A stretch of DNA of 61,277 bases. Source: an uncultured Flavobacteriales bacterium (lineage in GTDB: Bacteria > Bacteroidota > Bacteroidia > Flavobacteriales > Flavobacteriaceae). The position numbers and the translations under genes were made by a program. The stretch lies in NCBI GenBank assembly GCA_913058295.1, contig CAJXRD010000013.1, forward strand, positions 1-61,277, in the 5' to 3' direction. The notes beneath the pieces were generated by a model. The model was given only the letters and a program-made list of their open reading frames with translations, searched no databases and was not told the DNA's origin. Each line of letters opens with the position of its first letter. Position 1 is the first letter of the stretch. Below, piece by piece: positions 1-61,277 of this stretch.

Positions 1-105
1 AGCCTACAGCCTACAGCCTACAGCCTACAGCCTACAGCCTACAGCCTACAGCCTAAAGCCTACAGCCTACAGCCTACAGCCTACAGCCTACAGCCTACAG
101 CCTAC
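1..105. repeat. Heptamer tandem array, unit AGCCTAC, at least 15 copies
   Basis: Fifteen consecutive 7-bp units AGCCTAC run from the window edge to 105; one unit (50-56) reads AGCCTAA. The array may continue beyond the left edge. It ends 9 bp past the stop codon of the leftward gene at 115-639. Read in that gene's direction the unit contains TAG, and because 7 is not a multiple of 3 this stop occurs in every frame. Confidence 0.97.
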
Positions 106-114
106 AACAATTAA

Positions 115-639
115 TTAAACACACTCTTCTTTTTCTTTTATTTCTTTTAAATCTAGAGTGTTTTCAAGAAAAGAACATAATTGTTTCATTTCCTCTTTAC
201 CTTTAGTTTTTCCCATTCTTCCTGAAAAATAAAGAGCAATCCATATTACAATCATAAATATCATTAGCCCTAATTGTATCCCGTAAGGATTATTTAAGGT
301 CCAATTAGAATAAGCCCAAGATCCAAAACCAATAAACAGTACAATTACTACAAAGTGAAAAAACATAAACATTGTCCAAACGGATGGTTTTGGTCCAAAA
401 AGCCCTTTCAATTCACTCCTTGTAGCATTTATTTCATCAATTTCTAAATGTAATTGTGGAGACCAAAAGTGTTGTTTCTGTTTTGGGATCCTAATAAATA
501 CATGATTATCGATTCTAGAAATGACAAAGTATTTTTGAGTTTCCTTACTGTTTTCAATGGTTTTTAGAGCATTTTCATTGTTTTGATCTATCTCAATTTT
601 AAATCGAGGTCGCAATAATATCTCATTTTCTAAACTCAT
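115..639 (-). CDS. Conserved hypothetical two-helix membrane protein
   Basis: This 174-aa protein has no recognised catalytic motif. The N-terminal half (about residues 1-90) is soluble and charged. Two hydrophobic segments follow (about 91-112 and 122-140), then a charged Lys/Glu-rich C-terminal tail. This suggests an inner-membrane protein with both ends on the same side. It is divergent from der with about 78 bp between starts. Its 3' end abuts the AGCCTAC array. The translation looks natural and has no competing frame, so I treat it as real, but its function is unknown. I cannot assign a family. Confidence 0.75.
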
Positions 640-671
640 ATATTTATATTAAAGAGGGTCAATTTAGAGTT

Positions 672-700
672 TTTTCTTCAAATAGTAAACAGTACATTTG
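672..700 (+). promoter_or_regulatory. Bacteroidota-type promoter of der
   Basis: TACATTTG at 693-700 matches the Bacteroidota -7 consensus TAnnTTTG exactly. A T-rich stretch lies about 20 bp upstream where the -33 element would be. The der ATG is at 718, giving a leader of about 10-12 nt. Confidence 0.6.
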
Positions 701-717
701 CAGCCAATTAAAAAGTT

Positions 718-2019
718 ATGAGTATAGTTGCCATAGTAGGAAGACCAAATGTAGGGAAATCTACTTTATTTAATAGATTAATACAACGTCGAGAAGCGAT
801 TGTAGATGCAGTAAGCGGAGTTACACGTGATAGACATTACGGTAAAAGTGATTGGAATGGGAAAGAATTCTCTTTAATCGACACAGGAGGATATGTACTT
901 GGTAGTGATGATATTTTTGAGTCTGAAATAGACAAACAAGTTGAATTAGCTATCGAAGAGGCAGATGCTATTATATTTATGACCGATGTTGTAAGTGGTG
1001 TTACCGGAATGGATGAAGTGGTAACCAACCTACTTAGAAAATCTTCAAAGCCAGTTTTTCTTGTAGTTAATAAAGTAGATAGTTCAAAAAGAACTGACGA
1101 TGCCGTGGAGTTTTACTCTTTAGGATACGAAAAATATTATACTCTTTCTAGTATTAACGGTAGTGGTACAGGAGATTTACTAGATGATCTTGTAAAAGTT
1201 TTGCCAGAAGAGGAAGAAGAGGAGGTTACCGAACTACCTCGTTTTGCAGTAGTAGGAAGACCTAATGCTGGAAAGTCATCTTTTATTAATGCATTGGTTG
1301 GAGAAGATCGTTATATAGTTACAGACATAGCTGGAACCACTAGAGATAGTATGGATACTCCATACAATCGTTTTGGCTTTGAGTTTAATTTAGTAGATAC
1401 TGCAGGAATACGAAAGAAAGGTAAAGTTAAAGAAGATCTTGAGTTTTATTCGGTAATGCGTAGTATACGTGCTATTGAACATTGTGATGTGATGTTACTA
1501 GTTCTAGATGCGACTCGTGGTTTTGATGGGCAAGTACAGAATATATTTTGGTTAGCTCATAAAAATAATAAAGGAGTTGTTATTTTAGTAAACAAATGGG
1601 ATTTAGTAGAAAAAGACCATAAAAGTGTTAAAGAATATGAGAGAGTAATAAGAGAACAATGTGAGCCATTTACAGATGTGCCAGTTGTTTTTATCTCTGT
1701 TTTAACCAAACAACGTATTTTTAAGGCTATCGAAACTGCAGTAGAGGTTTTTAAAAGAAGAAGTAATCGTATTAAGACAAGTGTGTTAAACGATACCTTA
1801 TTGCCGCTAATAGAGGCTTATCCTCCTCCTGCTTATAAAGGGAAATACGTAAAGATTAAATATATTACTCAAATACCGACTGCTTATCCAAGTTTTGCCT
1901 TTTTTGCAAATTTGCCACAGTATGTTAGGGATCCTTATAAACGTTTTATCGAAAATAAATTAAGGGAAAAATTTGACTTTAATGGGGTTCCAGTAACTGT
2001 TTACTTTAGAAAGAAATAG
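718..2019 (+). CDS. der: Ribosome biogenesis GTPase Der (EngA)
   Basis: Der is a tandem-GTPase factor needed for maturation of the 50S subunit. The 433-aa length is typical. Two G domains are visible: G1 GRPNVGKS at residues 8-15 with a following NKVD, and a second G1 GRPNAGKS at 180-187 with a following NKWD. The C-terminal part (about 350-433) is the KH-like domain. An acidic Glu-rich linker joins the two G domains. The gene has its own TACATTTG promoter and is followed 5 bp after the stop by a GCAGTAA heptamer array. There is no ambiguity about the start, an ATG directly before the [11 protein letters not shown] motif. Confidence 0.98.
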
Positions 2020-2024
2020 TTTTT

Positions 2025-2073
2025 GCAGTAAGCAGTAAGCAGTAAGCAGTAAGCAGTAAGCAGTAAGCAGTAA
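2025..2073. repeat. Heptamer tandem array, unit GCAGTAA, 7 copies
   Basis: Seven perfect 7-bp units GCAGTAA lie between the end of der and the convergent MerR gene. The array starts 5 bp after the der stop codon. The unit contains TAA on the der strand, so stops occur in all three frames. No hairpin terminator is visible between der and the MerR gene; the remaining bases up to 2167 are plain AT-rich DNA. Confidence 0.97.
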
Positions 2074-2167
2074 GGATTTATAAAGTTATTTTGGTATTGC
2101 TCCTAAATTACTTCTCATCATAAATAATTAAACGAATCAACAATATTTATTAGACAATTGTTTGCTT

Positions 2168-2497
2168 TTATAAATGTTCTTTAATTTTCAGTAATTCAGT
2201 TTTTACTGTTTCCAGTTTTCTAATAATTTCAAAATGACTAAGGGTTTTGTGCTTATTTTCTTTTAGATGAATTTTAGCACCATCTAGAGTAAAACCTCGC
2301 TCTTTTACCAAATAATAAATTAATTCCAGGTTTTTTATGTCTGCTGGTGTAAATTTCCGATCTCCTTTGGCATTTTTTTTCGGTTTTAATACGTCAAATT
2401 CTTTTTCCCAAAAACGAATTAAGGAGGTATTTACTGAAAAAGCATTTGCTACTTCTCCTATTCCGTAATAACGTTTTTCAGGTAAATCTATATGCAT
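2168..2497 (-). CDS. MerR family transcriptional regulator
   Basis: This 109-aa protein starts with a MerR-type winged helix: YYGIGEVANAFSVNTSLIRFW (helix-turn-helix, about residues 10-30), then the wing with RKFTPADI and a helix ending in RGFTLDGAKIHL. A short C-terminal dimerisation helix follows, and there is no sensor domain. The small size resembles the flavobacterial MerR proteins found beside M23 peptidases. Its ATG overlaps the stop of the upstream M23 gene (TAATG), so the two are probably translationally coupled. Ligand and targets cannot be read from the sequence. Confidence 0.9.
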   Translation of the reverse strand: MHIDLPEKRYYGIGEVANAFSVNTSLIRFWEKEFDVLKPKKNAKGDRKFTPADIKNLELIYYLVKERGFTLDGAKIHLKENKHKTLSHFEIIRKLETVKTELLKIKEHL

Positions 2498-3474
2498 TAG
2501 TCTAAGGATTGGTTTTCAAGTTCCGCTTTTTTAAGCAATTCTGCAAATTCACTTGCGCTAAGGTTTCCGTAGTAAAAGTTAAGAGGATTTACACGCTTCC
2601 CATCTTTAAATATTTCATAATGTAAATGAGGTGCTTGTGAACGCCCAGTACTGCCTACAAATCCTATTAGGTCTCCGCGTTTTACTTTTTGCCCTTTTTT
2701 AATATTGTATTTGTATAAATGGGCATATAAACTAACATAACCGAAACCATGATCTATTCTAATATGTCTTCCATAACCAGAAGATCTTCTGTCTACTCTT
2801 TTTACCACACCATCTCCAGTTGCATAAATAGGAGTGCCTCTAGGTGCAGTAAAATCCATACCCCAATGAAACTTTCTAGCTTTGGTAAATGGATCAGATC
2901 GATAACCAAAACCGGAAGCCATTCTTGTTAAATCTTCGTTTTTAACAGGTTGTATGGAAGGGATTGCGGCTAATAATTTCTCTTTTTCTTCTGCAAGTAT
3001 TGCAATCTCATCTAAGGATTTTGATTGTACAACAATTTGTTTGGTTAATATATCTAGTCGTTTACTTGTGGATGTGATTAGTTTTGAATTGTCGAAGCCT
3101 TCTAGATTTCTGTACCTGTTTACTCCACCAAAACCGGCATTTCTTTGTTCATTAGAAATTGGATCCGCCTCAAAATAAACTCTATAGATACTATTATCAC
3201 GATCTTCAATTTCTGAAAGAACCGTCTCCGCTTCGTCCATTTTTTTGTTAATGAGTTCAAATTGCAATTGCAAATTGGTCATTTCTCTCTTTAAAGCTTT
3301 TTCTTTTGGAGTCTCTAAAAAAGGGATGTTTAAATAAATTATTAATAAAAGAAAACCACTTAATAGCATGCCCAATATACTAATCGAGAAAATCTTAGCT
3401 TTTCTTCCTTTTTTATGTTCAATTTTGCGATAGGATAAAGTCTCACTATCGTAGTAATATTTTACTTTAGACAT
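2497..3474 (-). CDS. M23 family metallopeptidase (LytM-type), membrane-anchored
   Basis: This predicted cell-wall endopeptidase or amidase activator has 325 aa. A basic N-terminus precedes one transmembrane helix (about 28-50), then a coiled-coil stretch (about 55-80), and the C-terminal M23 domain. Zinc-site motifs are intact: FHWGMDF (HxxxD) and HLHYE (HxH), with HGFGYVSLYAHL between them. The C-terminus continues as VNPLNFYYG and a short helical tail. It is divergent from alaS across about 120 bp and is the first gene of a two-gene unit with the MerR regulator. The coupling suggests a link between envelope state and regulation, which is inference. Confidence 0.93.
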   Translation of the reverse strand: MSKVKYYYDSETLSYRKIEHKKGRKAKIFSISILGMLLSGFLLLIIYLNIPFLETPKEKALKREMTNLQLQFELINKKMDEAETVLSEIEDRDNSIYRVYFEADPISNEQRNAGFGGVNRYRNLEGFDNSKLITSTSKRLDILTKQIVVQSKSLDEIAILAEEKEKLLAAIPSIQPVKNEDLTRMASGFGYRSDPFTKARKFHWGMDFTAPRGTPIYATGDGVVKRVDRRSSGYGRHIRIDHGFGYVSLYAHLYKYNIKKGQKVKRGDLIGFVGSTGRSQAPHLHYEIFKDGKRVNPLNFYYGNLSASEFAELLKKAELENQSLD

Positions 3475-3594
3475 ACGTTAAAAAATCTTATTTTTGCCCA
3501 TTGGGGATAGTAATTACTATTTGCAAACGAACCACAAATATAGAAATTGTATAGAGCTTTGCCTAATACAGCGTTTTTATTAAATATTTAACTT

Positions 3595-6210
3595 ATGACA
3601 TCTCAGGAAATACGTTCCAATTTTTTAAATTTTTATAAATCAAAATCCCATGCTATAGTAGATTCTGCTCCAATGGTTCTAAAGGATGACCCAACATTAA
3701 TGTTTGTAAATGCTGGGATGGTTCCTTTTAAAGAATACTTTTTAGGTCAGAAAAAGGCAACAAATAAACGAGTTACTGATTCCCAAAAATGTTTGCGTGT
3801 TTCTGGAAAACACAATGATTTAGAAGAGGTAGGGAAAGATACTTATCACCATACGATGTTCGAAATGTTGGGGAATTGGAGTTTTGGTGATTATTTTAAA
3901 AAAGAAGCAATCGCTTGGGCTTGGGAGTTTTTAACAGATGAATTAAAAATAGACAAGAACCTTTTATATGTTACCATATTTGAAGGAGATAAAACAAACG
4001 GCTTAGATCGAGATACAGAGGCTTATGACTTATGGAAAGATATCCTTCCAGAAGATAGAATAGTAAATGGAAACCGAGATGATAATTTCTGGGAAATGGG
4101 GAAACAAGGCCCTTGTGGTCCTTGTAGTGAGATCCATGTAGATATTAGAACTGATGCTGAAAAAGCTAAGACTCCTGGTGTAGAATTGATCAACAAAGAC
4201 CATCCCCAAGTCGTAGAGATATGGAATTTGGTTTTTATGCAATTTAACCGAAAAGCAAATGGTGACTTAGAAGATCTTCCATCACAGCATATAGATACTG
4301 GAATGGGCTTTGAACGTCTTTGTATGGTAATGCAAAATGTAAAGAGTAACTACGATACCGATGTTTTTACGCCCCTTATTCGTGAGATTGAAACCATTAC
4401 GAATAATAAATATGGTAAAAACGAAAAGATTGATATTGCAATTAGAGTAATAGCAGACCATGTGCGTGCTGTTGCCTTTTCTATTGCAGATGGACAATTA
4501 CCTTCCAATACTGGTGCTGGTTATGTGATAAGAAGGATATTGCGTCGTGCAGTTCGTTATGGCTTTACTTTTCTAGATATTAAAGAGCCTTTTATTTTTA
4601 AATTGGTTGCGGTACTCGCCAAACAAATGGGCGGTTATTTTCCGGAGCTAAAAAAAGAAAGACAACTAATTACCAATGTTATAAAAGAAGAAGAAAACTC
4701 TTTTTTAAGAACCTTAGATCAAGGCTTGGGATTATTAGAAGGAATTATTAAAGACACCCAGGGTACTGAAGTTTCTGGTAATAAAGCATTCGAATTATTT
4801 GACACCTATGGTTTCCCAATCGATTTAACCGCATTGATTCTTTCTGAAAAAGGAATGACGGTAAATTTAGAGGAATTTGAGGTGGAACTTAAAAAGCAAA
4901 AAGCTAGATCTAAAGCTGCTTCCATTGTAGAAACGGATGATTGGGTAATTTTATACGAAGATGATGATGAAGAAGAGTTCATAGGATATGATACTTTATC
5001 CGCAAAAATTAAAATTACTAGGTATAGAAAAGTTACTTCAAAAAAAGATGGAGATATGTACCAATTAGTTTTCAATATGACCCCTTTTTATCCTGAAGGA
5101 GGTGGACAGGTTGGAGATAAAGGATATTTAGAAAAAAGTGATGGAAGTACTGTTTATATCATAGATACTAAAAAAGAAAACAATTTAATAATTCATTTTT
5201 CAAAATCACTGCCAAAAAATCCTAGGGAAACATTTAATGTAGTTGTAGATGAAATACAGCGATTTAGAACCGCTTGTAATCATACAGCCACACATCTATT
5301 ACATCAAGCTTTAAGAGAAGTATTAGGCGAGCATGTAGAACAAAAAGGGTCTGCAGTACATTCAAAACATTTGCGATTTGACTTTTCTCATTTTTCAAAA
5401 TTAACTGTGGATGAGCTTACCTATGTTGAAGATTTTGTAAATGCTAGAATTGAAAATAAATTACCATTACAGGAATTTAGAAACATTCCAAAAGCAACCG
5501 CTGAAGCAAAAGGCGCTATGGCATTATTTGGTGAAAAATATGGGGATACCGTAAGAGCTATCCAATTTGGAAAGTCTGTGGAACTTTGTGGCGGTACCCA
5601 CGTAAAAAACACAAGTGATCTTTGGTATTTTAGAATTCAAACAGAAAGTGCTATCGCTTCTGGAATTAGAAGAATAGAAGCAATTACTGGGGATGCCATG
5701 AAAACCCAATTTTCTGAGAATAATAGAGCAATATTCCAAATTAAAGAATTGGTGAAAAATTCTAAAAAGCCTGTTGAAACAGTTTTAAATATCATTGAAG
5801 AAAATAATAAACTGAAAAAACAAGTGGATCAATTATTAAAAGAGAAAGCTAAAGGTGCGGCTTCTGGATTGATAGATGAAACGGAATTAATTAATGGGAT
5901 TAACTTTTTAGCTAAAAAATTGGATTTAGACCAAAATAGCGTAAAAGACTTAGCGAATGATTTAGGAAATAAAATTGAAAATTTATTTTTAGTAATTGGA
6001 ACTGAATCTAATGGAAAAGCGTTTTTAACCTGTTATATTTCTAAAAATCTTGTCGCTGAAAAAGATTTAAATGCTGGGAATATAATTAGAGAACTTGGAA
6101 AATACATCCAAGGTGGTGGTGGAGGCCAAGCCTTTTTTGCTACAGCAGGAGGTAAAAAACCAGAAGGTATTGCGGAGGCTTTAAAAGAGAGTAAGAAGTA
6201 TATCGAATAG
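3595..6210 (+). CDS. alaS: Alanine--tRNA ligase
   Basis: AlaRS charges tRNA-Ala and edits mischarged Ser or Gly. The 871-aa length is typical. The class II catalytic core occupies about residues 1-430. The editing domain carries HTATHLLH (HxxxH) and the downstream CGGTH, which provide the zinc ligands. The C-terminal oligomerisation (C-Ala) domain ends with a glycine-rich [14 protein letters not shown] segment. An acidic run (EDDDEEE) sits between the core and the editing domain. The next gene follows after 26 bp with no terminator, so the two may be cotranscribed. Confidence 0.98.
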
Positions 6211-6236
6211 GCACTAAGAGGCTTTGCAAGAAATTA

Positions 6237-7205
6237 ATGAAACTACAAACCAACATACCTTTAACATCTCAAGAAAATCAGATAGATTATAACTCTAAGG
6301 TTTTATTGTTGGGTTCTTGTTTTGTAGAGAATATTGGCGAGAAATTAGAATATTATAAGTTTCAGAATCTTCAAAATCCATTTGGAATTCTTTTTCATAC
6401 TATAGCGATAGAAAAATTGGTTTCTAGAGCCATTCAAAATACTTTATTCAAAGAAGAAGATGTCTATTTTCATAATGAACTTTGGTATAGTTTCGAGGTG
6501 CATTCCTCTGTATTTGCTTCAGAAAAAGAATTGTTGTTGCAAATATTAAATGAGAAATTAGTAGAACTTAGATCCTATCTTTTATCAGCATCTCATATTA
6601 TAATAACTTATGGGACAGCTTGGGTATATCGTTTTATAGAATCGAATAGTATCGTAGCTAACTGTAATAAAATTCCACAGAAAAAGTTTACAAAAGAATT
6701 ACTATCGGTTGATGCGATAGCTGCTTCCATTAGAAATGCAATTTCACTTATTAAAGAGATCAGTCCTAAAGTTAACTTTATTACAACTATTTCTCCTGTA
6801 CGTCATCTAAAAGATGGTTTTGCAGAGAATAGTAGAAGTAAGGCACATTTAATTTCTGGATTACAAAGTGTTGTTGAGGAAGCCTCAAAAGAGGAAAAGT
6901 CACTGAACCAAGTCGAAATGTTTCCTTCTTATGAAATCATGATGGATGAATTAAGAGATTACCGTTTTTATAAAGAAGATATGATTCATCCTAATAATAC
7001 GGCGATTTCAATAATTTGGAATGCCTTTAATGAAGTTTGGATTGCTGATAAAACTAAGCAACAACAAAAAGAAATAGGGGCAATTCAGACAGGATTATCA
7101 CACAAACCTTTTCATCCAGAAAGCAAGGGGCATCAGAAGTTTTTAAAAGATTTAAATCTTAAAATTAAAAATATTCAGGGTCAAATATCTCACATAAGAT
7201 TCTAA
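6237..7205 (+). CDS. GSCFA domain-containing protein
   Basis: The 322-aa protein carries the family signature near its N-terminus: VLLLGSCFVENIGEKL (about residues 22-37), which is a GSCFA-type motif. Downstream are a conserved ITTISPVRHLKDG segment and a DMIHPNNTA motif. The family is thought to have an SGNH/GDSL-like hydrolase fold, but substrates are not established. There is no signal peptide, so it is probably cytoplasmic. It lies 26 bp after alaS on the same strand, an arrangement seen in other flavobacteria. I assign the family with confidence and the function not at all. Confidence 0.9.
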   Translation: MKLQTNIPLTSQENQIDYNSKVLLLGSCFVENIGEKLEYYKFQNLQNPFGILFHTIAIEKLVSRAIQNTLFKEEDVYFHNELWYSFEVHSSVFASEKELLLQILNEKLVELRSYLLSASHIIITYGTAWVYRFIESNSIVANCNKIPQKKFTKELLSVDAIAASIRNAISLIKEISPKVNFITTISPVRHLKDGFAENSRSKAHLISGLQSVVEEASKEEKSLNQVEMFPSYEIMMDELRDYRFYKEDMIHPNNTAISIIWNAFNEVWIADKTKQQQKEIGAIQTGLSHKPFHPESKGHQKFLKDLNLKIKNIQGQISHIRF

Positions 7206-7206
7206 T

Positions 7207-7255
7207 AATAGGGCAATTGCCCTATTGTACATAGTTGGGTATTAATGCATTTTTG
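7207..7255 (+). promoter_or_regulatory. CAATTG dyad operator A plus promoter of the lipoprotein gene
   Basis: Positions 7207-7226 are a perfect 20-bp palindrome AATAGGGCAATTGCCCTATT. Its right edge provides a -33-like TATTG (7223-7227), followed after exactly 20 bp by CATTTTTG (7248-7255), a 7/8 match to TAnnTTTG. The dyad centre lies about 31 bp upstream of the -7 box, so it overlaps the -33 region, as expected for a class II activator site. The lipoprotein ATG is 29 bp further. Two more copies of this layout occur at 7921 and 11736. Confidence 0.7.
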
Positions 7256-7284
7256 TAATGTATTAATTCTTAAAAACTCAACTG

Positions 7285-7833
7285 ATGAAAACAATTAAAC
7301 ACACAATTTACATTTCTTTACTATGCTTAGCTGTAATTTTTACAGGATGTAGTAGTGATGATGACAACAATAATGAAAATGATGATAATGGGGATGGAAA
7401 TAATGGTGGGTCAGAATTTTATACCGCTACTGTAGCTGGAGCTAGTTTTGAGGCTTCTACAGATCCTGCTTCTTTAATTGGCGCTACAGTTAGCACCAAT
7501 AATGGGATGACTATTGCTTCTGCTCAAGGAAGTACCAATAGCGGTGCATTTATTAATTTTTCAATTATTAATTATAATGGCCCTGGAACCTACACAACAG
7601 GAGACGATTTAACCAATCCAAATATGATAATGTATGGAACAGCATCGCCAGTAGCAGCATGGACTTCTAATGGAGTAACAGCATTAGTAGGTGGATTGCA
7701 AGCAGGAGAAATAATCATAAGCTCTGATGCAGATGGAGTACTAGAAGGAACTTTCTCTTTTGAAGGATATAATGGTGATGATCAAAGTACTAAAATGGTG
7801 ACAAGTGGAAGTTTTAAAGCTAATGTTAACTAA
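7285..7833 (+). CDS. Surface-type lipoprotein, Asp/Asn-rich N-terminus
   Basis: This 182-aa protein has a lipoprotein signal peptide ending in the lipobox FTGC, directly followed by SSDDDNNN. An acidic stretch just after the lipidated Cys is the known export signal that sends Bacteroidota lipoproteins to the cell surface. After a low-complexity Asp/Asn/Gly linker comes one beta-rich domain (about residues 48-182) similar to small flavobacterial lipoprotein families of unknown function (possibly DUF6252-like). It stands alone between its own dyad promoter and a strong terminator. The shared promoter dyad suggests that it is an output of the two-component system encoded downstream. Confidence 0.85.
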   Translation: MKTIKHTIYISLLCLAVIFTGCSSDDDNNNENDDNGDGNNGGSEFYTATVAGASFEASTDPASLIGATVSTNNGMTIASAQGSTNSGAFINFSIINYNGPGTYTTGDDLTNPNMIMYGTASPVAAWTSNGVTALVGGLQAGEIIISSDADGVLEGTFSFEGYNGDDQSTKMVTSGSFKANVN

Positions 7834-7882
7834 TCTTTTTTCAATTTATCAAGAAAATCTCAGAGTTGAGGTTTTTACCCAG

Positions 7883-7921
7883 AAACCGGGAGTTTACATT
7901 AAGTTTTCTCTCGGTTTTTTT
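7883..7921 (+). terminator. Rho-independent terminator after the lipoprotein gene
   Basis: AAACCGGGAG (7883-7892) pairs with CTCTCGGTTT (7908-7917), with one G-T wobble, and is followed by a T run. It separates the lipoprotein gene from the next transcription unit, whose operator starts immediately after it. Confidence 0.85.
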
Positions 7922-7969
7922 ATACGACAAATGCCCTATTGTAAATGTTTATATAATTCATTAAATTTA
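7921..7969 (+). promoter_or_regulatory. CAATTG dyad operator B plus promoter of the kinase operon
   Basis: ATACGACAAATGCCCTAT (7922-7939) is an imperfect copy of the 18-bp dyad. TATTG at 7937-7941 is followed after exactly 20 bp by TAAATTTA (7962-7969), a 7/8 match to TAnnTTTG. Operator, -33 and -7 elements sit at the same relative positions as in operators A and C. The ATG at 7992 is 22 bp downstream. Confidence 0.68.
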
Positions 7970-7991
7970 TTTACTTATTAAACCTTTGATT

Positions 7992-9662
7992 ATGAAAACA
8001 ATAAAGAATATTTCTTATGTGCTATTATTAGTTGGCACTTCAATAATTGCACAAGATTTAAAAATTACTAAAAGAGCTTCAGTAGAATTAACAAAGAGTT
8101 CTAAAAGCGGTAGTTATGGTGGAACTTTTATTGTTGGTGACGCTATTAAGGTAATATATGTATCCTCTACCAAGAAAGAAGGTGCGCAAGTAGAACAATA
8201 CGATTTAAGTTTTGCTGGCGAGGCATCTTCTGTAGAAGATAAGTTTATTGATAAAGATGAGGCTTCTGAAAAATTTCCTTGGTATATGCCAAAAGAAGAG
8301 GTGGAAAAAATAAGCTCTTCAGACGGAAAATGGTTACAAGCTGGACGTGCTTTTGGATCTGGCATGAAATTAAAACGAGGAAGAATGATTAAACACTATA
8401 CCTTAGGAGTCTATGTGGGCATGAGTTTTAAAGAAGAGGAATCTATTAAACCGAAAGCTGGGGATATTTGGAGAATTACCCCTGGCGGATTTAAAAGTCT
8501 AAGTGATATTGATGCTTTGTCAACCGAGTATGGTTTTTATAGAGATTTAGAGAAATATGCAAACCCTTTATTTATGCCGGCAGATGCGACTTTAATAGCT
8601 TCAGGAGTGATTACTGAAAAGGTTCGACTTACAAAAGATCAGGAGTTTGTTTCCAATAGAATAGCAGTTTTAGCTATGAATGGTATGAATTTCGATGATA
8701 TGGAATACGATATTTACCATTTACCTTATACTGCCTTAACGGTTGCTTCAGGTTTAGGACAAGACGATAATCTTTGTTCGCTTTTTGCGCCATTAAATGG
8801 TCCAACTACTATAAAGTCACTGAAGCACTTACTTTGGAAAGATAAAAAAGACCACTTTACGTTAATGCGATTTAACGATCAAAGAAAATTAGTAGACTCT
8901 GTTTCCTTTAAAAGTAAAATGTTATGGGGGGATTATCAAATTGTTAATGGTCAAGAGTCAACTTTTGTTTTGGGAAGGGGAAAAAAAGATTTTGATGGTT
9001 GGTATAGAAACTTTCAGTTAAAAAAAATAACAGCATTCCAAGTTGCAAAAGTAAAGGATGGAGAAATACAATACTTAAGTTTATTTACAGAAGAGGAACT
9101 AGTAAGTAAATTAGTTGGGGCAAAAGATGTAAAAACAAAATTTAAAATAACCGCTTTTTATAATAATTTTGAAGAAGTGATGGATCTACCAAACGGGGAT
9201 AGCATGGTGATTGGGCATAACTATCTAGAATCTTATGCATTACAAATATCACCAACAGGCGATTTAAAAGCATTTTATTTACTTCCTGTGGGAAAAGATG
9301 GTAAGCTTGGAATTCAAAATTATCAATATATGTTCAAAGGAGATGATTTGATATGGGTAATAAACTTACAGCCTTTAGAATTCTCAACAGATGCAAAAGT
9401 TTCCATAAAATCTTCCACAATTGGAAACGTTAAAACTACTAGAACTACGGTAACAAAACTAAACGAAGTTTTTTTAGTTAGCATGGTCTATAGAATTAAT
9501 ACCAATGAATATAAAATGAGTAATACAATCGCTTTAGATGGTAGTGAATTTTACCCTATGGGAAGTTTTCCAGCAATGTTTACAGACAATGCTATTTATT
9601 TTACTGGTCGTGAAAAAGGCCCGAAAGGAAAGGTGATTCATACGGTTCGTATCGATTTGTAA
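7992..9662 (+). CDS. Secreted or periplasmic protein of unknown function
   Basis: The protein has 556 aa if read from ATG 7992. A TTG codon six bases upstream is also in frame, but the ATG gives a clean signal peptide (MKTIKNISYVLLLVGTSIIAQ). No catalytic motif is recognised. The body is beta-rich with repeated hydrophobic/charged alternation and ends in a strand-like VIHTVRIDL. It has no lipobox and no T9SS sorting domain. It is the first gene of an apparent operon with a small membrane protein (4 bp away) and a TPR histidine kinase, so it may supply or bind the signal for that kinase. That role is inference. Confidence 0.8.
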   Translation: MKTIKNISYVLLLVGTSIIAQDLKITKRASVELTKSSKSGSYGGTFIVGDAIKVIYVSSTKKEGAQVEQYDLSFAGEASSVEDKFIDKDEASEKFPWYMPKEEVEKISSSDGKWLQAGRAFGSGMKLKRGRMIKHYTLGVYVGMSFKEEESIKPKAGDIWRITPGGFKSLSDIDALSTEYGFYRDLEKYANPLFMPADATLIASGVITEKVRLTKDQEFVSNRIAVLAMNGMNFDDMEYDIYHLPYTALTVASGLGQDDNLCSLFAPLNGPTTIKSLKHLLWKDKKDHFTLMRFNDQRKLVDSVSFKSKMLWGDYQIVNGQESTFVLGRGKKDFDGWYRNFQLKKITAFQVAKVKDGEIQYLSLFTEEELVSKLVGAKDVKTKFKITAFYNNFEEVMDLPNGDSMVIGHNYLESYALQISPTGDLKAFYLLPVGKDGKLGIQNYQYMFKGDDLIWVINLQPLEFSTDAKVSIKSSTIGNVKTTRTTVTKLNEVFLVSMVYRINTNEYKMSNTIALDGSEFYPMGSFPAMFTDNAIYFTGREKGPKGKVIHTVRIDL

Positions 9663-9666
9663 ATAT

Positions 9667-9915
9667 ATGGGTTCTATACAGCTCTTATTTCTATTGTTCT
9701 TTACTGTTGTTATAGCAGGAATTGTGTTGTTTTTTTATCATAAAAATCAAGGGATTAAAAAAGTACATAGGCAGAAATTGCAATGGATCCATCAGTCTAT
9801 TTCTATTCATGAAAACCAAATTAAAAGTAGAGAAGAAGGATTGACGAACTATAACTTTTTAAAGTTCAATTTAGAGGAATCCTTATGGGTACAAGCAGAT
9901 ATTAAAATACTTTAA
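9667..9915 (+). CDS. Small single-pass membrane protein
   Basis: This 82-aa protein has one N-terminal transmembrane helix (about residues 4-25) and a basic, probably cytoplasmic helical tail. It begins 4 bp after the stop of the secreted protein gene and ends 28 bp before the histidine kinase start, so it is very likely cotranscribed with both. Possible roles are an accessory or adaptor of the kinase, but no family is recognised. The size is close to the noise limit for ORFs; tight spacing and the hydrophobic profile support it. Confidence 0.65.
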   Translation: MGSIQLLFLLFFTVVIAGIVLFFYHKNQGIKKVHRQKLQWIHQSISIHENQIKSREEGLTNYNFLKFNLEESLWVQADIKIL

Positions 9916-9943
9916 TTACATTTATGTCGATAAGTTTAAAAAA

Positions 9944-11731
9944 ATGAAGGTCAAAAAAATAATTTCGATTTTATTTTTAGTATTTTTTTTTCGAATTGGA
10001 TTTTCCCAAGAAAAAAGATTAATTGACTCCATTAATGGGATTACAATTCAGAATGTTTCTATATCACAGGATTCCTTAGTTCTTCTTTTTCAGAAAAATA
10101 TAAAAGATTCAGAAACCTTAAATTATATTATTGGGGAAGCAGATGCTTTGGCAAAATTATCTTTGGTATATTATTATCAAGGAAATTATAAAGAAAATGT
10201 AAGCTTAATTTTAGAGGCAATTAATCTTTATGAAACTTTAGAACTATATTCAAAAGTCGCTAGTAATTATGGTGAATTAGGTTACCAAATGAAACGGCGA
10301 GATTTTCAAAAGGCTCATTTTTATATGCAAAAAGGGATAAAACTAGCAGAGCAATATAGGGATGAAGATGTTTTAAAGAATATCTATAATAATTATGGAG
10401 TTTTAAAAGAAATGAATAATGAGCTAGACAGTGCATTATATTATTATAAAAAAAGTTTAGTAATAAAAGAAAAACAAGGAGATGATTTTGGAATTCCTTA
10501 TAGCGAGAGTAATATTGGAGGGGTTTATTTTCTTAAAAAGGACTATAAGAGAGCGTTAAATCAATTTGAAAAATCTATAGATAAAAGAATAGAATTAAAC
10601 GATTCTATTGGTATTTCAGAAAACATCACACAAATTGGAGAGGTTTATGTAAATGAAGAAAAGTATTATAAAGCAATCGAAACATTTAAAAGATCTAATC
10701 GTATTGCTTCCGTAAAAGAATACAAATTTTTAATCCAGTATAACTATAAAAATATTGCCGAAGCTTTTAAAAAATTAAATATTTTAGATTCTGCTTTTTA
10801 CTATTACGAAGAGTATATTCTGATTAAGGATAATATTACCAGTTTAAATGTAGAAAAAGAAATTGCATCGCTTACCATTGAATTTGAGACAGAAAAAAAG
10901 GAAAAAGAGATCTTACAACAAAGAGCATTGCTTGCAGAAAAAGACTTGCAAGTAAGAAAAAAGAATTACATCATTTATGGGTCTCTTGGCTTGGCTATTA
11001 TTCTAGGTTTAATAGGCTATTTGGTATATAATCAACAAAAGCTAAAGAATCGACAACTCCAAAAGGAAAGCGAATTAAAAACCGCTTTGGCAAGAATTGA
11101 AACACAAAACAGATTGCAGGAACAACGTTTAAGAATCTCGAGAGATTTACATGACAATATTGGTTCGCAACTTACTTTTATTATTTCGAGTATCGATAAT
11201 CTAAAATATGGGTTTAAAGATATGAGCGAAAAACTTTCGGATAAACTTCAAGGTATTAGCTCTTTTACAACCCAAACTATTTATGAGCTTCGGGATACGA
11301 TTTGGGCGATGAATAAAAACAACATCACATTCGAAGACCTTCAATCTAGGATTACTAATTTTATCGATAATGCAAAAGTGGCTTCAGAAGAAACGACATT
11401 TTCATTTGTAATAAGAAAGGAGGTATCGCAAGAGCATACATTTACATCAGTACAAGGAATGAATATATATCGCATCATCCAAGAGGGGGTAAACAATGCG
11501 ATTAAATATGCAAAGGCTTCCCAGGTAGAAGTGAAGATTTCAGAAAATAAGGGCTTTCATATTAATATTTCTGATAATGGTATTGGTTTTGCTGAAGATC
11601 AAGTAGCGCTAGGAAACGGAATTAATAATATGAGAAAGCGTGCAAGAGATTTAAAAGGAAGTATCGATATTATTTCCGAAGTTAAAAAAGGAACGACCAT
11701 TAGTGTAATAATTCCTCAAAGTAATGTTTAA
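9944..11731 (+). CDS. TPR-containing sensor histidine kinase (NarL-type partner)
   Basis: The 595-aa protein starts with a signal peptide ending in GFSQ, followed by tetratricopeptide-like repeats (about 60-300; pairs such as NNYGVLKEMN, SNIGGVYFLK), a coiled coil (about 310-335) and one transmembrane helix (about 340-361). The cytoplasmic part has a HisKA_3 dimerisation helix with phospho-acceptor His403 in RDLHDNIGSQL and a HATPase domain with the N-box EGVNNAIKYAKA and DNGIGF. The periplasmic TPR domain presumably senses a protein or envelope signal. The response regulator gene follows after 80 bp behind its own dyad promoter. Confidence 0.95.
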   Translation: MKVKKIISILFLVFFFRIGFSQEKRLIDSINGITIQNVSISQDSLVLLFQKNIKDSETLNYIIGEADALAKLSLVYYYQGNYKENVSLILEAINLYETLELYSKVASNYGELGYQMKRRDFQKAHFYMQKGIKLAEQYRDEDVLKNIYNNYGVLKEMNNELDSALYYYKKSLVIKEKQGDDFGIPYSESNIGGVYFLKKDYKRALNQFEKSIDKRIELNDSIGISENITQIGEVYVNEEKYYKAIETFKRSNRIASVKEYKFLIQYNYKNIAEAFKKLNILDSAFYYYEEYILIKDNITSLNVEKEIASLTIEFETEKKEKEILQQRALLAEKDLQVRKKNYIIYGSLGLAIILGLIGYLVYNQQKLKNRQLQKESELKTALARIETQNRLQEQRLRISRDLHDNIGSQLTFIISSIDNLKYGFKDMSEKLSDKLQGISSFTTQTIYELRDTIWAMNKNNITFEDLQSRITNFIDNAKVASEETTFSFVIRKEVSQEHTFTSVQGMNIYRIIQEGVNNAIKYAKASQVEVKISENKGFHINISDNGIGFAEDQVALGNGINNMRKRARDLKGSIDIISEVKKGTTISVIIPQSNV

Positions 11732-11735
11732 TTTT

Positions 11736-11783
11736 ATACGTCAATTGCCGTATTTTATTTTAAAAGGGATAAAAGTATTTTAG
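11736..11783 (+). promoter_or_regulatory. CAATTG dyad operator C plus promoter of the response regulator gene
   Basis: ATACGTCAATTGCCGTAT (11736-11753) has perfect arms ATACG/CGTAT and core CAATTG. A degenerate -33 (TATTT, 11751-11755) is followed by exactly 20 bp and then TATTTTAG (11776-11783), a 7/8 match to TAnnTTTG. The response regulator ATG is at 11812. This fits autoregulation by the encoded LuxR-type protein, which is inference. Confidence 0.68.
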
Positions 11784-11811
11784 AGAATCTCATTTTTTCT
11801 AACAAAATAAT

Positions 11812-12462
11812 ATGAATATAAAAGTTGCCATAGTAGACGATAATTCTTTTTTAATAAGCGCGATAAAGGAAAAGCTTTCTTTTTTTGAGGATATTTTAAT
11901 AAAGCATACCTCTTTAAATGGAAGTGACTTATTAACCAAATTGGAGGACAATCACATTATTGATGTTATTTTAATGGATATAGAAATGCCGGTACTCAAT
12001 GGTATTGAAACTACTCAAATATTAAAGCAAAAATATCCACAGATCAAGATAATCATGTTAACGGCATTCGATAATGATGAGAATATTTTTAATGCGATTA
12101 AGGCTGGAGCTGATGGTTATTTGCTGAAAGAAATTAAACCAGAAGATTTACACAATGGGATTTTAGAAACCCTAAATGGTGGCGCTGCAATGAATCCTTC
12201 TATTGCTTTAAAAACCTTAAAATTACTTCGGAACCCAATCAATATTAGTAACCCTAAAGACCAAGAAATTATTTCGCTATCTAAAAGAGAAGTAGAGGTT
12301 TTGGAACAATTAAGCAAAGGTCTAAGTTATACTGCAATTGCCGAAAATTTATTTTTATCGCCTAGTACGGTAAGAAAACATATAGAGAACATCTACAAAA
12401 AACTGCAAGTGCACAGTAAAATAGAGGCTGTACAAAAAGCCAAAGATCACAATATCATCTAA
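11812..12462 (+). CDS. NarL/FixJ-type response regulator with LuxR HTH
   Basis: The 216-aa protein has a receiver domain (about 1-120) with acidic pair Asp9-Asp10, phospho-acceptor Asp56 in LMDIEMPVLNG, and Lys in GYLLKEIKP. After a linker the LuxR-type HTH begins at LSKREVEVLEQLSKGLSYTAIA and ends with STVRKHIENIYKKLQVHSK. All phosphorylation residues are intact, unlike the regulator at 35564. It follows the TPR histidine kinase and should be its partner. The dyad in front of it, in front of the kinase operon and in front of the lipoprotein is a good candidate for its binding site. Confidence 0.95.
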   Translation: MNIKVAIVDDNSFLISAIKEKLSFFEDILIKHTSLNGSDLLTKLEDNHIIDVILMDIEMPVLNGIETTQILKQKYPQIKIIMLTAFDNDENIFNAIKAGADGYLLKEIKPEDLHNGILETLNGGAAMNPSIALKTLKLLRNPINISNPKDQEIISLSKREVEVLEQLSKGLSYTAIAENLFLSPSTVRKHIENIYKKLQVHSKIEAVQKAKDHNII

Positions 12463-12576
12463 ATAGTGTAAAGAAAATTCAAAGCCATTTTATGGCAAAA
12501 TAATGCTTGAAACTATGAGGCTAATGGCTATCATTTTATTTCTATATTTGGATTTTTAATTTTTTAAAATAGCCCC

Positions 12577-13209
12577 ATGAAATTATTTGCAACAATCCTC
12601 TTATTTTTCACTTTTAGTTTAACAGTCCAAGCGCAATGCACCGGTGACTGTAAAAACGGTTTAGGAACCTATAAATGGAGCGATGGCGATATGTATAAAG
12701 GCGAATGGGAAAACGGAAAGTTTCACGGTAAAGGAGAGTATTTTTATAGCAATGGCTCCAAGTTTGTGGGTGCTTATAAAAACGGTAAAAAACATGGTCA
12801 AGGTCTTTTTATAAAACCAAATGGCGATAAGTACGAAGGTACTTGGGAGCTAGGCAAACGAACTGTAAAAATAAATACCACTAAGAAAACTTGGCTTCTT
12901 GGAAACTGGGAAGGAAAAGGATATGAGGACAATGGAGAAACTTGGCAGGTTGTTTTAAATTATAAAAACACAAACGAAATTAAAATATCATACCCTAGTT
13001 TTCCTTGTAGTGGTACTTGGGTTTTCGATAAAGAAAATGAGACTCAAATATACTTTACTGAAAAAATTACCAAGGGGCAAAGCAAATGCAGACCTGGGAA
13101 TAGAATTATCATTGAAAAAGCCTATAAAGACCAAGACGATATTATGGGAGTTTATTTTTTTGAAGGAAAAAAACAAGTGGCTTCTGCCAATATTGTAAAA
13201 CAAAAATAG
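12577..13209 (+). CDS. MORN repeat protein with signal peptide
   Basis: This 210-aa protein has a signal peptide ending in VQAQ, then three MORN repeats (about 25-95; pattern YKGEWENGKFHGKGEYFY, FVGAYKNGKKHGQGLF, YEGTWELGKR). A separate C-terminal domain (about 105-210) has three Cys residues and a WLLGNWEGKGY opening. MORN repeats usually mediate protein or lipid contacts; no enzymatic domain is visible. The predicted location is the periplasm or outer membrane. A weak hairpin (GCCAT/ATGGC near 12481-12495) lies upstream, and a strong bidirectional terminator separates it from metK. Confidence 0.88.
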   Translation: MKLFATILLFFTFSLTVQAQCTGDCKNGLGTYKWSDGDMYKGEWENGKFHGKGEYFYSNGSKFVGAYKNGKKHGQGLFIKPNGDKYEGTWELGKRTVKINTTKKTWLLGNWEGKGYEDNGETWQVVLNYKNTNEIKISYPSFPCSGTWVFDKENETQIYFTEKITKGQSKCRPGNRIIIEKAYKDQDDIMGVYFFEGKKQVASANIVKQK

Positions 13210-13252
13210 AAGTTTTAATTATGGGCTAGAGCCTTCGAATTTAAGCCTTACC

Positions 13253-13287
13253 AAAAATAACGCCTCCAATTAGGAGGCGTTATTTTT
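13253..13287. terminator. Bidirectional terminator between the MORN gene and metK
   Basis: AAAAATAACGCCTCC (13253-13267) and GGAGGCGTTATTTTT (13273-13287) form a perfect 15-bp stem with a 5-nt loop, with A tract and T tract on opposite sides. It can terminate both convergent genes. Confidence 0.95.
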
Positions 13288-13300
13288 ATGTAATATTTGA

Positions 13301-14554
13301 TTATAGGTGGAATGCTTTTTTAACATCCTCTACAAAATCTAATTTTTCCCAAGTAAAAGTTTCTACTTCTTTGGTAAGTGTTTTACCATCTGCTGCATGG
13401 AAGGTTAATGTTTTAACTTCTGATTCTCTTCCCATATGTCCATAAGAAGCAGTTTCAGAATAAATAGGATTTCTAAGTTTTAAACGAGATTCAATAGCCG
13501 CTGGGCGCATATCGAAAAGTTCTTCTACTATTTTTGAAATCTCACTATCTGTCATTGCTACTTTTGAGCTATTGTAAGTAACTACGTTTATAGAAGTTGG
13601 CTTCGCTACCCCAATGGCATAACTTACCTGTACTAAAATCTCATCACAAACACCTGCTGCAACCATGTTTTTAGCAATATGCCTCGAAGCATAAGCTGCG
13701 CTACGATCTACCTTACTAGGATCTTTACCGCTAAAGGCTCCACCACCGTGAGCACCTTTTCCACCGTAAGTATCTACTATAATTTTTCTACCCGTTAAAC
13801 CGGTATCTCCATGAGGTCCACCGATAACAAATTTCCCAGTTGGGTTGATATGGTAAGTAATGTCGTCGTTAAACAATTCTTGTATTTCTGGAGATAATTT
13901 GGCAACCACTCTAGGTATTAATTGCGTAACTAAATCCGATTTTATTTTAGCCAACATTTTTTCATCTTCATCAAAATCATCATGTTGTGTAGAAATTACA
14001 ATCGTATCGATACGTTGTGGTTTGTTATCGTCACTATATTCTATGGTAACCTGACTTTTTGCATCTGGTCTCAAATAAGAGATTTCTTTATTCTCTCTAC
14101 GTATTGCAGCTAATTCTATAAGAATGCGATGGCTTAAATCTAGAGCCAAAGGCATATAGTTTTTGGTTTCGTTGGTAGCATAACCAAACATCATTCCTTG
14201 GTCACCTGCACCTTGTTCTTCACCTTCTGCACGATCTACTCCCTGATTGATATCTGAAGATTGTTCGTGAATGGAAGAAAATACACCACAAGAATTTCCA
14301 TCAAACATATATTCGCTCTTGGTATAGCCAATCTTATTGATGACATCTCTAGCAATTTTCTGAACATCTAAATAGGTATTGCTTTTAACTTCTCCCGCTA
14401 AAACTACTTGGCCGGTGGTAACTAAAGTTTCACAAGCAATTTTAGATTGTGGATCGAATGCTAAAAAATGATCTACTAATGCATCACTAATTTGATCTGC
14501 TACTTTGTCTGGATGTCCTTCAGAAACACTTTCTGAAGTAAATAAATATGCCAT
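13301..14554 (-). CDS. metK: S-adenosylmethionine synthetase
   Basis: MetK makes SAM from methionine and ATP. The 417-aa protein carries the family signatures: N-terminal [19 protein letters not shown], the ATP-binding [12 protein letters not shown], and the P-loop-like [16 protein letters not shown]. Length and motifs are typical. The gene is monocistronic, bounded downstream by the strong terminator at 13253. The 5' leader (about 14555-14692 on this strand) holds a SAM-II-type aptamer, which gives a direct product-feedback control. Confidence 0.98.
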
Positions 14555-14636
14555 ATATTAAATTAAAATAATATTATTAATCATGTATTTGACGAAAGCT
14601 ACTAAGGAAAATTACTTCTTATAATAAAAAATAATA

Positions 14637-14692
14637 AAACTGTCTTTAGCATTTTTGATGAGGTTGCAATCAGTCAAATTAGTCCTCTTTTG
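14637..14692 (-). promoter_or_regulatory. SAM-II-type riboswitch in the metK leader
   Basis: Reading the minus strand, a P1 stem GAGG/CCTC (14687-14684 with 14663-14660) encloses a loop containing ATTTGACTGATTGCAA, followed by AAAATGCTAAAG. This matches the SAM-II layout (loop ending in UUGCAA, then the conserved UGCUAAA segment). The pseudoknot is also present: GACTG in the loop can pair with CAGTT (14642-14638). Known SAM-II elements control Met/SAM genes, so the position before metK fits. About 80 nt of AT-rich leader separate it from the ATG, and no terminator is obvious, so control of translation initiation is possible. Confidence 0.8.
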
Positions 14693-14823
14693 AGAGCACA
14701 AATGTACACTTTTTCATAAAAACAATTCTAATTTTATTAAAAGCATATTTTTCTATAATTGATGGGGTGTTAATTATAAAAAAAATATAAAATAAGGGAT
14801 GAAAATGATTTATAGGTTTAGAT

Positions 14824-14831
14824 TATATTTG
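14824..14831 (+). promoter_or_regulatory. -7 element of the duplicated lipid-modification cassette
   Basis: TATATTTG matches TAnnTTTG exactly and lies 20 bp before the ATG at 14852. A clear -33 element is not seen. The four genes that follow have gaps of 6, 28 and 9 bp and are probably all read from here. Confidence 0.55.
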
Positions 14832-14851
14832 TGCACTTGTAAAAAATAATA

Positions 14852-15952
14852 ATGAAGCAAAGCTTTCTTATATGCTGTTTTTTAGTCTTAGGTTTTAGTG
14901 TTTTTTCACAAGAAGAAAATACGGAAACATTCACTATTGATGCTAATTATTTTTACGGAAGTATTCTATTACATAATAAAGATATTGCACATCTTATTAC
15001 GAAACATCCAGAAGGATTTATTGTTGGTTATAATAAAAAAACCTTTGGAGATTTACGTTGGCAACAAGAGTATAATTACCCAGATTGGGGGTTTTCTACC
15101 GTTTTTCATAATTCTAAAAACAATACTTTAGGCAATAATATAGGGGTATATGCACATTTAAATTTTTATTTTTTTAAAAGGAATTTACAATTTAGAGTTG
15201 CACAGGGAATAGCTTATAATAACAATCCTTTTGACTTAGAAACGAACATTAAAAACAATGCCTATGGGAGTCATTTATTAAGTTCGACCTATGTATTATT
15301 AAATTACTCTAAAGAAAATATTTTTAAAAATATAGGGGTTCAAGTGGGTTTAACTTTTATGCATTATTCCAATGCAAGTGTTACTGCTCCTAATACTAGT
15401 ACCAATACTTTAGCATTTAATGTTGGCCTTAATTATAAATTAAATAATGAAGCGCCCAGAAAGTTTATTCAGGATACTACCTATTCAAAAATTAAAGAGC
15501 CTATAAAATTTAATGTTGTTTTAAGAGGCGGCATCAATGAAGGGGATTATTTAAACTTAGGGCAACAGCCATTTTTAGTTGTTTCTGCATATGCGGATAA
15601 ACGCATAGGATATAAAAGCACCTTAACTTTTGGGGCAGATGTTTTCTTTTCTAAAGCTCTAGAAAAAGAAATCGAATATATTGCAGCGGCATTTCCAAGT
15701 TTTGGTGTGTCTGGGGACGAAGATTATAAACGTGTGGGCTTATTTGTAGGTCACGATTTGCATATTAATAAATTTGCTGTAGTGGCGCAATTGGGATATT
15801 ATGTTTATTATCCCTATGAATTTGAAGGGAGAATTTACGAGCGAATCGGCTTAAAATATTTTATAAATAAAAAGCTTTTTGCAGCGATAACCTTAAAAGC
15901 CCATGGGGCAAAAGCGGAAGCGGTAGAGTTTGGTATAGGCTATCGATTTTAA
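14852..15952 (+). CDS. Acyloxyacyl hydrolase / lipid A deacylase-like outer membrane protein, copy 1
   Basis: The 366-aa protein has a signal peptide ending in VFSQ and a beta-barrel pattern of alternating hydrophobic strands with aromatic girdles and a terminal Phe. The motif FMHYSNAS (His171, Ser173) matches the PagL-type catalytic His-x-Ser-Asn of outer membrane lipid A 3-O-deacylases. It is longer than classical PagL, as usual for the Bacteroidota acyloxyacyl hydrolase family. It is followed 6 bp later by a head-GIN lipoprotein; the same pair is repeated immediately downstream. Probable role: trimming of lipid A acyl chains at the outer membrane. The exact substrate is not established. 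Confidence 0.85.
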   Translation: MKQSFLICCFLVLGFSVFSQEENTETFTIDANYFYGSILLHNKDIAHLITKHPEGFIVGYNKKTFGDLRWQQEYNYPDWGFSTVFHNSKNNTLGNNIGVYAHLNFYFFKRNLQFRVAQGIAYNNNPFDLETNIKNNAYGSHLLSSTYVLLNYSKENIFKNIGVQVGLTFMHYSNASVTAPNTSTNTLAFNVGLNYKLNNEAPRKFIQDTTYSKIKEPIKFNVVLRGGINEGDYLNLGQQPFLVVSAYADKRIGYKSTLTFGADVFFSKALEKEIEYIAAAFPSFGVSGDEDYKRVGLFVGHDLHINKFAVVAQLGYYVYYPYEFEGRIYERIGLKYFINKKLFAAITLKAHGAKAEAVEFGIGYRF

Positions 15953-15958
15953 AAAAAA

Positions 15959-16714
15959 ATGAAAAAAATAATATACATAACAATTCTGTTTTTGGTACTT
16001 GCTTCTTGCGAAATAGATAATGTATCCGATTGTTTTCAATCTACGGGGTCGATTATTTTAACTGAAATAGAAGTAGAATCTTTTACAAAATTAAGATTTG
16101 AGAATGATATTTCCGTAGTTCTAAAACAAGACTCAATTCAAAAAGTGGTAATAGAAACTGGAGAAAACTTACTGAGTAATATTGAGGTGAAAGTGGAAGA
16201 CGGTGTGTTAATTATAAAGGATAATCATGGCTGTAGTCTTAGCCGAGAATATGAAGTTACAAAAGCTTATATAAGTGTTCCTAATCTAACTGAAATAAGA
16301 AATAGTTCTCCAAGGGATATTAGAAGTGATGGGCTTCTTAATTTTCCAAGTTTGACATTAGTAAGTAATACAACAGGTAATATTGAGGGTTCTAATAAGA
16401 GTGGTGACTTTATACTTCAAGTAGCTTGCGAAAATTTTAGTGTCTCGGCAAATGGTCAATCCATATTTTATATAACTGGGGAAACTATAAATGCAAACCT
16501 TGTGTTTTCAGATGAATGGCCGCGATTTGAAGGGGAGAACTTTAAAATTGAAACCTTATCCATCTCCCAGCGTAGTGCTACTTATATGAAGATTTTTCCA
16601 GAAAATAAAGTGTCAGGACAAATTAGAGGAACAGGAGATGTAATTTTAGTAAACCGCCCAGATATTATAGAAGTAGAAGAATTTTTCACAGGTAGACTTA
16701 TAATCGAAGATTAG
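15959..16714 (+). CDS. Head-GIN domain lipoprotein (DUF2807 type), copy 1
   Basis: The 251-aa protein has a lipoprotein signal peptide with the lipobox ASC (Cys17). The mature part begins with a conserved SDCF motif and continues as a right-handed beta-helix-like head-GIN domain: SFTKLRFENDISVVLKQ, VVIETGENLL, VEDGVLIIKDNHGC, and a late GQIRGTGDVILVNRP. Members of this family are putative adhesin or envelope proteins of unknown function. It is paired with the upstream hydrolase gene (6 bp gap) and has a paralogue at 17853. The paralogues share signal peptide style, SDCF motif and the end EVEEFF/LFxGxLIxED. Confidence 0.85.
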   Translation: MKKIIYITILFLVLASCEIDNVSDCFQSTGSIILTEIEVESFTKLRFENDISVVLKQDSIQKVVIETGENLLSNIEVKVEDGVLIIKDNHGCSLSREYEVTKAYISVPNLTEIRNSSPRDIRSDGLLNFPSLTLVSNTTGNIEGSNKSGDFILQVACENFSVSANGQSIFYITGETINANLVFSDEWPRFEGENFKIETLSISQRSATYMKIFPENKVSGQIRGTGDVILVNRPDIIEVEEFFTGRLIIED

Positions 16715-16742
16715 TTTATATTTACGGGGTTTAAAAATTAAA

Positions 16743-17843
16743 ATGAGGCAGCCCTTACTTATCCTTTTTTCTATTTTTTTTTGTTTCTCCCTTTTTTCAC
16801 AAGAGGAGAAAAAACATTTTTCTTTAGAAGCAGATTATTTCTACGGAAACATACACGAACATAGTCCAGACATATCCCATTTAATTACAGGACACCCCAG
16901 CGGTATCTTTTTAGGCTTTAACAAAAACACATTTGGTTCTAAAGAATGGGAGCGTCAATATGGCTCTCCAGATTGGGGGTTTTCATTTATCTATCAAGAC
17001 ATGAAAGAGCCCGCTTTAGGAGAAAATTATGGTTTGTATGGGCATTATAATTTTTATCTATTAAAAAGAAATCTATTGTTTTCGGTTGGTACAGGTTTGT
17101 CTTATAATACAAATCCTTATGATTCTGAAAGTAATTTTGAAGATAATGCCTATGGAACTTCCTTATTAAGTACCACTTTTTTAAGGTTGAATTATGTAAA
17201 AAATAATATATGGAAAGGATTGGGATTTCATGCAGGATTTATGTTTGTTCATTACTCTAATGGAAATATTAAGGCTCCAAATACCAGCACCAATACTGTA
17301 GCGCTTAATGCAGGTTTAAATTATCAGCTAGATTATAAAAACCTTCCAGAATACAATAAGGAAAGGGATGGTTTAGATTATTCAGAGCGGGTTAAATATA
17401 ATTTTGTTTTTAGATATGGATGGAATGAAAGTGATGTGATTGGACTAGGTCAACATCCATTTTATGTAGTTTCAGCTTTTGCAGATAAACGATTAAATTA
17501 TAAAAGCACTGTACAGCTAGGTGCAGATGTTTTTTTTACTGAATTTTTAAAAGACTTAATTAAATATAGGTCTATTGCTTATCCAGAAGATGGGCTTACA
17601 GGAGATGAAGATTATAGAAGAATTGGAATTTTTGCTGGTCATGAATTACGATTTAATAAAGGAGCTTTTGTTTCGCAATTGGGCTATTATTTATATTGGC
17701 CTTATGAGTTTGAAAAAAGGGTTTATTTGCGGGTAGGTATAAAAAGGTATTTTTATAAAGATAAAATTTTTGCTGCCATTACTTTAAAATCACATTATGC
17801 ACAAGCGGAAGGAATTGAGTTTGGTATAGGAGTAAGAATATAA
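16743..17843 (+). CDS. Acyloxyacyl hydrolase / lipid A deacylase-like outer membrane protein, copy 2
   Basis: The 366-aa protein has exactly the same length as copy 1 and is colinear with it. It has a signal peptide ending in LFSQ, the catalytic-type motif FVHYSNGN (His170, Ser172), the shared segment KAPNTSTNTVALNAGLNY and the shared C-terminal EFGIG. Divergence is moderate, so the duplication is not recent. The active-site motif is intact in both copies, so neither looks like a pseudogene. It starts 28 bp after copy 1 of the GIN lipoprotein and is followed by its own GIN partner. Confidence 0.85.
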   Translation: MRQPLLILFSIFFCFSLFSQEEKKHFSLEADYFYGNIHEHSPDISHLITGHPSGIFLGFNKNTFGSKEWERQYGSPDWGFSFIYQDMKEPALGENYGLYGHYNFYLLKRNLLFSVGTGLSYNTNPYDSESNFEDNAYGTSLLSTTFLRLNYVKNNIWKGLGFHAGFMFVHYSNGNIKAPNTSTNTVALNAGLNYQLDYKNLPEYNKERDGLDYSERVKYNFVFRYGWNESDVIGLGQHPFYVVSAFADKRLNYKSTVQLGADVFFTEFLKDLIKYRSIAYPEDGLTGDEDYRRIGIFAGHELRFNKGAFVSQLGYYLYWPYEFEKRVYLRVGIKRYFYKDKIFAAITLKSHYAQAEGIEFGIGVRI

Positions 17844-17852
17844 TTATTTAAA

Positions 17853-18605
17853 ATGAAAAAAATAATTTACATAGCAATTGCTTTACTATTTATAGCTTGT
17901 GATTCAGAGAATGGATCCGATTGTTTTAAAAAAGAAGGAGCTATTGTTCAGCTAGATTTTGACTTAGCATCTTTTACTGAAATTGTTGTTTTTGAAGGGG
18001 TACAACTTTTTATAGAAGAAGGGCCTGAGCAAAAAGTGACTTTGGAATCTGGAGAAAATCTAATAGATGACGTTGAAGTAAAAGTTGAAGGAGCTTTGTT
18101 ATCTATAATAGATGATAATACCTGCAATTTTATACGAGATTACAATATCACTAAGGTATATGTTACTTCGCCTAATATTACTAAAATAAGAAATAGCTCA
18201 AGTATAGAAATTGCTAGTATAGGAGTTTTAAATTACCCTGAGCTAACCTTATATTCAGAAAATCACGAAAACGAAGAATACTATCATAATAACGGGGATT
18301 TTAATCTTAATTTAAATGTACAAAAACTAACAATCGCTTCTAATGGCTTTTCTACTTTTCGTATAAATGGTAATGCAGATATAGCAGATTTTGGCTTATA
18401 CTCTGGAAATACTCGAATTTTAGCAGAAAATTTAATCGTGAAAAATTTATATCTATATCATAGAAGTACCAATAAAATGTTGGTAAATCCTATAGAATCT
18501 ATCCATGGGGAAATATTTGGTATTGGTGATGTAATTGCTAAAAACAGGCCTCCAATAGTTGAAGTTGAAGAACTTTTTATGGGAAAGCTTATTTTTGAGG
18601 ATTAG
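17853..18605 (+). CDS. Head-GIN domain lipoprotein (DUF2807 type), copy 2
   Basis: The 250-aa protein is a paralogue of the gene at 15959. It has a lipobox IAC (Cys16), an early SDCF motif, VTLESGENLIDDVEVKVEG, and the C-terminal IHGEIFGIGDVIAKNRPP. It lies 9 bp after the second hydrolase copy. Its last 17 bases overlap the 3' end of gldA on the other strand, so the two transcripts are convergent and there is no room for a conventional terminator. Function unknown; probably an envelope partner of the hydrolase. Confidence 0.84.
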   Translation: MKKIIYIAIALLFIACDSENGSDCFKKEGAIVQLDFDLASFTEIVVFEGVQLFIEEGPEQKVTLESGENLIDDVEVKVEGALLSIIDDNTCNFIRDYNITKVYVTSPNITKIRNSSSIEIASIGVLNYPELTLYSENHENEEYYHNNGDFNLNLNVQKLTIASNGFSTFRINGNADIADFGLYSGNTRILAENLIVKNLYLYHRSTNKMLVNPIESIHGEIFGIGDVIAKNRPPIVEVEELFMGKLIFED

Positions 18606-19296
18606 TAAGTTCGGTAAAAAGAGTCTCTAAATTTGAGCCATTTAATGTGTCTTTCATGTTTTTATCATGAACGATCTCTCCTTTATTTATAATGATGACA
18701 CGATCACAAATTGCTTCCACTTCTTGCATAATATGAGTGGAAAGTAAAACTGTTTTGTTTCCCTCTTTAGCTACCGATTTTATTAGCTCTCGAATTTCGA
18801 TTAATTGATTTGGATCTAAACCAGTTGTAGGTTCATCTAATATAAGTATTTCAGGATTGTGAAGTAAGGCACTGGCTAAGCCTACTCGTTGTCTATACCC
18901 TTTAGATAAGGCTTCTATTTTTTTATTCGCTTCAGGGCTAAGTCCTGTTAAATCAATTATTTTTTCAACTTCAGATTTGTCCACATTATAGATTTCGGCA
19001 TTAAATCTTAAATATTCTCTTACATACATATCCAAATACAATGGGTTGTGTTCTGGAAGATAGCCTATGCTTTTTTGAACCTTAATTTGGTCTTCTGTAA
19101 CCGAATAATTATTTACAGCTGCATTGCCTCCAAAAGATTTTATATAGGTAGTGAGAATCTTCATCATCGTAGATTTCCCAGCACCATTCGGCCCTAAAAA
19201 GCCTACGATTTCTCCTTTATTAATGGAAAATGAAATGTTATTTAGCGCCTTTTGATCGCCATATGTTTTTGTGATATTTTCTACCTTTATCGACAT
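18589..19296 (-). CDS. gldA: ABC transporter ATP-binding protein, gliding-type (GldA-like)
   Basis: The 235-aa ATPase has Walker A GPNGAGKS (about 35-42), signature LSKGYRQRVG, Walker B LILDEP, and an H-loop STHIMQEVEAICDR. The N-terminal 210 residues match gliding-motility GldA (for example SIGYLPEHNPLYLDMYVREYL). Known GldA proteins are nearer 300 aa; this one lacks the C-terminal extension and ends LETLFTELT. It may be a short GldA or a related ABC-2 type ATPase. Partner membrane subunits (gldF, gldG) are not in the window. The 3' end overlaps the GIN lipoprotein gene by 17 bp. Confidence 0.82.
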   Translation of the reverse strand: MSIKVENITKTYGDQKALNNISFSINKGEIVGFLGPNGAGKSTMMKILTTYIKSFGGNAAVNNYSVTEDQIKVQKSIGYLPEHNPLYLDMYVREYLRFNAEIYNVDKSEVEKIIDLTGLSPEANKKIEALSKGYRQRVGLASALLHNPEILILDEPTTGLDPNQLIEIRELIKSVAKEGNKTVLLSTHIMQEVEAICDRVIIINKGEIVHDKNMKDTLNGSNLETLFTELTNPQK

Positions 19297-19342
19297 AAAA
19301 TTACTTTAGAACAAAATTACATAATAATAAAGTAAAAAATTG

Positions 19343-19372
19343 TTGCTTGTTTTTAATATTTAATTACTTTAG
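19343..19372 (+). promoter_or_regulatory. Promoter of the pheA attenuator transcript
   Basis: TTG at 19343-19345 and TACTTTAG at 19365-19372 (7/8 match to TAnnTTTG) are 19 bp apart. The leader peptide ATG follows at 19390. Confidence 0.5.
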
Positions 19373-19389
19373 CCCCATCAAAACGAACA

Positions 19390-19461
19390 ATGAACGTATT
19401 TATTACATTTAACAATTATTGGTTTTTCTTTTTTAAAGAAAGAAACGAGATTGTTGTGTAG
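19390..19461 (+). CDS. Phe-rich attenuator leader peptide of pheA
   Basis: A 23-codon ORF starts ATG at 19390 and ends TAG at 19459-19461. It encodes MNVFITFNNYWFFFF and then KERNEIVV. Eight of the first 15 residues are aromatic: six Phe, one Tyr and one Trp, with four consecutive Phe codons. It sits between a promoter and a T-tailed hairpin just before pheA, the classical layout of Phe attenuation. CGAGATT (19446-19452), which overlaps the end of the ORF, can pair with AGTCTCG (19488-19494) to form the antiterminator. Stalling at the Phe run would favour that structure. Confidence 0.88.
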   Translation: MNVFITFNNYWFFFFKERNEIVV

Positions 19462-19484
19462 TTAATTTATTATATTAATTATTT

Positions 19485-19517
19485 AAAAGTCTCGAATTTA
19501 TTCGGGACTTTTTTTTT
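19485..19517 (+). terminator. pheA attenuator terminator
   Basis: AAAAGTCTCGAA (19485-19496) pairs with TTCGGGACTTTT (19501-19512), with one wobble and a 4-nt loop, and runs into a T tract (to 19517). It lies 18 bp before the pheA ATG. Its 5' arm is the same segment that pairs with 19446-19452 in the alternative antiterminator. Confidence 0.9.
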
Positions 19518-19535
19518 ACACTAAATTTAAATATT

Positions 19536-20408
19536 ATGAGTCTAAAAATTGCAATCCAAGGAATAGAAAGTTCTTTTCACGATATGGCTGTGAAAAAATT
19601 ATTTCCAAATAAAGATGTAGCCTTAGTGATGTGTAACTCTTTTGAAAAAGTAACGGAATCTATCAATGATTTTAGTGCAGATTATGGGGTATTGGCTTTA
19701 GAGAACACCACTGTAGGATCTATTTTGCCTAACTATAACTTGATAGACTCTAATGATTTAGAAATTATAGACGAAGTTTTTTTAAATATACAAATGTATA
19801 TTATGGCACTGGATTCTGAAACCATTCATGATATAGGAGAATTGCATTCTCATCCAGTAGCATTATTGCAGTGTAAAAATTACTTAAGAAAATTTCCTCC
19901 TCATGTAAAAATAATAGAAGGGAAAGACACTGCTTCAGAAGCGAAAAGAATTAAAGAAAACAATCTAAGAGGAATTGCTGCAATAGCAGGAAAACAAGTA
20001 GCTGAGAAATATGGATTGAAAATTTTAGAGAGTAGAATTCAGAATAATAAAGAAAATCAAACAAGGTTTGTCTTAATAGGAAAAAAAGTTTCGATACCCT
20101 CTCATCAAGTGGATAAAGCTACCCTTAAATTTAAACTAGACCATAGAGTTGGAAGTTTGTCTAATGTATTGCAATTGTTTAGTACATTTGACATTAGTTT
20201 AACCAAAATACAGTCGTTACCAATTATAGGTGAACCATGGCAATATTCCTTTTTTGTGGATGTGGTTTTTAAAGATTACGCTCTATTTCAAGAAGTGACT
20301 AAAGTGCTTAAAAAAGCAGTATTAGAACTTAAAGTAATTGGAGTTTACAAACAAAATATGGAAAATACACCTAGTCAAATTATTAACAACTTAGTAAATG
20401 AAAAATAA
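19536..20408 (+). CDS. pheA: Prephenate dehydratase
   Basis: PheA converts prephenate to phenylpyruvate in Phe synthesis. The 290-aa stand-alone enzyme has the dehydratase domain (about 1-180) with ALENTTVGSI, HSHPVALLQC and the TRFVLIG signature. A C-terminal ACT regulatory domain (about 195-275; DHRVGSLSNVLQLFSTFDISLTKIQSLP) follows for Phe feedback. It has no fused chorismate mutase; that activity is provided by the next gene, whose ATG lies 11 bases inside pheA. Expression is predicted to be under Phe attenuation by the leader at 19390. Confidence 0.96.
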   Translation: MSLKIAIQGIESSFHDMAVKKLFPNKDVALVMCNSFEKVTESINDFSADYGVLALENTTVGSILPNYNLIDSNDLEIIDEVFLNIQMYIMALDSETIHDIGELHSHPVALLQCKNYLRKFPPHVKIIEGKDTASEAKRIKENNLRGIAAIAGKQVAEKYGLKILESRIQNNKENQTRFVLIGKKVSIPSHQVDKATLKFKLDHRVGSLSNVLQLFSTFDISLTKIQSLPIIGEPWQYSFFVDVVFKDYALFQEVTKVLKKAVLELKVIGVYKQNMENTPSQIINNLVNEK

Positions 20409-21477
20409 CAAAAACTTAAAAACTTGGTTAGACCAAATGGAATTAAACCACCCTTTGGTAATTGCTGGACCTTGCAGTGCAGAATCTCAAGATCAGGTGT
20501 TAAATATAGCAAATCAATTAAAAAATACAGATGCTACTATATTAAGAGCAGGTATTTGGAAACCTAGAACTCGACCAGGAAATTTTGAAGGAGTTGGTGA
20601 AATAGGTTTAAAATGGTTAAAAAGAGCAAAGGATGAAACGGGTATGCAGACAGCTACAGAAGTTGCTAATCCTGCTCATGTAGAATTAGCTTTAAAAAAT
20701 GATGTGGATTTATTGTGGATAGGTGCCCGAACAACTGTGTCGCCATTTATTGTTCAAGAAATAGCTGAAGCATTAAAAGGAACCGATAAAATTGTGTTGG
20801 TTAAAAACCCAGTAAATCCAGATTTAGCTTTATGGTTAGGAGCTGTAGAACGATTACATACTTCGAATATTGAAAAATTAGGAGTTATTCATCGTGGTTT
20901 TTCAACGTATGAAAAGACGAAATATCGAAATAATCCAGAATGGCAAATCCCTATAGATTTACAAAATCAATTTCCAGATTTACCACTTATTTTGGATCCT
21001 TCTCATATTGCTGGACGAAGAGATATTATTTTTGATTTATGCCAAACTGCTTTAGATTTAAATTATAACGGATTAATGATCGAAACACATCACGATCCAG
21101 ATAAAGCGTGGAGTGATGCAAAGCAACAAATTACCCCTAAGGCATTAGAGCAAATGACCATAGATTTAAAGATTAGAAAACAAGAAGGGGAGGCAATAGA
21201 ATTTAAAAATAAAATTGCCAATCTTAGAACAAAAATTGATGTAATTGATCATAAACTAACCGAAATACTAGGAAAAAGAATGGTCATTGCAGACGATATT
21301 GGAAAGCTTAAAAAGAAGAGCAATGTGGCTATCCTTCAAAATAAAAGATGGAATGAGATTTTAGGTAAAATGATTCTTGAGGGGGAAGACAATAATTTAA
21401 GTGAAGAGTTTATTTTAAAAATTTATAAAGCAATTCACCAAGAATCTATAAATCATCAAAAAAGAATGAATAAATGA
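20398..21477 (+). CDS. Bifunctional DAHP synthase / chorismate mutase (type II)
   Basis: The 359-aa protein fuses a DAHP synthase of the KdsA-like (I-beta) class (about 1-255) to an AroQ-type chorismate mutase (about 265-359). Visible synthase motifs are GPCSAES, KPRTRPGNFEG, DPSHIAGRRD and ETHHDPDKAWSDAKQQ. The mutase part begins LRTKIDVIDHKLTEILGKRM. It provides the first shikimate step and the branch-point step to prephenate. It overlaps pheA by 11 bp. In many Bacteroidota an aminotransferase and tyrA lie between these two genes; here they are absent. Confidence 0.94.
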   Translation: MKNNKNLKTWLDQMELNHPLVIAGPCSAESQDQVLNIANQLKNTDATILRAGIWKPRTRPGNFEGVGEIGLKWLKRAKDETGMQTATEVANPAHVELALKNDVDLLWIGARTTVSPFIVQEIAEALKGTDKIVLVKNPVNPDLALWLGAVERLHTSNIEKLGVIHRGFSTYEKTKYRNNPEWQIPIDLQNQFPDLPLILDPSHIAGRRDIIFDLCQTALDLNYNGLMIETHHDPDKAWSDAKQQITPKALEQMTIDLKIRKQEGEAIEFKNKIANLRTKIDVIDHKLTEILGKRMVIADDIGKLKKKSNVAILQNKRWNEILGKMILEGEDNNLSEEFILKIYKAIHQESINHQKRMNK

Positions 21478-21495
21478 TTAAACTAAGTTTGTAAT

Positions 21496-22446
21496 ATGAA
21501 TGGCATTGTCTATAAATCAACTGGTAGTTGGTATACTATAAAGACGGAACAGGGAACTTTTTATGAATGTCGCCTAAAAGGTAAATTTAGAATTAAGGGC
21601 ATAAAAAGCACAAACCCTGTTGCAGTTGGAGATCATGTTGTTTTTGAATTGGATTTAAAAGGAGAGGATGGTATTGGTGTAATTTCAAGAATTGAAGAAC
21701 GTAGAAATTACATTATTCGCAAATCGGTAAATCTATCCAAGCAAACTCAAATTATCGCTGCCAATATTGATATTGCTTTTTTATTAGTGACACTTAATAA
21801 CCCACCTACATTCACCACTTTTATAGATCGCTTTTTAGTTACTGCAGAAGCCTATGGTATTAAAGCAGTATTGCTGTTTAATAAGATAGATACTTATTCA
21901 CCAGAGGAACTTGGGGAAATTAAATTTTTAGCAAATTTATACCGATCTATTGGCTATGAATGTGTTGGTATTTCAGCAAAAAATGGAAAAAATATCGATA
22001 CTGTAAAAGTCATGATGAAGGATAAGGTGTCTGTGTTTTCGGGCCATAGTGGAGTTGGTAAATCTACTTTGGTCAATAGCATAGAACCTTCTTTAAATTT
22101 GAAAACTAAGGAGATATCCGATCAACATTTACAAGGACAACATACCACTACTTTTGCAGAGATGTACGATCTTTCTTTTAATGCGAAAATAATAGATACT
22201 CCAGGTATTAAAGGCTTTGGTATGGTGGAGATGGACAAAGAAGAATTAGGGGATTATTATCCAGAATTCTTCAAATTAAAAAAACATTGTAAGTTTAATA
22301 ATTGTATGCATATCGAAGAACCTAAATGTGCTGTAAAAGATGCTTTAGAAAATGAAGAAGTAGCTTGGTCTCGCTATAAAAGTTACCTTCAAATATTAGA
22401 AGGGGAAGATGAGCACTATAGGAAAGATGTTTATACCAAAGAATAA
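21496..22446 (+). CDS. rsgA: Ribosome small subunit-dependent GTPase A
   Basis: RsgA assists late 30S maturation. The 316-aa protein has an N-terminal OB fold (about 1-70), a circularly permuted GTPase (NKID about residue 130 before G1 GHSGVGKS at 183-190, then DTPGIKGFG), and a C-terminal zinc-binding segment HCKFNNCMHIEEPKC. The order G4-G1-G3 is diagnostic of the permuted family. It begins 18 bp after the DAHP synthase gene and appears to belong to the same transcript. Confidence 0.96.
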   Translation: MNGIVYKSTGSWYTIKTEQGTFYECRLKGKFRIKGIKSTNPVAVGDHVVFELDLKGEDGIGVISRIEERRNYIIRKSVNLSKQTQIIAANIDIAFLLVTLNNPPTFTTFIDRFLVTAEAYGIKAVLLFNKIDTYSPEELGEIKFLANLYRSIGYECVGISAKNGKNIDTVKVMMKDKVSVFSGHSGVGKSTLVNSIEPSLNLKTKEISDQHLQGQHTTTFAEMYDLSFNAKIIDTPGIKGFGMVEMDKEELGDYYPEFFKLKKHCKFNNCMHIEEPKCAVKDALENEEVAWSRYKSYLQILEGEDEHYRKDVYTKE

Positions 22447-22473
22447 ATTGCTAGCTTAATAAGCGTATAGAGT

Positions 22474-22926
22474 ATGAGAGTAGTTTTGCAAAGAGTTAAA
22501 GAGGCATCGGTTACTGTAGGGGATAAAGTGATCTCGAAAATTGGGCATGGTTATTTAATATTATTAGGAATTGAAGCTGAGGATACTCAAGAAGATATAA
22601 ATTGGCTTTCAGGTAAAATATCGAGATTAAGAGTATTTAGTGATGAGAATGATGCTATGAACAATTCTATAGTCGATGTGGATGGAGATATTATTGTAGT
22701 AAGTCAGTTTACCTTGCATGCATCCACCAAAAAGGGAAATAGGCCTTCCTTTATTAAAGCCGCACGTCCAGAGGTTGCCATTCCTTTATATCAATCTTTT
22801 ATACAGCAGTTAGAAAAGAATCTTCAGAAAAAAATACAAACCGGAGAATTTGGTGCAATGATGGATGTATTCTTAATTAATGATGGTCCAGTGACGATAT
22901 TAATGGATTCTAAAAATAAAAACTAA
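22474..22926 (+). CDS. dtd: D-aminoacyl-tRNA deacylase
   Basis: Dtd removes D-amino acids (and Gly from tRNA-Ala) from mischarged tRNAs. The 150-aa protein has the two active-site motifs SQFTLHASTKKGNRPSF (SQxT) and NDGPVTILMDS (GPVT), the latter holding the chirality-checking Gly-Pro. Start at MRVVLQRV is typical. It is 27 bp after rsgA and 20 bp before the MazG-like gene, in a chain of same-strand housekeeping genes. Confidence 0.97.
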   Translation: MRVVLQRVKEASVTVGDKVISKIGHGYLILLGIEAEDTQEDINWLSGKISRLRVFSDENDAMNNSIVDVDGDIIVVSQFTLHASTKKGNRPSFIKAARPEVAIPLYQSFIQQLEKNLQKKIQTGEFGAMMDVFLINDGPVTILMDSKNKN

Positions 22927-22946
22927 GTTTAAATAATTACAATATT

Positions 22947-23273
22947 ATGAATCTTCAAGATGCACAACTAGCAGTAGACAAATGGATAAAAGAACATGGA
23001 GTTCGCTATTTTAATGAGCTAACTAATATGGCTCAGCTAACAGAAGAAGTGGGCGAGGTGGCGCGTATAATCGCTCGTAGATATGGGGAGCAAAGTGAGA
23101 AAGAAAGTGATAAAGATAAAGATCTAGGGGAAGAACTAGCCGATGTGGTTTTTGTAGTTTTGTGTTTGGCAAATCAAACAGGTATTGATCTTCAAAAAGC
23201 ATTTGATGATAAAATGACTTTAAAAACAAAAAGAGATCATGATCGACATCAGAATAATGAAAAACTAAAATAA
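22947..23273 (+). CDS. MazG-family nucleotide pyrophosphohydrolase
   Basis: The 108-aa protein has a single MazG-type all-alpha fold with metal-binding EExxE/ExxD pattern: QLTEEVGEVARIIARRYGEQ and DLGEELADVVFVVLCLANQ. Such small enzymes hydrolyse (d)NTPs to monophosphates, often for pool sanitation. The substrate is not predictable here. It is packed between dtd and the small membrane gene (1 bp gap), so cotranscription is likely. Confidence 0.92.
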   Translation: MNLQDAQLAVDKWIKEHGVRYFNELTNMAQLTEEVGEVARIIARRYGEQSEKESDKDKDLGEELADVVFVVLCLANQTGIDLQKAFDDKMTLKTKRDHDRHQNNEKLK

Positions 23274-23274
23274 T

Positions 23275-23520
23275 ATGTTTCAAAAAATAATTTCTACCCA
23301 AGGGTTTTGGAAATCGGTAATGTCATTAGGAATTGCGTTTTCTTTACTATTTGTAATAATCAAATGGGCAATTGAAGGGTTTGATTCGGCCTATTTTTCA
23401 TCTTTACAGAATCCAGTTTCCTTTGTTTTGGGTTTATTAGTAGGGGGATTTATTTATGGGTTTTTAGTTACTTTCGGGAAATTTAGAGGGAAACTAAAAA
23501 AAGAGGAAGAAAGAAAGTGA
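23275..23520 (+). CDS. Small two-helix membrane protein, conserved type
   Basis: The 81-aa protein has two transmembrane helices (about 12-33 and 46-68) and a very basic C-terminus (GKFRGKLKKEEERK), so both ends are predicted cytoplasmic. No named family is recognised. Its ATG is one base after the MazG-like stop and its own stop overlaps the aroA start (GTGA), which strongly supports it as a real, cotranscribed gene. Confidence 0.8.
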   Translation: MFQKIISTQGFWKSVMSLGIAFSLLFVIIKWAIEGFDSAYFSSLQNPVSFVLGLLVGGFIYGFLVTFGKFRGKLKKEEERK

Positions 23521-24749
23521 AAGCAATATTATCCTATAAAAAGAGTCAGAACAATTCCTTTTTAATTACTATTCCAGGTTCTAAAAGTGAATCGAATAGA
23601 TTATTGATTTTACAGGCTTTGTATAAAAATCTTACTATAAATAATTTATCTACTAGTGATGACACCCAATGTTTAATCCAAGGATTGGAAAGCAATAATG
23701 GAACTGTTGATATTCATCATGCTGGTACCGCCATGCGTTTTTTAACTGCTTATTTTGCTTCTAAGGAAAATACGGATATTACATTAACTGGGAGTAATCG
23801 AATGCAAGAGCGGCCTATAAAAATATTGGTGGATGCTTTAACAAAATTAGGGGCAGATATTAATTATTTAAAAAATGAAGGCTTTCCTCCTTTAAAGGTA
23901 AAAGGAAAGTTATTAGAGAAATCCACCTTAAAAATTAATGCAAATGTGAGTAGTCAATACATCACGGCATTAATGCTTATAGCACCTTCTTTAAAAAACG
24001 GTTTAAAAATAGAATTAGAAGGAGAGATTACCTCCATCCCTTACATTGAAATGACTCTAGATTTACTTCAGAAAATAGGGGTTACTTGTAGTTTGGATCA
24101 AAATTGTATTACAATCGAAGCGCTTCGCGAAATTAAAGATCTTAGTATTGATGTAGAATCAGATTGGAGTTCGGCTTCCTATTTTTACAGTATGGTTGCA
24201 CTTTCTGAAAATATGGTTATCACTTTAAAATACTTCCGGAAAAATAGTTTACAAGGAGATTCAGATTTAGCTGAGATATATAAATCACTAGGAGTTTCTA
24301 CCGAATTTAATAGTTCTGAAAACACCATTACCCTTAGAAGAAATGATAAAAAGGTTTCTTCATTTCTTGAACTGAATTTAAACCATACACCAGATATTGC
24401 GCAAACTATTGTGGTAACTTGTTTGGGTTTAGGCATAACTTGTAAATTAACAGGCCTAAAAACATTAAAAATAAAAGAGACCGATAGGCTAGTAGCTTTA
24501 GATGTTGAATTGAGTAAATTAGGTGCAAATTGTAAGATTACAAATGACTCTATCGAGTTGTTGTCTTCTTCAGAAATAAACCCTAATATACTGATAAACA
24601 CTTATCAAGACCATAGAATGGCTATGGCTTTTGCGCCACTTTCTTTAGTTACTGCTATAGAAATAAAGGAACCAAATGTGGTCTCAAAATCCTACCCTAC
24701 CTACTGGGAAGGCCTTCAGAATATAGGAGTTGAGGTGCAAATAAAATAA
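23517..24749 (+). CDS. aroA: 3-phosphoshikimate 1-carboxyvinyltransferase (EPSP synthase)
   Basis: AroA makes EPSP from shikimate 3-phosphate and PEP. The 410-aa protein has the N-terminal PGSKSESNRLLILQAL motif, the HAGTAMRFLTAYFA segment, the domain-two IKETDRLVALDVELSKLG and the late YQDHRMAMAFAPL. The start is GTG, in a GTGA overlap with the upstream gene; no ATG fits. This is the third aromatic-pathway gene in the same run (after pheA and DAHP synthase-mutase), separated by housekeeping genes. Confidence 0.96.
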   Translation: MKAILSYKKSQNNSFLITIPGSKSESNRLLILQALYKNLTINNLSTSDDTQCLIQGLESNNGTVDIHHAGTAMRFLTAYFASKENTDITLTGSNRMQERPIKILVDALTKLGADINYLKNEGFPPLKVKGKLLEKSTLKINANVSSQYITALMLIAPSLKNGLKIELEGEITSIPYIEMTLDLLQKIGVTCSLDQNCITIEALREIKDLSIDVESDWSSASYFYSMVALSENMVITLKYFRKNSLQGDSDLAEIYKSLGVSTEFNSSENTITLRRNDKKVSSFLELNLNHTPDIAQTIVVTCLGLGITCKLTGLKTLKIKETDRLVALDVELSKLGANCKITNDSIELLSSSEINPNILINTYQDHRMAMAFAPLSLVTAIEIKEPNVVSKSYPTYWEGLQNIGVEVQIK

Positions 24750-24764
24750 TAAACCTTTATTTAC

Positions 24765-24796
24765 TTGACAACCCCTATGTTGAGATTGTATATTTG
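24765..24796 (+). promoter_or_regulatory. Promoter of queA
   Basis: TTG (24765-24767, in TTGACA) and TATATTTG (24789-24796) are spaced 21 bp apart and match the Bacteroidota -33/-7 pattern. The queA ATG is 29 bp downstream. Confidence 0.65.
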
Positions 24797-24825
24797 CAGC
24801 TTTTAATTTTAAAACACGATACATT

Positions 24826-25881
24826 ATGGGAATGAAACTCTCTAAATTTAATTTTGATCTTCCAGAGGAACTATTAGCCGAATATCCTGCACCACTTAGG
24901 GATGAATCTCGCTTAATGGTCTTAAATAGAAAAGACCAGACTATTGAGCATAAAATGTTTAAGGACTTGATCAATTATTTTAATGAAGATGATGTTTTGG
25001 TTCTTAATAATACAAAGGTTTTTCCTGCTAGATTATATGGGAATAAAGAAAAAACTGGAGCAAGAATTGAAGTGTTTTTATTAAGAGAATTAAACACAGA
25101 AACTAGACTTTGGGATGTTTTAGTAGATCCAGCAAGAAAAATTAGAATAGGGAATAAGCTTTATTTTGGTGATGATGAGTCTTTAGTAGCTGAAGTAATT
25201 GATAATACTACTTCTCGTGGGAGAACTTTACGTTTTTTATATGATGGTCCTTACGAGGAATTTAGAAAAAAATTAACCGATTTAGGAGAAACGCCACTTC
25301 CAAAGTACATAAAAAGAGAAGTAGAACCAGAAGATAAGGAAAGGTACCAAACCATTTTTGCAAAAAATGAAGGTGCAGTAGCTGCTCCAACTGCTGGATT
25401 ACACTTTTCAAAACATCTATTAAAGAGATTAGAAATTAAAGGAGTAAACTTTGCTGAAGTAACATTACATGTTGGTTTAGGTACTTTTAGTTCTGTTGAA
25501 GTGGAAGATTTATCGAAGCATAAAATGGATTCTGAAGAGATTCATATCAATAAGCTTGCAGAAGATATTATAAACAGAGGTATTACAGAGAAAAGAAGAA
25601 TTTGTGCAGTGGGAACAACTGCAATGAGAGCTCTAGAGAGTTCAGTTTCTTCTAATGGTACTTTAAACGCTTATGATGGTTGGACAAATAAATTTATTTT
25701 TCCTCCATACGATTTTAGTATTGCAAATTGTATGATTACTAATTTTCATACTCCAAAATCTACATTATTAATGATGGCAGGTGCTTTTGCTGGTTATGAT
25801 TTTATTAGAGAAGCATATGATGTTGCGATAAAAGAAAAATATCGTTTTTACACCTATGGTGATGCGATGCTAATTATATAA
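24826..25881 (+). CDS. queA: tRNA preQ1(34) S-adenosylmethionine ribosyltransferase-isomerase
   Basis: QueA transfers and isomerises the ribosyl moiety of SAM onto preQ1 in tRNA, giving epoxyqueuosine. The 351-aa protein shows the family motifs [54 protein letters not shown] and [11 protein letters not shown] second Met (residue 3) could also be the start. It has its own promoter and terminator, so it is probably monocistronic. Confidence 0.97.
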
Positions 25882-25888
25882 TTATTAT

Positions 25889-25919
25889 AAAAATCCTGAT
25901 TTAAAAATCAGGATTTTTT
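25889..25919 (+). terminator. Terminator after queA
   Basis: AAAAATCCTGATTT (25889-25902) pairs with AAATCAGG and its T run (25905-25919). Confidence 0.9.
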
Positions 25920-26000
25920 ATTTTATAAAGGTTTGATTTTCAAATATCAAATTAATAAAGTACCTTAGTATCCTTGTTTTACTAAAGAACAAGTTGGGGG

Positions 26001-27665
26001 ATGAAAAAACTGATACTTTTATTTTTCTTATTTACTATTATATATACTTCTTATTCTCAAGAGGTAGGTAGTGAAATACCCGTTAGTTGGACAAAAGAAT
26101 TTAAAGAACAAAATAGATCTGAAATTACGCCTATTGTTTTGTCTGAAATAGCTTTAGAAGCTATAATTGCAGAGGATAGTATTAACGATTTAGATAAAAG
26201 CCTCCCTTGGCGATATGGGATTTCTAGACCTATATTATTGGATTTTGAAAATGATGGTGTATGGACAGATTTGCCCAGCGGTGGAAGAATATGGAGAATT
26301 GCTATTCAATCACCAAATGCAATAAATTTAAGCATCAACTTTAATAATTTCAATTTGCCTTCAGGGGCAAGACTTCATTTATATAATGAAGATCATAGCG
26401 ATATTTCTAAAACCTATTCCAATGCCCAAAACAGAGACAACAAATTATTAGGTTCTTGGTATATTACTGGAGATTTAATTTTTGTAGAATATTACGAGCC
26501 ATCAAATAGTTCTGGAACACTGAATTTAGAAATTGGGAGCGTGATACATGGATATAGAATGGGACAGATAAGACAATATGTAAATAGAGGACTAAATGAT
26601 TCTGGTGCTTGTAATTACGATGTGAATTGCTCAATAGGATCCGATTTCGATTCTAAAAAAGATGTTTTAAAAAAGGCGGTTGCACTTCTTAATCTAGGTA
26701 ATGGCTATTTATGTTCTACTACTTTAATTAATACTACATTAAACAATAAAGAGCCCTATTTATTAACCGCAAATCATTGTTTGGAATATAGCGATCCATC
26801 TTTTTGGTCCGTGCGATTCAATTGGATGAGCCCTAGCCCAGTTTGCGCTGAAGAAGAAGAAAGCTTAGATATACAAACTAATTTTACAATTAGTGGTGCA
26901 GAGTTACTTGCAAACAATTCTACTAGTGATTTTGCTTTAGTTCGACTATTTAATGATATTCCTATTTCATGGGATGTATCTTTTGCAGGATGGGATAATA
27001 CAGATAATTTACCAGATTTTGAAGTGGGTATACACCATCCCAACGGAGATATAATGAAGATTTGTAGAGATGATTCAGGAGCAGTAAGAGAAAATGCTAA
27101 CGGAACAGATGTTTGGCTCATCGGAGGTACGTCCGTTGGGACTGGAGATGGATGGGAAGTAGGTACCACTGAAAGTGGTTCCTCTGGATCTCCATTATTT
27201 AATGAAGAGGGTAGAATTATTGGTCAATTATACGCTGGTCAGTCTTCCTGTGATGGAACACAAGATAATAACGATTACGATATTTACGGGAGGTTCGGAG
27301 TTTCTTGGGATTCTGGGAATACCCCACAAACAAGACTAAAGGAATGGTTAGATCCAAATGGTACTGGGCAATCTACAACAGAGACCATTCAAAATGTTTT
27401 AAATACCACAGAGTTTGATGAATTAGGTTCTCTTGATATTTATCCAAACCCTGCAAGTTCAGCCATTTCAGTAATTAATGGTATGTATCCAGGACTTAGC
27501 TATAACTTCTATAATGTACTAGGACAAAACTTATTATCTGGTTCTTTGTCAAATACGATTAACGAGATTAATATTGATAGCTTAGAGGAAGGGATTTACT
27601 TTCTTTACTTAATAGATAAGAATAGTAATGCGGATATTACTAAAAAAATAATTATCGAAAGATAA
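26001..27665 (+). CDS. Secreted trypsin-like serine protease with T9SS sorting domain
   Basis: The 554-aa protein has a signal peptide ending in SYSQ and an N-terminal prodomain-like region (about 20-190). A chymotrypsin-fold protease follows with the triad His259 (TANHC), Asp310 (TSDFALV) and Ser395 (GSSGSP). The arrangement and Cys-rich surroundings resemble lysyl endopeptidase-type secreted proteases; specificity is not proven. The last ~75 residues (LDIYPNPASSAI ... GIYFLYLIDKNSN ... KKIIIER) form a type A sorting domain for type IX secretion, which should be removed at the surface. It stands alone between terminators. Confidence 0.92.
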   Translation: MKKLILLFFLFTIIYTSYSQEVGSEIPVSWTKEFKEQNRSEITPIVLSEIALEAIIAEDSINDLDKSLPWRYGISRPILLDFENDGVWTDLPSGGRIWRIAIQSPNAINLSINFNNFNLPSGARLHLYNEDHSDISKTYSNAQNRDNKLLGSWYITGDLIFVEYYEPSNSSGTLNLEIGSVIHGYRMGQIRQYVNRGLNDSGACNYDVNCSIGSDFDSKKDVLKKAVALLNLGNGYLCSTTLINTTLNNKEPYLLTANHCLEYSDPSFWSVRFNWMSPSPVCAEEEESLDIQTNFTISGAELLANNSTSDFALVRLFNDIPISWDVSFAGWDNTDNLPDFEVGIHHPNGDIMKICRDDSGAVRENANGTDVWLIGGTSVGTGDGWEVGTTESGSSGSPLFNEEGRIIGQLYAGQSSCDGTQDNNDYDIYGRFGVSWDSGNTPQTRLKEWLDPNGTGQSTTETIQNVLNTTEFDELGSLDIYPNPASSAISVINGMYPGLSYNFYNVLGQNLLSGSLSNTINEINIDSLEEGIYFLYLIDKNSNADITKKIIIER

Positions 27666-27689
27666 ATTAGAATTTTATAGTTAAAGTAT

Positions 27690-27724
27690 AAAGCCTCTTT
27701 TTTTAAAATTAAAGGGGCTTTTAC
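27690..27724 (+). terminator. Terminator after the protease gene
   Basis: AAAGCCTCTTT (27690-27700) pairs with AAAGGGGCTTT (27711-27721), with one wobble, ending in T residues. Confidence 0.85.
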
Positions 27725-27739
27725 TATTTTAAAATATGA

Positions 27740-27747
27740 TATTTTTG
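27740..27747 (+). promoter_or_regulatory. -7 element of rlmN, near-leaderless
   Basis: TATTTTTG is a perfect TAnnTTTG match that ends only 7 bp before the rlmN ATG at 27755. Transcription would start at or within a few bases of the start codon. Confidence 0.55.
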
Positions 27748-27754
27748 CAAAACC

Positions 27755-28795
27755 ATGATTACAAAAAAGAAAGACATACGCGCATTATCAAAAGAAGACC
27801 TTAGGGCTTTTTTTGTAGGTATTGGAGATAAGGAATTTAGAGGCAACCAAGTTTTCGAATGGCTTTGGAGCAAGGGGGCGCATAATTTTGAGGATATGAC
27901 CAATATCTCTTTACAAACTCGAGAAGTCTTAAAAGAGCATTTTGTAATTAATCATATAGAAGTAGATCATCTTCAGAAAAGCGCAGACGGTACCATAAAG
28001 AATGCTGTAAAGCTTTTTGATGGACTGGTTGTAGAATCGGTATTAATTCCTACTGCAACAAGAACAACAGCTTGTGTATCTACACAGGTAGGTTGTAGCT
28101 TGGATTGTAAGTTTTGTGCAACGGCAAGGCTAAAAATCATGCGAAACTTGAATCCAGATGAAATATACGATCAGGTAAAGGCAATAGATAAAGAAAGTAG
28201 ATTGTATCATTCAAGGCCGCTTTCTAATATTGTCTTTATGGGAATGGGAGAGCCTTTAATGAACTATAATAATGTATTAAAGTCAATCGATAAGATAACT
28301 TCTGAAGAAGGATTAGCAATGTCCCCTAAACGAATTACGGTTTCTACCTCTGGAGTTCCTAAAATGATAAAGAAGTTAGCCGATGATGAAGTGAAATTTA
28401 ATTTGGCTGTATCCTTACATTCTGCTATTCAAGAAACTCGAGAGCAAATCATGCCTTTTGCGAAAAAATTTACATTAACAGATTTAAAAGAGTCTTTAGA
28501 ATATTGGTATGAAAAAACAAACAGAAGAATAACCTATGAGTATGTAGTATGGGAAGGGATTAATGATGCTGCTGAAGATATAAATGCATTGGCGAAATTT
28601 TGTAAATATGTACCTTCTAAAGTTAACTTAATAGAATATAATCCTATAGATGATGGAGAGTTTAGACAAGCTTCTAGTCAAATCACTAACAATTATATAG
28701 CTGCTCTAGAGAAAAATAGAATCCCGGTTACGGTAAGAAGAAGTAGAGGGAAAGATATAGATGCTGCCTGCGGACAGTTAGCAAATAAGCAATAA
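27755..28795 (+). CDS. rlmN: 23S rRNA (adenine(2503)-C(2))-methyltransferase
   Basis: RlmN is a radical SAM enzyme that methylates A2503 of 23S rRNA and A37 of some tRNAs. The 346-aa protein has the CxxxCxxC cluster motif at Cys114/118/121 (CSLDCKFC), the GMGEPLMN motif, and a C-terminal Cys in DIDAACGQL as the methyl-carrying Cys. The N-terminal helical accessory domain (about 1-90) is present. It is bounded by a near-leaderless promoter and a strong palindromic terminator. Confidence 0.97.
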   Translation: MITKKKDIRALSKEDLRAFFVGIGDKEFRGNQVFEWLWSKGAHNFEDMTNISLQTREVLKEHFVINHIEVDHLQKSADGTIKNAVKLFDGLVVESVLIPTATRTTACVSTQVGCSLDCKFCATARLKIMRNLNPDEIYDQVKAIDKESRLYHSRPLSNIVFMGMGEPLMNYNNVLKSIDKITSEEGLAMSPKRITVSTSGVPKMIKKLADDEVKFNLAVSLHSAIQETREQIMPFAKKFTLTDLKESLEYWYEKTNRRITYEYVVWEGINDAAEDINALAKFCKYVPSKVNLIEYNPIDDGEFRQASSQITNNYIAALEKNRIPVTVRRSRGKDIDAACGQLANKQ

Positions 28796-28796
28796 A

Positions 28797-28820
28797 AAAG
28801 AGCGGCAATTGCCGCTCTTT
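28797..28820. terminator. Bidirectional terminator between rlmN and the T9SS cargo gene
   Basis: A 24-bp palindrome: AAAGAGCGGC (28797-28806), loop AATT, GCCGCTCTTT (28811-28820). A-rich and T-rich flanks fit termination from either side. Its GGCAATTGCC core resembles the CAATTG operators, but position and flanks differ. Confidence 0.88.
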
Positions 28821-28845
28821 AAAATATATTTATTTAAAACTGAAA

Positions 28846-29745
28846 TTAGTTCTTAATAATTTTGAAAGTTTTTGAGTTTCCATCAATACTTACTCTAGCA
28901 ACATAAATTCCTGTTTCAAGAGAAGCTAAATTAATAGTTTCATTAGCGTTAGAAAGTTTTTGAGAAACTACTTCTTGTCCTAATAAGTTGAACAATTGTA
29001 CGTTTTCTAAAGCTGTACTTGCAGTAAGATTTAGTTGACTATTTCTTACATAATAGTTAAAGTCATTAAAAGAAGCATCAGCAATACTTAAGGTTGCAGC
29101 TTCCACTTTATAATCATCCGTTTGGAAGATAAAAGAATCTTGAGCTACATAATGAATTGCAATATAAATTTGTTCACCGTCATAAGCAGAAATATCATAT
29201 GCATATTCTGTATACACATCAACAGGAGCTTGTACTTCACCACCACTTAAATTAACTGTGAAATCTGCAGCATCGTTTCCTGTATTTGAAAGTAATACTT
29301 CAAATCTTTCAAGACCATACTGGTCAGTTAAAGATTTTCCCCAAAAACTAAAAGTAGATCCTGTTGCACCTGCTAAGTCAATTGCAGGGCTCATCATATA
29401 ATCATCGTTTAATAAAGTTGTTGAAGCAAAGAAGTTTAACATCTTGTCACCAGTTCTTGCAACCCAAACAGGATTTTGATCAGCGTTTTCAGTTTGTGTT
29501 CCAGCAGGATCTGGAGTTGCCATAGATGGGTTAAATACAATCCCAGTACCAACGTAAGTTTCATTTACGAAATCATAATCAGCAGATCCATAAGTAGCAC
29601 CTGCATCATTATCTAATTGAGTCCATTCTCCAATTACATCAACTTCAAAATCTGTGTAGTCTTCAAAACTATCTTCCCAGATAGTAACTTGTGCGTTCAT
29701 TGTAAAAGCAACAAATAATGCTGCTAATAAAGTAATTTTTTTCAT
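28846..29745 (-). CDS. Secreted protein with choice-of-anchor-type domain and T9SS sorting domain
   Basis: The protein has 299 aa from the ATG at 29745, which begins a clean signal peptide (MKKITLLAALFVAFTMNAQ). An upstream in-frame Met at 29811 would add 22 residues unlike a signal peptide and is rejected. The main domain (about 20-190; WEDSFEDYTDF, MMSPAIDLAG, FWGKSLTDQYGLERFEVLLS) has the jelly-roll pattern of cleaved-adhesin/choice-of-anchor J domains. The C-terminus (NVQLFNLLGQEVV ... GIYVARVSIDGNSKTFKIIKN) is a type A T9SS sorting domain. Likely a surface-exposed or released protein; its ligand is unknown. Confidence 0.9.
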   Translation of the reverse strand: MKKITLLAALFVAFTMNAQVTIWEDSFEDYTDFEVDVIGEWTQLDNDAGATYGSADYDFVNETYVGTGIVFNPSMATPDPAGTQTENADQNPVWVARTGDKMLNFFASTTLLNDDYMMSPAIDLAGATGSTFSFWGKSLTDQYGLERFEVLLSNTGNDAADFTVNLSGGEVQAPVDVYTEYAYDISAYDGEQIYIAIHYVAQDSFIFQTDDYKVEAATLSIADASFNDFNYYVRNSQLNLTASTALENVQLFNLLGQEVVSQKLSNANETINLASLETGIYVARVSIDGNSKTFKIIKN

Positions 29746-29830
29746 AATGTTTTTTTTGTTGTTGTTATTAATACCCCAAATATAAGAATTATTAGGTGTT
29801 TTCTTTTGCACTATTATAGTAATTTTAACT

Positions 29831-29838
29831 TATTTTTG
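29831..29838 (+). promoter_or_regulatory. -7 element of the polyprenyl synthetase gene, near-leaderless
   Basis: TATTTTTG is a perfect TAnnTTTG match and ends 7 bp before the ATG at 29846, the same spacing as at rlmN. Confidence 0.55.
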
Positions 29839-29845
29839 ATATTCT

Positions 29846-30823
29846 ATGAAGATCGTTTCACAAATTAAAACACCGATAGAATATGAAATGGAGCTTTTTG
29901 AAAAAAAGTTCTTGCTCTCTATGTCTTCTAAGGTTTCCTTGCTAAATCGCATAACTCATTATGTAGTAAATCGTAAAGGAAAACAAATGCGTCCCATGTT
30001 TGTTTTTTTAATAGCTAAAATGATAAATAATGGAGTAGTAAATGATAGAACGTATCGTGGTGCTTCCGTTATTGAATTAATCCATACTGCAACCTTAGTT
30101 CATGACGATGTAGTAGATGAAAGTAATAGGAGACGTGGTTTTTTCTCTATAAATGCACTATGGAAAAATAAAATAGCCGTTTTGGTGGGAGATTATTTGC
30201 TTTCAAAAGGTTTATTACTGTCTATAGATAATGAAGATTTTGATCTACTCAAAATTATTTCTGTTGCAGTAAAAGAAATGAGTGAAGGGGAGCTGTTGCA
30301 AATTGAAAAAGCACGAAAGCTAGACATTACGGAAGAAATTTATTATGAGATCATTCGTCAAAAAACGGCTACATTAATTGCAGCCTGTTGCGCCATGGGA
30401 GCGCAATCTGTTAATGCACCTAAAGCAGAAGTAGAAGCTATGCGAAAGTTTGGAGAATTGATTGGTATGGCTTTTCAAATTAAAGATGACCTTTTCGATT
30501 ACGGAAGTGAAAAAATAGGAAAACCTACAGGTATTGATATTAAGGAGCAAAAAATGACTCTTCCTTTAATCCATACTCTTAATCATTGTTCTGAGAAGGA
30601 AAAAAAATGGATTATTAATTCTATTAAAAATCATAATAAAGATAAAATCAGAGTAAAAGAATTAATTGCTTTTGTAAAGGAAAAAGGGGGATTAGATTAT
30701 GCAGTCTTAAAAATGAAAGAATACCAACAAGAAGCACTTCTAATTCTACAAGATTATCCAGCATCTACTTATAAAGACTCTTTAGTGATGATGGTTAATT
30801 ATGTAATTGATCGGAAAAAATAA
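29846..30823 (+). CDS. Polyprenyl (long-chain trans-prenyl) diphosphate synthase
   Basis: The 325-aa protein is a class I trans-prenyltransferase. The first Asp-rich motif is LVHDDVVDES (DDxxD) and the second is IKDDLFDY (DDxxD). GKQMRPMF (substrate-binding Arg) and the KTATL segment are also present. Small residues before the first motif and the length suggest a long-chain enzyme for the menaquinone side chain rather than farnesyl diphosphate synthase, but chain length cannot be fixed by eye. A TACCTAA heptamer array lies 47 bp after the stop. Confidence 0.93.
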   Translation: MKIVSQIKTPIEYEMELFEKKFLLSMSSKVSLLNRITHYVVNRKGKQMRPMFVFLIAKMINNGVVNDRTYRGASVIELIHTATLVHDDVVDESNRRRGFFSINALWKNKIAVLVGDYLLSKGLLLSIDNEDFDLLKIISVAVKEMSEGELLQIEKARKLDITEEIYYEIIRQKTATLIAACCAMGAQSVNAPKAEVEAMRKFGELIGMAFQIKDDLFDYGSEKIGKPTGIDIKEQKMTLPLIHTLNHCSEKEKKWIINSIKNHNKDKIRVKELIAFVKEKGGLDYAVLKMKEYQQEALLILQDYPASTYKDSLVMMVNYVIDRKK

Positions 30824-30870
30824 CCTTCAGATAAAAATTGTAATTGCTAGTATATTTACACTTTTTATTT

Positions 30871-30926
30871 TACCTAATACCTAATACCTAATACCTAATA
30901 CCTAATACCTAATACCTAATACCTAA
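30871..30926. repeat. Heptamer tandem array, unit TACCTAA, 8 copies
   Basis: Eight perfect 7-bp units lie between the polyprenyl synthase stop and the ECF sigma promoter. The unit contains TAA on the + strand and TAG on the - strand. Confidence 0.97.
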
Positions 30927-30939
30927 TTTCTAAACCCCA

Positions 30940-30968
30940 GGCAACTATTTTAATATAACTTGCGTCTA
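30940..30968 (+). promoter_or_regulatory. ECF-type promoter in front of the sigma factor gene
   Basis: GGCAACT (30940-30946) and CGTCTA (30963-30968) are separated by 16 bp. This matches the usual ECF pattern (AAC-containing -35, CGTC-type -10) rather than the TTG/TAnnTTTG pattern of the primary sigma factor. The location suggests that the sigma factor transcribes its own operon. Confidence 0.7.
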
Positions 30969-31001
30969 TATAAATAGAAGCGTTATGATAACACAATCCA
31001 T

Positions 31002-31568
31002 TTGAAAGTTGTTTCCTTACATAAAAACTATCAATCTCTTATTCGGAAAGCGAGTAAGGGGAATAAGAGATCGCAACACCAGTTGTTTGAACTCTTTGCA
31101 CCTAAAATGTTTAGTGTATGTAGACAATACCTCAAAAATAAGGATATTGCTGAAGAGGTTATGCTTACGGGGTTTTTAAAAGTTTTTACACATTTAAAAT
31201 CCTTTAATTCTGAAGGTAGTTTTGAAGGCTGGATTCGAAGAATAATGATTAATGAATCCATATCGCAACTTCGGAAAGAGAAAAAAATACTTTTTGATGA
31301 AGAAGTGGCTCTCGATAATTCGATGAATTTTGTCACCTATTTAGAAACCGAATTGGAAGTAGAGGAAATTCAGAAAATCATAGATACTTTACCTGAAGGA
31401 TATAAAACAGTTTTTGTGTTATATGCTGTAGAAGGATACAAGCATAGTGAGATTTCAGAACTATTACAAATATCTGAAGGTACCTCTAAAAGTCAGTTGT
31501 TTAAAGCTCGAAAAATGCTTCGCTCAATTATTGAAAAACAAAATAATGTGAATTATGGAACCCATTAA
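31002..31568 (+). CDS. ECF-type RNA polymerase sigma factor
   Basis: The 188-aa protein has sigma region 2 (about 25-90; QLFELFAPKMFSVCRQYLKNKDIAEEVM ... GWIRRIMIN) and region 4 (about 125-180; LPEGYKTVFVLYAVEGYKHSEISELLQISEGTSKSQLFKARKML) and lacks regions 1 and 3, as ECF factors do. The chosen start is TTG (31002), 33 bp after an ECF-like -10. The next gene begins 14 bases before its stop, so sigma and downstream membrane protein are coupled, as for sigma/anti-sigma pairs. Confidence 0.92.
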   Translation: MKVVSLHKNYQSLIRKASKGNKRSQHQLFELFAPKMFSVCRQYLKNKDIAEEVMLTGFLKVFTHLKSFNSEGSFEGWIRRIMINESISQLRKEKKILFDEEVALDNSMNFVTYLETELEVEEIQKIIDTLPEGYKTVFVLYAVEGYKHSEISELLQISEGTSKSQLFKARKMLRSIIEKQNNVNYGTH

Positions 31569-32334
31569 ATTTGAAGAACATATCCGCGAGAAATTACAAG
31601 AAAGAGAAATCTCTCCTTCCCTTAAATCATGGGAAAAACTGGAAAAGCATTTAGAGAAAACCAAGCCGAATAAAAAAACAAATAAATCATTATGGTTAGC
31701 TATTGCAGCGGGTTTTGTTGGAATATTAATAGTGACTTCATTTGTTTTTAAAGAAGATGTTTTTTCGCCTCAATCTTCCCCGCAAATAGTCGAAGAAACG
31801 ATTCCAGACGATGGAAACACTCCTATTGAAAACAATGATAGTGTTGTCATCAATAATAAACAAGATCCAAAGGATGAGATAATAGAAACGCCAAAAGAAA
31901 AGGCTATAAAAACCATTCCATCTAAAAAAGAAGATGCTATTGCAGTTAATACTAAGAAAGAGAGTTCATCAACAGAAAACAATAATATAAAAGAGGCGGT
32001 TTCTGTTGAAGATAAAACCGAAACAAAAGTTGTAAAAGAAGAAAGTAACGAGGATGTTTTTATCAATTCAAAAGTAGAAGAGGTAGTTGCCCAAGTGCAA
32101 GCTCTTCAAGAAAGTGATAATGCGGTAAGTGCTGAGGAGATAAATTCATTATTATTAAAAGCCCAAGGTGAAATTCATTCTCAAGAAATTATAAATAATA
32201 AAAAAGTGGACGCTACAGCACTTTTAAATATGGTAGAATCTGAGTTAGAAACAAGTTTTAGAGATAAGGTATTTGAAGCGCTGGGAGATGGATATGAAAA
32301 AGTAAAAACTGCAGTTGTAGAACGGAATAATTAA
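31555..32334 (+). CDS. Single-pass membrane protein, candidate anti-sigma factor
   Basis: The 259-aa protein has a short N-terminal cytoplasmic segment (about 1-42; FEEHIREKLQEREISPSLKSWEKLEKHL), one transmembrane helix (about 46-64), and a long, charged, low-complexity periplasmic part rich in Glu, Lys and Thr. Size, topology and coupling to the ECF sigma gene (14-bp overlap) fit an anti-sigma role, although no zinc-binding anti-sigma motif is visible. An envelope protein follows after 68 bp. Confidence 0.75.
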   Translation: MEPIKFEEHIREKLQEREISPSLKSWEKLEKHLEKTKPNKKTNKSLWLAIAAGFVGILIVTSFVFKEDVFSPQSSPQIVEETIPDDGNTPIENNDSVVINNKQDPKDEIIETPKEKAIKTIPSKKEDAIAVNTKKESSSTENNNIKEAVSVEDKTETKVVKEESNEDVFINSKVEEVVAQVQALQESDNAVSAEEINSLLLKAQGEIHSQEIINNKKVDATALLNMVESELETSFRDKVFEALGDGYEKVKTAVVERNN

Positions 32335-32402
32335 ATCAAATATAAAAGTCACTTTGTTAAAAAAGTGAATATTCATCAAAATCAATCAAAAAACAATCAA
32401 TT

Positions 32403-33449
32403 ATGAGAATCATTACATTAAGCATCTTAATAACACTTTGGTTATTGCCAATTAATGCCAATTATGCGCAAGAGGTGGATATAACCATTACGGTAGAGAC
32501 CTTAGAGGGTTCTAAAGAAAAAATCATTAAAGAAGAAAAGGATGCCTTAAAAAAGGAGGTAGAGAGTATTAATGAGCGATTGGAAGAAAATGAAATAAAT
32601 CAGGCAGAAGCCGATAAATTAAAAAGGGAAGCAGCAGAAAAGCATGCACTCAATATTGAAAACAGAATTGCAATTATCGATAATAAGATAGCATTATTAG
32701 AACGTAATGGAGAAGAAACCATCGTGCATATTGGAGAAAACAAAGTGATCGTTGATGTTTTTGATGATGGGGATTTTGTAAGTGTATCCTTTAATAAAGA
32801 AAAGAAATTCGATAAAAGAACTTCAAGTAGATTGGTAGTTGCTTTCGGACTTAATAATTTAATAACAGAAGGGGAGTCTTTTAATGATACAGAGATTAAA
32901 ATTGGAGGAAGTAGGTTTTTTGAATTGGGTTGGGCTTGGAAGACAAGAGTTTTTAAGGATAGCAATTGGTTGCGAATTAAATATGGGTTTTCTTTTAGTT
33001 GGGATGGTTTAAAGCCAATAGATAATCAATATTATGTAGATATTGGAGAAGAAACAGTATTGATGGTGCACCCACAAAATCTGGACAAGGCAAAACTAAG
33101 AGTAGACAAACTAATCTTTCCCGTTCATTTTGAGTTTGGATCTTCAAAAAAGAAGGAATACACAAACTATTTTAGATATTCAACTTATAAACAGTTTAAG
33201 GCTGGAATAGGAGGATTTGCCGGTTTTAAAATGAGTTCTCGTCAAAAATTAAAGTATAGTGAAGAGGGGTCAAAGAAAAAAGAAAAAATTAAAGCTAGTT
33301 ATAATACCAACAATGTAATGTATGGATTAAGCGGATATATTGGTTGGGGATGTACAGCTTTATATGTAAGATATGAAATCAACCCTTTGTTTAAAAACAA
33401 TCCTGTGGATCAACACAATATTTCTATGGGATTACGTTTTGACATGTAA
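32403..33449 (+). CDS. Outer membrane beta-barrel-like protein with N-terminal coiled coil
   Basis: The 348-aa protein has a signal peptide (cleavage near NYAQ), a strongly charged helical or coiled-coil segment (about 25-100; EKIIKEEKDALKKEVESINERLEENEI), and a C-terminal region of alternating strands ending MGLRFDM, typical of porin-like barrels. No named family is recognised. It is the third gene of the ECF operon and is closed by a hairpin terminator. It may be the main output or the sensor target of the sigma system. Confidence 0.78.
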   Translation: MRIITLSILITLWLLPINANYAQEVDITITVETLEGSKEKIIKEEKDALKKEVESINERLEENEINQAEADKLKREAAEKHALNIENRIAIIDNKIALLERNGEETIVHIGENKVIVDVFDDGDFVSVSFNKEKKFDKRTSSRLVVAFGLNNLITEGESFNDTEIKIGGSRFFELGWAWKTRVFKDSNWLRIKYGFSFSWDGLKPIDNQYYVDIGEETVLMVHPQNLDKAKLRVDKLIFPVHFEFGSSKKKEYTNYFRYSTYKQFKAGIGGFAGFKMSSRQKLKYSEEGSKKKEKIKASYNTNNVMYGLSGYIGWGCTALYVRYEINPLFKNNPVDQHNISMGLRFDM

Positions 33450-33478
33450 CCATCACTAATATTTGTTTTAATTTTTAT

Positions 33479-33513
33479 AAAGCTTCATTCTTTACATAAA
33501 GAGTGAAGCTTTT
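33479..33513 (+). terminator. Terminator of the ECF operon
   Basis: AAAGCTTCATTCTTT (33479-33493) pairs with AAAGAGTGAAGCTTT (33498-33512), with one wobble and a 4-nt loop, and ends in T residues. Confidence 0.9.
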
Positions 33514-33591
33514 AAATTTATGTTGTTAATAAATAAGTACGAATAAAAACTCTCTTTTTTAATCAGAATTTCACATCTTTGAATACTTATT

Positions 33592-35556
33592 ATGATTTCA
33601 AAAGTTACCATAGATAATGTGTTTGAAGCCGCTCGATTAGAGGAGGTTATTGGTGATTTTGTACAATTAAAAAAAGCAGGAGTTAACTTTAAAGGATTAA
33701 GTCCCTTTTCAGATGAGCGTACTCCTAGTTTTGTTGTCTCTCCTGTTAAGCAAATTTGGAAAGATTTTTCTAGCGGAAAAGGGGGGAATGTAGTTTCCTT
33801 TTTAATGGAACACGAACATTTTACCTATCCGGAAGCTATTAAATACTTGGCTAAAAAATACGGAATTGAAATAGAGGAAACCATACAATCCGACGAACAA
33901 AAAGAACAGGCTGACGAAAGAGAAAGCCTTTATTTAGTTAGTGAATATGCGAAAAAACAGTTTCATAATACCTTATTAAAATTAGAGGAAGGTAAAGCGA
34001 TTGGTCTTAGTTATTTTAAAGAGCGGGGATTTACCCAGGAAACTATCGAGAAATTTATACTAGGTTATTCACCCAATCAATGGGACGCTTTTACCGATAA
34101 GGCAATTAGGGATGGCTATCAACTTGATTTTTTAGAAAAAACTGGATTGACCATAGTAAAAGGAGAAAAACAATTTGACCGATTTAAGGGAAGAGTAATG
34201 TTTCCAATTTTAAGTATGAGTGGTCGTACTTTAGGGTTTGGTGGTAGAATATTAACCAATGACAAAAAAGCTGCAAAATATCTTAATTCTCCAGAAAGCG
34301 ATATTTACCATAAGAGTAAAGTGCTTTATGGTATTTATCAGGCAAAGCAAGAAATTGCAAAAGAGGATAATTGTTATTTGGTAGAAGGATATACTGATGT
34401 GATTCAGTTTTACCAATCTGGAGTTAAAAATGTAGTGTCTTCTTCTGGAACTGCATTAAGTCCAGATCAAATTCGGCTTATAAACAGGTTAACCCAAAAC
34501 ATTACTGTGCTATTTGATGGAGATGCTGCAGGTTTACGCGCTTCTTTAAGAGGAATAGATCTTATCCTGGAGCAAGGGATGAATGTGAAAATTTGCACCT
34601 TCCCAGAAGGGGAAGATCCAGACAGTTTTGCGAAGAACAACAGCTTAGAAGAGCTTCGTTTATATTTAGAAGACAACGCACAGGATTTTATTAATTTTAA
34701 AGCTTCATTATTAGCATTAGAAGCTAAAAATGATCCTATTAAAAAAGCAAACACCATTCGAGATATGGTGGAGAGTATTGCGAAAATTCCAGATGTAATT
34801 AAACAAGAAGTGTATTTAAAAGAATGTTCCAGAATCATGGATATTTCTGAAGAAGTTCTGTTTAATACCCTTGCACAAATACTTAAGAAAGATAGAAAAG
34901 ATGCTGGAAAACAAGTGCCAACAAGTAATAAGGCATTTGAAGTTATCCCTTCCAAAAAAGAAACGATTAAAAAAGTAGATTTTCAATTTCAATTAGAAAG
35001 AAAGATAATTGAGCTATTGTTATTATACGGTTCTGAAGATGAGGATTTTGAAGAGTTAACTTTAGAATCTAGTGAATCAGGAGAAATAACCTATAAATCT
35101 GAAATTATACAAACTAAAGTTTACGAAAAAATTTATTTGGATTTACAAGAGGATGAGATTGAATTTGCAAACGAAGGCTTTAAAAATTTGTATTTTGATA
35201 TAATAAACAACTTTAACCAAAAGGAAGAATTTAAAATAGATATATTTATCAATCAATTGCAACCGGAGAAATCGGAAGCAATTACACATATATTAATGGA
35301 CGATGAAAAACATGTTCTCCATAATTGGCTTGGAAAAGATATTTATGTGAAAGATAAAAGTCAATCTATTTCACAAGTAGTAAGTGAAACAATTTTAAAT
35401 CTTAGGCGTCATTTAGTAACACTAAAAATTAATGAATTAGCTGAATTGATTAAGGGTATAGAGGATGATGATCAAAAGAAAAATACATTAATAGAAGCCG
35501 TTGATTATTCAACCCTTAAAAAAATACTTTCCGATAAACTAAATAGAGTGTTATAA
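33592..35556 (+). CDS. dnaG: DNA primase
   Basis: DnaG makes RNA primers for replication. The 654-aa protein has the N-terminal CHC2-like domain, then the catalytic core with the TOPRIM motifs (VEGYTDV, LFDGDAAG) and a C-terminal helicase-binding region. In the CHC2 domain the zinc ligands are absent: canonical CPFH is SPFS and canonical CFGC is DFSS (within KGLSPFSDERTPSF and QIWKDFSSGKGGN). The rest of this domain is well conserved. The -7-like box CATCTTTG (33574-33581) lies 10 bp before the ATG. Confidence 0.96.
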   Translation: MISKVTIDNVFEAARLEEVIGDFVQLKKAGVNFKGLSPFSDERTPSFVVSPVKQIWKDFSSGKGGNVVSFLMEHEHFTYPEAIKYLAKKYGIEIEETIQSDEQKEQADERESLYLVSEYAKKQFHNTLLKLEEGKAIGLSYFKERGFTQETIEKFILGYSPNQWDAFTDKAIRDGYQLDFLEKTGLTIVKGEKQFDRFKGRVMFPILSMSGRTLGFGGRILTNDKKAAKYLNSPESDIYHKSKVLYGIYQAKQEIAKEDNCYLVEGYTDVIQFYQSGVKNVVSSSGTALSPDQIRLINRLTQNITVLFDGDAAGLRASLRGIDLILEQGMNVKICTFPEGEDPDSFAKNNSLEELRLYLEDNAQDFINFKASLLALEAKNDPIKKANTIRDMVESIAKIPDVIKQEVYLKECSRIMDISEEVLFNTLAQILKKDRKDAGKQVPTSNKAFEVIPSKKETIKKVDFQFQLERKIIELLLLYGSEDEDFEELTLESSESGEITYKSEIIQTKVYEKIYLDLQEDEIEFANEGFKNLYFDIINNFNQKEEFKIDIFINQLQPEKSEAITHILMDDEKHVLHNWLGKDIYVKDKSQSISQVVSETILNLRRHLVTLKINELAELIKGIEDDDQKKNTLIEAVDYSTLKKILSDKLNRVL

Positions 35557-35563
35557 TTTCTTA

Positions 35564-36196
35564 TTATCCAAATTGAAACATTCTAGATTGGTGTATTAAA
35601 TCTGCCAAGTTATCCACTTTAAGCTTTTTCAATAATCTAGTTTTATAGGTGCTTACAGTTTTTTCATTAATGTTTAATGCCGCAGCAATATCTTTATTAC
35701 GTTTCCCACTAGAAAGAAGATTTAATACTTCAATTTCTCTTGAGGATAATTTTTTATAGCGACTGATAGCACTAGTTTCTCCAACATTACGACTGGTAAA
35801 AGTTGAGGTCAATTCTTCATTTAAGAAAATTCCACCTTTTCTAATTTGCTTTAATGCTTTTAAAAACACTTTTGAAGAAGCGGTTTTAGGAACATAACCA
35901 GCGGCACCAGATTTAATAGAACGCAATGCATAAATTTCTTCAGGATGTGTAGAATAAATTAATACACGTAATTCTGGAAATTTAAGTTTAATACCTCTTA
36001 AGGCATTAATACCACTAATTTGTGGCATATCTATTTCCATGATTAGAATATCAGGATTTAATTCCTCGAGTTTCTGATATAATTCATTCCCATTATTTGC
36101 TTTACCAACTATTGAAAAGTTAACGTCCTTTTTAAGTAAACAGGAGATTCCTTTTCGGGTAACAGGGTGATGATCAGCTATAACAATTTTCTTCAT
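35564..36196 (-). CDS. LuxR-type response regulator with Glu in place of the phospho-acceptor Asp
   Basis: The 210-aa protein has a receiver-like domain (about 1-120) and a LuxR HTH (about 145-205; LSSREIEVLNLLSSGKRNKDIAAALNINEKTVSTYKTRLLKKL). The phospho-site position reads ILIMEIDMPQISG, so Glu54 replaces the acceptor Asp, and the usual acidic pair is Asp8-His9. Lys in GYVPKTASS is kept. Glu often mimics a phosphorylated Asp, so the protein may be constitutively active or controlled by another route. No histidine kinase is nearby. It converges on dnaG with a 7-bp gap. Confidence 0.93.
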   Translation of the reverse strand: MKKIVIADHHPVTRKGISCLLKKDVNFSIVGKANNGNELYQKLEELNPDILIMEIDMPQISGINALRGIKLKFPELRVLIYSTHPEEIYALRSIKSGAAGYVPKTASSKVFLKALKQIRKGGIFLNEELTSTFTSRNVGETSAISRYKKLSSREIEVLNLLSSGKRNKDIAAALNINEKTVSTYKTRLLKKLKVDNLADLIHQSRMFQFG

Positions 36197-36364
36197 TTTA
36201 TTTCAAATTTTTTAACAAAAAATAAAAACATAAGATGGGGGTAAATGTTCTTGAGGATTTGTAATCTTTTTACTACAATTCAAATTTATTAAATAAAAAA
36301 GGGATACAATTATAAATGAGGGAAATTTCGTTCAACTTCACGAATACTCGTTGAAAACCTCTTA

Positions 36365-37153
36365 TTATTTAAAATCCTGTGGGATATTACATACGGGAAT
36401 GGGCTTCACTTTGTGTTGGTTGATTTTATTCAATCTATTATATAATTCAAATACAGTTTTTTCTCGATTAATAAAGTCTGAAGGTGAGTGATTTAGATCT
36501 TTCATTTTCATTGCCCACTCTAATTCATCATAACTTGCTCCAATTTGATCTTCATCTGTTCTGTCATCTCCAAATAAGCCATCAGTAGGTGAGGCGTTTA
36601 AAATAGATTGAGGAACATTTAAAAGAGTGCCTAAGGTATAGACTTCACTTTTCAATAAATCTGCAATTGGGCTTAGGTCAACCCCGCCATCTCCATATTT
36701 AGTAAAAAAGCCAACGCCAAAATCTTCTACCTTATTACCTGTGCCAACAACGAGGTAACGATGAAGTCCGGCAAAGTAGTACAAACTAGTCATACGTAAT
36801 CGCGCACGAGTATTCGCTAAAGATAAATCCAATAAAGAACTGTTTGCTGGTATTGGATTTTGGTTTTTAAATTCCTCAAAAACTGAAGTTAAATTAATCT
36901 CTTCATTACTAATATTAGGATAATTATTTTTTAATTGTTCAATATGCTCCTTTGCTCTGTTTACTTGACTTTTAGCTTGGTGAATTGGCATTTCAACACA
37001 TAAAGTTGGAAACCCTGTTTTTGCACATAGACTGGAGGTGACGGCAGAATCTATACCACCACTTACTCCAATAACAAAGCCTTCCATATTAGAATTATTT
37101 GCATAATCTTTTAACCAATTTACGATATGTTCTATTACTTTTTTAGTGTGCAT
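36365..37153 (-). CDS. nadE: NH3-dependent NAD+ synthetase
   Basis: NadE amidates nicotinate adenine dinucleotide to NAD+. The 262-aa protein has the PP-loop SGGIDSAV (starting at Ser31), and the later GTGNKVEDFGVGFFTKYGDGG motif that binds substrate. It lacks an N-terminal glutaminase domain, so ammonia must be the nitrogen donor. The ATG is at 37153, and TATTTTTG (37191-37184, minus strand) is its -7 box. Divergent from gldB, an arrangement conserved in gliding flavobacteria. Confidence 0.95.
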   Translation of the reverse strand: MHTKKVIEHIVNWLKDYANNSNMEGFVIGVSGGIDSAVTSSLCAKTGFPTLCVEMPIHQAKSQVNRAKEHIEQLKNNYPNISNEEINLTSVFEEFKNQNPIPANSSLLDLSLANTRARLRMTSLYYFAGLHRYLVVGTGNKVEDFGVGFFTKYGDGGVDLSPIADLLKSEVYTLGTLLNVPQSILNASPTDGLFGDDRTDEDQIGASYDELEWAMKMKDLNHSPSDFINREKTVFELYNRLNKINQHKVKPIPVCNIPQDFK

Positions 37154-37170
37154 CTTGTTGTTTTATATAA

Positions 37171-37191
37171 TATCTTTGCAAGGCAAAAATA
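37171..37191. promoter_or_regulatory. Face-to-face -7 elements of nadE and gldB
   Basis: On the plus strand TATCTTTG (37171-37178) points to gldB; on the minus strand TATTTTTG (37191-37184) points to nadE. The two transcripts overlap at their 5' ends, so the polymerases should interfere. Confidence 0.55.
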
Positions 37192-37249
37192 ACCTAAACT
37201 AAAATTAATAAAAAGGTTTAACGTTAAACAGATGCAATATGTTTTAAAT

Positions 37250-38206
37250 ATGAAGAAATACCTAATAGTATGTGTCCTAATTTTTGCAATTAGTTGTGCT
37301 ACAAAGAGTGATGCTGAGAAGGAGATCGAAAAAATTTCGATGGATCTAGAATTTGTACGATTCGACAAAATATTTGGAGAAGCAAAAATTGAGGATATCC
37401 CAAAACTAAAAAAGGAATACCCCTCTTTTTTTCCTGAACAGTATCATGATAGTATTTGGGTTCAGAAAATGCAAGACACTCTTCAGCAACAGTTATATAT
37501 TGAAGTAATTAAAACGTTTCCTACAGAAGAAAAATTAGAAGAAGAGTTAGAAGAGCTTTTTCAACATATAACATATTATTTTCCGCAAATTTCAATCCCA
37601 TCGATTGTAACAACTACATCTGATGTAGATTATAGAAATAAAATAATTCTTTCGGATGATTTGTTGATTATAGCTTTAGATACCTATCTAGGAAGTGAGC
37701 ATCCATTTTATGTGGGAATCCCAAAATATGTTTCCCAAAACATGAATAAAACACAGATTCTATCTGATGTTGCAACAATATATGCTAAGGATTTAGTGCC
37801 AAGACCTAGAAAACGAAATTTTTTGTCACAAATGATTTATTATGGAAAGATATTGTATTTAAAAGATTTGTGGATGACCTCTAAGTCAGGTTCAAATAAA
37901 ATTGGATATACAGAAGAAGAATTTATTTGGGCTGAAGAAAATGAGTCTGAAATTTGGAGGAATTTTGTTGAAAATGAATTTTTATATAGTACAAACCCAA
38001 AGTTACCTTCTCGATTTATTAATCCTGCACCATTTTCAAAATTCTATTTAGAAATAGATAATGATTCTCCAGGAATGTTAGGTAGGTATATTGGTTGGAA
38101 AATTGTACGTTCTTATATGGAGCATAATTCAGTAAGTCTTCAAAAATTATTAACCTTAACAGCAGAAGAAATATTTAATTCTTCTAAATACAAACCAAAA
38201 AAGTAA
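37250..38206 (+). CDS. gldB: Gliding motility lipoprotein GldB
   Basis: GldB is a membrane lipoprotein essential for flavobacterial gliding. The start at 37250 gives a standard lipoprotein signal (MKKYLIVCVLIFAISC, Cys16); an in-frame ATG at 37232 would add MQYVLN and is less likely. The body (DLEFVRFDKIFGEAKIEDIPKL, FFPEQYHDSIW, the later GRYIGWKIVRSYMEHNSVSL) matches GldB. The stop overlaps the gldC start (TAATG), and the pair is characteristic of the phylum. Confidence 0.93.
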   Translation: MKKYLIVCVLIFAISCATKSDAEKEIEKISMDLEFVRFDKIFGEAKIEDIPKLKKEYPSFFPEQYHDSIWVQKMQDTLQQQLYIEVIKTFPTEEKLEEELEELFQHITYYFPQISIPSIVTTTSDVDYRNKIILSDDLLIIALDTYLGSEHPFYVGIPKYVSQNMNKTQILSDVATIYAKDLVPRPRKRNFLSQMIYYGKILYLKDLWMTSKSGSNKIGYTEEEFIWAEENESEIWRNFVENEFLYSTNPKLPSRFINPAPFSKFYLEIDNDSPGMLGRYIGWKIVRSYMEHNSVSLQKLLTLTAEEIFNSSKYKPKK

Positions 38207-38547
38207 TGACTAAAAAACACAATTCAGATATCACCGTTAATGTAACTTTAGATGAAAATAAGATTCCAGAAAAATTACATTGGTCTGCCAAAGATGGTGG
38301 AATAGATAGAATGGAGTCTAAAGCGATATTTATGTCGGTTTGGGACCATAGTAATAAAGAAGCATTACGAATCGATTTATGGACAAAAGACATGCCTTTG
38401 GATGAGATGAAAATATTTTTTCACCAAACTTTAACTGCAATGTCAGATACCTTTGAGCGTGCTACTGATGACGAAAAGATGAGTGCTACTATGCGTGATT
38501 TTTGTGATTATTTTGCAGAGAAATTGGAAATTAAAAAGGGAGAGTAA
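38206..38547 (+). CDS. gldC: Gliding motility protein GldC
   Basis: The 113-aa soluble protein matches GldC: ITVNVTLDENKIPEKLHWSAKDGGI, ALRIDLWTKDMPLDEMKIFFHQTL and a terminal FCDYFAEKLEIKKGE. GldC is cytoplasmic and stimulates gliding. It has no signal peptide. It is translationally coupled to gldB by a one-base stop/start overlap. It converges on engB with an 8-bp gap and no visible hairpin. Confidence 0.95.
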   Translation: MTKKHNSDITVNVTLDENKIPEKLHWSAKDGGIDRMESKAIFMSVWDHSNKEALRIDLWTKDMPLDEMKIFFHQTLTAMSDTFERATDDEKMSATMRDFCDYFAEKLEIKKGE

Positions 38548-38555
38548 GCTTTCGC

Positions 38556-39155
38556 TTATTCCATTTGATTATTTACCTCACCAATATATTTTAATAAGTC
38601 CTCTCGGCCAGTACTATGGCTGGAGGATGTGGCAAAGTATTTTGGCATTTCTTCCCAAGTTTCTAGCATTTTTTGGGTATAGGTATCAATATTCCTTAGT
38701 AAAGCATTGGGTTTTAACTTATCCGCCTTAGTAAAAATAATGGAAAATGGAATCTGATTTTCGCCCATCCATTGCATAAATTCCAAATCTACTTTTTGAG
38801 GCTCGTGACGAGAATCGATTAACACAAAGGCCAATAATAATTGTTCTCTTTTTGCAAAATATTCGGTTATAAATTTCTGAAATACTCTTTTGCTGCTTTT
38901 AGAGACTTTTGCATAACCATAGCCTGGCAAATCTACTAGAAACCAATTTTTATTAATTAAAAAATGATTGATTAATTGTGTTTTTCCTGGCCTTCCTGAT
39001 GTTTTTGCAAGACTCTTTTTTTGCATTAACATATTTATAAGAGATGACTTTCCTACATTAGATCTTCCTATAAAAGCGTATTCTGGAAGTTTTTCCTTGG
39101 GGCATTTAGCAACATCACTGTTACTAAGAATAAATTCAGCCGATTTAATTTTCAT
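38556..39155 (-). CDS. engB: Ribosome biogenesis GTP-binding protein YihA/YsxC
   Basis: EngB is a small GTPase for 50S assembly. The 199-aa protein has G1 GRSNVGKSSLINML, the TSGRPGKTQLINHF switch, G3 LVDLPGYGYAKV and G4 FTKADK. Length and motifs are typical. It forms a leftward pair with the alpha/beta hydrolase gene (60-bp gap) in the conserved stretch nadE-gldB-gldC-engB-hydrolase-mraZ. Confidence 0.96.
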   Translation of the reverse strand: MKIKSAEFILSNSDVAKCPKEKLPEYAFIGRSNVGKSSLINMLMQKKSLAKTSGRPGKTQLINHFLINKNWFLVDLPGYGYAKVSKSSKRVFQKFITEYFAKREQLLLAFVLIDSRHEPQKVDLEFMQWMGENQIPFSIIFTKADKLKPNALLRNIDTYTQKMLETWEEMPKYFATSSSHSTGREDLLKYIGEVNNQME

Positions 39156-39215
39156 GGGTAATTTTTGAAAGCTAATAAATTTTTAAAAGCCGTACAGTTT
39201 ATTTTTTTCTAATCA

Positions 39216-39980
39216 CTAAAACTTTCGTTCCGAAAGCCAAGCTGAAAGAATGTTATTAAATTCATCTGGATGTTCCATCATAGCCGCATGACCACATTTA
39301 TCAATCCAATACAAATCTGAATCTGGAAGTAATTCATCGAATTCTTCAGCAACATTTGGTGGTGTTACTTGGTCATTCTTTCCCCAAATAATACAAGTAG
39401 GAGTATTCATATTTGGTAAATCTTTTGCCATATTGTGGCGTATTGCACTTTTTGCAATAGCCAAAGTTCTTATTAATTTGTTACGGTCGTTTATAGATTC
39501 AAACACCTCGTCAACCAATTCTTTTGTGGCAATAGCTGGGTCGTAAAAAACATCTTCCGCTTTTTGTTGAACATACTCATAGCTCCCTCTTTTAGGAAAA
39601 GAACCTCCCATAGCACTTTCGTATAACCCGGAACTTCCGGTGATTACTAATGCTTTTATTTTTTCGGGAAATGATTTTGTACAATACAAACCTATATGTC
39701 CTCCAAGTGAATTTCCTAATAGAATCACTTCCTTAAAACCCATATGATCTATAAAGTCGGACACATATTTAGAAAAGTGTTTTACATTGGTTTTAAGTAA
39801 AGACATTTTATATATCGGTAATTCTGGTAAAAGAATTCTATATCCTTTTTCAGGGAAAAAATCAGTAACCCCTTCAAAGTTACTTAAGCCTCCCATGAGT
39901 CCATGAAGTATTATAATTGGCGTTCCTTCACCAATGTCTAAATAAGTAAATTTTCCTTCTTTTTTAAGGCTGTGCTTCAT
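39216..39980 (-). CDS. Alpha/beta-fold hydrolase
   Basis: The 254-aa protein has the oxyanion-hole HGLMGG motif, the nucleophile elbow LLGNSLGGHIG (Ser in GNSLGG), a later Asp region (IIWGKNDQVTP) and the catalytic His in KCGHAAMMEHP. There is no signal peptide, so it is cytoplasmic. The substrate is unknown; esterase, lipase or C-C hydrolase roles are all possible. Its position next to mraZ is conserved in flavobacteria. Confidence 0.9.
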   Translation of the reverse strand: MKHSLKKEGKFTYLDIGEGTPIIILHGLMGGLSNFEGVTDFFPEKGYRILLPELPIYKMSLLKTNVKHFSKYVSDFIDHMGFKEVILLGNSLGGHIGLYCTKSFPEKIKALVITGSSGLYESAMGGSFPKRGSYEYVQQKAEDVFYDPAIATKELVDEVFESINDRNKLIRTLAIAKSAIRHNMAKDLPNMNTPTCIIWGKNDQVTPPNVAEEFDELLPDSDLYWIDKCGHAAMMEHPDEFNNILSAWLSERKF

Positions 39981-40085
39981 AGTAGGGATTAGATTTTACT
40001 TAGCAAAAGTAAGCATTTTTATTTTCTAATATTATTTATATACAACGCCTTGTTTATCAAATTTTTAAGATTAGAAAGGGAAGAG

Positions 40086-40131
40086 GTGGTAAAACTTATC
40101 AACAATGTGGTAATTTGTGGGAAAATGTGGT
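40086..40131 (+). promoter_or_regulatory. MraZ boxes upstream of the dcw cluster
   Basis: Four GTGGK repeats occur: 40086-40090, 40107-40111, 40117-40121 and 40127-40131 (spacings 21, 10, 10 bp). In other bacteria MraZ binds direct repeats of a TGGGN/GTGG-type core with 10-bp periodicity in its own promoter. They lie 47 bp before the mraZ ATG. The first box lies two turns upstream rather than one. Confidence 0.78.
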
Positions 40132-40177
40132 AAAAGTTCTATATATTTGAAACTATAATTACTTAAATAAAACCTTC

Positions 40178-40651
40178 ATGCTCAATTTAATTGGGACATA
40201 CGAGTGCAAAGCAGATGTGAAAGGACGAGTGATGGTTCCGGCAGCATTAAAAAAGCAATTAGCTCCAGTAGCTACGAGCGGTTTTGTGATTAAGCGAGCT
40301 GTTTTCCAGTCTTGCTTAGAGTTGTATCCGATGGAAGAATGGCAATTGTTAATGGAAAAGATGAGTAAGCTAAATCGTTTCAATCGCAAGAATAACGATT
40401 TTATTAGAAGGTTTACTGCAGGTGTAAAAACAGTTGAAATGGATTCTGCAGGGAGATTATTAATTCCCAAAGATCTTTCTTCTTTTGCTGGAATTGAAAA
40501 AGAACTAGTGATTTCCTCAGCAATTAATATTGTTGAAATCTGGGATAAAAATAAGTATGAACAAGCTATTAATGAAGCAGCCAGTGATTTTGCTGACTTG
40601 GCTGAAGATGTAATGGGAGACGAAAGCGATGCTAATAATGGAATATCATAA
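40178..40651 (+). CDS. mraZ: Transcriptional regulator MraZ
   Basis: MraZ autoregulates the dcw cluster. The 157-aa protein has two SpoVT/AbrB-type swapped-hairpin domains: IGTYECKADVKGRVMVPAALKKQL (about 4-27) and VEMDSAGRLLIPKDLSSFAG (about 87-106). It begins 47 bp after a set of GTGGK boxes. Its 3' end overlaps the rsmH start, the usual MraZ-RsmH coupling. Confidence 0.97.
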   Translation: MLNLIGTYECKADVKGRVMVPAALKKQLAPVATSGFVIKRAVFQSCLELYPMEEWQLLMEKMSKLNRFNRKNNDFIRRFTAGVKTVEMDSAGRLLIPKDLSSFAGIEKELVISSAINIVEIWDKNKYEQAINEAASDFADLAEDVMGDESDANNGIS

Positions 40652-41534
40652 TCCGGTATTACTAACCGAAACAGTAGATGGTCTTAACATCCAACCCAAT
40701 GGGGTTTATGTGGATGTGACTTTTGGTGGAGGCGGGCATTCTCGAGAAATTTTATCAAGATTAGGTCCCAATGGAAAGTTAATTGCTTTTGATCAAGATA
40801 AGGACGCTATAGAAAATTCATTGGATGATCCACGGTTTTTATTAATCAATGAAAATTTTAGGTACTTAAATCGTTTTTTGCGTTTTCATAACTATAAAAA
40901 CGTTGATGGAATTTTAGGGGATTTTGGTGTGTCTTCACATCAATTTGATGTTGCTGATCGTGGTTTTTCAACTCGGTTTGAAGCAGATTTAGATATGCGA
41001 ATGAATCAAGATTCTAAATTCTCTGCTTTAGATGTAATAAATAAGTATTCAGAGGAACAGATTAAAAATGTTTTATTTCAATATGGGGAGCTAAGATCTG
41101 CTGCAGGAATGGCGAGAGTCATTGTAGAAGCAAGACAGCAGAAAAAAATTATTTCCAGCGAAGAATTGAAAAAGGCATTGGGAAGGTTTTTACCAGTTCA
41201 TAGAGAAAATAAAATATTGGCTCAAATTTATCAAGCGATTCGCATAGAGGTAAATCAAGAATTAGAAGTTCTTAAAGAATTTTTACTGCAAACGGAAGAA
41301 GTATTAAAGACAGGCGGGAGATTGAGTTTGATTTCATACCACTCTTTAGAGGATAGATTGGTAAAGCGATTTATGCGGAATGGGTTGTTTGAGGGAGAAC
41401 CAGAAAAGGATGTTTTTGGTAGAGTGGAAGTGCCGTTTAAAAAAGTAGGGAAATTTATCATTCCATCATTTGAAGAAATAAAAGAAAATAATAGAGCAAG
41501 AAGTGCAAAACTTCGAATTGCAGAAAAACTATAA
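40638..41534 (+). CDS. rsmH: 16S rRNA (cytosine(1402)-N(4))-methyltransferase
   Basis: RsmH (MraW) N4-methylates C1402 of 16S rRNA. From ATG 40638 it begins MEYHNPVLLTETVDGL, the usual N-terminus; an in-frame ATG at 40629 adds three residues and is also possible. The SAM site DVTFGGGGHSREIL, LIAFDQDKDA, GILGDFGVSSHQFD and SYHSLEDRLVKRFMR are present. It overlaps mraZ by 14 bp. Confidence 0.96.
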   Translation: MEYHNPVLLTETVDGLNIQPNGVYVDVTFGGGGHSREILSRLGPNGKLIAFDQDKDAIENSLDDPRFLLINENFRYLNRFLRFHNYKNVDGILGDFGVSSHQFDVADRGFSTRFEADLDMRMNQDSKFSALDVINKYSEEQIKNVLFQYGELRSAAGMARVIVEARQQKKIISSEELKKALGRFLPVHRENKILAQIYQAIRIEVNQELEVLKEFLLQTEEVLKTGGRLSLISYHSLEDRLVKRFMRNGLFEGEPEKDVFGRVEVPFKKVGKFIIPSFEEIKENNRARSAKLRIAEKL

Positions 41535-41565
41535 AAAAATCAATCTCGAAGATTCGGGATGTTAT

Positions 41566-41883
41566 ATGAAGCATAATTTTTACAACATATTAAAAGGAAA
41601 ATTTTTAGTAAGCGATGGTGCTTTCAAAAATTGGCGTTTTATAATTTTTTTATCTCTTTTGGCTTTGGTTATGATTGCCAGCTCTCACAGTGCAGATAAA
41701 AAGGTTCATAAAATTGCACAACTTAATAATGATGTAAAAGAATTGAAGAGTGAATATTTGGATGTCCGTATGATACTTATGCGATCCAAAATGGAAAGTG
41801 AAATAATAGCCTCGATGTCAAAGCGAGGACTTCAGCCTTCCATAACGCCTCCACAAAAAATCTTAATAACAACAAAAGAATAA
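41566..41883 (+). CDS. ftsL: Cell division protein FtsL-like
   Basis: The 105-aa protein (from ATG 41566) has a short cytoplasmic N-terminus, one transmembrane helix (IIFLSLLALVMIASS, about 26-41) and a periplasmic coiled coil (VHKIAQLNNDVKELKSEYLDVR). This is the FtsL layout and the FtsL position in the cluster. An in-frame ATG at 41503, inside rsmH, would add 21 residues of non-conserved sequence; the later start leaves a 31-bp gap and is preferred. Confidence 0.88.
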   Translation: MKHNFYNILKGKFLVSDGAFKNWRFIIFLSLLALVMIASSHSADKKVHKIAQLNNDVKELKSEYLDVRMILMRSKMESEIIASMSKRGLQPSITPPQKILITTKE

Positions 41884-41887
41884 CGCG

Positions 41888-43894
41888 GTGTCCATAAACG
41901 AAAAGAACATATCGACCCGCTTGTATTTTGTAGCAGGAGGTATGTTCCTCTTTGCATTACTTATCATTATTAAATTAGTGAATATTCAATTTGTTGATGG
42001 AGACAAGTATCGAAAATTAGCTAAAAAAAATACGATTAAGAACTCTGTAATTCCTTCTAGTCGTGGCAATATTTATGCTGACGAAGGAAGTTTATTGGCT
42101 ACTTCGGTTCCAAAGTATGATATCCGATTTGATGCAGTTACAGTTACTTCAGAAAGGTTTAAAGAACATTTACCTGCATTGTCAAAGGAGTTAAGTGAAA
42201 TGTTTGGTAGGCCTGCTTCTTATTATCAAAATAAATTTAGAAAGGCTAGAGCTAACAAGAATAGATATATGTTGGTTGCTCGAGATTTGGGCTATTCGGA
42301 ATATATAAAAGTAAAGAGTTTTCCATTATTCAATTTAGGTCCTTATAGAGGAGGGGTTATCGTAGAACAACGTACTGTAAGAGTTCATCCTATTGGAAAA
42401 ATTGGAGAGCGTACTGTTGGAAATGAAATTAGAAACAAACCTGGTGTATATGAAGTAGGTTTAGAAGGTGCTTTTGATAGCTTATTAAGAGGAAAAAATG
42501 GGAAAAGGCTTAAACAGAAAATAGCTAAAGGACAATGGAAGCCTGTATATGATGAAAATGAAATAGAGCCTCAGGATGGTTTAGATATTATGACAACGCT
42601 TAATGTTAATATCCAAGACATAGCTCATCATGCATTGTTAAAGCAAATGGAACATTATGAAGCGGAACATGGGACGGTGATTGTTATGGAAGTTGAAACA
42701 GGAGAAATAAAGGCAGTTTCTAATTTAGGTAAAACGCAAAATGGAAAATATTACGAGAAACTGAACTATGCTGTTGGAGAATCTCATGAGCCTGGCTCTA
42801 CTTTTAAAGTAATGGCTCTGATGGCTGCTTTGGAAGATAAAGTGATAGATACTAGTACGGTGATCGACACTAAAAAAGGATGGAAAAGGTTTCATGGTAG
42901 AACTATATACGATTCAAATCAAAGAGGTTATGGTGAAATTTCTGCAGCAAAATGTTTAGAGGTCTCTTCAAACATTGGATTAGCAACCATAATTGATGAA
43001 GGCTATTCAGAAGATCCTCAAAAATTTATTGATCGATTAGAAAGTTTTGAAATAGCAGATTCTTTAGTATTGGGTATTCCTATACTAGGCGAAGGAATTC
43101 CTATGATACCTGAACCAGGACATCCAAAGTGGAGTAAAAATGCATTGCCTTCTATGGCTTATGGGTATAACCTTAGACTAACGCCATTGCAAACACTAAC
43201 TTTTTATAATGCCATAGCCAACAATGGAGTTATGGTAAAGCCAAGATTTATAAATGAAGTTCAAGCTTGGAATGAGCCTATTTTGGTTTTTAAAAAAGAG
43301 ATAATCAACCCTCAAATATGTTCTCTGGAAACCATCTTGCAAATAAGAGAAATACTTAAAAACACAGTAGTCAGAGGAACAGGTAAAAAATTATACTCTC
43401 CTTATTTCTCTATGGCGGGTAAAACTGGAACAGCGCAAACAGAGTATTGGATGAGTGATTGGAAAGAGAATAAGCGATATGTTTCTTCATTCGCGGGTTA
43501 TTTTCCTGCGGAGAATCCTAAATATTCTTGCATAGTAGTTATTCATAAGCCCAGTACCAAAAAAGGATATTATGGAGCAGATGTTTCAGGCCCTGTATTT
43601 AAACGGATTGCTCAAAAAATATTTACAGATTCCCCACTTCTAGCAAAAATCAACAATGTAGATGAAGAAGATATACTGATTACGAATGATTATGAAACTT
43701 ATTATGCCAATGCTCAAAAAGAGATGTCTAATGTGCCAAATGTTTTAGGTATGGCTGGTATGGATGCAGTTTCATTATTGGAGAATATTGGGCTTAAAGT
43801 GAAAATTATAGGTAATGGGGCTGTTTCAAAACAATCTATAGGTTCAGGGAAAAAAATAACTAGAGGAGAACAAATAATACTTTATTTATCGTGA
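41888..43894 (+). CDS. ftsI: Penicillin-binding protein, FtsI/PBP3-type transpeptidase with PASTA domain
   Basis: This class B PBP cross-links septal peptidoglycan. The 668-aa protein starts with GTG, 4 bp after ftsL. An N-terminal membrane anchor (about 11-32) is followed by the dimerisation domain (PSSRGNIYADEG) and the transpeptidase: STFK (SxxK), SSN (SxN) and KTGT (KTG) motifs are intact. The last ~60 residues (NVPNVLGMAGMDAVSLLENIGLKV) are one PASTA domain. Overlap with murE is GTGA. Confidence 0.95.
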   Translation: MSINEKNISTRLYFVAGGMFLFALLIIIKLVNIQFVDGDKYRKLAKKNTIKNSVIPSSRGNIYADEGSLLATSVPKYDIRFDAVTVTSERFKEHLPALSKELSEMFGRPASYYQNKFRKARANKNRYMLVARDLGYSEYIKVKSFPLFNLGPYRGGVIVEQRTVRVHPIGKIGERTVGNEIRNKPGVYEVGLEGAFDSLLRGKNGKRLKQKIAKGQWKPVYDENEIEPQDGLDIMTTLNVNIQDIAHHALLKQMEHYEAEHGTVIVMEVETGEIKAVSNLGKTQNGKYYEKLNYAVGESHEPGSTFKVMALMAALEDKVIDTSTVIDTKKGWKRFHGRTIYDSNQRGYGEISAAKCLEVSSNIGLATIIDEGYSEDPQKFIDRLESFEIADSLVLGIPILGEGIPMIPEPGHPKWSKNALPSMAYGYNLRLTPLQTLTFYNAIANNGVMVKPRFINEVQAWNEPILVFKKEIINPQICSLETILQIREILKNTVVRGTGKKLYSPYFSMAGKTGTAQTEYWMSDWKENKRYVSSFAGYFPAENPKYSCIVVIHKPSTKKGYYGADVSGPVFKRIAQKIFTDSPLLAKINNVDEEDILITNDYETYYANAQKEMSNVPNVLGMAGMDAVSLLENIGLKVKIIGNGAVSKQSIGSGKKITRGEQIILYLS

Positions 43895-45354
43895 TTCAAC
43901 TAAAAGACATATTATATAAAGTAACGATCGATAAAGTGATCGGGAATACTTCAGTTGCCATCACTAATATTGAATTTGATTCAAGAGAAGTTAAGCTTAA
44001 TGATGTTTTTGTAGCGATTAATGGTGTCATTTCTAATGGTCATGAATATATAAAGAAAGCTTGTGATCTTGGTGCAATTGCTATTATATGTGAAGAATTA
44101 CCGAAGGAAATTGTTAATGGAATTACCTATGTTCAGGTTGCAGACTCACATGCTGCATTAGCAATTATGGCTGCGAATTTTTTTGATAATCCATCGGAAG
44201 GATTACAACTAGTTGGTGTTACTGGGACTAATGGAAAAACAACAATTACTTCCTTATTGTACCAACTCTTTAAGTCTGCTGGGTATAAAGTAGGCTTGCT
44301 TTCCACCGTAAAAATTATGGTAGATGATACAAGATATGATGCTACCCATACTACTCCAGATTCTCTTACCATCAACAGATATTTAAAAGAAATGGTGGAT
44401 GCTGGTGTAGACTTTTGTTTTATGGAAGTAAGTTCTCATGGTATTCATCAAAAACGTACCGAAGGGCTTCAATTTAAAGGTGGAATCTTTACCAATCTTT
44501 CTCATGACCATTTAGATTATCATCAGAATTTTGCAGAATACAGGGATGTTAAAAAGATGTTTTTTGATCAATTACCAAAAACTGCATTTGCTTTGACTAA
44601 TGTGGATGATAAAAATGGCAAGGTGATGCTTCAAAATACCAAAGCGAAAAAATACAGCTATGCTTTAAAATCGATTGCGGATTATAAAGTGCAAATTCTA
44701 GAAAACCAATTTAGTGGCTTGTTATTGAAATTAAATAACAATGAATTATGGGTGAAACTTATCGGAAATTTTAATGCTTATAATTTACTTGCCATATATG
44801 CAACTGCAGAATTATTAGAATTGGAAGCTTTGGAAACATTGCAAATAATGAGCACTTTAGAAAGTGTAGATGGTAGGTTTCAATATTTGGTTTCAGAAAA
44901 AAACATTACATCCATAGTGGATTATGCACATACTCCAGATGCTTTGAAAAATGTGTTAAATACAATTAATACGATACGTACAGGTAATGAAGAGTTAATA
45001 ACTGTCGTGGGTTGCGGTGGCGATAGAGATGAAACGAAAAGGCCTAAGATGGGGAATATTGCTGCCTTACTAAGTACCAAAGTGATTTTTACAAGCGATA
45101 ACCCAAGAAGCGAAGATCCAACTGCAATTATTGAAGCTGTTGAAAAAGGGGTGCCTGTAGAATATTATAATAAGACATTATCCATCACCGATAGAAAGCA
45201 AGCTATAAAAACTGCTTGTCAATTGGCGAAGGATGGAGATATCATTTTAGTGGCAGGTAAAGGCCACGAGACCTATCAAGAAATTAAAGGAGAGCGCTTT
45301 GATTTTGATGATTTTAAAATAGTAACGGATTTTTTAAACTCCCTAAACAAATAA
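43891..45354 (+). CDS. murE: UDP-MurNAc-L-alanyl-D-glutamate--2,6-diaminopimelate ligase
   Basis: MurE adds the third residue of the stem peptide. The 487-aa protein starts with GTG overlapping the ftsI stop. The ATP loop [11 protein letters not shown], the EVSSHG segment and the specificity motif DNPRSEDP are visible. DNPR indicates meso-diaminopimelate rather than lysine. Start codons alternate GTG/ATG along this operon, each tightly coupled. Confidence 0.97.
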
Positions 45355-45356
45355 TT

Positions 45357-46589
45357 ATGCTGTATTATCTGTTCGATTTTTTAGAAAAAAACTACCAAGT
45401 GCCAGGTGCTGGACTTTTTCAGTTCATCACTTTTAGAGCTGGATTAGCTGTGCTTTTTTCTTTATTAATCGCAACGGTATATGGGAAGAAAATTATTAGC
45501 TATTTGCGTAAAAAACAAATTGGAGAAACGGTAAGAGATTTAGGATTGCAAGGTCAAAATGAAAAAACGGGAACTCCTACCATGGGAGGGATCATTATTA
45601 TCCTAGCCACAGTAATTCCAGTATTGCTTTTTGCAAAACTTGAAAACATCTATGTAATTCTTCTATTGGTGACTACCGTTTGGATGGGTACTATCGGCTT
45701 TATTGATGATTATCTTAAGATAACTAAAGGTAATAAAGATGGGCTTTCTGGAAAATTTAAAGTGATTGGGCAAGTAGGTCTTGGGCTTATTGTTGGTGCA
45801 ACTATGTTTTTTCATCAAGATATTACCGTAAAAAGACAAAAAGTAAGTCCTTCAAATTCTATAGAGAATGTAGCCCAGAGTCATATTCCAGAATTTTATC
45901 CAGAAGAGAAAACACTATTAACAACGATTCCTTTTGTTAAGAAAAATGAATTCAACTACGAAAGCCTTATAAGTTGGGCTGGAGAAGATGCAAAGAAATA
46001 TGTTTGGCTGCTATTTATTCCTATTGTAATTTTTATTATTACAGCAGTATCTAATGGAGCAAACTTAACCGATGGTATTGATGGACTTGCAGCTGGTACA
46101 TCTGCAATAATAGGGGTAACTCTTGCGATTTTTGCTTGGGTTTCTGGGAATGTGATTTTTTCAGATTATCTGAATATTATGTACATCCCCAATACCGGCG
46201 AACTTACCATTTTTATCATGTCGTTTGTGGGAGCGCTCATTGGATTTTTATGGTATAATGCCTATCCAGCACAAATATTTATGGGAGATACAGGAAGTTT
46301 GACAATAGGTGGGATTATAGCTGTAATTGCTATTGCTATTCGAAAAGAATGGTTGATTCCTATCCTATGCGGTATTTTTTTAATGGAAAATTTATCGGTG
46401 GTGATGCAGGTAGGATGGTTTAAATATACCAAGAAAAAATTTGGAGAAGGAAGGCGAATTTTTAGAATGTCACCTCTCCATCATCATTATCAAATAAAAG
46501 GATTTCACGAAAGTAAAATTGTAACTAGGTTTTGGATTGTCGGAATATTTTTAGCGATTCTAACTATAGCAACATTGAAAATTAGATAG
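45357..46589 (+). CDS. mraY: Phospho-N-acetylmuramoyl-pentapeptide-transferase
   Basis: MraY makes lipid I on the inner membrane. The 410-aa polytopic protein has [32 protein letters not shown] (catalytic Asp pair), [12 protein letters not shown], and [12 protein letters not shown], then the late [20 protein letters not shown]. As usual in Bacteroidota, it is longer than the E. coli enzyme because of an insert in the middle (about 150-190). It begins 2 bp after murE. A heptamer array starts 11 bp after its stop. Confidence 0.97.
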
Positions 46590-46600
46590 ATTAAAGTGAG

Positions 46601-46663
46601 GAGTTATGAGTTATGAGTTATGAGTGAAGAGTGAAGAGTGAAGAGTGAAGAGTGAAGAGTTGA
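46601..46663. repeat. Heptamer tandem array inside the dcw cluster, units GAGTTAT and GAGTGAA
   Basis: Three units GAGTTAT (46601-46621) are followed in phase by five units GAGTGAA (46622-46656) and a degenerate GAGTTGA. Both unit types contain TGA across or within units on the coding strand. The array separates mraY from murD in an otherwise nearly gapless operon. The remaining 68 bp up to murD are A-rich and include GCGCCTTTGCGTC, similar to short extragenic repeats of this phylum. Confidence 0.96.
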
Positions 46664-46731
46664 AAAAAAAGAAAAGAGAATAAAGATAAGATAGCTTAGC
46701 GCCTTTGCGTCTTTTCGAGAACTAAAAAAAA

Positions 46732-48075
46732 GTGAAAAAAAAGTCAAAACTCGTAGTGCTAGGAGCCGGTGAAAGCGGAGTTGGAACCGCAATTTTAGGG
46801 AAGAAAGAAGGGTTTGAAATTTTTGTTTCAGACTTCGGAAAAATAAAAGATAAGTACAAACAAGTTCTTTTACATCATGAGATTTTATGGGAAGAAAGTG
46901 GTCATTCTGAAGCCAAAATTCTTTCAGCAGATATAGTAATGAAAAGCCCTGGGATTCCAGATACTGCCCACATTATTATTAAGCTAAAAGAAAAGGGTGT
47001 TAAAGTGATTTCTGAGATTGAATTTGCTTCCAAATTTACCGATGCAAATATCATTGGAATAACTGGAAGTAATGGAAAAACTACCGTTGCAACTATGGTA
47101 TACCAACTTTTAAAAGACGGAGGCTTGCAGGTTGCTTTAGGAGGTAATATTGGAGATAGTTTTGCTAAGGAAGTTGCTACTGAGAATAATGAAAACTATG
47201 TGTTGGAGTTAAGTAGTTTTCAGTTGGATGGTATCGAAAGTTTTGCGCCACATATTTCAATATTAACCAACCTTTCTCCGGATCATTTGGATAGATATGA
47301 TAATGATTATTCAAAGTATATCGATTCAAAATTTAGAATTACAAGAAACCAGACTACTGAGGATTATTTTATTTACGATGCAGACGATGAAAAGATTAAA
47401 GAATGGCTTTCTAAGCATACCATAAAACCTCAATTACTGCCTTTTTCGGTAAAAAAACAATTAGAAAAAGGAGCATTTATAAAAGATAAGGAAATAATAA
47501 TAACAATAGATAACACCAAATTTACTATGCCAATCGCAAAATTAGGATTACAAGGACAGCACAATATTAAAAACGCCATGGCGGCTTCAACAGCTTCAAA
47601 ACTGTTGAACATAAGAAAAGAAACCATTAGGAGAAGTTTAGAAAACTTTCAAGGGGTAGAACATCGTTTGGAAAATGTACTTAAAATCAATAATGTAAAG
47701 TACATCAACGACTCTAAAGGGACTAATGTGAATGCTACCTATTATGCTTTGGATAGCATGGAAACACAAACAGTTTGGATTGTGGGAGGAGTAGATAAAG
47801 GCAATGATTATAGCGAATTGTTTTCCTTGGTTAATGAAAAAGTAAAAGCCATTATTTGTCTTGGATTGGACAATCAAAAAATAATAAACGCCTTTGGTAA
47901 TGTGGTGGATATTATGGTAGAAACACATTCTATGCAAGATGCTGTTCAAGTTGCATATCGATTGTCTAAAAAAGGGGATTCAGTGTTGTTATCTCCAGCC
48001 TGTGCTAGTTTCGATCTTTTTGAAGATTATGAAGATCGTGGGCGACAATTTAAAGAGGCAGTTAGAAATTTATAA
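46732..48075 (+). CDS. murD: UDP-N-acetylmuramoyl-L-alanine--D-glutamate ligase
   Basis: MurD adds D-Glu to UDP-MurNAc-Ala. The 447-aa protein starts with GTG. The N-terminal Rossmann segment is KLVVLGAGESGVGTAIL, the ATP loop GITGSNGKTTV, and the later motifs NLSPDHLDRY and YINDSKGTNVNAT. It follows a 142-bp gap that holds the heptamer array, the longest gap within the cluster. Confidence 0.97.
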   Translation: MKKKSKLVVLGAGESGVGTAILGKKEGFEIFVSDFGKIKDKYKQVLLHHEILWEESGHSEAKILSADIVMKSPGIPDTAHIIIKLKEKGVKVISEIEFASKFTDANIIGITGSNGKTTVATMVYQLLKDGGLQVALGGNIGDSFAKEVATENNENYVLELSSFQLDGIESFAPHISILTNLSPDHLDRYDNDYSKYIDSKFRITRNQTTEDYFIYDADDEKIKEWLSKHTIKPQLLPFSVKKQLEKGAFIKDKEIIITIDNTKFTMPIAKLGLQGQHNIKNAMAASTASKLLNIRKETIRRSLENFQGVEHRLENVLKINNVKYINDSKGTNVNATYYALDSMETQTVWIVGGVDKGNDYSELFSLVNEKVKAIICLGLDNQKIINAFGNVVDIMVETHSMQDAVQVAYRLSKKGDSVLLSPACASFDLFEDYEDRGRQFKEAVRNL

Positions 48076-48087
48076 TATTAATAAAGA

Positions 48088-49278
48088 ATGAATAAATTAT
48101 ATCAACATATAAAAGGAGACAGAGCTATTTGGGCTGTGGTTACCTTGTTGGCATTATTTTCATTCTTACCAGTATATAGTTCTAGTAGTAATTTGGCTTA
48201 TTTATATGGCGACGGAAATACATTTAAATTTTTATTAAAACATTTCGCGCATTTAATATTAGGGTTTGCAATTTTATACGGAATTCATAAAGTGCCATAT
48301 CATTATTTTAAAGGCTTATCAATTATTGGTGTTCCGATAGTTATTTTATTGCTTATTGTAACTATGAGTCAGGGGACTACTATCGATGGCGCTAATGCTA
48401 GTAGGTGGATTCGGGTTCCTTTTGTGGGGGTAACATTTCAAACTTCCACACTTGCCTCAGTAGTATTATTAACGTATATAGCTCGTTATCTGTCTAGAGT
48501 TAAAGACAAGACGATTAATTTTAAAGAAACAATTTTGCCTCTCTGGTTGCCAGTATTTTTAATATTGGCACTTATATTACCCGCCAACTTTTCCACAACA
48601 GCTATCCTATTTACTATGGTATCTGTTTTGTTATTTGTTGGCGGTTATCCAAAAAAATATTTGGGAATTATCTTTTTAGCAGGAGCTTTTATGCTGACCT
48701 TTTTTATTGTTACTGCAAAAGCCTTTCCAGATGTTTTTCCTAATCGAGTAGATACTTGGATTAGTAGAATAGATAACTTTATAGATGATGAAGAAACTCA
48801 GGCAGATTATCAAATAGAAAAAGCTAAAATAGCTATTGCTTCTGGAGGCCCTTTGGGCTTAGGTCCTGGAAAAAGTATTCAAAAAAACTTTTTGCCACAA
48901 TCCTCATCCGATTTTATTTATGCAATTATCGTTGAGGAATTTGGTTTAATAGGAGCATTATTTTTAATGTTCCTATATCTATTATTGCTATTTAGGTTTG
49001 TAATTGTTGCACATAAAGCGAATACTGTTTTTGGAAAATTATTAGTTGTAGGTGTTGGTTTGCCAATTGTGTTTTTGGCATTGATCAATATGGCAGTTGC
49101 CGTAGAATTGTTTCCCGTTACAGGACAAACATTGCCTTTAATTAGTAGTGGAGGGTCTTCCATTTGGATGACATGTTTAGCGATTGGTATGGTGTTGAGC
49201 GTTAGTGCACAAAGAGAGATAGTAGTAGATGAAGATAAAGAAGAAAACCCATTAGATATTTTAAGTGAAGCCATATAA
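48088..49278 (+). CDS. ftsW: Peptidoglycan glycosyltransferase FtsW
   Basis: FtsW is the SEDS glycan polymerase of the divisome. The 396-aa polytopic protein has about ten transmembrane helices, [59 protein letters not shown] and the C-terminal [14 protein letters not shown]. The FQTST segment replaces the FQPSE motif of other phyla. It overlaps the murG start by 14 bp. Confidence 0.96.
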
Positions 49279-50368
49279 ATTCATCATATCAGGAGGAGGA
49301 ACAGGGGGACATATTTATCCTGCAGTAGCAATTGCTAACGAATTAAAGATAAAGTATCCAGATGCTGAGTTTTTATTTGTTGGAGCAAAAGATAGGATGG
49401 AAATGGAAAAAGTTCCAGAAGCAGGATATGTGATTAAAGGACTTTGGATTTCGGGACTTCAGAGAAGTTTATCTATAAAGAATTTAATGTTTCCTTTTAA
49501 GTTAATTTCAAGTCTACTGGCTTCTAAAAAAATATTAAAAAAGTTTAAGCCTGATGCTGCTATTGGTACAGGAGGATATGCAAGTGCGTCATTACTTAAA
49601 GTTGCTTCAAATAAAGGGATTCCTTGTTTGATACAAGAGCAAAATTCTCATGCAGGAATTACAAATAAGTGGCTAAGTAATAAAGTAAAAAGCATCTGTG
49701 TTGCTTATGAGGGAATGGAAAAATTCTTTCCTTCTGAAAAAATTAAGCTTACTGGAAATCCGGTACGACAAGACTTAATTGATATAGATTCAAAAAGAGA
49801 AGAAGGGCTAGCGTTTTATAAATTAGATCCAAGCAAAAAAACAATATTGGTTTTAGGTGGAAGCCTAGGAGCGAAAAGAATAAATGAACTTATTGATGAT
49901 TCCTTAGGTCTATTTTCAAAATTAGAGGTGCAAGTAATTTGGCAATGTGGTCGTTTTTATTATGAAATATATAAAGATAAAGGTTCAGGAAACTTACAAG
50001 TTCATGCCTTTTTAAATCGAATGGATTTGGTATATGCAGCCGCAGATATTATCATTTCGAGGGCAGGTGCATTATCGGTTTCAGAATTGTGTTTGGTTGG
50101 AAAACCAGTAGTTTTTATCCCTTCGCCAAATGTAGCCGAAGATCATCAAACTAAAAACGCTTTGGCAATTTCAAAAATGAATGCAGCGTTATTAATTAAA
50201 GAAAGTGAATTAGAAGATAGGTTTGAATCAGAATTCTCCAGTTTAATTTCTTCAGAAGAAAAACAAATAGAATTATCTAGAAATATTAAAAGTTTAGAAA
50301 AGCCAAATGCTGCTAAGGAAATTGTAACAGAAATAGAACGAATAATCAAAAATAGAAATCAAGTTTGA
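49265..50368 (+). CDS. murG: UDP-GlcNAc transferase (lipid II synthase)
   Basis: MurG adds GlcNAc to lipid I, making lipid II. The 367-aa GT-B enzyme starts with GTG within ftsW. Visible motifs are [52 protein letters not shown] and [24 protein letters not shown]. It leads directly into murC (3-bp gap). Confidence 0.97.
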
Positions 50369-50371
50369 TCC

Positions 50372-51727
50372 ATGAATAAATTAGAAAACATACAAAATAT
50401 ATATTTCGTCGGTATCGGCGGAATTGGTATGAGTGCCTTGGCACGCTATTTTAATCTTCAGGGAAAGAACGTTTTTGGTTATGATAAGACACCGTCCGAA
50501 ATTACTAGAAATCTTATGGATGAAGGGATTTCAATACAATTTGAAGATAATATTTCTAAATTACCATCTGAGATAAAAGATCCAGAAAATACATTGGTAG
50601 TCTATACCCCAGCGATTCCAAAAAGCAATGCTATAATTACTTGGTTTGAAAACAAAAAATACGACATACTAAAGCGAGCACAGCTTTTAGGGGAAATTTC
50701 TAAAAACAGTATTTGTTTGGCAGTTGCTGGTACGCATGGAAAAACTACAACTTCTGCAATTTTAGGTCACTTATTAGCAGATTGCAATAGATCTGTAACC
50801 GCTTTTTTGGGTGGTATTTCCGAAAATTATAATTCTAATTTAATCTGTCAAGGAAATGATTTGATGGTGGTGGAAGCAGACGAATTCGATCGATCTTTTT
50901 TACAATTACATCCAGATATTGCTTGCATCACATCTATGGATGCAGACCATTTAGATATTTATGAGGATTCTTCAGATTTAGAACAAACCTTTGTAGCTTT
51001 TTCAAAATTGCTTTCCAATAGCGAAATGCTATTGTATAAAAAAGGACTTTCATTAGCAGGAAATTCAGTTTCCTCCACAGAGGATGCAGATTTTCAAGCG
51101 ACAAATATTCGGATAGAAAATGGCAGTTATGTATTTAATTTAAAAACACCTTTTGAAGAGATAAAAGGTTTGCAATTTCATTTGCCTGGACGTCATAATT
51201 TATTTAATGCGGTTACAGCATTGGGTATGGCAATTCTTGCAGGTACTCCAACCGATTGCCTGCATAAAGCACTAGAAAGCTTTAAAGGCGTAAAAAGAAG
51301 ATTTACCTATAAAATTAAAACCGAAAGTTTGGTTTTAATAGATGATTATGCACATCATCCAACAGAGATTGATGCCTTATTTCAGGCAGTAACCGAAATG
51401 TACCCTGAAAAGGAGAAATTAATTGTTTTTCAACCACATTTATTTACAAGAACGCGAGACTTTAGTATAGGCTTTGCCAAAAGTTTATCTCAATTTAACG
51501 AGGTGATTCTATTGGATATTTACCCTGCTAGGGAAGAACCTATCGAGGGGGTAAACTCTTATTGGTTATTGGATAAAATAAGCATAGCAGATAAAAAATT
51601 AGTGTCTAAAGAAGCACTTCCGGAAGCAGTAAAAAACTCTAGAAGTATGGTAAAGCTCCTTGTAGGTGCAGGAGACATAGGGGTTGAGGTTGATAAAATA
51701 ACTAAATATTTAGGCTATGAAGATTAA
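50372..51727 (+). CDS. murC: UDP-N-acetylmuramate--L-alanine ligase
   Basis: MurC adds L-Ala to UDP-MurNAc. The 451-aa protein has FVGIGGIGMSALARYF, the ATP loop AGTHGKTTTSAIL, EADEFDRSFLQL, TSMDADHLDIY, LPGRHNLFNAVTAL and DDYAHHPTEI. Start ATG at 50372. Its stop lies within ftsQ (11-bp overlap). Confidence 0.97.
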   Translation: MNKLENIQNIYFVGIGGIGMSALARYFNLQGKNVFGYDKTPSEITRNLMDEGISIQFEDNISKLPSEIKDPENTLVVYTPAIPKSNAIITWFENKKYDILKRAQLLGEISKNSICLAVAGTHGKTTTSAILGHLLADCNRSVTAFLGGISENYNSNLICQGNDLMVVEADEFDRSFLQLHPDIACITSMDADHLDIYEDSSDLEQTFVAFSKLLSNSEMLLYKKGLSLAGNSVSSTEDADFQATNIRIENGSYVFNLKTPFEEIKGLQFHLPGRHNLFNAVTALGMAILAGTPTDCLHKALESFKGVKRRFTYKIKTESLVLIDDYAHHPTEIDALFQAVTEMYPEKEKLIVFQPHLFTRTRDFSIGFAKSLSQFNEVILLDIYPAREEPIEGVNSYWLLDKISIADKKLVSKEALPEAVKNSRSMVKLLVGAGDIGVEVDKITKYLGYED

Positions 51728-52445
51728 TTGGAACGTCATAAAATTTTTGGTAATAACGGGCTTAGTTATCTTTTTATTTAGCTTTAGTAAACAGCGAAAT
51801 GAAGAGAGAAACCTCACGAAAATTGAAGTAGATTTTAAGAATGATAATACTCTTTTTATCACTCAAAATTCGGTTAATAAATTGTTAATACAAAATATTG
51901 ATAGTGTTACGAGCATAGGTAAAGAAACTTTAGTTTTGAATAAGATGGAAGAAAGTTTGTTAAAAAATCCGATGATTAAAAATGCAGAGGTTTTTGTGAC
52001 AATAGATGGTTTGTTAGGGGTGAAAATAGAACAGCGAAAACCAATAGCTAGAGTTTTGGGATCACCAGATTTTTATATTGATGAAGAGGGTACAAAGATG
52101 CCTTTGTCAACAGTGTATTCAGCAAGAGTTCCAATTGTTACCGGAAATATAAATAATGATTTTACAGACATTACAAAATTGTTATTGAAAATTAATGAAG
52201 ATGATTTTATGATGGAATGTGTTATTGGCTTGCAAATTCAATCCGATGAAACCATCCATTTGAAAATACGTAAGAACGATTTTAATGTGCTTTTTGGGAA
52301 GCCAATTGCTATTGAAAATAAGTTTCAGAAGTTTAAAGCATTTTACAAATTAACAAAGCAAGAAGGATTGCTTTCAAATTACAGTTTAGTGAATTTAGAA
52401 TTTAACAACCAAGTAGTCGCCACAAAAGGGAAAACCAATGGATAA
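51717..52445 (+). CDS. ftsQ: Cell division protein FtsQ
   Basis: The 242-aa bitopic protein has one N-terminal transmembrane helix (about 7-24), a POTRA-like segment (KIEVDFKNDNTLFITQNSVNKLL, about 36-105, ending at KIEQRKPIARVL) and a C-terminal beta domain (DEEGTKMPLSTVYSARVPIVTGN). Sequence conservation is low in this family, so position between murC and ftsA and topology are the main evidence. Its 3' end overlaps ftsA by 8 bp. Confidence 0.92.
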   Translation: MKINWNVIKFLVITGLVIFLFSFSKQRNEERNLTKIEVDFKNDNTLFITQNSVNKLLIQNIDSVTSIGKETLVLNKMEESLLKNPMIKNAEVFVTIDGLLGVKIEQRKPIARVLGSPDFYIDEEGTKMPLSTVYSARVPIVTGNINNDFTDITKLLLKINEDDFMMECVIGLQIQSDETIHLKIRKNDFNVLFGKPIAIENKFQKFKAFYKLTKQEGLLSNYSLVNLEFNNQVVATKGKTNG

Positions 52446-53763
52446 TAATAAAATAGCTGTAGGATTAGATATTGGTACTACCAAGATCGTTGCTATGGTT
52501 GGTAAGTATAACGAGTATGGTAAGCTAGAGATTTTAGGAATTGGTAAAACTAAAAGTTTAGGAGTGCATAGAGGAGTTGTAAATAATATTACACAAACCA
52601 TACAATCCATACAACAAGCAATACAAGATGCAGAAACTGCTTCTGGAGAAAAGATCACCGAAGTAATAGTGGGTATTGCAGGGCAACATATTAGAAGTTT
52701 ACAACATAGCGATTATATTACTCGAGAAGATAGTGAAACAGTTATAGGCGAAGAGGATATCGACACCTTATGCAACCAAGTTTTTAAATTGGTCATGTTA
52801 CCTGGCGAAGAAATTATTCATGTGCTTCCGCAAGAATTTAAAGTAGATGGGCAAAGTGAAATAACAGAACCTATTGGGATGTATGGCGGAAGATTAGAAG
52901 CTAATTTTCATGTGGTTGTTGGGCAGGTGTCCTCTATAAAAAATATTGGACGATGTGTAAAAAGCGCAGGTTTAGCCTTATCTGGAATCACACTTGAACC
53001 CTTAGCTTCTGCTAATGCAGTATTGGGACAAGAGGAAAAAGAAGCAGGTGTTGCATTAATAGACATAGGAGGTGGAACTACCGATTTGGCCATTTTTAAA
53101 GATGGAATAATTAGGCATACCGCTGTGATTCCTTTTGGAGGAAATGTGATAACTGAAGACATAAAAGAAGGCTGTTCTATTATTGAAAAACAGGCGGAAT
53201 TACTTAAAATAAAATTTGGTTCTGCTTGGCCAGGGGAAAATAAGGACAACGAAATTGTTTCTATTCCTGGACTAAGAGGAAGAGAGCCTAAAGAAATAAC
53301 ACTTAAAAACCTTTCTAAAATTATACATGCACGTGTGATTGAAATAATTGAACAGGTGTATTTAGAGATAAAAAATTACGGACACGAAGAGCAAAAGAAA
53401 AAGTTAATAGCTGGTATTGTTCTTACTGGTGGAGGTTCTCAATTGAACCATTTAAAGCAGTTGGTAGAATATATTACTGGAATGGATACACGAGTAGGGT
53501 TTCCTAATGAGCATATGGCTGGCGATAGTGATTCCGAAGTAACAAGCCCTATGTATGCAACAGCAGTAGGTTTGGTATTAAATAGTTTAGATAACAGCGA
53601 TATACAAACCGATGTTAGTAAGCCTGACGAAGATGAAATTGAGGGTGAAGAAGTAATAGAAGTATCTCAGGAAGTAGAAGAACGCAAAGAAAAAAAGAAA
53701 AAAAATAGATTTTTTGATAATTGGGCTGAAAAATTTAAGGATTTTTTAGATAACGCAGAATAA
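52438..53763 (+). CDS. ftsA: Cell division protein FtsA
   Basis: FtsA is the actin-like membrane anchor of FtsZ. The 441-aa protein has the phosphate-1 loop VGLDIGTTKIVAMVG, the phosphate-2 loop LIDIGGGTTDLAIF and the adenosine motif GIVLTGGGSQLNHL. The C-terminus has an acidic linker, a Lys-rich stretch and then an amphipathic helix RFFDNWAEKFKDFLDN that should bind the membrane. FtsZ follows after 64 bp. Confidence 0.96.
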   Translation: MDNNKIAVGLDIGTTKIVAMVGKYNEYGKLEILGIGKTKSLGVHRGVVNNITQTIQSIQQAIQDAETASGEKITEVIVGIAGQHIRSLQHSDYITREDSETVIGEEDIDTLCNQVFKLVMLPGEEIIHVLPQEFKVDGQSEITEPIGMYGGRLEANFHVVVGQVSSIKNIGRCVKSAGLALSGITLEPLASANAVLGQEEKEAGVALIDIGGGTTDLAIFKDGIIRHTAVIPFGGNVITEDIKEGCSIIEKQAELLKIKFGSAWPGENKDNEIVSIPGLRGREPKEITLKNLSKIIHARVIEIIEQVYLEIKNYGHEEQKKKLIAGIVLTGGGSQLNHLKQLVEYITGMDTRVGFPNEHMAGDSDSEVTSPMYATAVGLVLNSLDNSDIQTDVSKPDEDEIEGEEVIEVSQEVEERKEKKKKNRFFDNWAEKFKDFLDNAE

Positions 53764-53827
53764 TCAATAATCATAAAAATATAATAGACTAATAAGATTA
53801 TGCAACAACCTCACAAAACTAACTATT

Positions 53828-55843
53828 ATGAGCAGTAAAAAAGAAATAGACAACATTTCGTTCGACATGCCAAAAAACCAATCCAATGTAATCAAAGTCA
53901 TTGGTGTTGGTGGCGGTGGTAGTAATGCCATTAATCATATGTTTAATCAAGGGATTAAAGGTGTGGATTTTGTTATTTGTAATACCGATGCTCAAGCCCT
54001 CGAAAATAGTTCTGTACCTGTAAAAATCCAGTTGGGAGTAACCCTAACAGAAGGATTAGGAGCGGGTGCAAATCCACAAATTGGAGAACAATCTGCAGTA
54101 GAGAGTTTAGAAGAAATTAAAAACATGCTTGCTACCAATACCAAAATGATATTTATCACTGCGGGTATGGGAGGAGGTACTGGTACTGGAGCTGCACCAA
54201 TTATTGCGAAAATGGCAAAAGAGTTGGGAGTACTTACGGTTGGTATTGTAACCATTCCTTTTCAGTTTGAAGGAAAAATGCGTTGTGAGCAAGCAAATTT
54301 AGGAGTTGAAAAATTAAGGAATAGTGTAGATTCATTAATTGTTATCAATAATAATAAATTGCGTGAGGTATATGGAAACCTAGGTTTTAAAGCAGGTTTT
54401 TCTAAAGCAGATGAGGTTTTAGCAACTGCTGCTCGTGGAATTGCAGAAGTGATAACACATCATTATACTCAAAATATTGATTTACGAGATGCCAAAACTG
54501 TACTTTCAAATAGCGGGACTGCTATTATGGGAAGTTCTATAGCAAGTGGTTCTAACAGAGCAAGTGAAGCTATTTCTAAAGCTTTGGATTCTCCATTGCT
54601 AAACGATAATAAAATTAAAGGTGCAACCAATGTATTATTATTAATTGTTTCAGGTTCCGAAGAGATTACTATTGATGAAATAGGTGAGATTAGTGATTAT
54701 ATTCAGAGTGAAGCAGGGCATGGCGCTAATATCATTATGGGGGTTGGTGATGATGAATCTTTAGAAGAATCTATCGCTATAACTGTAATTGCTACAGGTT
54801 TTAATCCAGAACAACAAAACGATATTGTAAATACCGAAGCAAAAAAAGTGATTCATATTTTGGAGGATGAACAACGTGCTGAGCAAGTGCTTTTAAGTAG
54901 TCCTAGTGAAACTAATGAGAATATAATTTCAACACCAGAAACAGTAATTCAAAGGGAAGAGGAGCCTATTATAAAACATACGCTTTTTGATGAGGATGAG
55001 GAAATGGTAGAAGTGGTTGCAAAAAAACCATTTGAAGATTATATTGAAACTTCTGCTTTATTAAAAGATATCGATGTTAGTTATGAAGAGATCGATATTC
55101 ATCATTTAGCAGAGTTTAAAGAGGTTAATATTGATGAAATAGATATCAATGAGTTTGTGATAGTTGATTCAAGTAATAAGAATTTAGAAATGGGTTCAGA
55201 AGAATTTACAGAAGTAAATCCTGCTGAAACTGACGATCAGATTTTAATGTTCGATATGCCTGTAGATCCTGTGCATAAAGTAGCAGCAAAGCTTTCTAAT
55301 AATGATAATGAATCTGAGGATAATTCTTTTAAAGAAATAGAAACCATTGTAAGCAATATCGAAGACATTGAAGTAAGAGATCACGTAGAAATAGTTCCTA
55401 TTACCGAAATATCTAAAAAGGAAACCGTACGCTACAGCCTAGATGATTATCAAGATGTAGAAGATCAACTTACCAATGCAAAACCAAAGGAAGAAGAAGT
55501 TTCCGAAGAGGAAATTGTTTTTGAAAAACGAACAATAGAAGCACCCCAAGAAACACAAGTAGAAGAGTCTAATGACCCTTTTAATACTCCAATTTCAAAA
55601 CTGTTAAGTGATCGTACTGAAATTCGTAAAAAACAAATGAAGGAGTTCAATTATAAGTTTAAAAATAAGTCTTCTCACATAGATGATATAGAAAATCAAC
55701 CTGCTTATAAACGAATGGGAATTGAGTTGGATGAAGCAGCTAGCAGTCAAGATCAAAATATTTCTAGAATATCATTAAACAGTGATGATGACGATATCGA
55801 TTTTAGAACCAACAACTCTTTTTTACACGATAATGTAGATTAA
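53828..55843 (+). CDS. ftsZ: Cell division protein FtsZ, with long acidic C-terminal region
   Basis: FtsZ forms the division ring. The N-terminal GTPase (about 1-330) has VGGGGSNAINHM, the tubulin signature GGGTGTGAAP, and the T7 region NIDLRDAKTVLSNSG. The remaining ~340 residues are acidic, low-complexity linker, much longer than in E. coli (383 aa in total) but usual for flavobacteria. The end, FLHDNVD, follows a conserved YKRMGIELDEA/ISRISLNSDD block that may act as the FtsA-binding tail. A 12-codon ORF (53800-53838) overlaps its start. Confidence 0.96.
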   Translation: MSSKKEIDNISFDMPKNQSNVIKVIGVGGGGSNAINHMFNQGIKGVDFVICNTDAQALENSSVPVKIQLGVTLTEGLGAGANPQIGEQSAVESLEEIKNMLATNTKMIFITAGMGGGTGTGAAPIIAKMAKELGVLTVGIVTIPFQFEGKMRCEQANLGVEKLRNSVDSLIVINNNKLREVYGNLGFKAGFSKADEVLATAARGIAEVITHHYTQNIDLRDAKTVLSNSGTAIMGSSIASGSNRASEAISKALDSPLLNDNKIKGATNVLLLIVSGSEEITIDEIGEISDYIQSEAGHGANIIMGVGDDESLEESIAITVIATGFNPEQQNDIVNTEAKKVIHILEDEQRAEQVLLSSPSETNENIISTPETVIQREEEPIIKHTLFDEDEEMVEVVAKKPFEDYIETSALLKDIDVSYEEIDIHHLAEFKEVNIDEIDINEFVIVDSSNKNLEMGSEEFTEVNPAETDDQILMFDMPVDPVHKVAAKLSNNDNESEDNSFKEIETIVSNIEDIEVRDHVEIVPITEISKKETVRYSLDDYQDVEDQLTNAKPKEEEVSEEEIVFEKRTIEAPQETQVEESNDPFNTPISKLLSDRTEIRKKQMKEFNYKFKNKSSHIDDIENQPAYKRMGIELDEAASSQDQNISRISLNSDDDDIDFRTNNSFLHDNVD

Positions 55844-55859
55844 TCTATGCTTAAAGCTG

Positions 55860-55903
55860 AAAAGCCTGAGAATGAAATTTTATTTTGTTTTTGGGCTTTT
55901 TTT
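55860..55903 (+). terminator. Terminator at the end of the dcw cluster
   Basis: AAAAGCC (55860-55866) pairs with GGGCTTTT (55893-55900) across a long AT-rich loop, followed by more T residues. The arm is short, so efficiency is uncertain. Confidence 0.65.
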
Positions 55904-55931
55904 ATGCCTTGATATTTGCACTTTAAAAAAG

Positions 55932-55939
55932 TATCTTTG
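55932..55939 (+). promoter_or_regulatory. -7 element of the YqeY-domain gene
   Basis: TATCTTTG matches TAnnTTTG and lies 21 bp before the ATG at 55961. Confidence 0.5.
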
Positions 55940-55960
55940 CAGTCTATTTAAATAAATATT

Positions 55961-56407
55961 ATGAGCCTACAAACCCAAGTAATGGATGCAATGAAAATTG
56001 CAATGAAAGCAAAAGATGCTGGAGCTTTAGCTGCTTTAAGAGCTATTAAATCTGAATTGTTATTAGCAAGTACAAGTGCTTCTTCGGGAGAACTTACAGA
56101 AGCGGATGAAATTAAAATCCTTCAAAAGTTAGTAAAGCAACGCAAAGAAAGTGCAACGATATTTAGCGAACAAAATCGGGAAGATTTAGCAAAACCTGAA
56201 CTGGAACAATCTGCGGTTATTGAACAATTTTTGCCAGAGCAAATGAGTGAGGAGGAAGTGGCTAAAATTGTTGAAGAGATTATTGCACAAGCCGGAGCTA
56301 GTTCTATGAAAGATATGGGAAAAGTAATGGGAATGACCAATAGTAAATTAGGAGGTAAGGCCGATGGTAAAACAATTTCAGGAATTGTAAAAGCTAAATT
56401 GTCTTAA
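55961..56407 (+). CDS. GatB/YqeY domain-containing protein
   Basis: The 148-aa protein is a stand-alone YqeY domain: MDAMKIAMKAKDAGALAALRAIKSE, ILQKLVKQRKESATIF, IEQFLPEQMSEEEVAKIVEEII and a C-terminal MGKVMGMTNSKLGGKADGKTISGIVKAKL. The fold resembles the tRNA-binding tail of GatB; the free protein's function is not settled. It has its own promoter and is closed by the terminator at 56439. Confidence 0.94.
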   Translation: MSLQTQVMDAMKIAMKAKDAGALAALRAIKSELLLASTSASSGELTEADEIKILQKLVKQRKESATIFSEQNREDLAKPELEQSAVIEQFLPEQMSEEEVAKIVEEIIAQAGASSMKDMGKVMGMTNSKLGGKADGKTISGIVKAKLS

Positions 56408-56438
56408 TAAAAGAATTCTATCTTAAATATTGAGGTTA

Positions 56439-56472
56439 AAAAAAGGTTCAACTTTATCATTGAACCTTTTTT
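56439..56472. terminator. Bidirectional terminator after the YqeY gene
   Basis: AAAAAAGGTTCAA (56439-56451) and TTGAACCTTTTTT (56460-56472) form a perfect 13-bp stem with an 8-nt loop, serving both convergent genes. Confidence 0.95.
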
Positions 56473-56493
56473 ATTTACATTAAAAAGCAATAT

Positions 56494-56871
56494 TTACATT
56501 CCTAATAAATTCATTGCTTTGTTTAATACCTTAGGGTTGTTATTAACCCAATCCATCACTTTACTAGATAGTTTAGGGTCGTTCATAACAGATTTCATAA
56601 TACCACTAACAGAACTTTTATTTTCACTGTATATTTTACTTAGGCTAGATTTAGCTTCAGGATCAGATTTTAAATGTCCTATAGCCATTGCGCCAAATTC
56701 TTCATTTTCTACTAGCAAATCTTTTATTTGACTTTGAACTTCTTTAGATTGTGATAATGCAGAAGATGTATTAGTAGGAGTTGTTGCAGAACTTACAGAA
56801 GTAGGAATTTTTTGAGCATATGCGAAATTAGTAATTGCTAAAATAGATAAAATTAAAAGGATTTTTTTCAT
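56494..56871 (-). CDS. Small secreted protein of unknown function
   Basis: The 125-aa protein has a signal peptide ending in YAQ, a Ser/Thr-rich linker (about 21-45) and a helical C-terminal part (about 46-125) with repeated SxxSxIMxSVMxDPKLSSKVM-like amphipathic pattern ending MNLLGM. No Cys and no sorting domain, so a soluble periplasmic protein is likely. A -7-like TATCTTCG (56910-56903, minus strand) lies 31 bp before its ATG. No family recognised. Confidence 0.75.
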   Translation of the reverse strand: MKKILLILSILAITNFAYAQKIPTSVSSATTPTNTSSALSQSKEVQSQIKDLLVENEEFGAMAIGHLKSDPEAKSSLSKIYSENKSSVSGIMKSVMNDPKLSSKVMDWVNNNPKVLNKAMNLLGM

Positions 56872-57199
56872 GATTGTTTTTGTTATTTATGTTAATATTT
56901 TACGAAGATAACAATTTTTTAAACACGCACACATTGGCTCATAGGTATTGGTATTTAATTTGTTATCAATATTTCTAGTTTGTTTATTTTTATAAATTCC
57001 TCATTTCTACTCTTATTAAAAAGGAAAAACAAAGATTTTATGAAAAATATTAGGCCTTTTGATATAATCTGTTTTTTTTGAATTGCATAAATCAAAAAAA
57101 GTATAAGGAATTTAAATTTTTAAACTCCTTATACTTTCATTATCTACTATTCCTGAATTAAATAAAAAGAATAAATAGAATTACTTCAAGATTCATTAA
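56872..57199. other. Intergenic region with rhodopsin terminator
   Basis: This 328-bp AT-rich stretch shows no convincing ORF. Besides the promoter of the leftward secreted-protein gene, it holds one clear hairpin: AAAGTATAAGGA (57098-57109) and TCCTTATACTTT (57126-57137) pair perfectly at the ends. On the minus strand the hairpin is followed by a run of seven T residues, so it should terminate the rhodopsin transcript 60 bp after its stop codon. Confidence 0.8.
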
Positions 57200-57928
57200 T
57201 TATTTAGTTTCAGATTGTTGAAGTGCTAAATTATAAATTACTAATCCAAATCCAATTTTATTGATTGCATCTGCAATATTATAAAAAATATCCATGCTTA
57301 AGCCACCAAAAATACCTTCGTACCATCCTGGTGTACCCGCCATATATCCTACTGGGTAAATAGCCCAACCTACAAGGACGAACCAACATAATATTTTGTG
57401 TGCTTTTTGAACAGAACCGCCAGCAGATTTAGCTAGCTTTGCAGCCCCGCCTAGCCATATTTCATATACTATTGCAAAATATGCAATACCAGAAATAAGA
57501 CCCCATATCTGTGCATTTTCAGGATCTACACCTTCACCGAAATATCCAGTAACTAGCATCACAACGGAAAATAAAATTAGTTTCCACATTAAGGATTTTT
57601 TAGCACCAGCTACTTTAAGGATTAGATAGAATTCAACACACATTAATGGAACGGTAAGAATCCAATCTACATATCTAAAGAAGGTTGGAGATTCCATATT
57701 GGTTGCCCAATAGTCCCGCATGTACCAATAGTGTACTGCAGCGATAAAAGTGATTAAACCCGAAACCAGGATTGAGGTTTTCCACTTTCGATCGAAATCA
57801 TTCATTGAAAAAAAGAAGAAAGCGGATGCTGCCATCATAGCCATACATCCAATAAAAAAAGTAAAGCCCACATAGTCATCTGGAGCTATTTTTGGGGCAA
57901 TTGCGATTAAAGAAATTAAATTGTTCAT
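57200..57928 (-). CDS. Proteorhodopsin, light-driven proton pump
   Basis: The 242-aa seven-helix protein matches proteorhodopsin. Helix C reads RYVDWILTVPLMCVEFY: Asp88 (proton acceptor), Thr92 and Glu99 (donor) form the DTE motif of proton pumps, so a Na+ or Cl- pump is unlikely. Lys224 in DAINKIGFGLVIY binds retinal; His66 in AVHYW is the proteorhodopsin-specific His partner of Asp88. Met96 occupies the spectral-tuning position (105 in the reference protein), indicating green absorption. It is divergent from blh, which makes its retinal. Confidence 0.97.
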   Translation of the reverse strand: MNNLISLIAIAPKIAPDDYVGFTFFIGCMAMMAASAFFFFSMNDFDRKWKTSILVSGLITFIAAVHYWYMRDYWATNMESPTFFRYVDWILTVPLMCVEFYLILKVAGAKKSLMWKLILFSVVMLVTGYFGEGVDPENAQIWGLISGIAYFAIVYEIWLGGAAKLAKSAGGSVQKAHKILCWFVLVGWAIYPVGYMAGTPGWYEGIFGGLSMDIFYNIADAINKIGFGLVIYNLALQQSETK

Positions 57929-57951
57929 AATATTATTAAATTTTGTTTAAT

Positions 57952-58022
57952 CAAAAATACAATTAATTAAACAAATAATAATAGATTATTAATATTATTT
58001 GTTTAATTAATTATTTATCTTG
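57952..58022. promoter_or_regulatory. Divergent rhodopsin/blh promoter region with perfect 20-bp inverted repeat
   Basis: Arms AATTAATTAAACAAATAATA (57961-57980) and the exact inverse complement (57993-58012) enclose a 12-bp spacer. The arms contain TTTGTTTAAT, also present once more at 57942-57951. On the minus strand TATTTTTG (57959-57952) is the rhodopsin -7 box; on the plus strand TATCTTG (58016-58022) is a -7-like box for blh. The inverted repeat fills exactly the space between them, so one factor bound there would control both promoters. In RNA it could also form a hairpin, but no T tract follows. Confidence 0.72.
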
Positions 58023-58034
58023 TATTTTTATGCT

Positions 58035-58916
58035 GTGAAATATAAGAAATCCGCAATTTTATTAACCTTTTTTAGTTTATGGCTTTCAGTTTACTTTACT
58101 AATCCTTCACAGGTTGTCTTTGCTCTTTTTCTTATTTTTTCTTTAGGAATATTGCATGGAAGTAATGATTTATTGTTGATTACAAAAGTTAGTAAAACCT
58201 CCAAACCATTACAATTGGCCCTTTTCTTTGGTTCATACATTGGAACAGTTATAGTTGCTAGTTTTCTTTTCTATTTTGTTCCCATTTTCGCATTGGCTAT
58301 TTTTATCCTATTTAGTAGTTATCACTTTGGAGAGCAGCATTGGAATGAGCTAAATACTAAAAACATTAATTTCAATCGATTACTTTTTCTTAACTACGGA
58401 CTTTCCGTATTGTTTTTGCTTTTTGCTTTAAATAGTGAAGCTACCTTAGAGATTATTTTTTTACTCACTGGACTCTCATTCGATGAGAATTGGTTTATTT
58501 GGATATTTACCTTGAGTATTGCTTTATGGCTGATTCAAATGATATTTATGACTTATCGAAATTACATATCCTGGCAAAACCTATTGTTTGAGTTTTTTTT
58601 ATTTTTGGTTTTCGCTATTGTTTTTAAAACTGCTACCCTTATATGGGCATTTGCGATTTATTTTATACTTTGGCATAGTATTCCTTCGATTATTGAACAA
58701 CAAACTTTTTTATATGGTGAGGCATCAACTCGAACATTTTTTAAGTATGTTAAGTCATCATTTCTTATATGGCTAATATCTATCAGTTCAATTTTCTGTT
58801 TATTTATTTGGCTAAAAGATGAAGCTATTTTGTTACCCTTATTATTTGCCTTTCTTGGTGCAATTACCTTTGCACATTCCTTAACCATTTCACGTATGTT
58901 CCAAACCAAAAAATAA
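58035..58916 (+). CDS. blh: Beta-carotene 15,15'-dioxygenase, Brp/Blh family
   Basis: Blh cleaves beta-carotene into two retinal molecules for the rhodopsin. The protein is very hydrophobic, with many transmembrane helices, and has the family His motifs: GILHGSNDLLL, SYHFGEQHW, LWHSIPS and TFAHSL, whose His residues bind iron. I choose GTG 58035 (MKYKKSAILLTFF..., 293 aa); a TTG at 58020 adds five residues but falls inside the -7-like box. There is no in-frame ATG near the N-terminus. Divergent from proteorhodopsin across the inverted repeat. Confidence 0.92.
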   Translation: MKYKKSAILLTFFSLWLSVYFTNPSQVVFALFLIFSLGILHGSNDLLLITKVSKTSKPLQLALFFGSYIGTVIVASFLFYFVPIFALAIFILFSSYHFGEQHWNELNTKNINFNRLLFLNYGLSVLFLLFALNSEATLEIIFLLTGLSFDENWFIWIFTLSIALWLIQMIFMTYRNYISWQNLLFEFFLFLVFAIVFKTATLIWAFAIYFILWHSIPSIIEQQTFLYGEASTRTFFKYVKSSFLIWLISISSIFCLFIWLKDEAILLPLLFAFLGAITFAHSLTISRMFQTKK

Positions 58917-59052
58917 TATTTGAATTGCTTAACGTACTAATTTAATATAGCATTCAATTTTTCCCTATTTTTATAAAAATCTAGAGTCTTGTTTTTAAGC
59001 CAAAGTGATTGACTAAAAAAAAAACTAGAAATTCATCCTATTAAATTAATTT

Positions 59053-60108
59053 ATGTATACTAAAAAAATATATTCCACTTATCAGATGTTTTGGTGGACC
59101 CGTTTCGAATCTTTAGCATTTTTTGCGATTATTACCATTTGGGTTGCCGCTTTTTATTTTCTGGATTTAGATTGGTTAAAGATACCTTGGACTCCCTTGG
59201 CATTAATAGGTACTGCAGTAGCTTTTGTAATTGGGTTTCAAAATAACGCTGCCTATGGAAGAATTTGGGAAGCTAGAAAGATTTGGGGTGGTATTGTAAA
59301 TACCTCTAGAACCTTTGGAATGTTTGTTCAGAATATGCTGACTAATGAATATACCGAAACACCTATGGATGCTAAAGCGCTCCAAAAAGAAATTAAAACA
59401 CTAACCTACCGGCATATTGCTTGGATGACAGCTTTACGTCATGCCATGCGTCAACCTAGATCTTGGGAAACTACAATGAAGCATAAAACAAACCGAGAGA
59501 TAGACATTGGACCTCCAGAATTTGATTCTACGTTAACCGAAGATATAAAGCCATATATTTCTGAAAAAGATTTGGAATATATTAGTTCAAAGAGCAATAA
59601 ACAGACAGCATTGCTCTACTTACAATCGCATCATTTAAAAGCTTTGAAAGAGAAAGGGGTCATTTGGGAGTTTTCATTTTTAGAATTAGAAGGGGTGCTT
59701 CAAGAACTGTTCAACCATCAGGGGAAAAGCGAACGAATTAAAAACTTTCCCTACCCTAGACAATTCGCCACGCTCAACCATTTTTTTATGTGGATTTTTG
59801 TATTATTACTACCCTTGGCTCTAGTGCCACAGTTTCGAGATATTGGAAATGAAGTGCTCACAACCAGCCCCATATTAGGAGACCTTTTTATTTGGTTTTC
59901 CATCCCTTTCTATATTATAGTTGCTTGGGTTTTCCATACCATGGAACGAATTGGAAGAACCGGTGAAAATCCATTTGAAGGTACCGCTAACGATGTCCCA
60001 ATCTCTACCATTGCAAGAGGAATAGAAATAGATCTAAGGCAAAATTTAGGAGAAGCCGATAAAGATATTCCTAAACAATTTGAGGTGAAGTTTAATACCC
60101 AGTTTTAA
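59053..60108 (+). CDS. Bestrophin-family anion channel
   Basis: The 351-aa membrane protein matches bacterial bestrophins: an N-terminal FWWTRFESLAFF, the pore and neck region LIGTAVAFVIGFQNNAAYGRIWEARKIWGGIVNTSRTFG, and the late HTMERIGRTGENPFEGTANDVPI with an IEIDLRQNLGE end. Four transmembrane helices are expected, assembling as a pentamer. Such channels conduct anions such as Cl- or, in some bacteria, cations. It lies 136 bp after blh on the same strand, next to the proton pump. No terminator is seen in between, so the two may be cotranscribed. Confidence 0.92.
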   Translation: MYTKKIYSTYQMFWWTRFESLAFFAIITIWVAAFYFLDLDWLKIPWTPLALIGTAVAFVIGFQNNAAYGRIWEARKIWGGIVNTSRTFGMFVQNMLTNEYTETPMDAKALQKEIKTLTYRHIAWMTALRHAMRQPRSWETTMKHKTNREIDIGPPEFDSTLTEDIKPYISEKDLEYISSKSNKQTALLYLQSHHLKALKEKGVIWEFSFLELEGVLQELFNHQGKSERIKNFPYPRQFATLNHFFMWIFVLLLPLALVPQFRDIGNEVLTTSPILGDLFIWFSIPFYIIVAWVFHTMERIGRTGENPFEGTANDVPISTIARGIEIDLRQNLGEADKDIPKQFEVKFNTQF

Positions 60109-60269
60109 AGAGATTAAACCAAAAAGTTCGCAATTAATGTGAAATTTCATTGATACTGATAAAGCTCCGCTTTTAAAATCAAAAAAAGGATGTTATTCTT
60201 AATCCAAAAGGGGGTTTTTACTTTTATTTTTATAATTCAATAAAGTAGATTTGTATTAGAAAAAATTTA
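60109..60269. other. Non-coding stretch after the bestrophin gene, with a promoter-like element
   Basis: No gene is visible in this stretch. It holds the left copy of a 45-bp direct repeat (60143-60187) and a perfect -7 box TAGATTTG (60246-60253), 16 bp before the small ORF at 60270. Confidence 0.6.
60143..60187. repeat. Left copy of a 45-bp imperfect direct repeat
   Basis: Positions 60143-60187 (core CTCCGCTTTTAAAATC) reappear at 61125-61170 with four substitutions, 0.98 kb away. The pair brackets the gene-poor segment with two small ORFs and two tRNA 3' fragments. Confidence 0.9.
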
Positions 60270-60422
60270 ATGAACCCTAAACAAAATATTACAAAGCTAT
60301 TTTTTAAGATAGGACAAAAACAAGGTTATACGCATTGGAAATGTAGCAGATTAGTAGAAATTGAATATATCTCTTCCATAAATCTTGTCAATAATCCTAT
60401 ACATTTTAATGCCATTAAATAG
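60270..60422 (+). CDS. Possible 50-aa small protein
   Basis: An ATG at 60270 opens 50 codons (MNPKQNITKLFFKIGQKQGY ... NNPIHFNAIK) and ends TAG at 60420-60422. It is basic with one Cys and one Trp and has no transmembrane helix. A perfect -7 box TAGATTTG lies 16 bp upstream. The ORF is short and not recognised, so it may be spurious or a remnant of a larger gene in this remodelled region. Confidence 0.35.
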   Translation: MNPKQNITKLFFKIGQKQGYTHWKCSRLVEIEYISSINLVNNPIHFNAIK

Positions 60423-60566
60423 GAACGCATATAAATTACGAATAATTACCCAACAACTAACTAAGGAGAAAGCCAATACAGAAATGTAGAGGCTTTTTCA
60501 ATTAAGGTTTCCCGTAATGAAGCATTGATTATTGTAATTATTTTTGATTAACCAAAACAAGAAATT

Positions 60567-60812
60567 ATGATTGAATTTATTAATAAGGACCGGCAAGAAA
60601 TTGATAAATACAGCGCAAATTATTTGATAGAAAAGCCTATTAATTTAGATGATTATAAAAATGATGTGTTAGGGTTATTAATTACATTAAACCTTTTGTC
60701 AAGTAAAAAAGAAAACACCAAGTTAGAAAGGGTCAAAAAGAATTTACAGTTCTTCTTTTGGCTAATAATTATTGGAAATTATATCAATTGTTTTTCAGTG
60801 TATGAACGATAA
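60567..60812 (+). CDS. Hypothetical 81-aa protein with C-terminal hydrophobic segment
   Basis: The protein has a charged N-terminal half (IEFINKDRQEIDKYSANYLIEKPINLDDYKNDV in part), a mid hydrophobic stretch (LGLLITLNLLSS) and a C-terminal hydrophobic segment FFFWLIIIGNYI. No family is recognised. It lies in the gene-poor segment between direct repeats and may be part of a small mobile or degraded element. No clear -7 box precedes it. Confidence 0.45.
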   Translation: MIEFINKDRQEIDKYSANYLIEKPINLDDYKNDVLGLLITLNLLSSKKENTKLERVKKNLQFFFWLIIIGNYINCFSVYER

Positions 60813-60910
60813 TACATAAAATTAGGCTTTCTGATCTGCTTAATGAAGGATTTAACGCAATGAGCATGAATATTCAATAATATTTAATTAATTGATTTTT
60901 CCAATAAAAT

Positions 60911-60944
60911 AAGAACCGCACTTAATAAAAAAGTGTGGTTTCTT
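60911..60944 (-). terminator. Hairpin after tRNA 3' fragment 1
   Basis: AAGAACCGCACTT (60911-60923) pairs with AAGTGTGGTTTCTT (60931-60944), with one bulge and one wobble. Reading leftward it is followed by a T-rich stretch. Confidence 0.6.
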
Positions 60945-60950
60945 GCTGTT

Positions 60951-60966
60951 GTGACCTCGACAGGAT
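60951..60966 (-). repeat. tRNA-Arg 3'-end fragment, copy 1
   Basis: GTGACCTCGACAGGAT is identical to the first 16 bases of the tRNA-Arg 3' end at 61223 (complement: T-stem 3' strand, acceptor 3' strand and discriminator A). No anticodon arm is attached. Confidence 0.9.
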
Positions 60967-61064
60967 GGTTTTCTTTCGAGCTCTTTATTGAAAATACAAA
61001 ATCCAACGCTTCGCATTGTTTTTTTATATAAATGCTCTTTTTCAAGTAAACTTGAATTCGCTGT

Positions 61065-61093
61065 AAAAAAAAAACCCGTAATAAAAATTACGG
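61065..61093 (-). terminator. Terminator after tRNA 3' fragment 2
   Basis: Read leftward, CCGTAAT (61093-61087 complement side) pairs with ATTACGG (61082-61076) and is followed by ten T residues. It lies 15 bp from fragment 2. Confidence 0.75.
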
Positions 61094-61107
61094 ATTTTGA
61101 ACTTATG

Positions 61108-61124
61108 GTGACCTCGACAGGATT
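61108..61124 (-). repeat. tRNA-Arg 3'-end fragment, copy 2
   Basis: GTGACCTCGACAGGATT is identical to the tRNA-Arg 3' end at 61223 and abuts the right copy of the 45-bp direct repeat at 61125. Confidence 0.9.
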
Positions 61125-61170
61125 AATTTCATTGATCCTAACAAAACTCCGCTTTTAAAATCAAAAAAAA
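61125..61170. repeat. Right copy of the 45-bp imperfect direct repeat
   Basis: Matches 60143-60187 with four substitutions. It begins exactly at the end of tRNA fragment 2. Confidence 0.9.
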
Positions 61171-61179
61171 CCACAAAAT

Positions 61180-61213
61180 AAAAAAGCAAGCTTTATATTT
61201 TGCTTGCTTTTTT
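61180..61213 (-). terminator. Terminator of tRNA-Arg
   Basis: AAAAAAGCAAGC (61180-61191) and GCTTGCTTTTTT (61202-61213) form a perfect 12-bp stem with a 10-nt loop, 10 bp past the tRNA 3' end. Confidence 0.88.
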
Positions 61214-61223
61214 GATTTATTCG

Positions 61224-61277
61224 TGACCTCGACAGGATTCAAACCTGTAACCCTCAGAGCCGAAATCTGATATTCTA
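61224..61277 (-). tRNA. tRNA-Arg (anticodon UCG), 5' part outside the window
   Basis: On the minus strand the anticodon stem TCAGA/TCTGA encloses the loop TTTCGGC, giving anticodon TCG. A 5-nt variable loop, the T arm ACAGG-TTTGAAT-CCTGT, acceptor strand CGAGGTC and discriminator A follow. CCA is not encoded. The D arm and 5' acceptor strand lie beyond the right edge. Its 3' end is copied twice to the left (60951, 61108). Confidence 0.88.

Follow-up and report, generated by a model that had tools for sequence, protein, structure and literature searches.

Promoters read by the primary sigma factor of Bacteroidota carry TAnnTTTG at -7 and TTTG at -33, NarL recognizes the heptamer TACYYMT, and the sensor kinase FimS of Porphyromonas gingivalis has TPRs. 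In E. coli, one 7-2-7 NarL site immediately upstream of the -35 element of yeaR suffices for activation, a precedent for activation from single sites at the promoters described here; ogt is a case against it, as NarL requires two sites there and one improved site, standing alone at -44.5, was not coupled to nitrate (PMC7419079). In P. gingivalis, the regulator of the FimS/FimR pair activates the surface-protein gene mfa1 by direct promoter binding; when this paper was searched by term, neither a palindrome nor an inverted repeat nor a binding site came up (PMC1974823).

The window locus among described systems

The window is the whole stretch of Flavobacteriaceae DNA that was analysed, 61,277 nucleotides long. 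The features that matter here are as follows.

7208..7225, + strand: operator dyad A, ATAGGGCAATTGCCCTAT, a perfect palindrome (20 bp counting 7207-7226)
7248..7255, + strand: -7 box of promoter A, CATTTTTG, starting 22 bp past dyad A
7285..7833, + strand: lipoprotein-like exported protein, DUF6252 (Pfam E 3.4e-7), its ATG 59 bp past dyad A
7922..7939, + strand: operator dyad B, ATACGACAAATGCCCTAT
7962..7969, + strand: -7 box of promoter B, TAAATTTA
7992..9662, + strand: exported 556-aa protein, signal-like N-terminus judged by eye; a variable cargo slot
9667..9915, + strand: 82-aa protein with a hydrophobic segment at the N-terminus
9944..11731, + strand: sensor kinase (TPR / HisKA_3 / HATPase_c)
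11736..11753, + strand: operator dyad C, ATACGTCAATTGCCGTAT
11776..11783, + strand: -7 box of promoter C, TATTTTAG
11812..12462, + strand: NarL/LuxR-type response regulator (Response_reg and GerE), the proposed binder of the dyad

A preliminary description of this DNA had placed three 18-bp dyads at one distance from a -7 box, and this was confirmed for A, B and C alike: the spacing from the 18-mer to the box is exactly 22 bp at all three sites, and the dyad axis precedes the box's first base by 31-32 bp, in agreement with the approximately 31 bp given there. Its consensus, ATACG...CGTAT, holds in part: the sites are present, but A deviates in both arms and B in the right arm, in each case at the fourth base. 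The TATTG/TATTT element that it had added did not prove general: of 89 non-redundant dyads, 27 have TATTG at the right edge and 21 have TATTT; by the same counts, these promoters lack a general -33 TTTG element such as that of a Bacteroidota sigma-A promoter.

The regulator is a response regulator of the NarL/FixJ type, with a receiver domain (PF00072, E 1.8e-24) and a GerE domain (PF00196, E 2.4e-19), and its best full-length solved relatives are VraR, ChrA, and NarL; against the NCBIfam equivalog model for NarL it reaches 125.1 bits, below the cut-off of 250. The kinase matches the FimS model over 71-555 (E 1.6e-12), scoring 46.5 of the 600 bits of the equivalog cut-off. The 556-aa protein had no Pfam match, and its sole relative seen is in the near relative L035; the 82-aa protein recurs at the locus of relatives, there often with a dyad of its own.

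Like the NarL systems of E. coli yeaR and ogt, this system combines a receiver-plus-GerE regulator with inverted 7-bp half-sites and a 2-bp gap. Unlike them, it has the half-site TACGGCA or TACGnCA, which does not fit the NarL heptamer, as well as a Bacteroidota -7 box, a TPR kinase, and exported-protein neighbours. It shares a sensor kinase and regulator with FimS/FimR of P. gingivalis, but, so far as the annotation goes, no fimbrial genes adjoin it. As in Bacteroidota primary-sigma promoters, a -7-type box follows the dyads, whereas here the dyad fills the -33 region at a fixed distance and the first and last box bases vary by target. No description of the dyad or its regulon in print was found among the matches listed (titles and abstract starts of open-licence PMC papers), which is not proof of absence. 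Operator and regulon are thus regarded as new, whereas their kind is known.

Conservation, rarity, and target genes

Our comparison sample consisted of 80 fetched loci carrying an orthologous NarL-type regulator, with Aequorivita, Altibacter lentus, and Gilvibacter sediminis represented in the sample. The preliminary description had named a lack of conservation upstream of orthologues as evidence against it, and the opposite was found: the dyad recurs in related loci of many genera, with at least one dyad-plus-box site in all 80 loci, compared to 3 of 80 when the sequence was reversed. Within the 200 bp before the regulator gene, the best 18-mer scored at least 12 of 18 in 58 of the 80 loci, against 61 of 1600 shuffles. 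A dyad directly before the regulator passed the position filter in 54 loci; the remaining 26 had none passing there, and in several of these a dyad precedes an upstream small ORF or operon instead. Dyads scoring at least 15 numbered 199 in the regulator loci, as opposed to 1 in reversed and 3 in Markov-1 sequence (one draw of each control). Base counts across the 18-mer are mirror-symmetric, with bases 1-3, 5, 7, 8 and their mirror bases well kept, and bases 9-10, and also 6 and 13, variable. This is the 7-2-7 operator pattern of inverted 7-bp half-sites around a 2-bp centre, and the commonest half-site is TACGGCA or TACGnCA.

A scan of the 61 kb with a matrix trained on other genomes gave nothing beyond A, B, C, and a single weaker match, at 49088, which lies within an ORF (48088-49278), has no good box, and was taken as chance. 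In the 3.07-Mb genome, the dyad plus box with at most two mismatches gave 12 matches versus 4 with the reversed pattern, both strands being counted, so that near-palindromes may count twice. Sites A and B have no mismatch, C has one, as does a site on the minus strand at C39:22029-22075 (dyad score 14.0), and the other 7 matches have two. The dyad-plus-box profile found sites A, B, and C only, and the regulon of this genome appears to comprise just these three local sites. Frequent occurrence throughout the genome outside promoter spacing, the other circumstance held to weigh against the preliminary description, was not seen in the genome scan.

In relatives, dyads precede genes for DUF6252 proteins, the kinase/82-aa pair, the regulator, MORN proteins, and PQQ_2-like proteins. 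Among the 17 distant sites kept, 13 sit 49-65 bp before an ORF with a signal-like N-terminus (by eye), and these exported-like targets include proteins with T9SS sorting domains and a papain-like protease; two of the 17 stand before xerD-like ORFs, and for two the nearest listed ORF is >200 bp off. The regulon in relatives probably extends beyond the locus.

Proposed action of the regulator at the dyad

From these comparisons of sequence, we consider it highly probable that the regulator binds the 7-2-7 dyad in the -33 region, controls its own gene, and activates the kinase operon and variable exported proteins. This reading is supported by the occurrence of the dyad in many genera, by its association with the regulator, by its placement before genes for the kinase, the regulator, and exported proteins, and, more weakly, by a variant linked to the recognition helix. 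Because the arrangement stands at a fixed promoter distance and recurs in many relatives, the dyad is very likely the switch of the system. The TPR kinase (9944-11731) would presumably activate the regulator (11812-12462), probably in a phosphorylation-dependent way. The operator of this regulator would be the dyad, with a 16-bp core of TACGGCA-N2-TGCCGTA and variants, flanked by A and T, and a dimer would bind it in the manner of a NarL-type 7-2-7 site. The dyad would occupy the place of the -33 element, its axis at roughly -42, and the dimer would recruit RNA polymerase. The predicted outcome is activation of the gene for the regulator itself, of the kinase operon, and of exported proteins that differ between species, with both the direction of control and the transcription starts being predictions. 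The preliminary description had likewise proposed that the regulator binds, autoregulates, and activates the others; comparison supports the operator role, and binding and activation are what we infer from it.

On the other hand, the regulator may bind the dyad and chiefly repress, through a negative autoregulation in which it covers the -33 region. Regulators commonly repress their own genes, and the operator lies against the -33 position or overlaps it; nevertheless, promoter geometry makes this unlikely. In the 89 non-redundant dyads, which were picked without regard to the box, NAnnTTT stands at exactly +22 in 66 and at +21 to +23 in 75, and such exact locking is expected for polymerase contact but unneeded for occlusion. 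At least four of the five bases of TAnnTTT are found at +20 to +23 in 36 of 37 non-redundant sites upstream of the regulator. A fixed operator position at -35/-33 is that of a class II activator promoter, the absolute position here being an estimate. The -7 boxes also differ between regulator and DUF6252 promoters, the first and last bases varying with target class: CAnnTTTG at DUF6252 outputs, TAnnTTTA at kinase and regulator genes, and a mixed first base with a final base that is mostly G at the remaining outputs. DUF6252 promoters look weak without help because their first box base is the non-consensus C in 47 of 52 and a general -33 element is lacking, which again argues against repression.

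That some other transcription factor binds the dyad is very unlikely, even though the binder is assigned by correlation only and a DNA-binding ORF, MerR-like by eye, lies nearby (2168-2497). A MerR-like reading, with the dyad within the spacer, was ruled out, as the dyad is upstream of the spacer. Profile matches at E<=1e-3 (profile R1, dyad plus box) track the regulator, with 21 of 29 genomes that have it and 0 of 71 that do not; at E<=0.02 the counts are 27 of 29, leaving two without a match, and 6 of 71, and on the positive side all such counts are partly circular because some profile-training loci are apparently the tested genomes, as with L112 and G097, whose contigs share one length. The six weak matches in genomes without a found regulator (G069, G095, G062, G006, G046, and G093) favour another factor; in G062, the stretch has a good dyad (score 24.1) and neither box nor nearby ORF, and this genome is 84% complete in 340 contigs, so its regulator may have been missed. 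Permissive filters gave 27 of 29 versus 2 of 29, the latter drawn from the 71 and leaving out G062, G095, G046, and G093. The 7-2-7 geometry fits a NarL-type dimer, and the dyad variant tracks the recognition helix of the regulator: half-site base 4 is C throughout in 26 of 27 SxGT rows versus 2 of 54 SPxT rows. This association is at the clade level: the tree shows three changes, and among branches with good support there is a single independent pair, so that the sign test does not reach significance; the co-change is weak support because it concerns one clade.

It is scarcely credible that the palindromes are intrinsic terminators or repeats with no regulatory role: the sites are perfect or near-perfect palindromes and dyads A and C start only 3 and 5 bp past the end of the stop codon before them, but no T-run is required, since columns 19-24 have T in no more than 30 to 53 of the 89 dyads, and both the constant distance of the boxes and the ORF start 45-64 bp downstream in 166 of 190 sites (those having a start at 25-120 bp) rule this out.

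A possible promoter grammar and a paralogous locus

We know of few Bacteroidota two-component-system operators that are defined to the base; for the operator here, the definition comes from about 200 sites across 80 genome loci, and it is tied to one regulator. The dyad hints at a way in which promoters that lack a general -33 element may function, and the regulon of an uncharacterised TPR-kinase system becomes predictable in Flavobacteriaceae genomes, its indicated output being exported proteins, of which some have T9SS sorting domains. A broader proposition, to which we give even chances, is that Flavobacteriaceae have a general promoter grammar for NarL-type regulators, in which the place of the -33 element is taken by a dyad specific to the regulator, the distance from this dyad to the -7 box is fixed at 22 bp, and the box is tuned by target class; the window system would then serve species-variable exported proteins, and a paralogous regulator locus would serve tandem small-RNA genes.

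At the paralogous regulator locus, candidate sRNA genes stand in tandem and share this layout. Six loci of these sRNA-like arrays gave no Rfam match at the gathering score. A second hairpin guessed in the units was unsupported by the consensus fold of 57 non-redundant units, which has one hairpin only, and this hairpin is terminator-like.

Operator sites in the window and its relatives

Judged by sequence comparison, the 18-bp dyad is a real, conserved operator, with a regulon, of the NarL-type response regulator encoded beside it, and we infer that this regulator binds the dyad and activates the genes behind it. The window is one entire contig (C13) of a 3.07-Mb assembly (95 contigs, 97.6% complete), and inspection of its sequence confirmed three dyads and three -7 boxes where the preliminary description had placed them. 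The closest named loci are Flavobacteriaceae.

Operator sites and genes of the window locus
6237-7205, GSCFA protein
7208-7225, dyad A, 59 bp from the next start codon
7285-7833, DUF6252 protein
7922-7939, dyad B, 52 bp from the next start codon
7992-9662, exported 556-aa protein, without a Pfam match
9667-9915, 82-aa protein, hydrophobic N-terminus
9944-11731, TPR/HisKA_3/HATPase kinase
11736-11753, dyad C, 58 bp from the next start codon
11812-12462, NarL-type regulator
12577-13209, MORN-repeat protein

A regulator scan gave at least 551 encoding stretches, and the best 80 of these were taken as loci; they represent Altibacter, Aequorivita, Ulvibacter, Gilvibacter, Gelidibacter, Mesonia, Psychroserpens, Bizionia, Flavobacterium, Dokdonia and others, and include several congeners. 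The top-scoring 18-mer within 200 bp upstream of the regulator reached at least 12 in 58/80 loci compared with 61/1600 shuffled sequences, and 54 of the 80 passed the position filter for a dyad upstream of the regulator. Every locus held at least one dyad with its box (80/80; reversed control, 3/80), and dyads scoring ≥15 numbered 199 in 1.10 Mb of loci, versus 1 in the reversed sequence and 3 in a single Markov regeneration. Because the matrix was trained on 37 non-redundant regulator-upstream sites, dyads ahead of other genes are independent of that training, the consensus itself having been chosen after the loci were inspected.

For spacing, dyads were picked regardless of box and thinned to a non-redundant set of 89. 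The motif NAnnTTT stood at offset 22 in 66 of these and at 21-23 in 75, while at all other offsets from 0 to 59 it occurred in at most 7 each. The TATTG/TATTT element earlier read in all three window promoters is frequent but not general, the right edge of the dyad being TATTG in 27/89 and TATTT in 21/89. Column 20 is G in 50/89 dyads, which may be a remnant of the -33 motif; for Flavobacterium johnsoniae, the -33 motif is reported as not identified (PMC7366714). An ORF of ≥60 aa begins 25-120 bp downstream of 190/218 sites.

NarL sites consist of inverted 7-bp elements with 2 bp between them; one site lying just upstream of -35 suffices at yeaR, whereas ogt requires two (PMC7419079). The present dyad shows this arrangement, built from a different half-site. 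By its position, our operator is predicted to be class II-like.

Box sequence varied with the downstream gene, the box for these counts being the best among four offsets: DUF6252 promoters have C first (47/52) and G last (50/52), those of the 82-aa gene T first (29/30) and A last (27/30), and those of the regulator T first (46/54) and A last (36/54). Other outputs (MORN and unlabelled, n=51) begin with C (28), T (11), G (11) or A (1) and end in G in 43 cases. Such classes presumably reflect tuned promoter strength.

The regulator that accompanies the dyad

The regulator (E≤1e-40) is present in 29/100 family genomes. The dyad-plus-box profile R1 matched 21 of these 29 and 0/71 regulator-less genomes at E≤1e-3, and 27/29 versus 6/71 at E≤0.02, figures that are partly circular on the regulator-bearing side since the training loci apparently include some of the same genomes. 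With permissive filters at E≤0.02 the counts were 27/29 and 2/29, the latter 29 having been picked out of the 71; four of the six weak matches fell outside them. Among those six, G062 (84% complete) has a good dyad and no box (stretch L180).

The recognition helix is of SPxT type in the window and 53/80 loci and of SxGT type in 27/80. Half-site base 4 is C throughout in 26/27 SxGT rows versus 2/54 SPxT rows, and base 7 is C in 344/358 half-sites of SPxT loci and 45/98 of SxGT loci. On the receiver-domain tree, helix type requires three changes, and a single independent pair lies on well-supported branches; the association with operator variant is therefore clade-level only.

FimS/FimR is, we presume, the closest characterised Bacteroidota analogue (PMC1974823), although the window's kinase scores far under the FimS cut-off.

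Target genes near and far

Dyad-preceded genes in the loci encode DUF6252, a PQQ_2-like exported protein (~620 aa), MORN, the 82-aa/kinase pair, the regulator and further exported proteins. By a crude signal-sequence rule, 103/136 non-regulator targets are export-like, versus 315/859 background ORFs of ≥150 aa, a set that includes spurious ORFs. The window's 556-aa protein had a relative at E≤1e-10 in 0/198 other genomes searched, though the near relative L035 has one, so the operator remains constant as its cargo varies between genomes.

The 82-aa protein, with its single N-terminal hydrophobic segment, had no match in Pfam or NCBIfam searches and is possibly a kinase accessory; its relatives in the locus often own a dyad (30 sites). 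Further along the window, a PagL-like gene (14852-15952) and a DUF2807 gene (15959-16714) precede two ORFs of nearly equal length (16743-17843, 17853-18605). These pairs are probably a tandem duplication, as both corresponding pairs in L035 match PagL/DUF2807.

Across the window's genome, dyad plus box with at most 2 mismatches gave 12 matches versus 4 with the reversed pattern: A and B with 0, C with 1 (as a near-palindrome, it is counted on each strand), one further place with 1, and seven matches with 2. R1 at E≤0.02 gave four matches, all at A, B and C (C twice, both strands), so the regulon looks local within this 97.6%-complete assembly. Elsewhere in it, a ATATGACATTTGTCATAT dyad (C39:22058-22075, stretch L002, score 14.0) lies between divergent ORFs that resemble hemH and hemA by eye; it is possibly the site of a different regulator.

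Distant sites were taken from 27 stretches (L157-L183) around R1 matches outside the regulator locus, selected among the best-scoring matches with some weak ones added. Ten were excluded before counting. L158, L167 and L177 belong to a tandem-array system, and L176, a contig of 6.9 kb, may represent the same locus. L178 was weak and lacked an ORF. In the group L179-L183, four had no matrix match and L180 had neither box nor ORF; L179-L181 come from regulator-less genomes. At 13 of the 17 retained (L157, L159, L161, L163-L166, L168-L171, L173, L175), an ORF with a signal-like N-terminus, by eye, begins 49-65 bp downstream. The others are L160 and L172 (nearest ORF at 229 and 237 bp) and L162 and L174 (xerD-like). 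The L166 site is only ~11 kb from its own regulator; T9SS type A sorting domains occur at L171, L173 and L175, and a papain-like peptidase domain at L169.

Tandem arrays in other genomes

Arrays occur at L158 (G028), L167 (G029) and L177 (G005), and for example at L190, L191, L196, L201, L208, L210 and L211, with as many as 8 pattern matches in a genome, frequently spaced ~140-150 bp apart. Each unit has a dyad (e.g. ATACGTAGAAGTGCGTAT), 22 bp, a TAnnTTTA-like box, a leader like CAGTGCTATTAATTAGTTCTTAGGGAGAATTA and a terminator-like hairpin. With at most 2 mismatches the pattern occurs in 109/397 family genomes (control columns zero) and was not found in the window's genome. Six array loci gave no Rfam match reaching the gathering score. 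In four loci inspected (L190, L203, L206, L210), a NarL-type paralogue that shares 26-31% identity with the regulator of the window lies near the arrays, which are a candidate regulator-controlled tandem sRNA family. An odhB-like ORF (named by eye) adjoins L158, L167 and L177, where small ORFs of ~33 codons with one hydrophobic segment, read by eye, follow array units. ORFs of 37 codons, also with one hydrophobic segment, lie downstream of dyad/box units at L091 7647, L105 7650 and L106 7650, and such small ORFs possibly encode regulated tiny membrane proteins.
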